Shown here one piece after another: positions 1 to 32,584 of a stretch of 32,584 nt of DNA. Positions within the stretch are counted from its first letter, which is position 1. Every line of letters begins with the position of its first letter. The translations under genes and the position numbers were made by a program. Location of the stretch: NCBI GenBank assembly GCA_016194445.1, contig JACQBP010000029.1, positions 1 to 32,584 on the forward strand. The letters are read 5' to 3'. The stretch is from Candidatus Liptonbacteria bacterium (GTDB taxonomy: Bacteria > Patescibacteriota > Minisyncoccia > UBA6257 > 2-01-FULL-56-20). A model generated the notes under the pieces. It saw only the letters and a program-made list of their open reading frames with translations, was not told where the DNA came from and did no database searches.

Positions 1-808
1 AGTTGCCGCCAAAGCCGGTCGCGATGTTGGCGCCGAGATAGGTGGTGGTCGCGTTCGAGAGCTGAATTGAATTCGGCCCCAGCTGGAAGAGTTGCGAGCT
101 CGTGGAGACCGGAGGGGTACCGGTCAGGGCGAAAGAGCTCGACCCCGTCGCATTTACAAATGAAAGATTTTGGAGAGAGGTGGCGCCGGTAACGGTTAAA
201 GTTGCTACCTGAAGATTCCCTGTTCCAGTCGCGTTTGTAAAATTCAAACCGGAAAGCGTTGTCACTCCAGAAACCACTAAATTACCAGAAAAAGTTGAAG
301 TGCCGTTTGGCACAATAATCCCTCCGCTCGAATCGAATTGAATTAAATTATTAACCCCCGTTCCATTGATCGCTAAAGCGGTTGAAATAATAATTTGGCG
401 CGGCGAGAGAGTTTCAAAAGCGGCCGTTGAAGAGTTATAAACTTCAACTTGAAGATAAAGTGCCGTCGAAGTCGTGGTAGTAAAATCAATCCCCGTAAAA
501 CCTTGGCTAGTATCCCCTAGCCTCACATCAAAGACTCCGTTTGAGACTTGAAAGGTGGTCGAAGCTGGAGCCGCCGTCGGCCAAATTCTTGTTCCCTGAC
601 TTACCGTCGAAGTTGTCCAAATAGAAAATTTAAAATCAAAAGATCCACTAAAAAGATTCCCACTCGGATCTTCGAGACGTCCCTGATAAGGAATTACTGG
701 TGTGGATGAAACCGCCGCCTGCGCACTTTTGACAAAAAATATTGATAAAACAAAAACCAACGATGCGGCTAAAGCAACGCAAAAAAAAGCTTTGGAATTC
801 AGCTTCAT
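1..808 (-). CDS. Secreted/surface protein, N-terminal part (runs off the left edge)
   Basis: Open minus-strand frame from ATG at 806-808 to the window edge: MKLNSKAFFCVALAASLVFVLSIFFVKSAQAAVSSTPVIPYQGRLEDPSGNLFSGSFDFKFSIW...; signal peptide, then Thr/Ser-rich repetitive segments (...FTNATGTGNLQVATLTVTGATSLQNLSFVNATGSSSF...). Absent from the ORF track, probably because it is truncated. Confidence 0.75.
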   Translation of the reverse strand, partial: MKLNSKAFFCVALAASLVFVLSIFFVKSAQAAVSSTPVIPYQGRLEDPSGNLFSGSFDFKFSIWTTSTVSQGTRIWPTAAPASTTFQVSNGVFDVRLGDTSQGFTGIDFTTTTSTALYLQVEVYNSSTAAFETLSPRQIIISTALAINGTGVNNLIQFDSSGGIIVPNGTSTFSGNLVVSGVTTLSGLNFTNATGTGNLQVATLTVTGATSLQNLSFVNATGSSSFALTGTPPVSTSSQLFQLGPNSIQLSNATTTYLGANIATGFGGN

Positions 809-1110
809 TCTTCTTATCTATACTAGCACCTCTTGGCGTTAAAAATGCTGATAGTTGTGGATTTCTAAGCCTTAAGACAAAACTCCATAGAGTCAAAAAA
901 CACCCCTCGAAAAAAAACGCTCTCTTGATGGCTAAAACAACCGAAAATAGCCGAATTTTACGCGCCAGTCTTCCAAGATCTAATCGCTATTCCTCTCTTC
1001 CCCAATCAAATTTCATGTTCCAACCCTTGACTTAGTTTTACCATTCGTTATTTTTCGGTTGCTTTTTTTTATGAACTATAATTAAATTACACCGATTCCA
1101 CTAAACCCTT

Positions 1111-1159
1111 GCCAGGTCGTCTAACGGTAGAAAAGCGGCTGGCGCAAGATCCCGCTTAT
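1111..1159 (+). other. tRNA-like fragment/remnant upstream of tRNA-Gln
   Basis: GCCAGGTCGTCTAACGGTAG resembles the TCGTCTAATGGTAG D-arm of the adjacent tRNA-Gln; AGCGG/CCGCT arm; no T arm. Confidence 0.35.
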
Positions 1160-1162
1160 AGC

Positions 1163-1233
1163 TGGGGGATCGTCTAATGGTAGGACATCGCCCTTTGAAG
1201 GCGAGTATCGGGGTTCGAATCCCTGTCCCCCAG
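1163..1233 (+). tRNA. tRNA-Gln (anticodon UUG), CCA not encoded
   Basis: Cloverleaf: acceptor TGGGGGA/TCCCCCA, D-stem GTCT/GGAC, anticodon arm TCGCC-CTTTGAA-GGCGA, T arm CGGGG-TTCGAAT-CCCTG, discriminator G. Confidence 0.93.
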
Positions 1234-1286
1234 CTATGTGCGGAAAAGTAATGAACTGGATTTCATTCCTTGCCCGTCGGCCGACA

Positions 1287-1347
1287 GGAACCGCTTAATG
1301 AGTTTCGAGTTTAGCGGTTCCGTCACTCAGCAAATTTGATTTGCTGA
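1287..1347 (+). other. Two consecutive hairpins in the leader of the PBP gene
   Basis: GGAACCGCT(1287-1295)/AGCGGTTCC(1313-1321), 9 bp; TCAGCAAAT-TTG-ATTTGCTGA (1327-1347), 9 bp. Confidence 0.6.
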
Positions 1348-1367
1348 AGTACATTCATTATTTTGAT

Positions 1368-3497
1368 ATGCCAACAATTACAATTTCCCGAATAAAAACA
1401 TCGCGGATCGTTATCGTACTTCTGCTCCTGTTTCTTGTTTATGGAGCTGTTTATCCTCTTAATGCCGAACTTAAATCTTTTTATGCCAAACAATTCTCAC
1501 CGGTTATCGTTGATCGCAACGGTGAGCGGATTAGTCTAAACCCTAACTATCGAGGATACTACGCAGAGGATGTGAACCAAGTGCCGGAAAATTTTAAAGA
1601 GCTTTTAATCAAAAAAGAAGATCGATTTTTCTACTACCACCTCGGAATAAACCCGTTTAGTGTTTTTCGGGATGGCCTCCAAGCTCTCCTTTCTTGGAAG
1701 TTGCGCGGTTCGAGCACCCTTACGCAACAACTGGTAAAAAATCTCCTCGGAAATGAGAACCGAAGGACTGTCAAAAATAAAATCATTGAAGCGCTCTATA
1801 CCTTGGCGCTCGAACTCTATACATCCAAAGATCAAATTTTGAAGATGTACGCAAACACGGTTTATTTCGGCAACCAAATGCAAGGCGTTAAGGAAGCAAG
1901 TTTATATTACTACGGCCGAACCCCGGAAGCCCTCGCAAAAACGCAAACCTTGGAACTTCTAGCAGCACTCAATAATCCATCGGCTCGCTACCCCGGGGCG
2001 AAGAAAAACGAAGAATTTACCGCCATACTTGCTGATAAATTCGGTATCGATACGTATGGAGAGATAGAAAAAACGCAACCGCGAGAAAATCTGGCGCCGT
2101 ACACCAGAAAAACTAATCCTTCGTTTGAAGTTGGGACGCTCAACACTTCCTGTGAAGATAAATGTGCACTCACTATTGATGCCTCGCTCACTGAGACGCT
2201 ACGCAATATACTTCAAACCAATCTTAAATCAGCAGCCTTTCGGGGTGTTGATAATGGTGCAATTGTGGTCATCAAACTTTCACCGGATTCGAGTGAAAAT
2301 GAACTCTTGGCAGTTGTTGGTACACCAGATCCATCGGCCAATTATCAAGGTAAACAGATTAATATGGCCTTAAAGGCCAGACCGATCGGCTCAACGGCAA
2401 AACCCTTCATTTATGCCAAGGCTTTTGAAAAAGGGGCTCGACCTTATACGTTGGTTGATGATCGTGAATATAAATATAAGATCGGAACTGGTTTTTATCT
2501 TTATCCCAAAAACTTTGATGGCAAATATCGTGGGATCGTCACGCTCCACCAAGCTCTTTCGAATAGTTTAAATGTGCCGACCGTCAAAACTCTTGACTTT
2601 GTGGGTGTGGATGACTTTAACAACTTTCTACAGAATACGCTGCAGTTTTATCCGCGTCAAAAACTTGAGAATTACGAACTTGGCATTGCCTTAGGGGGCC
2701 TCGAAATGGATCTCCTTACTCTTTCGCATTATTTTACGATATTTCCAAATGAGGGAATTTTAAAACCCTTGAAGATTGCAGATGCACCTCGCGTAACATA
2801 TCTTCAACCACCCATGACAACAGCCCTAACCACTGCTCCCAAAAAGGTGGTGGATGCGAAATTTATAAAGTTGGTCAATAAAATCCTCTCCGATCGAGTA
2901 ACCGGAGTAGATCAATTCGGCCTCAAAAGTAATCTCAATCTTACTCAATCAAATTATGCTGTAAAAACTGGCACAACGTATAACTTCCATGATTCCTGGG
3001 CCATCGGCTACACCCCAGATTTTTTGGTCGGCGTCTGGGTTGGCAATAGTTCCAACCAACCCATCCGGCAAATCACGGGCCAGCAAGGAGCGGGAAAAAT
3101 TTGGCATGACGCAATGGAATTCCTACTTAATTCTCCTTACAACAAGAAAAGCGAATTTAACTTTGACGGACTTAAAGAATTTGATACGGGGGGAACATTA
3201 GACTGTGGCTTACCGAACGACCATTATCAATCCGTCCGAAACCTGATCGAGGACAATGGTTTAATTTTAGAACCCCACAACGGTGATGTGTTTGCGGTGG
3301 AGTCGGGTGCGACTGTCCCTCTCCACTCTCGCGAAGAAGCAAATTGGTACATTGATGGTAAATTTTTAGACGCCGGAGATGATCTTTCTTGGCCACCGGC
3401 AATCGGCGTTCACCAAATCCTAGCCGAAACCAAAAACGGTAAAAAAGAAAAAGTGGAGATAGAAATTACTAAAGATGATACAACGGGAACTCCTTAA
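1368..3497 (+). CDS. pbpC: Penicillin-binding protein 1C-like bifunctional transglycosylase/transpeptidase
   Basis: N-terminal TM; GT51 region (SSTLTQQLVKNLLG, ...MYANTVYFGNQMQGVKEAS); transpeptidase STAKPF, SNSLN, KTGT motifs; C-terminal BiPBP_C-like domain. The ORF track starts at 1341; the ATG at 1368 (MPTITISR) is likely the real start. Confidence 0.88.
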   Translation: MPTITISRIKTSRIVIVLLLLFLVYGAVYPLNAELKSFYAKQFSPVIVDRNGERISLNPNYRGYYAEDVNQVPENFKELLIKKEDRFFYYHLGINPFSVFRDGLQALLSWKLRGSSTLTQQLVKNLLGNENRRTVKNKIIEALYTLALELYTSKDQILKMYANTVYFGNQMQGVKEASLYYYGRTPEALAKTQTLELLAALNNPSARYPGAKKNEEFTAILADKFGIDTYGEIEKTQPRENLAPYTRKTNPSFEVGTLNTSCEDKCALTIDASLTETLRNILQTNLKSAAFRGVDNGAIVVIKLSPDSSENELLAVVGTPDPSANYQGKQINMALKARPIGSTAKPFIYAKAFEKGARPYTLVDDREYKYKIGTGFYLYPKNFDGKYRGIVTLHQALSNSLNVPTVKTLDFVGVDDFNNFLQNTLQFYPRQKLENYELGIALGGLEMDLLTLSHYFTIFPNEGILKPLKIADAPRVTYLQPPMTTALTTAPKKVVDAKFIKLVNKILSDRVTGVDQFGLKSNLNLTQSNYAVKTGTTYNFHDSWAIGYTPDFLVGVWVGNSSNQPIRQITGQQGAGKIWHDAMEFLLNSPYNKKSEFNFDGLKEFDTGGTLDCGLPNDHYQSVRNLIEDNGLILEPHNGDVFAVESGATVPLHSREEANWYIDGKFLDAGDDLSWPPAIGVHQILAETKNGKKEKVEIEITKDDTTGTP

Positions 3498-3511
3498 TCA
3501 ATTCCGTAATT

Positions 3512-6500
3512 TTACTTCGCCACATCCACGGTGAAATATTCCCCTCCCGTGCGGCCGAAATTCTCAGGGAAATAAAGTTCGCTTACAACTGCCGGAAGGT
3601 GATTGTAAATTCCCGGAATTAACGCGCGCACAAAATAGTCATATTCATAAACGCCAGGACTAATCCGTTCCTTAAAAAGGAAAAGGCGATCATCGTGTGA
3701 CTCTTCGGCGTCAGGGTTGAATTGTATGTTTGGCGTTAAGGATCCTTCTTCCCCGCCGCTCGAGAGGGTCGGCGGGGGTGAAACAACACTCGAAGTTGCC
3801 ACTCCTTTTTGTTTCGGAACGCCTAAGCCTAAGAATGACCCCAGTGATCCATAAATTGAACTTATGAAAGATTCCGGACCTTTTATTCGTTCAATTCCAC
3901 CTTCGTATCCTCCATCATAATTATTTGATTTTGGTTGAAGCGACTTATCCTCGATGGCGAGTTTAAAATTCACAATTTCCATTCCGGCTGGAATAAAATC
4001 TTCGATGGTCACAAAATTTCTCGACTCGGGAACGGTAACCACAAGATGGCCTCGCAATACATCGCCCTGATTGGCGCTATGGACTGGGTTTTTCATGTCC
4101 GTATCGTCCAATCGATAAAACGAGCGCTCTACCGAAAAACCTTCATCTCGAGAAGGAATTTGATTGACCGGCAAATAATACCTCAAATCCATATCGTAGT
4201 AGAAACCGTTCGGCAAATTATTTTTATTCTGCTTTTGGAATGAAAGAGCATCGATAGAGTTAAGATGAAAATCAGTGATAGATACGAATTGCGAGAAAGT
4301 ATCGAAAATTGTTGAAGAGTTAAAGTCGAACGAACCAATTTGTTTGTTGCCCATGCTAAACGCTAAGTTAAATTGAGATTTTGTTTCTTGCTTCCAATTC
4401 AGGAAATCGGTAAAGGCATCTACCACAGAAACCGTATTGTTGGTTGACCCCCATGCGCCGTCTTTGGTGCGACTCCGGGTAATCCAGCGAATGATTTTAT
4501 CAAGTGCTGGACTCGCTCGCCTATCAGCTACGTAGGCTTTCAGAAAAAGCGCTGTGTCTTTTATCGGTGTCTCATAGTATTCATAAAGCAAATTGCCGTT
4601 ACGCGTCCCGAGATGTGAACCGCGAGAATCAACGATCAAGCGATTTTCTAGACTCTGAAACGCTGCCTCTTTCGAACTTTGCGGATAGCCATGGGTCATT
4701 ACCATGGCAAGGTATGCAAGACTCTCCGAGGAAATATCTTCCTCGAGAAATTTTTTATCGTCAACAAGCGCCAGAATTTTATTCTTGATTAAAGCGTTGT
4801 TTTGGTACTGCGAAAGTTGAGAAAAGGTGTAGGCCGAGAGTATGACTAAATCTTTATTTTGATAAATTCGATAGTCAGTAGAAAGAGCATTAAAGAGGTA
4901 TTGAGCCGCGCGATTGATAACTTGATCATCAACGCTATACCCCGCGTTCTTTACTTCAATGAGGGCATTGAGCACATCTAAAGTCAAATAATAGTTGGGT
5001 TGAAGATCGGCATAGTAAGCAATGCCCCCGCTTGGTGTTTGGTTTTGATATATTCGACTCAATCCCAATTGAACCACCTGATCAACGCTATATTTTTGAC
5101 CCTCGAATTCAATTTGCGGTAAATTGAATTTGTCGCCTATGTTTTCAATATTCAAGCCTCGTTTCACAATCGCGATCGAACTCAACTTACTTGCAATCTG
5201 CTCACTGCAGCCATAAGGATACGCGAAAAGATATTGAAGAGCATCCGACAAAAATACCGCAAGCGTTGCGCTTATCTTGACATTCAATCCCCCGCGGTCT
5301 TTCACAATTGTGTCCGGCAAAGCCACATATTCATTCGCGTTATTGTCAGTGGTGTAGTTCGCGGTCGCCACCGTTTCATAGGTTTGGTTTCTAGTGATAG
5401 GTATCGAATCCTCCACTATATCCTCGTAACCCCGGTTTTTTGCCGAGAGCGCAAAGGCGTGGCTACCGTCCTCAATGTTTTGGGGAGCAACCACCGGGAA
5501 ATAGGCGGTATAGGTATCATGAGGCTTAATCGAAATATCATAAGACATCCGGTCTTTGCTTTGGAGTGATTTGCTTGCAAAAGAAAGCGTCAGAGTCTGT
5601 TCGTTATCCGTCTGATTGAAAACTTTAGCTCCAATATTGAAATCATCTCCTGGAATAATAAATCTCGGGCGGAGCGGCACAATCATCACGTCTTTTTGAG
5701 CAATAAATTCTTTATATCCTACTCCGAGTTTAGTATCTTTTGTGATACCCACTGCTTCCGCTTGCCAGGTAGTAAGATTGTCCGGCAATGTAAATGTTAC
5801 CTCGGCGTGGCCCGAATCATCCGTTTGCACTGTTCCCCTCCAAAACGCGGTATCTTTAAACTCTCCCCTTTTCTTTCTCGCTAGCTCTTCAGAAGATTCG
5901 GCTCCTCCGCCGCTTCCCCCCTTCGTGCCGGCAGGAATTTCGGCTTCATAGAGAATGTTTTTTATATTCGATGCTGTCACAACCGTGAGCGGCAAACCAC
6001 CGTAGAAAAACACCACTGGGTTCTTCTTGGGGTTTCCTTTTAGCGCCAGAACACTTAAGTCCGCAACTGTAAGAGAAAGCTCTGCGCCAACTGGCTGATT
6101 TTGAAAATTGTGTGTCTGTATCGCGAGCTTAACTTTTTCTCCGGGAAGGTATCGAGTTTTATCGGTAGAAATATCGACGCCAAGCTCAACGTTTTTCGTA
6201 TTCACTTGATATGCGATCTGACCATATTTAACATCTGGTCGCGATGAGAGAAGAATGGCGGAGAAATACACGTTAGGCACATAACTATCCTTCACCGTGA
6301 AGGTGTAGTTGTAGAGGTTACCAATGATATCAACAACTTCATGATCAAAAACACTCCCCCGCTCGAGAGTAATGAGAGCTTTAGCTTTCGGGAAAGGAGA
6401 TTTGATAACCACGTTTATTTTATCACCTACGCTTACCGTTTGCTTATCCGTTGCTAGATCTAGCGCCTCATTGTTTGTTGGTCTCACGGTTACCTCACCG

Positions 6501-9500
6501 GAACCATATACATAAAAATCTTGTTCCGCAGTTATCTGATTACCTCTCCCGTCCGTCCCCAGAACTGAAAACTCATATTCTCCCTCCTTATCCACCGAAA
6601 AATCCTGGCTCGCATTGCCGTCTCTATCGGTGTTGAAAGTGATATTTTTTATCAATTCGAGTTTCTTTTCGGTTTTATAATAATAAGCGCCGTCTACCTC
6701 TCGACGTTTGGAGTATTCCCACTTGACCCGATTAATTTGAGCGGCAATATTCGATACCGATCTAGCCTTACCTTGTGTATCAATCGATTTTATTCGAGCG
6801 TTAAATTTATCATTCTTGCCGAAAAAAGTTTTATCCAAACTAACACCCAAATAATATTCTCCCCGATGAACAATAAAGGACTTCTGCGTAGAAACGGATT
6901 GGCCATTTGAATTTTTAACCGTGACATTGACGACAAGAATTTTACTTTGTTTTACCTCATCGGTTTTGAAAAGTTTTTTAAAATCAAGGTCTTGTGTAAT
7001 CGCCGCTCGTCCATCCTTAGAAAGTCCCGTGGTGCCGCGCGTAATAAATTTATCTCCGTAACCTCCATAATACGAATCATACCAGCCACTCCCAAAGTTA
7101 AAATAACCGTCATGGTAACGATCGAAATAATAATCCTGACTCGTAATCTCGTATGTTACTTCACCGCCTTCGACCGGCACGCCGAAAAAGTAATTCGCAT
7201 TAACAGTCATTTTCGCGGTATCCCCAGCAACGTACTCGTCCTTATCCGAAATGGCGTCAACCTTAAATGGTGCGCCGACATACTCTTCGACATCGAATAA
7301 ACCGTAGCCGCCGCGGGCGCGGATGATGTATGTTCCAAGCGGCGCCTTAGCGTCTAACACGAAGTGTGTCGTGAACGTCCCAAAATCACTTATGAGTACG
7401 CTCTCTTTATAAACTGATTCGCCTTTACTGTTTGTGACTATAACGTCTGTTTTTCGTCCTGCTAACGTTTCGTAGTCGCCGTCATAACCAACCCGGTCGA
7501 GTCCTTTTACAAATACTTCTTGGTTAGGGCGGTAGATTGGCCTGTCGGTGTAGATATACACTCGCTCGGCTGAATGAGCGGGTGAGGCGTATTGAAACAA
7601 GTCGGTATTTTCGGAGACAATGGCAGAATCATCGCCGGCTGTGACTATCGCGCCCTTTATATAAGGAAACACGTTACCCTTTGCAATGCCTTGCGCATCC
7701 GTGAGCACCGTTTCCACTTTCTGTAGTGAACCGCTATCGTTATTATCACCGCTAAAAACATCCACTTCTACCCCCGAAACAGGATCCATGGATCCAAACT
7801 GAGTCACCCAATACAAATTTTGTGGTGCGCTTGAGAGGGCTTTCCTGACTATCTCTGAATTTTTATCGTAGCTCTCGCCGCCGCGCCATTCCACTTGTTT
7901 CTCCTGTATGGCGAGATTGGTAACCGTCATCAAGGTTTTGTCATAAACCATTTCGTTTTCCGTCCTCACTTCTCTTTGCTGCGCTGCGTTCCAAGTCCAA
8001 CTCACCCTGCGGTAGTCGGGATTGCTAAAGGTTAAAATGTAGTGCCCTAAAGGATTAGGAAAGTAATCTTTCAGGTTGATTTGGAAGTAATTCCGCGTCC
8101 AATATCGATCTGGCAAATTAATCCTTTTATCGATCGTTTTTATACATTTCAAACTTGACGGCGGGATGGTCGAATCCGGCATTTTTGTAAGATAACGAAA
8201 CATTTGAACTGCCGTCACTTCACAAATGTCCATATCCATAAAGGACAAATTTTCAGTCGAGTAGGTCAGTTTGGTTCTCTCGGGAGAGGTAACGTTGTAA
8301 TCTTTTTGAGATTTATAGAAATTTCTCGACTCCTCCGGCGCTTTACCGGTTTGAAAATCAAGCGCCTGGTCAGCTGTCTGCGCAAAACCGTCTACGACAT
8401 GAAGATTAACGTGTATGGCCTGTTCTGGTGCCAACCCTATCGTTATGGAATTTTCAAATTCGCCAATGGCGCAGGGCGACTGTGACCCGGGCGCCACCCG
8501 ATATGGCTGGTACCAGCTCCATTTGCCGGTTAGTAAATTAGTTTGAAAGCGCGCAGAGAAATTTTCTTCGGTCGCGGGCTGTAGCGGCGTATTAGTGCAA
8601 AGTTTAATGCTGGTCGGATCAACTCCCCTCGCCGCATTGGCTGGTACCGTCTTCGTAATCTTGAGTTTCGGAAAAACTTTGGCGGTTTTTACAATCTTTT
8701 CAGGATTAAGCCGTAAGCCATCTCTATTAACAATCTCTTTAAACTCAACCTGAATCTCCTCACTTGGGGTAAAAGAATCTGGCGCAAAAAAAAGAGATAA
8801 CTGCTTGTAATCGGTAACCTTTTCGCATTCATTCCCAGAATAAATGACATACCCCTGATCATCCTTCTTGCAAGTCTCGCCGTACTCGACTCGCAAAAGA
8901 TGCGGTCCGGAAATATTGCTTTTATCTTTATCGATCGGCTCGACAAATGTAAACGAAAGTTTTCCCTGCGGATCAAAAAGGTCGGGAGTAACATTAGCAC
9001 TCCGAGGCGATTCCGCGCTCATACCGCTGATAATTGGCTCAACCCTAAACGCTCCGCTTTGCTGTAATTCGAGATTAATATCGCCTCGGAGAGGATACGC
9101 TCCGTGAACTCGGAATATGTAGTCAGTATTAAAATCCCAAACTTTCTCCCGGCCAAATCTGTCATGGGCCGCATACACCTCAAGAATGCTTTTATCCGTC
9201 CCTTGTGATTGAACATTCCCGTTTTCATCCCGCGTTATCCTCGTTCCGTAAGTTACCTCAAGCGCCACGGCCCCGCCTTGACGGTTCGATACCGTAATTT
9301 CTTTTTTTGTTCTTTCGAGATCTACTTGCTGATTGAAAAAGACACGCAGTGGTTGGTTAGAAAGCAACTCCCCTGTCAACTCCCCCGCCGCTACATTTTG
9401 GTATCGTAAGGGCCGCGTGATAAATGAATGGGTTGTTTCCGGGACAGAAAGTCCCTCGACGGACACGAATCCTGGTTTGATATGCAATGTATAATGTGAT

Positions 9501-10234
9501 GATGGGTCTAAGCTTGTTTCGGGGATAAACTGAAGATTTCTTGTGCTGATCCACTTAAATTTGCCAGGTGTTTTCGGAGAAATCTCAACCAGCTTTCCCG
9601 TATCCCAAGAAAAGGCGTCAAGAACTGTAATCGGCACCATCGGCCGGTTGAACACAATCGTGATCTTCGAAAATTCATTCGCTTCGCTATCTTTTGCTGG
9701 AAATATACTGACTATTTTCGGATCTTCATCAATAAAAAAATCTTTGCTAAGTTTCGCGTTGTTTGTCTTGAGCGTAACGGTATAATACTTGCCGAGTTCA
9801 AGCTTTTGGTTTGGATGGAAAACTAACTCGCTGCTATTTGGTGCTGCCACCCAATCCCCGGCAATCGCCGGTTCAAAAGTAACCTTCCCGGCCGCTTCTG
9901 CCGTGGCAACGCCTTTGGGCAAGTGCAGAACAATCGAGGCGTCTTGAGATATTTTATCGGCCACGAGTACATAAGGTTCAATATAATTATTAACCCCGAA
10001 AAATCTGGCAGGTAGATGGCCAAACTTAAAATAACCTAATATTAATACAAGAATTATAAAACCAGCCACCAAAATAATCCTTCTCTTAAAGGAAGAAAAA
10101 AAATGTGGACTTTTACCACCGAACTCTGGTGTGGCGGGCGAAGGCAGGTTCTCTGTTTTTACTTCAAGCCCCAAGTTCGGTTGGGGCTCTTGATTGGGTT
10201 GTGGTAAAACTGGCTCGGGATTAGGCAAATCCAT
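3512..10234 (-). CDS. Alpha-2-macroglobulin family protein, membrane anchored (2240 aa)
   Basis: Single N-terminal TM helix; Ig-like/MG domains; VYIYTDRPIYRPNQEVFVKG; thioester-type motif YPYGCSEQ (CSEQ codons at 5198-5209) followed by an alpha-rich TED-like region. Confidence 0.9.
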   Translation of the reverse strand: MDLPNPEPVLPQPNQEPQPNLGLEVKTENLPSPATPEFGGKSPHFFSSFKRRIILVAGFIILVLILGYFKFGHLPARFFGVNNYIEPYVLVADKISQDASIVLHLPKGVATAEAAGKVTFEPAIAGDWVAAPNSSELVFHPNQKLELGKYYTVTLKTNNAKLSKDFFIDEDPKIVSIFPAKDSEANEFSKITIVFNRPMVPITVLDAFSWDTGKLVEISPKTPGKFKWISTRNLQFIPETSLDPSSHYTLHIKPGFVSVEGLSVPETTHSFITRPLRYQNVAAGELTGELLSNQPLRVFFNQQVDLERTKKEITVSNRQGGAVALEVTYGTRITRDENGNVQSQGTDKSILEVYAAHDRFGREKVWDFNTDYIFRVHGAYPLRGDINLELQQSGAFRVEPIISGMSAESPRSANVTPDLFDPQGKLSFTFVEPIDKDKSNISGPHLLRVEYGETCKKDDQGYVIYSGNECEKVTDYKQLSLFFAPDSFTPSEEIQVEFKEIVNRDGLRLNPEKIVKTAKVFPKLKITKTVPANAARGVDPTSIKLCTNTPLQPATEENFSARFQTNLLTGKWSWYQPYRVAPGSQSPCAIGEFENSITIGLAPEQAIHVNLHVVDGFAQTADQALDFQTGKAPEESRNFYKSQKDYNVTSPERTKLTYSTENLSFMDMDICEVTAVQMFRYLTKMPDSTIPPSSLKCIKTIDKRINLPDRYWTRNYFQINLKDYFPNPLGHYILTFSNPDYRRVSWTWNAAQQREVRTENEMVYDKTLMTVTNLAIQEKQVEWRGGESYDKNSEIVRKALSSAPQNLYWVTQFGSMDPVSGVEVDVFSGDNNDSGSLQKVETVLTDAQGIAKGNVFPYIKGAIVTAGDDSAIVSENTDLFQYASPAHSAERVYIYTDRPIYRPNQEVFVKGLDRVGYDGDYETLAGRKTDVIVTNSKGESVYKESVLISDFGTFTTHFVLDAKAPLGTYIIRARGGYGLFDVEEYVGAPFKVDAISDKDEYVAGDTAKMTVNANYFFGVPVEGGEVTYEITSQDYYFDRYHDGYFNFGSGWYDSYYGGYGDKFITRGTTGLSKDGRAAITQDLDFKKLFKTDEVKQSKILVVNVTVKNSNGQSVSTQKSFIVHRGEYYLGVSLDKTFFGKNDKFNARIKSIDTQGKARSVSNIAAQINRVKWEYSKRREVDGAYYYKTEKKLELIKNITFNTDRDGNASQDFSVDKEGEYEFSVLGTDGRGNQITAEQDFYVYGSGEVTVRPTNNEALDLATDKQTVSVGDKINVVIKSPFPKAKALITLERGSVFDHEVVDIIGNLYNYTFTVKDSYVPNVYFSAILLSSRPDVKYGQIAYQVNTKNVELGVDISTDKTRYLPGEKVKLAIQTHNFQNQPVGAELSLTVADLSVLALKGNPKKNPVVFFYGGLPLTVVTASNIKNILYEAEIPAGTKGGSGGGAESSEELARKKRGEFKDTAFWRGTVQTDDSGHAEVTFTLPDNLTTWQAEAVGITKDTKLGVGYKEFIAQKDVMIVPLRPRFIIPGDDFNIGAKVFNQTDNEQTLTLSFASKSLQSKDRMSYDISIKPHDTYTAYFPVVAPQNIEDGSHAFALSAKNRGYEDIVEDSIPITRNQTYETVATANYTTDNNANEYVALPDTIVKDRGGLNVKISATLAVFLSDALQYLFAYPYGCSEQIASKLSSIAIVKRGLNIENIGDKFNLPQIEFEGQKYSVDQVVQLGLSRIYQNQTPSGGIAYYADLQPNYYLTLDVLNALIEVKNAGYSVDDQVINRAAQYLFNALSTDYRIYQNKDLVILSAYTFSQLSQYQNNALIKNKILALVDDKKFLEEDISSESLAYLAMVMTHGYPQSSKEAAFQSLENRLIVDSRGSHLGTRNGNLLYEYYETPIKDTALFLKAYVADRRASPALDKIIRWITRSRTKDGAWGSTNNTVSVVDAFTDFLNWKQETKSQFNLAFSMGNKQIGSFDFNSSTIFDTFSQFVSITDFHLNSIDALSFQKQNKNNLPNGFYYDMDLRYYLPVNQIPSRDEGFSVERSFYRLDDTDMKNPVHSANQGDVLRGHLVVTVPESRNFVTIEDFIPAGMEIVNFKLAIEDKSLQPKSNNYDGGYEGGIERIKGPESFISSIYGSLGSFLGLGVPKQKGVATSSVVSPPPTLSSGGEEGSLTPNIQFNPDAEESHDDRLFLFKERISPGVYEYDYFVRALIPGIYNHLPAVVSELYFPENFGRTGGEYFTVDVAK

Positions 10235-10373
10235 TGTCTAAATTATAGCACCTTTTTTCTATTGCGCACCTTCTTCCTTTTCCTTCAGCAGCTTCGCAAA
10301 CTTCTCCTGCCTTTTTTGCAATTTCGGACTAATAATCACTTGGCAATACGGCGGCGAGAGAAAAAATCCGGGA

Positions 10374-10405
10374 ATAAAAAACTCCCCATCGCGAGGAGTT
10401 TTTTA
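10374..10405 (-). terminator. Rho-independent terminator (bidirectional look)
   Basis: AAAAAACTCC-ccatcgcga-GGAGTTTTTT between the pilin stop and the A2M gene. Confidence 0.7.
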
Positions 10406-10425
10406 CTAACTAAATAATTTTAGAT

Positions 10426-10983
10426 TTACCGTGTTATCGAGATAGTCTGACCAATCTCTGCCCCCGGCGCGCTTACAGTGTATCGTCCTGTCGCATCCAC
10501 TCTCACGTTATATTGGGTGTTGTAGTTTGCGTTGTCTGTCCAGATTCCGTTAGTTGGATCAACGGGAAGTTGCGAAGCAATATATGTGGGCACTAGACAA
10601 GACATATCGATAACTGCGGTAACTGGTGCAACTGCTACGACGGGAGAACCAGCAATAACGCCGACGGCAATCGTTGAAGTTGTATCTACAGTCAAAGCCG
10701 GGCAACCTGCCACTACTGGAAATATTCCTTTATTGTCTGCCACCCTCTGCCCAATCGCATCCAAAATCGTAGTTACATTACTCTCACGTTGCGAGTTGCG
10801 AGCTTGCGCGAACTGTCTTGACGGATTGATGGCTACGAGCACCACTCCCGCCAAAACCGCGATAATGCCAATCACGACTAAAATTTCTATAAGGGTAAAA
10901 CCTTTCCTTTTATTAACTTTATTCACAAATTGTAATTCTCGTTCATCACTCGACCTTTCATCATAGTTTAGAGTGTATAGCAT
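10426..10983 (-). CDS. Type IV pilin (prepilin-type N-terminal motif)
   Basis: KRKGFTLIEILVVIGIIAVLAGVVLVAINP..., G|FxxxE prepilin cleavage motif; the true start may be internal. Confidence 0.88.
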   Translation of the reverse strand: MLYTLNYDERSSDERELQFVNKVNKRKGFTLIEILVVIGIIAVLAGVVLVAINPSRQFAQARNSQRESNVTTILDAIGQRVADNKGIFPVVAGCPALTVDTTSTIAVGVIAGSPVVAVAPVTAVIDMSCLVPTYIASQLPVDPTNGIWTDNANYNTQYNVRVDATGRYTVSAPGAEIGQTISITR

Positions 10984-11021
10984 CTTTCGAAAAATTTTTC
11001 AAATCACCAGCCATAAATAAC

Positions 11022-11432
11022 CTAAGTTTGATTGGGCACTTCTTCCCAGGAAATAACGTTCAAATTCACATTCCCAGCCATAATCACTAAATTTGTGACC
11101 GCCCGCTCCAACCCGCTCTGGGGAAATTCCGCTCTAGTTTTAATGGTAACCTGACCACCACTGGTTGACACGGGCAGAATCGCGCACGCCAAATTTTCCA
11201 CCGAGATCGTTTCGTTTCCGAGATATCCTCGATTCGTCGCAAGCTTCAGAAGCGCGGTGGTCGCGCACGCCTCGGCGAGCGCTAAACTCCGTTCTTTGTA
11301 TTCCACCTCGAGCGTATTGAAACGCGCAAAAAAACCGGTCAACCCAAGAGAAAGCGTCACGGTTAACAAAAGCACCGAGACGACCACGGCTGAAGTGAGG
11401 GCGATAAAACCCTTCCGCGCTTGTAAGTTCAT
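11022..11432 (-). CDS. Pilin-like minor component lacking Glu5 (PilX/GspK-like position)
   Basis: MNLQARKGFIALTSAVVVSVLLLTVTLSLG...; G|FIALT N-terminal helix; sits in a minor pilin cluster. Confidence 0.6.
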   Translation of the reverse strand: MNLQARKGFIALTSAVVVSVLLLTVTLSLGLTGFFARFNTLEVEYKERSLALAEACATTALLKLATNRGYLGNETISVENLACAILPVSTSGGQVTIKTRAEFPQSGLERAVTNLVIMAGNVNLNVISWEEVPNQT

Positions 11433-11893
11433 TGCCTTAAATATCGCGTCACATCAAAAGTCTGGCTCTCCGAAAGATTCGCGAGAGTAATTTGAACGCG
11501 AACGGTTTTTCGGCTCGAATTGTAAGTGAAGGCAACGCTCGTCACCTGCACGCTCGCGCTGTTAAGCGGCGTCGCGCTTTTATTGCCGCGCTGAAGGAGA
11601 AGATTCCCGGTGTCGTATGTAAAAACCAGCGGATTATCCACGAGCGGAAGACTTGGCTTCACCATTTGCAGCGAGGAAGCGGAAGGCACGGAAACTGCGC
11701 CGGCGCCGGTGAGCGCCCAGTTAATTTTCCGCAATAAAAACTCTGCCTCTTCGTTTACGACCACCCGACTTTGAAGTCGGCTGCTGCCTTCGATAATGGT
11801 GTAGGTCGCAACGAGCAACCCGCCCACCACAAGCGAAAAAAGACCCATGTAGACTATTACTTCAATTAGGGTGAATCCGTTTTTGTTAATCAT
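11429..11893 (-). CDS. Prepilin-type minor pilin (PulJ/GspJ-like)
   Basis: NKNGFTLIEVIVYMGLFSLVVGGLLVATYT; overlaps its neighbours by 4 nt on each side. Confidence 0.78.
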   Translation of the reverse strand: MINKNGFTLIEVIVYMGLFSLVVGGLLVATYTIIEGSSRLQSRVVVNEEAEFLLRKINWALTGAGAVSVPSASSLQMVKPSLPLVDNPLVFTYDTGNLLLQRGNKSATPLNSASVQVTSVAFTYNSSRKTVRVQITLANLSESQTFDVTRYLRQ

Positions 11894-13467
11894 TGACTAT
11901 AGAGAACCCGAAGAGCGTCGTTTGATTCGTTGGCCGTGTAAATTCGATCCGCCTCGTAATCAAGATCAACAGTTTTTTGAGAGAAATTAAAAACATTGAC
12001 GTCCCGCCGTTTGATATTGCTTAAATCAGATACGTCCCATACCTGAAACGGTTGAGTAGAATCCGTTGTGCCAACAAATGCTAACCCCCCAACCACCCTT
12101 AAACCTCTGATCGCCGCCCCGGTTTTCATCTGGATATCGATCGAACTTTTAATGGAAGGGGAGGTTGGATTACTAACGTCAAGAATGAATAAGTCATCCC
12201 CGCTTCCCTTATCTTTGCCGAGGTAAAGATAATTTCCCAGCACCCAAATCACTTCGGCGTCTTCATTCCCGCCCACATCGATCGAGGTTAACACAGCTGG
12301 AGATGCTGGATTAGAAACATCCAACACGAAAATATCTTTGGTATTTCCGGAAGTGGCTAGATACGCGATCCGTTTTTTTGTTCCGCCGACCAGTTGGTCA
12401 CGCACAATGATGTTGTTAACATTGTGATTGAGTTCAATACTTCCCTTCCATTGAGGGTTCGATGGATCGGCGACGTCGTAAATATGAAATTCTTTGCCGG
12501 CAGTCCGATGCGTGCCCATATAAACATAAGAACTGTAGTAGTAAATACTTCTTCCTTGGGGAGATGCCCCGGCCACCCCGGGCAGCGTCCGCTCTGCCGA
12601 AGCAATAAGACTTGGCCCGCTGCTTAAATCTTTCGGCATTTTTATCACCTGGAGCTGTTTGTAGGGCGCCGTCTTATTGTTATTAGCCACAAACGAATAG
12701 TAATAATCATCTGCATAAAGAGCGGTATCAACATCGTTTGCGCCATCAGGACTCGTATCAAGTTTACCTAATAAAACCGGTGGGTCCGTTACTGTCGCGT
12801 TGCTGGCATCAAAAACATAAAAATCCGCGTCATTGGCGGACGATGGCGCCCCCGTCATAAATACAATTTTATTCTGGACATCAACGCCGGTTGCGGGCGT
12901 ACCGGCTGGATTAAAGTCCACCGAATTGAAACTCAGCGGTGTATCCCACCGCGCCGTTGGCGGATCAGTCGCGCAATCACCTCCCAAAGCCACCACTCCC
13001 TGAATATCCGAAAGGGTAGTGGAAAGTTCTACCCTCTCGGGTCGCGACGGTTCTGTCGTCCAGGTCACGGTGCTCGTTACCTGTTTCTTGCAGGGTGTGA
13101 GATCTGTAGCATCCAAATATTTAGTGTAGATATCTTCTAAAGTTGACGGTATGGAAACCAGTGAGTTGAATCCGAGATTAGCGGTCGAACGTGCTTCTTC
13201 CAACTCTTTCTGGGCGATCAAGAGTGCCTCACTATTAGTTTGGGTGTCAACTGAAGTCGACTGACTGCCAAAAGCCACCATAATCGCCGCCGATGTCGAG
13301 AGGACTAAAACTCCGAGAGCGACTAACATCTCAAGCGCCGCTTGCCCGGTGGTGAAACTCAGATTTTGAAAGGCTTTAGCCTTCTGAGTTTCTACTATCC
13401 GGGCCTGCCCCGACACCAGATCGAGCACCGTAGCACCCTCCCACTTTCTTTGTACTAATGGTTTCAT
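11890..13467 (-). CDS. Pilin-like N-terminal helix fused to LVIVD-type beta-propeller
   Basis: N-term TG|QAALEMLVALGVLVLSTSAAIMVAFG (G-1/E+5 prepilin signature); C-terminal repeats such as FHIYDVADPSNPQWKGSI, IFVLDVSNPASPAVLTSI, LFILDVSNPTSPSIKSSI, FQVWDVSDLSNIKRRDV. Confidence 0.8.
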   Translation of the reverse strand: MKPLVQRKWEGATVLDLVSGQARIVETQKAKAFQNLSFTTGQAALEMLVALGVLVLSTSAAIMVAFGSQSTSVDTQTNSEALLIAQKELEEARSTANLGFNSLVSIPSTLEDIYTKYLDATDLTPCKKQVTSTVTWTTEPSRPERVELSTTLSDIQGVVALGGDCATDPPTARWDTPLSFNSVDFNPAGTPATGVDVQNKIVFMTGAPSSANDADFYVFDASNATVTDPPVLLGKLDTSPDGANDVDTALYADDYYYSFVANNNKTAPYKQLQVIKMPKDLSSGPSLIASAERTLPGVAGASPQGRSIYYYSSYVYMGTHRTAGKEFHIYDVADPSNPQWKGSIELNHNVNNIIVRDQLVGGTKKRIAYLATSGNTKDIFVLDVSNPASPAVLTSIDVGGNEDAEVIWVLGNYLYLGKDKGSGDDLFILDVSNPTSPSIKSSIDIQMKTGAAIRGLRVVGGLAFVGTTDSTQPFQVWDVSDLSNIKRRDVNVFNFSQKTVDLDYEADRIYTANESNDALRVLYSQ

Positions 13468-13563
13468 ATAAATAATACAGTTCGGCGGAACGACTTAGTT
13501 ACAAGGGTGGCACTATGGAAAGCGCAGTGCTCGGCTCGGTGCGGGGCTTGCCCCTTTTTATTA

Positions 13564-14088
13564 TTACCAACTAATTTGTCCTTCATTGTTGATAGAAATC
13601 ACGGTACTCCGCACACCATCGCTTATCGTAAGCGTGCCCACCGAAGCCGTTACTCCACTCAACTGGTCAAAAACCACGTCTCGAGGCAAAGCTGGGTTAC
13701 CCGCAAGTGTAACAGCGCCGGAAGGAATGATAACTTGATTGAATGGATCCGCGCTCACATAGGCACTACCTTGAAAAATGACATACTCATTCGGCTCAAT
13801 ATGAACTCCGTGTTTCACTTCATTGATGTTTACCATTGACTCTAAACGCGCTTTTTGAAGTGCGCTTACAAAAGTGCTCCGTTCCGAACGATAAGAGTAA
13901 CTGCGATACACATCCATTCCCACCCACAGCCCCAGGCCAGCGAGAAATGCCACAATCGCGACCACCATCACAATCTCAATCATGGTAAACCCGGACACCA
14001 AACGAGAAACACTAAGGGGCGGAGTGGTTGGGACTCTTTCTCGTTCTGGTGTCTGGATAAACCCAGCCCCACTTTTAATATGTTTCAT
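13564..14088 (-). CDS. Prepilin-type protein (GspH/FimT-like)
   Basis: VSGFTMIEIVMVVAIVAFLAGLGLWVGMDVYRSY..., small beta-rich C-terminus. Confidence 0.8.
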   Translation of the reverse strand: MKHIKSGAGFIQTPERERVPTTPPLSVSRLVSGFTMIEIVMVVAIVAFLAGLGLWVGMDVYRSYSYRSERSTFVSALQKARLESMVNINEVKHGVHIEPNEYVIFQGSAYVSADPFNQVIIPSGAVTLAGNPALPRDVVFDQLSGVTASVGTLTISDGVRSTVISINNEGQISW

Positions 14089-14112
14089 GCTTCATGCTCC
14101 ACGATTCACGAT

Positions 14113-15171
14113 CTAGGGATGAATGTGTTGGGTAACTTCATAGATTGGAGTAATAATGGAAACCGCGATGAAACCGACCACCGCCCCCATCATAATCATG
14201 AGTATCGGCTCGAGACTAGTTGATAAATTCTTAGTGAGCATATCCACTTCGTTCTCGTAAAGTTCGGCGATAAAAAGCAGAGTCTCGCTTAGATTGCCGG
14301 TTGTCTCGCCCACCGCGACCATTTGAGCCAGAATCAGCGGGAAAATGCGACTATTGCGTTCCAGATGAGTCGATATTTTTTCCCCCTTCAATAGGTTATG
14401 AGATATTGCCTCGATTTCCCTCTTATAAACAAGGTTTTTCATAGTCTTGCCGGTGATCCGAGTGGCCTCCACTACCAAAATTTGACTTTTAAGGAGTAGA
14501 CCCATCGTTCGACAAAAATTAGCCATATGATAGCTCTGCGAAATCCTGCCAAAAAGTGGAATTCTTAAAATCAAATCGTCAAAAATGATTTTAAATTTAG
14601 GTTGGCGATAAAGAAAAATAAAAGCGGCCCCGATTACTGTCAAACTCAAAAAAATATATCCGCCATAGTGAATAAAAACGCTACTTATAAAAATCAGCGC
14701 TCGTGTCGTAAACGGCAACTCAAATTTGAAACTCGCAAAAACCGGCAAAATTTTCGGAAAAATAAAAACTGTCAAAAGCACGCTAAGTGCCACGGTCGCG
14801 ACCACCACAATCGCTGGATACACCATCGCCCCCACCACTTTTCTTTTCAATTCCTGTTTTTTCTTGAGCTCTTCCGCTAAATAATTTAAGTTCCCTTCAA
14901 GCGTGCCGCTCAACTCCCCCACTCTTACCACGTTGACAGCGAACTCTCCAAAAACTTTTTGAAATGATTCGAGGCTCGACGACAAAAACTTGCCCCGCTC
15001 TACGTCCGCCGCAATTTGCGAAAAAATCTTAGTGGCGGCGCGGGAGCCGGCTTGACCTTTTAGCATTTTGAGACTGTCAAGGAGCGGGATGCCAGCTTTC
15101 ACTAAAATCGCCATCCGCTTCGCGAACATGATCTTGTCCTGCGTCGAAAGTCGATCCAAAAATTTATTCAT
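14113..15171 (-). CDS. pilC: Type IV pilus / type II secretion inner-membrane platform protein PilC/GspF
   Basis: MNKFLDRLSTQDKIMFAKRMAILVKAGIPLLDSLKML...; two GspF-type halves with TM segments. The ORF track extends the start to 15237, but MNKFLD at 15171 is more likely. Confidence 0.9.
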   Translation of the reverse strand: MNKFLDRLSTQDKIMFAKRMAILVKAGIPLLDSLKMLKGQAGSRAATKIFSQIAADVERGKFLSSSLESFQKVFGEFAVNVVRVGELSGTLEGNLNYLAEELKKKQELKRKVVGAMVYPAIVVVATVALSVLLTVFIFPKILPVFASFKFELPFTTRALIFISSVFIHYGGYIFLSLTVIGAAFIFLYRQPKFKIIFDDLILRIPLFGRISQSYHMANFCRTMGLLLKSQILVVEATRITGKTMKNLVYKREIEAISHNLLKGEKISTHLERNSRIFPLILAQMVAVGETTGNLSETLLFIAELYENEVDMLTKNLSTSLEPILMIMMGAVVGFIAVSIITPIYEVTQHIHP

Positions 15172-16381
15172 GCAGTAGGCGTAATACTTCCTCGAGTGTG
15201 GTGATGCCAGCCTTCGCTTTCGCGATGCCATCCTCAAACATCGGCACCATCCCTTGTTCGATCGCCACTTTCCTAATTTTATCCGCGGTGGCTTTGCGAA
15301 GCACCGCTTCCCGAACCGGCCCGTCCACTAAAAGCACCTCTTGTACGCCAATCCGTCCTTGATATCCACTTTTACCGCATTTCTGGCAACCGTGTCCTTG
15401 ATAAAAGGTTTGTTGCGTCTCGAGGAGATGAGCTGGGAGCACCTCCCGAAGACTTTTCGCCTCTGCCGGCGTAATCTCTTTTTCTTTTTTGCACCGAGAA
15501 CAAATTTTCCGCACTAAGCGCTGACCGATTGCGATGTTCACGGTTGAAGAAATGAGATAAGATTCGATTTTCATGTCTAGTAACCGTGGTAACGTGGTCG
15601 CGGCGTCGTTGGTGTGAAGCGTTGAAAGTAGTAAGTGGCCAGTTAAAGCGGTATTGACAGCAATGCCAGCCGTTTCCGCATCGCGAATCTCGCCCACCAT
15701 AATGATATTAGGATCCTGCCGCAGGATTGAGCGCAAACCGTTAGCAAAGGTGAGTCCCGACCGCGGGTTTGCTTGAATCTGGTTGATGCCGCGAATCGCG
15801 TACTCCACCGGATCTTCAATAGTGATAATCGAAACACTCCTGGTGTTTAAAATCTTGATAAGCGTGTAGAGAGTGGTCGTCTTCCCCGAACCCGTGGGGC
15901 CAGTGGCGAGGATCATCCCATACGGCTTATGAATGGCTCGCAGTATCTTTTTCTGATTTTCTTCACTAAAACCCAGGTTCCCAAGCGCAAACTCCTCCTC
16001 TTGATCAACGAGAAGACGCATCACGGCGTTCTCCTCATAAAAAGTCGGGATAATCGACACTCGAACATCAATCGGTTTCCGATCTTCCCGCAAAAGATAG
16101 CGGAAGCGACCATCTTGAGGAGCTTGGTGTTCGTCCGTCCTAAGATGAGCCAAGATTTTAATGCGCGAGAGCACTTCCGCGTACATTTCCCGCCTAAAAG
16201 TATGCGCGTCGTGGAGCACTCCATCGATGCGAAAACGAATCTGCACTTGTTCGTCTTCTGGGTCGAGGTGAACATCCGAAGCTCGAAGATGGTAGGCATC
16301 CTCAACCAAGCAGTCTACAAAGTTAATGATCGAAAGCTTAGCCCCCTGCTCTAGTTCTCTTTGGGTGTGGGTAGCGATCAT
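15164..16381 (-). CDS. pilB: Type IV pilus assembly ATPase PilB/GspE (short form)
   Basis: Walker A GPTGSGKTTT, Asp box IITIEDPVEY, VGEIRDAETA, C-terminal zinc motif CSRCKK...CQKCGKSGYQGRIGVQEVL; only 405 aa. Confidence 0.93.
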   Translation of the reverse strand: MIATHTQRELEQGAKLSIINFVDCLVEDAYHLRASDVHLDPEDEQVQIRFRIDGVLHDAHTFRREMYAEVLSRIKILAHLRTDEHQAPQDGRFRYLLREDRKPIDVRVSIIPTFYEENAVMRLLVDQEEEFALGNLGFSEENQKKILRAIHKPYGMILATGPTGSGKTTTLYTLIKILNTRSVSIITIEDPVEYAIRGINQIQANPRSGLTFANGLRSILRQDPNIIMVGEIRDAETAGIAVNTALTGHLLLSTLHTNDAATTLPRLLDMKIESYLISSTVNIAIGQRLVRKICSRCKKEKEITPAEAKSLREVLPAHLLETQQTFYQGHGCQKCGKSGYQGRIGVQEVLLVDGPVREAVLRKATADKIRKVAIEQGMVPMFEDGIAKAKAGITTLEEVLRLLHE

Positions 16382-16600
16382 GGAAGAAAGTATACTCTAA
16401 TCATGGAATACTACCCTAGCTAGCCCGCCTTGTGAAGTCTCGCCAGGCTTAGCCCAGATTTACCCCTACACCAAACGGGGGTTTGCGCCGTCAACACTAT
16501 CTTTTTTCGATCCCCTTTCCGGTGTGCGGGTTTACAAGCTAATCTAGCTTAAAACTGCTCCTTCCTTTTCTTCACAAGCCATCCCCAGCGCGATCGCTTG

Positions 16601-16721
16601 CCCAGCACCACAAGTAGGACACTTCCATCAGTTACGGTTTAGTTAGAAACTATGTTTTGACGTAAGTCTGGTGTAGAGTATATGGAGAGTATGAAGCCAT
16701 AACCCCGCTTGTGGTGCTGGG
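16601..16721. mobile_element. MITE-like element, copy 1 (CTTG target duplication)
   Basis: TIR CCCAGCACCACAAG.../...CTTGTGGTGCTGGG; flanked by CTTG at 16597-16600 and 16722-16725; 121 bp. Confidence 0.75.
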
Positions 16722-16828
16722 CTTGCCTATTCATAATTCATGTTTTAGAATAACCAAATACGTAGGAATTTCCCTGGGTCGAGGGGAAAAAACAAATCAT
16801 TATTAATTATCCATATCAACAAAAAAAT

Positions 16829-17668
16829 ATGTTTAAATTTTCTCGCTTGGGTAAGCTTGTAATCGTAGCCGCCCTGTTGTCCGTCGGCGTATTTGCGAGC
16901 GTCGCCTACGCGACCCACTCGTGGGGTCCTTACCACTGGGCCCGTACGTCCAATCCCTTCACGGTGAAGCTCGGCGATAATGTCTCCTCCGCGTGGGACT
17001 CATATCTCGCGACCGCTTCGACTGACTGGAGCGTCTCTTCCGTCCTCGACACCACCGTCGTGGCTGGTAACGCCGGTAGTAATCTTAGACGGTGTCGAGC
17101 AACCAACGGCCGCGTGGAAGTCTGCAATACTACCTATGGCAACACTGGCTGGCTCGGCGTCGCCTCGATTTGGGTCGATAGCTCCAATCACATCACCCAA
17201 GGCACGGTGAAGTTAAACGACACCTACTTCAACACTGCCACTTACAACACCCCCGATTGGAGACAGTTCGTGACTTGTCAAGAAGTGGGTCACACTTTCG
17301 GACTTGACCATCAGGATACCAACTTCTCGAATACCAACCTCGGCACTTGCATGGACTACACCAATGATCCAAGTGGTACGGCTGGTACGAACGGCACTCT
17401 GAACAACGAACATCCCAATCAGCACGACTACGACGAACTCGCAATCATCTACAACCACCTCGATAGCTACACCACCCTCGCCGCCTTACTGCCTCCGGCT
17501 CCAGCTGGACCAGGCAAGAGCGGACGTGCAGACACAGACCTCTCCGATCCCGGCGAGTGGGGCACAATCCTCCGACATGATGGCAAGGGTCATCCTTCGC
17601 TCTACGGCCGCGACTTGGGCCACGGTGAAAAAGTCTTCACCTTCGTCTTCTGGGCCAACGAAAAATAA
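16829..17668 (+). CDS. Secreted metzincin-like zinc protease-family protein
   Basis: Signal peptide MFKFSRLGKLVIVAALLSVGVFASVAYA; CQEVGHTFGLDHQD resembles HExxHxxGxxH with H->Q; downstream TCMDYTNDP resembles a Met-turn. Confidence 0.75.
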   Translation: MFKFSRLGKLVIVAALLSVGVFASVAYATHSWGPYHWARTSNPFTVKLGDNVSSAWDSYLATASTDWSVSSVLDTTVVAGNAGSNLRRCRATNGRVEVCNTTYGNTGWLGVASIWVDSSNHITQGTVKLNDTYFNTATYNTPDWRQFVTCQEVGHTFGLDHQDTNFSNTNLGTCMDYTNDPSGTAGTNGTLNNEHPNQHDYDELAIIYNHLDSYTTLAALLPPAPAGPGKSGRADTDLSDPGEWGTILRHDGKGHPSLYGRDLGHGEKVFTFVFWANEK

Positions 17669-17683
17669 CCCTGAAAAGCCTGA

Positions 17684-17722
17684 ATTCAAAAACCGCCCCG
17701 AGCTCGTCGAAGGGCGGTTTTT
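17684..17722 (+). terminator. Terminator containing a GAGCTCGTCGAAGG repeat-type word
   Basis: AAAAACCGCCC-cgagctcgtcgaa-GGGCGGTTTTT after the metzincin-like stop. Confidence 0.75.
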
Positions 17723-17747
17723 GATTGGATCAATCATTCTTCCACAC

Positions 17748-19379
17748 TTAACTCACTCGGCGTTTGGCTACCTTTCTTTCGTTTTCCGTTAGATACATTT
17801 TTCGAATGCGAACGCTCTTCGGCGTTACCTCCACCATCTCATCGTCGCCGATATACGCAAGCGCGTCTTCCAAAGTTAGCTCGAGCGGCACTTCCAGTTG
17901 ATCGGCCAGTCCTTCATTTTTCGCGCGGAAATTGTTGAGTTGTTTGGTCTTGCAAACATTCACCCCAATGTCCCCCGCTTTCGCGTTTTGCCCCACCACC
18001 ATCCCTTCGTAAATCTGCACCCCGTCCCCAATAAAAAGTTTGCCTCTCCCTTGCGCTCCGACCAGTCCGTAGTTATTTGAAACTCCCGTTTCAACCGCCA
18101 CAAGTGATCCGTGTGTCGTGAGTCCAATCTCGCCCTTATATTCCTCGTAACCTAAAAAAATGCTGTTCATAATAGCAGTGCCCTTAGTATTAGTCAAAAA
18201 ATCTCCCCGCGAACCGATGAGTGCTCGCATCGGCGCCACAAAATCCATATACACGTGTGCCTGATCCACGTGCATATCTTTCATCGTCGCGGCCCGCTTG
18301 CCCATCATTTCAATAATAACCCCCGAATACTTCTCCGGCGCTTCGATGGATGTGAGCTCCATCGGCTCCATTTTTTTATTGTTGATTTCTTTAAAAATCA
18401 CCTGCGGCTTCGAAACTTCAATCTCGTAACCCTCCCGCCTCATTTTTTCAATCAAAATGGCCAAATGAAGTTCTCCTCTTCCGGCTAAAACCCACCGATC
18501 GGCCGCCTCGGTTGAAATAATTTTGAGCGCCACATCATGGTCGGCTCATCAATCTCAATAATTGGCAGAGCCACTGGATTTTTTGCATCCGCAATCGTCT
18601 CGCCGATTGAAATGTCCGGAATCCCAGCCACCGCCAAAATGTCTCCCGGAGAAACTTCTTCGACATCTACCCGGCTCAACCCTTCGAAAATCATGATTGA
18701 ACTTATTTCTCCTTTTTTCACTTCGCCCGCGCGATTAATGTGGGCCACCTGCATCCCTCTCTTTAAAGTGCCTGAATACAGCCGTCCCACCGCCAACTTT
18801 CCTTTATAGTTATCGTAAGTCAGGTTTACGGTGAGCATCTGCAGCGGTTTTGTTTCGTCAATCGTGGGCGCCGAAAAATAGCTGACAATCTTTTCAAAAA
18901 TCGGCTCGATATTTACTCACCCCGAGCTCCAGGAATAAATCATACATGGCGTTTAAAACCCACTCCGGCCGCGCGTGCGGTTTGTCGATTTTATTAATCA
19001 CCAAAATAATTTTATGCCCGGCTTGTATGGCTTTTCTAAGCACAAACTTAGTCTGCGGCATCGGCCCCTCTTTGGCGTCCACCAATATCAAAACCCCGTC
19101 CACCATCCTCATAATCCGCTCCACCTCGCCGCCAAAATCCGCGTGGCCAGGCGTGTCCACGATATTGATTTTATAATCCTTGTAATGAATCGAAGCGTTT
19201 TTAGAAAAAATCGTAATTCCCCGCTCTCTTTCAAGATCGTTCGAATCCATAATGAGTTCCTTCAAACCGTCGGACTTAATTTTAAAATTTTCCGACTGCT
19301 TCAAAAGCGCATCAACCAGTGTGGTCTTGCCGTGGTCAACGTGCGCGATTATAGCGATGTTACGAAGTTCTTGTTTCAT
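17748..19379 (-). pseudogene. typA: Ribosome-associated GTPase TypA/BipA, interrupted by two internal deletions with frameshifts (or assembly errors)
   Basis: Three consecutive ORFs match successive parts of TypA: 18894-19388 ([17 protein letters not shown]...), 18485-18838 plus in-frame upstream codons ([16 protein letters not shown]...EIDEPTM) and 17748-18533 (DVALKIISTEAADRWVLAGRGELHL...). The expected sequence at both junctions is missing. Confidence 0.88.
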
Positions 19380-19393
19380 ATTTAGCAACTTGG

Positions 19394-19458
19394 CCCCGTA
19401 CTGAATTTCGACTATTTTTAAGCTATGTTTTCAAGCTGTCGAAATTCTAGTATCGGGG
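19394..19458 (-). repeat. Bulged hairpin repeat, copy 1 (typA leader)
   Basis: CCCC-GTACT-GAATTTCGAC ... GTCGAAATTCTAGTATCGGGG. Confidence 0.75.
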
Positions 19459-19498
19459 TATTACGTAGTTCCATATTTTTTGATAAATAAAAAGGCCC

Positions 19499-19575
19499 GA
19501 TTAGAATTTCGCGCCAAGTAGTCGCGGCGCAGAAATTCAATCGTCCCGAGAAGCGCCAGCGACGAGGGACTACTT
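19499..19575. other. Candidate H-type pseudoknot between the helicase gene and typA
   Basis: Stem GATTAGAATTTCGCGCC/GGCGCAGAAATTCAATC; loop AAGTAGTC (19516-19523) complementary to GACTACTT (19568-19575). Confidence 0.5.
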
Positions 19576-19620
19576 AAGCTCAAACATAATAAAACAAATC
19601 ACCACAAATAGCAATAAGAC

Positions 19621-20943
19621 CTATCTATACCCACCATAACCCCTAGATCTTTGACTACGACCTCGAAATCCTCCTTGTCTCGGTTTGCGACTTGAAAAAC
19701 TTCCACCCGATCCGGCTGGTCTAGAAGAAGGATGGGTTCGCCGATCACTTTGGCCTTGTGGTCGAGAATGAAAACCTCTCCTCGGTCCTCTCGGAAAATC
19801 TTCCGTCGGCTGAATCTCCACTCTTGGCAAAGATTCTGGCAACTTTGCGAGCGGGATAGTTTTTTTGATCAATCTCTCAATCAATTGTAAATCGCGCCTC
19901 TGATCCGGTGTGGCAAAAGAAATCGCGTGTCCCGACGCCCCGGCTCGCCCCGTCCGGCCGATGCGATGCACATAATCCTCGGCTTGGTCCGGCAAATCGT
20001 AATTGATAACCAGTTCAATCCCCGTCACGTCAATCCCACGTGCGGCAATGTCGGTCGCGACGAGCACTCGGTATCTCCCATTTCTGAAACCTAGGAGCGC
20101 TTCCTGTCTTTGATTTAAGGATCGGTTCGAATGAATTTCGTTCGCCGTGTGTCCAAACGCTCGCACGTCCCGCGCCACTTTCTTGGCCGCAAACTTTGTT
20201 CGCGTAAATATCAAAACCGACCCTCGGTAGTCGGCCAGAAGTTTATTTAAAAGCGGTAATTTTTGATTTCTCCCGACCACAAAAACTTCGTGCGTCACGT
20301 TCGCCGCCGCCGTCCCTTGGGGAGCAATTTCAATTTGCACCGGCAACTTCATAAACATCCGCGCCATCTTCATAATTTCGGGCGGCATCGTCGCCGAAAA
20401 AAGCATGGTTTGTCTCTCGGTTGGCACAAAACTTAAAATTCTTCTAAGCTGCGGCGCAAAACCCATATCGAGCATCCGGTCCGCTTCGTCGAGCACCAAA
20501 ACTTTAACACCCGAAAGCGTGAGCGTCTTCTGTTCTAAATGATCGTTGATTCTTCCGGGTGTGCCAATGATTATCTCCGCTCGCCTTCTGATCTCCGCCA
20601 CCTGCCGCCCCATCGGCGCCCCGCCAATCAAGAGTGCCGTTTTTATACCCAAAGTCCCGCCCACCATCGCAATCGCATCCCTCACTTGTACCGCGAGTTC
20701 CCGGGTTGGCAAAACGATGAGTCCCATTCCCCGGTTTTGCAAAATTCGCTGAATCATCGGCACCCCAAAAGCCAGGGTCTTCCCCGTTCCTGTTTGAGCA
20801 ATCCCCACTAAATCTTTACCCTCAAGCGCGATCGGAATCGATCGAGATTGAATCGGCGTTGGTGTTTTAAAACCAAATTTATTAATCACCGCCAAAACAT
20901 TCGGCGCGATCCCCAAACCATAAAAACCGGAGTTCTGCTGCAT
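19621..20943 (-). CDS. rhlE: DEAD-box ATP-dependent RNA helicase (RhlE-like)
   Basis: Q motif GFKTPTPIQ, AQTGTGKT, PTRELAVQV, GTPGRI, VLDEADRMLDMGF, SATMPPE, HRIGRTGRAG; Arg/Gly-rich C-terminus. Confidence 0.92.
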   Translation of the reverse strand: MQQNSGFYGLGIAPNVLAVINKFGFKTPTPIQSRSIPIALEGKDLVGIAQTGTGKTLAFGVPMIQRILQNRGMGLIVLPTRELAVQVRDAIAMVGGTLGIKTALLIGGAPMGRQVAEIRRRAEIIIGTPGRINDHLEQKTLTLSGVKVLVLDEADRMLDMGFAPQLRRILSFVPTERQTMLFSATMPPEIMKMARMFMKLPVQIEIAPQGTAAANVTHEVFVVGRNQKLPLLNKLLADYRGSVLIFTRTKFAAKKVARDVRAFGHTANEIHSNRSLNQRQEALLGFRNGRYRVLVATDIAARGIDVTGIELVINYDLPDQAEDYVHRIGRTGRAGASGHAISFATPDQRRDLQLIERLIKKTIPLAKLPESLPRVEIQPTEDFPRGPRRGFHSRPQGQSDRRTHPSSRPAGSGGSFSSRKPRQGGFRGRSQRSRGYGGYR

Positions 20944-21006
20944 TTAAACTAACCTTAACACAAAAACCCTTGAAGCCCTATTTAAATTTCCTTAATTTCT
21001 TAATCA

Positions 21007-21483
21007 CTACTCCACAATCAAGCTTCCCTTCATTCCATTCGCCCTGTGCTGTCCAACCGAGCAGTAATACTCAAAAGTCCCAACCCTATTCGCCACAAAC
21101 TGAACCGTCTCTTCTTGACCACCATCCAGTATCTTTGTGCCCGCCTTGAATTCATCCACTTTCCAATCGTGCTTGCCACCTTCGTTTTTGAAAGTTAACT
21201 TAATTGTTTCTCCTTTTCTAACCCGAATCTCATTGACCGAAAACTTAAAATTAGTGCCAACCACAGTCAATTCTCTAATCACCTCTTTTTCCACCACGTT
21301 CCCGGCTCCTTTGATTGGCATACCCGCCTCAACCGGCGTTCCTCCGCCGGGCGAAGTAATATCGCTTGAGGTCTGTGCCGGCTGATTCTCGGTTACGGCT
21401 GGCGTCCCGCCTTTACTTAAAAACAAATACCCTCCAACCAAAACCACTACAATGGCCAATACAATCACCCAATTTTTATTCAT
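21007..21483 (-). CDS. Membrane-anchored cupredoxin (plastocyanin-like)
   Basis: N-terminal TM; GTNFKFSVNEIRVRKGETIKLTFKNEGGKHDW...YYCSVGQHRANGMKGSLIVE (His, Cys, His, Met type-1 Cu ligand pattern). Confidence 0.88.
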   Translation of the reverse strand: MNKNWVIVLAIVVVLVGGYLFLSKGGTPAVTENQPAQTSSDITSPGGGTPVEAGMPIKGAGNVVEKEVIRELTVVGTNFKFSVNEIRVRKGETIKLTFKNEGGKHDWKVDEFKAGTKILDGGQEETVQFVANRVGTFEYYCSVGQHRANGMKGSLIVE

Positions 21484-21553
21484 ATTTTTTTGATACCTTT
21501 GTCGACTTGTTAGTAATTACTACAAGTATAGTTAGAACTTATTTCACTGTCTA

Positions 21554-21682
21554 CCCAGCACCACAAGTAGGACATTTCTCTGTCAAAAACATTTTAACGA
21601 GTCATTATAGTTTAACTGTGTTCAGTATTGAGTTGGATATATAAAAAAATTATGGAGCTAAAATCCTATTTGTGGTGCTGGG
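21554..21682. mobile_element. MITE-like element, copy 2 (overlaps the 3' end of VKOR)
   Basis: TIR CCCAGCACCACAAGTAGGACA.../...ATCCTATTTGTGGTGCTGGG; 129 bp; flanks TCTA/TCCA (3 of 4 match). Confidence 0.72.
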
Positions 21683-22123
21683 TCCATCCAGCCCACTATC
21701 TCGCTTACTTTTCAAAACCAAAATTCCTAATACAAAAAGCGTGGTTGACGTGAGCGCCGAAAAAACACAATAAAGGCAAATCGCCCTGATCACCAAAACT
21801 TGCAGGAAAAGAAACCAGAGCGCCGCCAAAAACCCAATTCCGCTTAGATAACCAACCCAAAATAAAAACCTTTCCTTCTTTCGCTCTAAAACTAAAACGG
21901 AAAGCAAAAAAATAGTTAAATAATAAATACTCCCCAAGAGTGCCACCGGTACCCCAAAGATCGTGGCGTAACGACTCGTGGTCACTTTTTCACAACCCGC
22001 CACAATTGTGCAAGGCGGCGTCACTCCGCGGTAGTGCTCCACCGCCAAATAAGTCGCGTCCAAAAAACCCAAAAAACTGATGATGAGAAAAGTGATCGCT
22101 AATCTCTTATGGTTTAGTGCCAT
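21650..22123 (-). CDS. Vitamin K epoxide reductase (VKOR) family membrane oxidoreductase
   Basis: Four-TM protein with a conserved Cys pair (PCTIVAGCEKV) and CxxC (CLYC) active site. Confidence 0.88.
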   Translation of the reverse strand: MALNHKRLAITFLIISFLGFLDATYLAVEHYRGVTPPCTIVAGCEKVTTSRYATIFGVPVALLGSIYYLTIFLLSVLVLERKKERFLFWVGYLSGIGFLAALWFLFLQVLVIRAICLYCVFSALTSTTLFVLGILVLKSKRDSGLDGPSTTNRILAP

Positions 22124-22808
22124 TGGCTGTCGCGCTGGGAACCTTGCTTAAAATCAAATTCTTGAATTCGTCGTAACTGGCTGGGTTTTGAATTTTTTCG
22201 CCATTCAGGTAAAAAGATGGCGTCCCATTAATCCCAGCTTTCACTCCGCCGTCAAAATCCTTCTGAACCTTAGCGGCTATCTCTCTGGCGTTCCGATCTT
22301 TTTCAAACTGTGCCCTGTCTAAACCAAAACTCGCCGCCGCATCAGCAAATCTTTCTTTGGCGTTCGAGGTTTCCGCCCAAAGTTCTTGATTTTTATAAAG
22401 CCAATCGTGCATCTCCCAAAACTTGTTCTGTTTCCCCGCCGCCTCCGCCGCTTCTGCCGCCGCCTCCGCGTTCTTATGAATTTCTCGGAGTGGGAACTGA
22501 CGGTAAACAAAAGAAAATTTATCTCCCAAATCTTTAATCAACTTTTCAACCATCGGATAATAAGCGCCGCAAGCTGGACACTGATAATCACCGTATTCCA
22601 GAAGCTCCACTTTAGCCTCGACATTCCCCTTCTTCCAATCGCCGACTGAAACCGGATCGGCCAAAAGCGTTGCCCCGCCCTTGCCGCCACCACCGCTGCC
22701 GCTATAACTCGCCATCGCCCAAATCGAAAGAATCACCAAAGCAAAAATACCAGTCCAAATCGCCACCGAAGCCGCTCCGCCATTCCGCTTTAAAATAATA
22801 GTTTTCAT
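22107..22808 (-). CDS. DsbA-family thiol:disulfide interchange protein
   Basis: TM anchor; thioredoxin-fold YGDYQCPACGAYYPMVEKL (CPAC); INGTPSFYLNGEKI (cis-Pro loop). Overlaps VKOR by 17 nt. Confidence 0.92.
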   Translation of the reverse strand: MKTIILKRNGGAASVAIWTGIFALVILSIWAMASYSGSGGGGKGGATLLADPVSVGDWKKGNVEAKVELLEYGDYQCPACGAYYPMVEKLIKDLGDKFSFVYRQFPLREIHKNAEAAAEAAEAAGKQNKFWEMHDWLYKNQELWAETSNAKERFADAAASFGLDRAQFEKDRNAREIAAKVQKDFDGGVKAGINGTPSFYLNGEKIQNPASYDEFKNLILSKVPSATANGTKP

Positions 22809-22845
22809 ATGTGATTTAGTGTATCAAAACAAAAAATAAAATCAA

Positions 22846-22973
22846 CCCGGTACTACAATTTCGATAAGGTAGGTCCCCGTTTAATAGAGATACTATCAAA
22901 CCTGTAGTTTCGAGTAGATTTTGCGTTCATAAAAAGCGTTGAAATAGGAAATGATCGAAGTTGTAGTACCGGG
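22846..22973. mobile_element. MITE-like element, copy 3 (TCAA target duplication)
   Basis: CCCGGTACTACAATTTCGAT ... ATCGAAGTTGTAGTACCGGG; flanked by TCAA at 22842-22845 and 22974-22977; 128 bp. Confidence 0.75.
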
Positions 22974-23030
22974 TCAACCCCTTTTCCTCCCCCCTCTCAC
23001 CCTAAATGTGATGCGGTTTTTAAGAGGGGC

Positions 23031-23290
23031 GTGGAAATTTAACTTTTGAAACCATAAGTGAGAGACGAGCACACTTTACACTCCGTTTACGTGAGACCAG
23101 ATTGGCTTTCGAGAAGCTCTCGCAGACACCAAAAGCTGGGTATCCCTCCGCCGGCCGGCGGAGGGATTTTTGGTGTCGAGAGCGCAGGCGGGCAATCGCC
23201 GCTGGAGCGATCGAACCGCCGGTTCGAGAAAGCCAACCTGGTCGAACTTTTATTACGACCGAAACGGGTTGAAAAAAATTAAATTTCCAC
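23031..23290. repeat. Nested-palindrome element, copy A
   Basis: Outer perfect 12-bp IR GTGGAAATTTAA/TTAAATTTCCAC; conserved ends GAAACCATAAGTGAGAGACGAG...CGAAACGGGTT; inner IRs including the perfect palindrome ATCCCTCCGCCGGCCGGCGGAGGGAT. Confidence 0.72.
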
Positions 23291-23300
23291 AACCAAATCC

Positions 23301-24392
23301 CTAAAACAACCGCACCACATCGCGCACTGTAATCACAAGCATTAAGGCCACGAGAAGCGCAAATCCCACCCCGTTTAAAATCGCTTCCAGTTTAATCGGT
23401 ACCGGCGAGCCTTTGACCTTCTCGATCAAAATCAGAAAAAATCTTCCGCCGTCCAGTGCCGGAAAAGGAATAAGGTTAATGACTGCTAAGTTGACCGAGA
23501 TCAAAGCTACCAGGTTAATTAAATAGGCCCATCCGATTTTCCCAACTTGGTTCGCAATTGTAAAAATTCCTACCGGCCCCGTTATCTCCGCTGCCAGCTT
23601 CCCGGTCGTCACCAAATCTTTAAATAATAAATAAAACCCCTGCACTGTCCCCCAAGTCACCAACCCTGTTTGCTCCAAACCGTAAAAAATAGATTGAAAA
23701 AAACCCTGCCGCTCCTCACCGGCCGATGATAATCCCACGCCCAATGCGCCTTCGTTTGGTCCCACCTTCACTCTCGGCACTACCTTCAAACTTAGCTCTC
23801 CACCACTCCTTAAAACCGTCACCTCGATTTCTTTGCCTCGATTCGCATTTACAAAATTCACAAATGTCTCTGAATCCACGTAACCTTTCACGATATCATT
23901 CGGTTTTATCCCCACCGTCTCCGCCGGCGATCCGGGCTGAACCTGGGTGATGATCAAAGCCTTCGGCGTCCCCAACATAAACACGACCGAAAACAAAATC
24001 CACCCAATCACAAAATTAACCATAATTCCGGCGAGGATAATCACGCTCCGTTTCCAAGCCGGCTGAAACAAAAAAATCCTTTTCTTCTCTTCCGGCGGCA
24101 AAGTCCGAAGTTTATCTAAATCCCCACCGATTCGATCGTTCTCTCCTGCGATTTTCACGAAACCCCCAAACGGCAACCAATTCAAACTGTACTCGGTTTC
24201 ACCCGGAGAGCCCTGGTCGGCTCGGAGGGTTCCATTGCCTTTCGTCTTCGGCCTCCACGCAAAAATCCGGGGCGGAAAACCAAAACCAAATTCATCCACT
24301 TTAAGTCCAAATTTTTTGGCCGCAAAAAAATGCCCCCACTCATGGCCAAGGATTAAAACCGAGAGCCCAATGATTACCAAAATGATCGTCAT
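23301..24392 (-). CDS. rseP: RIP (site-2) metalloprotease RseP
   Basis: HEWGHFFAAKKFG zinc motif, PDZ domain, NLIPFPALDGGRFF. ATG at 24392 preferred over the ORF-track start at 24464, which runs into a hairpin repeat. Confidence 0.92.
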   Translation of the reverse strand: MTIILVIIGLSVLILGHEWGHFFAAKKFGLKVDEFGFGFPPRIFAWRPKTKGNGTLRADQGSPGETEYSLNWLPFGGFVKIAGENDRIGGDLDKLRTLPPEEKKRIFLFQPAWKRSVIILAGIMVNFVIGWILFSVVFMLGTPKALIITQVQPGSPAETVGIKPNDIVKGYVDSETFVNFVNANRGKEIEVTVLRSGGELSLKVVPRVKVGPNEGALGVGLSSAGEERQGFFQSIFYGLEQTGLVTWGTVQGFYLLFKDLVTTGKLAAEITGPVGIFTIANQVGKIGWAYLINLVALISVNLAVINLIPFPALDGGRFFLILIEKVKGSPVPIKLEAILNGVGFALLVALMLVITVRDVVRLF

Positions 24393-24437
24393 TATTAGTT
24401 CTATGAATATACGAAAAAACCGCAAAGAAAGCAATAA

Positions 24438-24499
24438 GTCCGATACTGAAATTCGGATAACCATTAGGCTTTAGCCTTCCGAATTTCTAGTACCCGGAC
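24438..24499 (-). repeat. Bulged hairpin repeat, copy 2 (rseP leader)
   Basis: GTCCGATACTGAAATTCGGA ... TCCGAATTTCTAGTACCCGGAC. Confidence 0.72.
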
Positions 24500-24545
24500 A
24501 ACAAACACAAACCCCGCGCGACATAGCCGCGCGGGAAAATGAAAA

Positions 24546-24570
24546 GAGACCCGAGAAAATCTCGAGTCTC
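24546..24570 (-). terminator. Rho-independent terminator
   Basis: Minus strand GAGACtcGAGAttttCTCGggTCTC followed by TTTTC. Confidence 0.65.
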
Positions 24571-24727
24571 AATCTGGATCCGCAGGCAATTCACCACACC
24601 CTCGTTCTCCAGCCGTCCACTCACATAGAACTGTTCCATTCAACCTCACCTGAACCGCGGTGTTACTAAAACCGTCCGGCTTGAGTACCAAAACAGCTTT
24701 CGGCACCGCCTCTTGCACGAGCGTCAT
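24569..24727 (-). CDS. Small hypothetical protein (52 aa)
   Basis: MTLVQEAVPKAVLVLKPDGFSNTAVQVRLNGTVLCEWTAGERGCGELPADPD; GAGGTGG just upstream, terminator at its stop. Below the ORF-track length cut-off. Confidence 0.5.
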   Translation of the reverse strand: MTLVQEAVPKAVLVLKPDGFSNTAVQVRLNGTVLCEWTAGERGCGELPADPD

Positions 24728-24850
24728 CTTCCACCTCGTCTGTTAAATTGTTTGATTCATCGCTACAACTAACCTATCTCAAAATCTTTCCGCCGTCAAC
24801 CAAAACCGTTCCATTTCCAATCCCCCAACCCACAAATGAAATTAATATTC

Positions 24851-25080
24851 CAAAAACCACAAGCGAGAGGCGAGTTAGAAATTAACGAGCGAATAAGTTG
24901 GATAAATTTTATGTAAAAGCAAATCAGATATTCCCTTGGCGCGGCTCGGAGGCCGAGCGAGCATGGTCTCCGACCTAAACGTCGGAGGAGCGAGGCCGGA
25001 GCGCCAGCGAAAGTCCTCGCTGGGGACTTGAGTGGTAGCCAAAGGAATATCTAATTTGCGCCCTCGAGCTGAAACGGGTT
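24851..25080. repeat. Nested-palindrome element, copy B
   Basis: AAAACCACAAGCGAGAGGCGAG ... GAGCTGAAACGGGTT ends; inner IR GCAAATCAGATATTCCCTTGGC (24919-24940) / GCCAAAGGAATATCTAATTTGC (25038-25059), 20 of 22 pairs. Confidence 0.7.
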
Positions 25081-25092
25081 ACTCAAAACGAA

Positions 25093-25650
25093 TTACTCGC
25101 CAATCTCCTTCAACTTCCCCTCCAAAAGTTTCTCAATCTGATCATTTGTATTCTCTACCTGTTTCTGAATCTTTTCTTTCACCTTAAATTCTTGGTCCTT
25201 ATTTATGTCTTTGCTATCTTGTGCCGCCTTTATCTTCTTCATTGCTTCATCTCTTCGAGTCCGAATCTGAATTCTCGTCTCTTCTGATGTTTTTTTAACC
25301 AACTTCGAAAGTTCCGCTTTTCTCTCCTCCGTCAAAATCGGCAAACTCGCCCGGATCACATTCCCGTCACTTGAAACCGAAAGTCCGATCTTTGCATCCT
25401 CAATTGCCTTCGCCACCGCCCCGGCGGCGTTCTTATCCCACACGCTAATTAAAATATCTCGCGGCGGCTGCAAACTAATCGATCCAAGTTCTTGAATCGA
25501 AAGCATCTGCTCGTAAAGACTCACTTTAATTCCCTCGATCAACTCCACCGACGGCCGATTACTCCGAATCATCGCTAAATCGCTCTTCAGTTTTTCAGTA
25601 GAAGTTTTCAGCTCTGATTCAAATTGTTTTAAGAAATCTTCTGTATTCAT
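25093..25650 (-). CDS. frr: Ribosome recycling factor
   Basis: Full-length RRF: SIQELGSISLQPPRDILISVWDKNAAGAVAKAIEDAKIGLSVSSDGNVIRASLPILTEERKAEL... Confidence 0.95.
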   Translation of the reverse strand: MNTEDFLKQFESELKTSTEKLKSDLAMIRSNRPSVELIEGIKVSLYEQMLSIQELGSISLQPPRDILISVWDKNAAGAVAKAIEDAKIGLSVSSDGNVIRASLPILTEERKAELSKLVKKTSEETRIQIRTRRDEAMKKIKAAQDSKDINKDQEFKVKEKIQKQVENTNDQIEKLLEGKLKEIGE

Positions 25651-25672
25651 AGGTTATACATTAAAAATCTTG

Positions 25673-25733
25673 CCCCGTACTGAAATTTGGATTTCATATT
25701 AAGCTTCAGCTTTCCAAATTTCTAGTACCGGGG
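25673..25733 (-). repeat. Bulged hairpin repeat, copy 3 (frr leader)
   Basis: CCCC-GTACT-GAAATTTGGA ... TCCAAATTTCTAGTACCGGGG. Confidence 0.77.
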
Positions 25734-25788
25734 TTTTCAGTATTTAGCATATTTTACTTAATATAGACCAAAATCCTCGAAGTGAAAA

Positions 25789-25808
25789 GGCGACGCCGAG
25801 ACGTCGCC
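25789..25808 (-). terminator. Rho-independent terminator
   Basis: Minus strand GGCGACG-tctcgg-CGTCGCC-TTTTC downstream of the small acidic membrane protein gene. Confidence 0.7.
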
Positions 25809-25830
25809 AAAAACCACTGAATTACAAAGC

Positions 25831-26052
25831 CTACCCGACGACACCACTAGGTGGTGTAGGATCCTTTATAATCGAATCATACTCGTCACCCTCATCGTTG
25901 TAGTCTTCGTCGTCTTCCTCCGCAAAAGGATCGATTCCCATTTTACGATCCCTTTCAATGGCACGCTCAATCGACCTAATCCACAACAGCACGATAACGA
26001 ACGCACCGACACCAGGGGAAAGGATCAAGCATAAGAGAGCAAACGTAGACAT
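25831..26052 (-). CDS. Small membrane protein with acidic tail (73 aa)
   Basis: MSTFALLCLILSPGVGAFVIVLLWIRSIERAIERDRKMGIDPFAEEDDEDYNDEGDEYDS...; AGGAGG RBS upstream and terminator downstream. Confidence 0.75.
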   Translation of the reverse strand: MSTFALLCLILSPGVGAFVIVLLWIRSIERAIERDRKMGIDPFAEEDDEDYNDEGDEYDSIIKDPTPPSGVVG

Positions 26053-26121
26053 AAAAACCTCCTCTCAAAGTTTCTATAAAAATTATATCAAAGATTGGGG
26101 TCTTAAACAATACCCTAAACC

Positions 26122-26970
26122 CTATTGGCCATTGGCTAATAAACTAGTTAATTGCAGCTTCGGATTCAACGGAAAATTAGAGATATCCTGCCTCAACTTC
26201 AAAGTCCTATGCCACAAATTATAATCAACTTTTTGTTTACTAGCGAGCGTTAATATCACCGCGTCTAAAAAGTTCAAAATATCAAAATCCTCCGGCTCAA
26301 GTAAGCTTTTCAAAAAATCTTTCCGCTCGGCAAAAGAAATTTTCAAAAACTTTTCTGCCAATTTACTTGTCGCCTGAAACTTTTCATCTTGGAGCATTTT
26401 TACCGCCAATCCGAAGCTCCCTCTCGAATCTTCTGCTGCTTTTTTCACAATTCCTAATTCATAATTCATAATTCTATTTTTTAGCCCTTCTTCGACATCC
26501 TTTAATGACAGCACTGAAAAATAAATCCTCTGCAACCTCGAACCCAAAGTCGCCGCGAAAATCTCCGGCTCTCTCGCGATTAAAATTAAAAGCGATGACT
26601 CCGGCGGCTCTTCGGTGATTTTTAAAAGCGCGTTTTGAGCTTCCGTCGTCAAAAATTCTGCCTCGTCAATGATCGCCGTTCGCCGCAAACTCTTATTGGG
26701 CCTTTGAGATAAAAAATTCTTGAGCTCCCGAACCGCGTCAATCCCGATCGTCTTGTTTTCGTTCGGCTCAATCAAAATCAAATCGTTAAAAATCAATTGC
26801 TTATCCTCATCGAAGTCGAACTCCCCGTTCTCCAAAAAATTCGCGAGCGACAAAGCAAAAAGTCTTTTGCCGACTCCCTCCGAACCAAAAAACAAATAAC
26901 CGTGCGCTAACCGTTCGCTCTTAACCAACGCCCTAAAATTTTTAACAAGTAGTGTGTGGCCTACCATCAT
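26122..26970 (-). CDS. holB: DNA polymerase III delta' subunit-like AAA+ protein
   Basis: HGYLFFGSEGVGKRLFALSLANFL; RRTAIIDEAEFLTTEAQNALLKITEEPPESSLLILIAREPEIFAATLGSRLQRI. Confidence 0.85.
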   Translation of the reverse strand: MMVGHTLLVKNFRALVKSERLAHGYLFFGSEGVGKRLFALSLANFLENGEFDFDEDKQLIFNDLILIEPNENKTIGIDAVRELKNFLSQRPNKSLRRTAIIDEAEFLTTEAQNALLKITEEPPESSLLILIAREPEIFAATLGSRLQRIYFSVLSLKDVEEGLKNRIMNYELGIVKKAAEDSRGSFGLAVKMLQDEKFQATSKLAEKFLKISFAERKDFLKSLLEPEDFDILNFLDAVILTLASKQKVDYNLWHRTLKLRQDISNFPLNPKLQLTSLLANGQ

Positions 26971-27042
26971 TTATTTAAAAACTGATAACTGTAAATTGAA
27001 AATTTTTCCAACTTATTCCAGTGACTATTGGCTAGTGGCTAA

Positions 27043-28050
27043 TTATCTCTTATTAAGCAATGTTCTTTTATACGTATCCAAATGGCTAAGTATCATTCCC
27101 GTTCCTTTCGCCACGCAAAAGTAAGGATCTTCAGCCACATAAGCTTGCACGCCCAAAAACCTTTCGAAAAACTCCGGTAAATAATGTAGTTGGGAACTGC
27201 CGCCCGAAAGGATGATTCCCTTCTCCATCACATCCGCCACCAACTCCGGCGGCGTCTCGTTAAAAACTTTTTGCACGGCTTTAGCCACATCAATCAAATG
27301 CCCGTTCAAAGCCTCGGCAATCTCGTTGCTTGAAATCGAAATGTCTCTGGGCAATCCCGACGCCAAATCGCGGCCTCGGATTGCATACTCCATTTTTTCT
27401 TTAGTCGGCAACGCCGCCCCAATCTTGATCTTTACCGCCTCCGCCGTCTGCTCGCCAATCGCCAGTCCGTATTTCTTCTTCACGTAATCCGAAATCGCCT
27501 GGTCAAATTTATTCCCCGCTACTCGCAAACTGACCCAAGACACGATTCCACCTAAGGCAATCACGGCTACCTCCGAAGTTCCCCCGCCCATATTCACAAT
27601 CATGCTCCCTGACCGCGCGTTAATGGGAATCCCAGCGCCCAGTGCCGCCAAGACCGGCTCTTTTACAATGTAGACGCTGTGCGCTCCCGCCTCTCGTCCG
27701 GCATTAATCACCGCCCGCCGCTCCGTCTGCGTAATTCCCGCTGGCACCGAAATCACCACGTCCGGTTTAAAAACATCGAACCAATTCACCGCTTTAGAGA
27801 CAAAATACTTCAGCATCGCCTTCGTGATGTAATAATCCGCAATCACCCCATCCTTAAGCGGCCGGTAAGCCACGATCTCCTCCGGCGTCCGCCCAATCAT
27901 CTCCTTCGCCTCCACCCCCACCGCCAAAACAGAATTCTCCGGCTTGGTGAGTGCCACAATCGTGGGTTCATTGATAATGAACCCCTTCCCAGGCACAAAA
28001 ACAATAGTGTTGGCCGTTCCTAAATCAATGCCAATTTTACGCGTGAACAT
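27043..28050 (-). CDS. mreB: Rod shape-determining protein MreB
   Basis: IGIDLGTANTIVFVPGKGFIINEPTIVAL...; actin-fold phosphate motifs; VKEPVLAALGAGIPI; GIILSGGSSQLHYLPEF. Confidence 0.95.
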   Translation of the reverse strand: MFTRKIGIDLGTANTIVFVPGKGFIINEPTIVALTKPENSVLAVGVEAKEMIGRTPEEIVAYRPLKDGVIADYYITKAMLKYFVSKAVNWFDVFKPDVVISVPAGITQTERRAVINAGREAGAHSVYIVKEPVLAALGAGIPINARSGSMIVNMGGGTSEVAVIALGGIVSWVSLRVAGNKFDQAISDYVKKKYGLAIGEQTAEAVKIKIGAALPTKEKMEYAIRGRDLASGLPRDISISSNEIAEALNGHLIDVAKAVQKVFNETPPELVADVMEKGIILSGGSSQLHYLPEFFERFLGVQAYVAEDPYFCVAKGTGMILSHLDTYKRTLLNKR

Positions 28051-28153
28051 AAGTTTTGTATGAATAGTTTAAGTCTAAAGAGATCCTTTCGTCAATAAAA
28101 AAGGCTCACGTTCCACAAATACTAGATCCCGAGTGTAGGAAGTTATCAACAAC

Positions 28154-28182
28154 TTGAAAAAACATATCATATATGATATAAA
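28154..28182 (+). promoter_or_regulatory. Sigma70-type promoter with a perfect 16-bp palindrome in the spacer/-10
   Basis: TTGAAA (28154-28159), 17-nt spacer, TATAAA (28177-28182); palindrome ATATCATATATGATAT at 28164-28179; ATG at 28189. Confidence 0.65.
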
Positions 28183-28188
28183 CATCCC

Positions 28189-29709
28189 ATGACGAGTGGC
28201 TTAAGCTACGTAAAAAGAATTGGCAAGTTTATCGTCGAACTCCGCGAACAAGCCGGCTTAACTCAAGCCGACCTGGCGGAAAGTTTGAGCACCTCGCAAA
28301 GCGCCGTCGCTCGCATGGAAAAGGGCGAGCAAAACTTTTCAACCGAGATGCTTTCCAAAATCAGCAAAGTTTTGAATCGCGAAATCATCACGCTTTCGAC
28401 CGGCGCCATCAATTTTAAAATCGAAGGCGGCTACAAACTCGAAGGGATAATCACCACCAACACTTCTAAAAATTCCGCCGTCTCCTTACTCTGTGCCTCG
28501 CTTTTAAACAAAGGCAAAACCGTACTCAAAGGTATGCCTAAAATCGAAGAAGTCTTTCGCGTTATTGAGGTTCTGGAAAGTCTCGGTGCCTCCATGAAAT
28601 GGGACGAAAACGACGTCGAAATCACACCGCCAAAAAATATCGGCACCGAAAAAATCAACATCGAGTCTTTCGTAAAAACTAGGAGCGCCCTGATGCTTCT
28701 GGGGCCGCTTGCTCATTTATTATCTAAATTTTCACTTCCCCACCCCGGCGGCTGCGAACTTGGCCGCCGAACCGTCCGACCTCATCTTTACGCTTTAGAA
28801 AAATTAGGCGTCAAAATCAAAACCACCAAAACGCAATATGAAATTGATGTTAAAAAATTAAAGCCCGCCGAAATCGTTCTCTATGAATCCGGCGACACGG
28901 TGACTGAAAACGTTTTAATGGCCGCCGCGAAAATCCCCGGCCAAACGGTCATCAAATTTGCCTCGGCCAATTACCAAGTTCAAGATCTCTGTCACTTCTT
29001 GCAATTGCTCGGCGTCAAAATCGAAGGCATCGGCACCACCACCCTTGTCGTCCAAGGCGTTGCAGACATAAATCAAAATGTGGAGTTTTATCCGAGCGAA
29101 GACCCCATCGAATCTATGCTCTTTCTTTCGATCGCCGCCACTACCGGTTCAAGCTTAACCATCGAACGTTGTCCCATCGATTTCCTAGAGCTCGAACTTT
29201 TAAAACTCGAAAAGATGGGTTTTAAATTCAAACTCTCCAAAGTTTATAAATCGAAAAATGGCCACACCAAATTAGTCGATATCAAAACTCTTCCATCCAA
29301 ACTCGTCGCCCTCGAAGAAAAAATCTACGCCCGCCCTTTCCCAGGTTTAAACATCGACAACCTCCCCTTCTTCGTGCCCATTGCCACCCAAAGTCGAGGC
29401 CAAACCCTCATCCACGACTGGGTCTACGAAAACCGCGCCATCTATTATATGGAACTCAACAAATTAAATGCCGACATCATCCTCGCTGACCCCCACCGCG
29501 TTTTTATTAACGGCCCCTCCGAACTCAAACCCGCCGAAGTTGTCTGCCCGCCCGCCCTCCGTCCCGCTGTCATCATTTTAATCGCCATGCTCGCCGCTAA
29601 AGGCACTTCTATTTTGCGAAACGTCTACTCCATCAACCGCGGCTACGAAGACCTTGTGAACCGCTTAAACAAACTCGGTGCCAAAATTAAAATTCTTAAA
29701 GGAATTTGA
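28189..29709 (+). CDS. murA: XRE-family HTH fused to UDP-N-acetylglucosamine 1-carboxyvinyltransferase (MurA-like)
   Basis: N-term IGKFIVELREQAGLTQADLAESLSTSQSAVARMEKGEQNFSTEMLSKISKVLNRE (HTH_3); then EPT-fold MurA with KNSAVSLL, PGGCELGRR (catalytic-loop Cys), repeated inside-out barrel segments. Confidence 0.88.
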   Translation: MTSGLSYVKRIGKFIVELREQAGLTQADLAESLSTSQSAVARMEKGEQNFSTEMLSKISKVLNREIITLSTGAINFKIEGGYKLEGIITTNTSKNSAVSLLCASLLNKGKTVLKGMPKIEEVFRVIEVLESLGASMKWDENDVEITPPKNIGTEKINIESFVKTRSALMLLGPLAHLLSKFSLPHPGGCELGRRTVRPHLYALEKLGVKIKTTKTQYEIDVKKLKPAEIVLYESGDTVTENVLMAAAKIPGQTVIKFASANYQVQDLCHFLQLLGVKIEGIGTTTLVVQGVADINQNVEFYPSEDPIESMLFLSIAATTGSSLTIERCPIDFLELELLKLEKMGFKFKLSKVYKSKNGHTKLVDIKTLPSKLVALEEKIYARPFPGLNIDNLPFFVPIATQSRGQTLIHDWVYENRAIYYMELNKLNADIILADPHRVFINGPSELKPAEVVCPPALRPAVIILIAMLAAKGTSILRNVYSINRGYEDLVNRLNKLGAKIKILKGI

Positions 29710-29749
29710 TCACTACATTATCTACGCGATCGCGTAGATAATGTAGTGA
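29710..29749. other. Perfect 40-bp palindrome immediately after the HTH-MurA stop codon
   Basis: TCACTACATTATCTACGCGATCGCGTAGATAATGTAGTGA is its own reverse complement; no U-tract follows. Confidence 0.95.
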
Positions 29750-29839
29750 GTCAACGAGCTCACCAGAATTAATTGACAGCCATCGAAATTTTAGTAAAAC
29801 TATTCATAGCGTGTACCACGAAACCATAAGGAGGTAGTA

Positions 29840-30109
29840 ATGGCAGGTTCTCCATTTATCAAGTTTGTCCTCCCTAAACCCACATCCAACGCCGCGCTTG
29901 AAGCAATGTTCGGCCAAGGACTGAACGTAGTTCAACGCGAGATCGAAGAAGGGGTAGTGAATTTCGATATTCGGGTAGGAAAAACGGTTGTCGGCCACCG
30001 TAAAGACACAACAACTTTCTTTATCGCTAGCGAATACCACGCGGTCTGCCGACACGCCGTCACCTTCGCCGAGCCAGAAGTAAAGCTCACCGCCACTGTA
30101 AGCCAGTAG
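29840..30109 (+). CDS. Small hypothetical protein (89 aa)
   Basis: MAGSPFIKFVLPKPTSNAALEAMFGQGLNVVQREIEEGVVNFDIRVGK...; RBS AAGGAGG 5 nt upstream of ATG. Confidence 0.75.
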   Translation: MAGSPFIKFVLPKPTSNAALEAMFGQGLNVVQREIEEGVVNFDIRVGKTVVGHRKDTTTFFIASEYHAVCRHAVTFAEPEVKLTATVSQ

Positions 30110-30130
30110 CCAACGGAAAGGAGTTTCAAC

Positions 30131-30247
30131 TTGGCGAAATCCAAACCCGCCAGCAAGAAAAATCGGCCCAAACTCAAAAAGGAGCCGAAGAAAGCCACCA
30201 AACCTCACCGGTGGCGAAAACCGCCTCCCGAAACCACAATGTGGTGA
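30131..30247 (+). CDS. Small Lys/Pro-rich basic protein (38 aa, TTG start)
   Basis: AAAGGAG RBS then TTG: MAKSKPASKKNRPKLKKEPKKATKPHRWRKPPPETTMW*; lies between the 89-aa ORF and a terminator. Confidence 0.5.
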   Translation: MAKSKPASKKNRPKLKKEPKKATKPHRWRKPPPETTMW

Positions 30248-30272
30248 TATCGAAAGACGATCACCAACGTCC

Positions 30273-30317
30273 GCCCCGCTCTTTGGATGCTTCTAGCACC
30301 TAAGAGCGGGGCTTTTT
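30273..30317 (+). terminator. Rho-independent terminator
   Basis: GCCCCGCTCTT ... AAGAGCGGGGC-TTTTT. Confidence 0.85.
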
Positions 30318-30408
30318 CTTTCCCATCCTCCCCACAAAACTCAAGAAAACAACTGCTAAACTTTCAGAACGATCGTTTAATTAGTTTAGCAGAAAAAAAC
30401 CCGAAATT

Positions 30409-30436
30409 TTGAAATGGGTATAAATTCTGCTATACT
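30409..30436 (+). promoter_or_regulatory. Sigma70-type promoter of the 61-aa small ORF
   Basis: TTGAAA - 16 nt - TATACT; preceded by inverted repeat CTGCTAAACT(30353-30362)/AGTTTAGCAG(30383-30392). Confidence 0.55.
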
Positions 30437-30464
30437 AAAATCAGTAACCAAAAAGGAGGACTAT

Positions 30465-30650
30465 ATGAATAAGCTGGAAGACCGCCGGCTGCCGGATGAC
30501 CTGAAGCTGAAAATTAGAGACAGCTTCCTGCCCGAGAAAAAAGCCATCATCCGTTTTGCGAATGGCGACCTCGACATGGATGACTTCATCGCCGAACTCG
30601 AAAAAGCTCGCCTTGAGGAAGAAAGGACTGCAACGCCGGGGCCGGCGTAG
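30465..30650 (+). CDS. Small charged hypothetical protein (61 aa)
   Basis: MNKLEDRRLPDDLKLKIRDSFLPEKKAIIRFANGDLDMDDFIAELEKARLEEERTATPGPA; RBS AAGGAGG; terminator downstream. Confidence 0.72.
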   Translation: MNKLEDRRLPDDLKLKIRDSFLPEKKAIIRFANGDLDMDDFIAELEKARLEEERTATPGPA

Positions 30651-30681
30651 AGATGGTCGGCCAGGTCCCCAAAAAAACCAC

Positions 30682-30718
30682 AAAGCCCCGGCGCGCCACG
30701 CGTTCGGGGCTTTTTCTT
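30682..30718 (+). terminator. Rho-independent terminator
   Basis: AAAGCCCCG-gcgcgccacgcgtt-CGGGGCTTTTTC. Confidence 0.8.
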
Positions 30719-30765
30719 TCCTCCCTTCCCCCCACCTCCTTTTGATACGGCGAGGCTAGTTAATA

Positions 30766-30930
30766 GAAACTTTTTATTTCCGAAACCATAAGTGAGAGTT
30801 GAGCTAAAATTTACGAGCGAATAGAAAAAATGCCGGGTACCCGTGAGCGTAGCGAGGCAGGGCGGTATTTTCTCGTTATGAGCGAGCTAATTTCTCGAAC
30901 TGAAGCGGGTTGAAGAAACGAAAAGTTTTC
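30766..30930. repeat. Nested-palindrome element, copy C
   Basis: GAAACCATAAGTGAGAGTTGAG ... CGAACTGAAGCGGGTT; flanking arms GAAACTTTTT/GAAAAGTTTTC complementary. Confidence 0.68.
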
Positions 30931-30934
30931 TAAA

Positions 30935-32326
30935 CTAATCCAACTTCCCCCTCAAATACTCCTTCAACTTTTTTATCTCTATTCTCTCCTGCTTCGCCGT
31001 ATCTCTGTCCCGCACCGTCACATCTTTCTTCTCTAACGAATCAAAATCCACCGTGATGCAAAACGGCGTCCCAATCTCGTCTTGGCTGAAATACCTTTTA
31101 CCAATATTCCCCCGGTCATCCCAAGTGACCGAAAAATCTTTCCTCAACTCATCATAAATTTCTCGAGCCGCCTTCGTAAGCTCCGGCTTATTCGCTAAAA
31201 GCGGAAACACCGCCGCTTTGTATGGAGCCAGTTTCGGTTTTAGCCGCAAAACCACTCTTCCTTCGACACTATCATCATAGGCGTCTAAAAGAATCGCCAA
31301 AACTGTCCGGTCAACTCCAAGCGATGGCTCAATCACATGCGGCCAGAACTCTTCGTTAGTCTCTGGGTCACGATATTTCAAATTCTGTCCCGACGCCTTC
31401 TCATGATTCTTCAAATCAAAATCTGTTCGATACGCCAAACCGTAAAGTTCCTTCCGGCCAAACGGAAAGTCGTATTCAAAATCAACGGTCCTTTTCGAAT
31501 AATGCGACAAGTCCCGCTCCGGATGCTCATACTCGTGAATCTTTTTCAAATCAATTCCAATTTCTTTAATCCAGTCTTTCATCTCTAAAAGCCACATATC
31601 AAAACTCCGCTTCCAATCCTTTTCGTAAATAAAATACTCAATTTCCATCTGCTCAAACTCCCGAGTTCTAAAAATAAAATTTCCCGGCGTAATCTCGTTT
31701 CGAAAGGCTTTACCAATCTGCGCGATTCCAAAAGGAATTTTTTTTCGTGAGGTATCTAAAACATTTTTAAAATTCACAAAAATCCCCTGCGCCGTCTCGG
31801 GCCGGAAATAAGCCTCGCTTGCCTTTCCCTCGGCCGATCCAATCAAGGTTTTAAACATCAAATTAAACCGCTGCGGCGCCGCAAATTTATTTTTCGCTCC
31901 GCAATTCGGACACTCTTTAAGTGTCTCCTGAACCAACTTCTCCTTATCTGAAACTTTAGCTTTCTCTAATTTTTTCGCCAACTCCCACCAGACTTCATCA
32001 CTCCAAGCTTCATTCACTCGAAAGCGAGTGTGGCACTGCTTACACTCAACTAAGGGGTCCGAAAATTCCTTCAAGTGCCCGCTCGCTTCCCAAACTTTTG
32101 GGTTCATTAAAAGAGAGGCGTCCAAACCCACCATATCGTCTCGTGACTGCACAAATCTCTTCCACCATAAATTTTTAATATTATTCTTTAGTTCCACCCC
32201 AAGCGGGCCATAATCCCAAGAATTGGCCAGTCCGCCGTAGATCTCCGACCCTGGAAATACAAAACCCCGCCGCTTACACAAGCTCACCACTTTCTCCATT
32301 AAATTATCCATCCGTACTTTAGTCAT
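30935..32326 (-). CDS. glyS: Glycyl-tRNA synthetase (single-chain, eukaryote/archaeal-like type)
   Basis: MDNLMEKVVSLCKRRGFVFPGSEIYGGLANSWDYGPLGVELKNNIKNLWW...; FRPETAQGIFVNFKNVL; FRNEITPGNFIFRTREFEQMEIEYF. Confidence 0.95.
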   Translation of the reverse strand: MTKVRMDNLMEKVVSLCKRRGFVFPGSEIYGGLANSWDYGPLGVELKNNIKNLWWKRFVQSRDDMVGLDASLLMNPKVWEASGHLKEFSDPLVECKQCHTRFRVNEAWSDEVWWELAKKLEKAKVSDKEKLVQETLKECPNCGAKNKFAAPQRFNLMFKTLIGSAEGKASEAYFRPETAQGIFVNFKNVLDTSRKKIPFGIAQIGKAFRNEITPGNFIFRTREFEQMEIEYFIYEKDWKRSFDMWLLEMKDWIKEIGIDLKKIHEYEHPERDLSHYSKRTVDFEYDFPFGRKELYGLAYRTDFDLKNHEKASGQNLKYRDPETNEEFWPHVIEPSLGVDRTVLAILLDAYDDSVEGRVVLRLKPKLAPYKAAVFPLLANKPELTKAAREIYDELRKDFSVTWDDRGNIGKRYFSQDEIGTPFCITVDFDSLEKKDVTVRDRDTAKQERIEIKKLKEYLRGKLD

Positions 32327-32409
32327 TACATTTTTCCTATTCCTTTATTATTTTTAGGGCTCGCCGAAAAAGTAAGATATTCGCCCTGACGTAAACAAGG
32401 CTAATACTT

Positions 32410-32471
32410 TACATCCATTTCACTTTTCCGTAACTTCGTCTTCGTAGGCGCGGAAAGGTGGAATGGATGTA
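32410..32471. repeat. Short hairpin element upstream of glyS
   Basis: TACATCCATTTCACTTTTCCG ... CGGAAAGGTGGAATGGATGTA, ~21-bp near-perfect inverted repeat, 62 nt total. Confidence 0.65.
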
Positions 32472-32491
32472 TAAAACTAAATTGTCAAAAC

Positions 32492-32584
32492 CTACGGCTG
32501 CACCGTCTTCGGCGAGCCTGGTACCGTTCCGTCATCCGGCAAATTTGTATCCAATTTAACATCGCTCGCCGACAAAGTCACGCC
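32492..32584 (-). CDS. C-terminal end of an unidentified protein (runs off the right edge)
   Basis: Open minus frame GVTLSASDVKLDTNLPDDGTVPGSPKTVQP* to the window edge. Confidence 0.5.
   Translation of the reverse strand, partial: GVTLSASDVKLDTNLPDDGTVPGSPKTVQP

Follow-up and report, generated by a model that had tools for sequence, protein, structure and literature searches.

The 32,584-nucleotide stretch of DNA analysed here (the window) carries a reading frame in which an XRE-type DNA-binding domain is fused to the N-terminus of MurA, the UDP-GlcNAc enolpyruvyl transferase that performs the committed step of peptidoglycan synthesis and is the classic target of fosfomycin. The promoter of this gene, hereafter HTH-MurA, holds a palindrome that we propose as its operator. 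The features of the locus are as follows.

27043 to 28050, minus strand: mreB, divergent from murA and 139 nt from the murA start (profile match)
28154 to 28159, plus strand: -35-like hexamer TTGAAA, read from the letters; TTG is enriched at the same place in homologues
28163 to 28180, no strand: operator CATATCATATATGATATA, the proposed HTH-MurA dimer site, with a perfect 16-bp palindrome at 28164-28179 (letters and conservation)
28177 to 28182, plus strand: -10-like hexamer TATAAA, overlapping the 3' end of the operator (letters)
28189 to 29709, plus strand: the HTH-MurA fusion gene, 506 aa, with an ATG start; sole EPSP-synthase-family gene of its genome
28216 to 28389, plus strand: XRE/HTH_3 DNA-binding domain, aa 10-67 (profile match)
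28297 to 28320, plus strand: recognition helix, aa 37-44 (QSAVARME), with Ser36, which covaries with operator position 5, directly before it (model and alignment)
28411 to 29697, plus strand: MurA (enolpyruvyl transferase) domain, aa 75-503 (profile and structure matches)
28753 to 28755, plus strand: codon of Cys189, equivalent to the catalytic Cys115 of E. coli MurA (alignment)

The union of an XRE domain and MurA in one ORF, which the earlier note had described, is borne out by profile matches above cut-off for both parts: residues 17-66 match HTH_3 with 52.6 bits (cut-off 23) and residues 79-493 match EPSP_synthase with 164 bits (cut-off 22.8). With an in-frame stop 15 nt upstream, no start other than the ATG at 28189 is plausible near the promoter. 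The AlphaFold2 model (mean pLDDT 88, pTM 0.81) places the HTH helices at residues 3-21, 26-32, 37-44 and 52-62 and leaves a linker at about residues 67-71 poorly defined (pLDDT below 50), and the structures that match it best in Foldseek are those of MurA, with a TM score of about 0.9 by target length. HTH_3 is present in 46 of 48 aligned family members, and orthologues carry it in the same ORF as the enzyme, separate encoding being an outcome named beforehand as one that would speak against the fusion. The fusion was detected in 44 of 380 phylum-sampled Patescibacteria genomes, 10 of 286 class-sampled genomes and 8 of 150 order-sampled genomes (matches below 1e-15, frames of about 505-530 aa), samples that overlap and include the window's own genome, and it is also present in named Nomurabacteria, Taylorbacteria and Colwellbacteria. 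On the tree the fusion proteins form a single clade, joined to ordinary MurA by a long stem, and two members lacking the HTH (L007 and L080) nest within it. A contig with HTH-MurA (L076) in a 4.8-Mb record named delta proteobacterium (G083) nests inside the Nomurabacteria and is probably bin contamination.

At the window locus, TTGAAA and TATAAA are separated by 17 nt and the ATG begins 6 nt past the -10, with no Shine-Dalgarno visible; this arrangement and the perfect 16-bp palindrome within it stand in the sequence just as they had first been reported. The palindrome occurs once in the window at up to three mismatches, against 0.09 occurrences expected, an observation that is only suggestive when taken alone. 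The TTGAAA/TATAAA pair was not among the listings of a generic promoter scan of the window, and the -35/-10 assignment therefore rests on the layout conserved in homologues. In these, an 18-bp palindrome with the consensus TAT[A/C]TCA-TATATGA[T/G]ATA lies between the -35 and -10 of the murA promoter, within a spacer of normal length (16-17 nt). Among 90 fusion loci with at least 230 nt of upstream sequence, each compared with 200 dinucleotide shuffles, 81 have the site within 230 nt upstream, a result reached by 0 of 200 shuffles, and the conservation of the palindrome in homologous promoters thus goes far beyond chance. Its recurrence upstream of orthologues was the second point on which the earlier note had agreed in advance to be judged. 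Columns of the palindrome are 66-100% conserved, and the flanks are not, save for traces of the -35 and -10. Three of the clear misses have an explanation: for L070 the upstream sequence spans just 277 nt, the start of L064 is misplaced and this locus in fact possesses the site, and L075 has its operator 617 nt upstream, relocated to the head of a two-gene operon in which a phosphatase-like gene precedes murA.

Most fusion genomes contain one operator site genome-wide, and 40 relatives without the fusion yielded one near match in total (1 of 40 genomes). Genome scans of the two HTH-less members found no site within two mismatches in G052 (L080) and none better than three mismatches in G029 (L007), though this joint loss of HTH and operator is weaker evidence because one deletion could take both adjacent pieces. 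The ATG most often follows the 18-mer after 10-11 nt, and in 50 of 83 cases this distance is no more than 14 nt, with a Shine-Dalgarno-like motif in none of those 50. About a third of homologues have longer leaders, among which a missing Shine-Dalgarno also occurs, so that the leaderless layout claimed for the window, considered as a layout, is common to most homologues and not universal; the short spacing fits transcription beginning at the ATG or beside it. In group f122, members L162, L164, L165 and L167-L170 present two operator-like sites upstream, near -105 and -45, in what looks like a tandem arrangement.

The fused protein and the operator covary at a defined position of the recognition helix. 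Position 36, directly before the helix, is its N-cap, and in four proteins of the TTQ/STQ type (L073, L155, L157 and L159) it is Thr in place of Ser. A TATAGC half-site accompanies all four of these Thr36 proteins and none of the 71 others (75 loci, no exceptions), and occupies both sides of the operator in three of the four. By arithmetic on these counts, the chance of such a match is 1 in 1,215,450 when relatedness is ignored; on the tree, residue 36 and the half-site each change three times, in step, and with just three independent changes a sign test on the covariation cannot reach 0.05. All 20 QSS[IV]P helices are paired with at least one TATCTC half, which 10 other proteins also have, and matched changes in both halves preserve the two-fold symmetry of the operator. 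Together with the conserved operator, this covariation supports the autoregulation through the palindrome that had been suggested from the window sequence.

In relatives, the operator also appears ahead of other genes of the pathway. In 20 loci, mostly of Nomurabacteria, murA and murB are divergent and have the operator in the region between them. In a genome of another class (G650, L206) murB is non-adjacent, and a separate site precedes its start by 9 nt. A second perfect site in G051 (L119) stands ahead of a murC-like ligase that scores 228 bits to murC, below the cut-off of 335, and in G040, the genome of the Thr36 protein L073, the variant TATAGC operator recurs exactly ahead of efp followed by glmS (L118). 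The window genome's own murB (L141) has no operator site. As for mreB, it is placed divergently next to murA only within the window's genus and in a few other cases, at distances of 92-742 nt (e.g., 139, 231 and 659), and the recurrent divergent partner of murA elsewhere is murB; adjacency is all that speaks for mreB as a possible second target of HTH-MurA. We set aside a broad regulon in the window genome, whose other two sites (L125 and L126), with two mismatches each, are found ahead of an ArsR-like gene or inside a coding sequence; sites this weak occur near the level of the reversed-pattern control. Further second sites with one or two mismatches (L121-L124, L127-L130, L132-L134, L137, L139, L205 and L207) are located at genes that are unrelated or of unclear relation, and we regard them as chance matches or leave them unassigned; Rfam found nothing but tRNAs, near three of the scanned second sites with one or two mismatches. 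The site L138 probably represents the promoter of murA in L040, divided over two contigs. A one-mismatch operator-like site lies in the vicinity of rplE in three genomes (L134:1494, L135:1495 and L121:1504), and that of L135 precedes a laccase-domain gene, possibly PgeF-like.

We propose that HTH-MurA serves the cell as its functional MurA and carries a fused XRE repressor domain at the N-terminus. A dimer of the protein would bind the palindrome that separates the -35 from the -10 in the leaderless murA promoter, and by blocking RNA polymerase there MurA would set its own level. In relatives, it would likewise repress murB and occasionally the murC-like ligase and efp-glmS. Autoregulation of murA by this enzyme-repressor fusion appears highly likely, and the protein very probably controls both its own gene and its pathway; dimeric binding, repression and catalytic activity are features that we infer from sequence. 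The occupancy or conformation of the active site, with UDP-GlcNAc, PEP or the downstream product UDP-MurNAc, would most likely alter the affinity for DNA and may thereby link transcription to precursor demand, the ligand signal itself being speculative. In its fullest form, this describes a metabolite-gated trigger enzyme with a remodelled pocket, whose occupancy would switch the protein between synthesis of the first precursor and repression of murA and murB, joined in some lineages by glmS and the murC-like gene. We give this form close to an even chance; if true, it would represent a one-protein control loop for cell-wall synthesis in Patescibacteria.

Autoregulation might instead proceed with no sensing of metabolites, as simple negative feedback on MurA abundance in which catalysis and DNA binding are independent. 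This sub-case of our best explanation, from which only the ligand step differs, is a serious possibility that we place somewhat below an even chance. Most genomes have a single operator, as it would predict, and the low pLDDT of the linker means that the HTH and MurA domains may be loosely coupled. However, the second sites at murB, efp-glmS and the murC-like gene suggest pathway control beyond enzyme amount, and the UDP pocket has been remodelled specifically and uniformly.

The details of this remodelling bear on whether HTH-MurA is an enzyme at all. The catalytic residues K22, N23, R91, C115, R120, D305, E329, R331, R371 and R397 (E. coli numbering) are invariant in 61 family sequences, and the alignment upholds the earlier observation that the Cys115 and Arg120 positions are kept. 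Across the fusion family, S162-V163-G164, which like P121 belongs to the UDP-binding residues of MurA, is uniformly replaced by G-[D/E]-T, P121 by T or S, and D369 by Pro; ordinary MurAs of the same taxonomic family retain S162, V163, P121 and D369, with Asp at 115 in most of them. Substrate or activity could therefore differ. The window protein passes the NCBIfam subfamily model NF006873 (334.6 bits, cut-off 297) and scores below the murA equivalog cut-off of TIGR01072 (323.7 against 392.7 bits), as do two relatives (306.5 and 302.2 bits). HTH-MurA is the only EPSP-synthase-family gene in the window's 99%-complete genome, and all 13 relatives checked (11 with the fusion, 2 without the HTH) likewise have a sole gene of this family; a search of the window genome and these relatives for a second, HTH-free murA found none. 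MurB was found in 9 of 10 genomes tested. The suggestion that the protein might be a sensor paralogue is thus unsupported, as HTH-MurA is the sole MurA-type gene. With its catalytic residues invariant, a single copy and MurB present, yet a uniformly changed UDP pocket, HTH-MurA is probably enzymatically active with a distinct pocket. A MurA domain that has lost catalysis and acts as a pure, BzdR-like sensor would accord with the altered UDP-binding residues, the loss of D369, the score under the equivalog cut-off and the long stem to ordinary MurA. We consider this unlikely, given that the core catalytic residues are all kept, that 14 genomes have no other EPSP-synthase-family gene while most have MurB, which needs the product of MurA, and that the enzyme part is retained in members that have lost the HTH.

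Concerning the direction of control, an operator that occupies the spacer as far as the -10 suggests steric repression of the kind known from XRE repressors. Regulators of the MerR type activate from the promoter spacer, and activation of murA by the HTH would have this precedent, but it is similarly improbable here: the site extends into the -10 and adjoins the -35, and at 16-17 nt the spacer is of normal length, so no distortion of the DNA is needed. Repression is favoured because the spacer is both normal and occluded. That the palindrome is just a conserved part of the core promoter, or is bound by another regulator while the HTH acts elsewhere, is very improbable: it overlaps the -10 and fills the spacer, and promoter constraint could therefore explain part of its conservation, but its symmetry is kept by matched changes in both halves, it covaries with the fused recognition helix, and it is absent from HTH-less members and non-fusion relatives.

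Enzyme-repressor fusions such as BirA, PutA and NadR (trigger enzymes) are of a known kind and, like HTH-MurA, combine a metabolic enzyme with a DNA-binding domain that controls genes of its own pathway; HTH-MurA would match them in having both domains in one chain and candidate sites at the murA, murB, murC-like and efp-glmS promoters, and differs in its enzyme, its class of DNA-binding domain and its pathway, that of the cell wall. It shares its fold and catalytic residues with MurA, from which the fused XRE domain, the remodelled UDP pocket and the lost D369 set it apart. An HTH_3 match above the gathering score and a palindromic operator overlapping the murA promoter are in keeping with XRE/Cro-C1 repressors. 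BzdR (NCBIfam NF006015) likewise joins an XRE domain to a metabolic-enzyme fold, but its second domain, which is shikimate-kinase-like, differs in fold from MurA and serves as a sensor and not as an enzyme; HTH-MurA scores 27.5 bits to this model, through the HTH part alone, against a cut-off of 204. The nearest NCBIfam HTH model is that of the HipB/Y4mF-type XRE antitoxins (TIGR03070; 42.8 bits, below the cut-off of 71.65), which repress their own promoters at palindromes; HTH-MurA has no toxin partner and is fused to an enzyme instead. Our search of the open literature returned no description of the HTH-MurA fusion, its operator or its regulon, and an enzyme-repressor fusion on the committed step of peptidoglycan synthesis appears, from the papers searched, to be new. 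Little is understood of how cell-wall synthesis is adjusted in bacteria whose genomes are very small and poor in regulators. In the present case the enzyme of the committed step, which fosfomycin targets, seems to act as its own transcription factor; if so, peptidoglycan synthesis joins the pathways served by enzyme-repressor fusions. As the operator is defined to 18 bp and both a specificity residue and a small regulon are predicted, binding, gating and regulon are directly testable on one purified protein.

Some further observations concern other parts of the window. Right after the murA stop lies a 40-bp perfect inverted repeat (29710-29749; TCACTACATTATCTACGCGA and its complement), a strong hairpin (-30.6 kcal/mol with flanks) with no T run, in whose place relatives have other hairpins or none. 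By eye, a TypA/BipA-like GTPase at 17748-19388 (minus strand) looks split over three ORFs in different frames, which suggests frameshifts, either real or assembly errors. Also by eye, a 2240-aa protein encoded at 3512-10234 (minus strand) resembles alpha-2-macroglobulin, and its gene is adjoined by a penicillin-binding-protein-like gene at 1341-3497.
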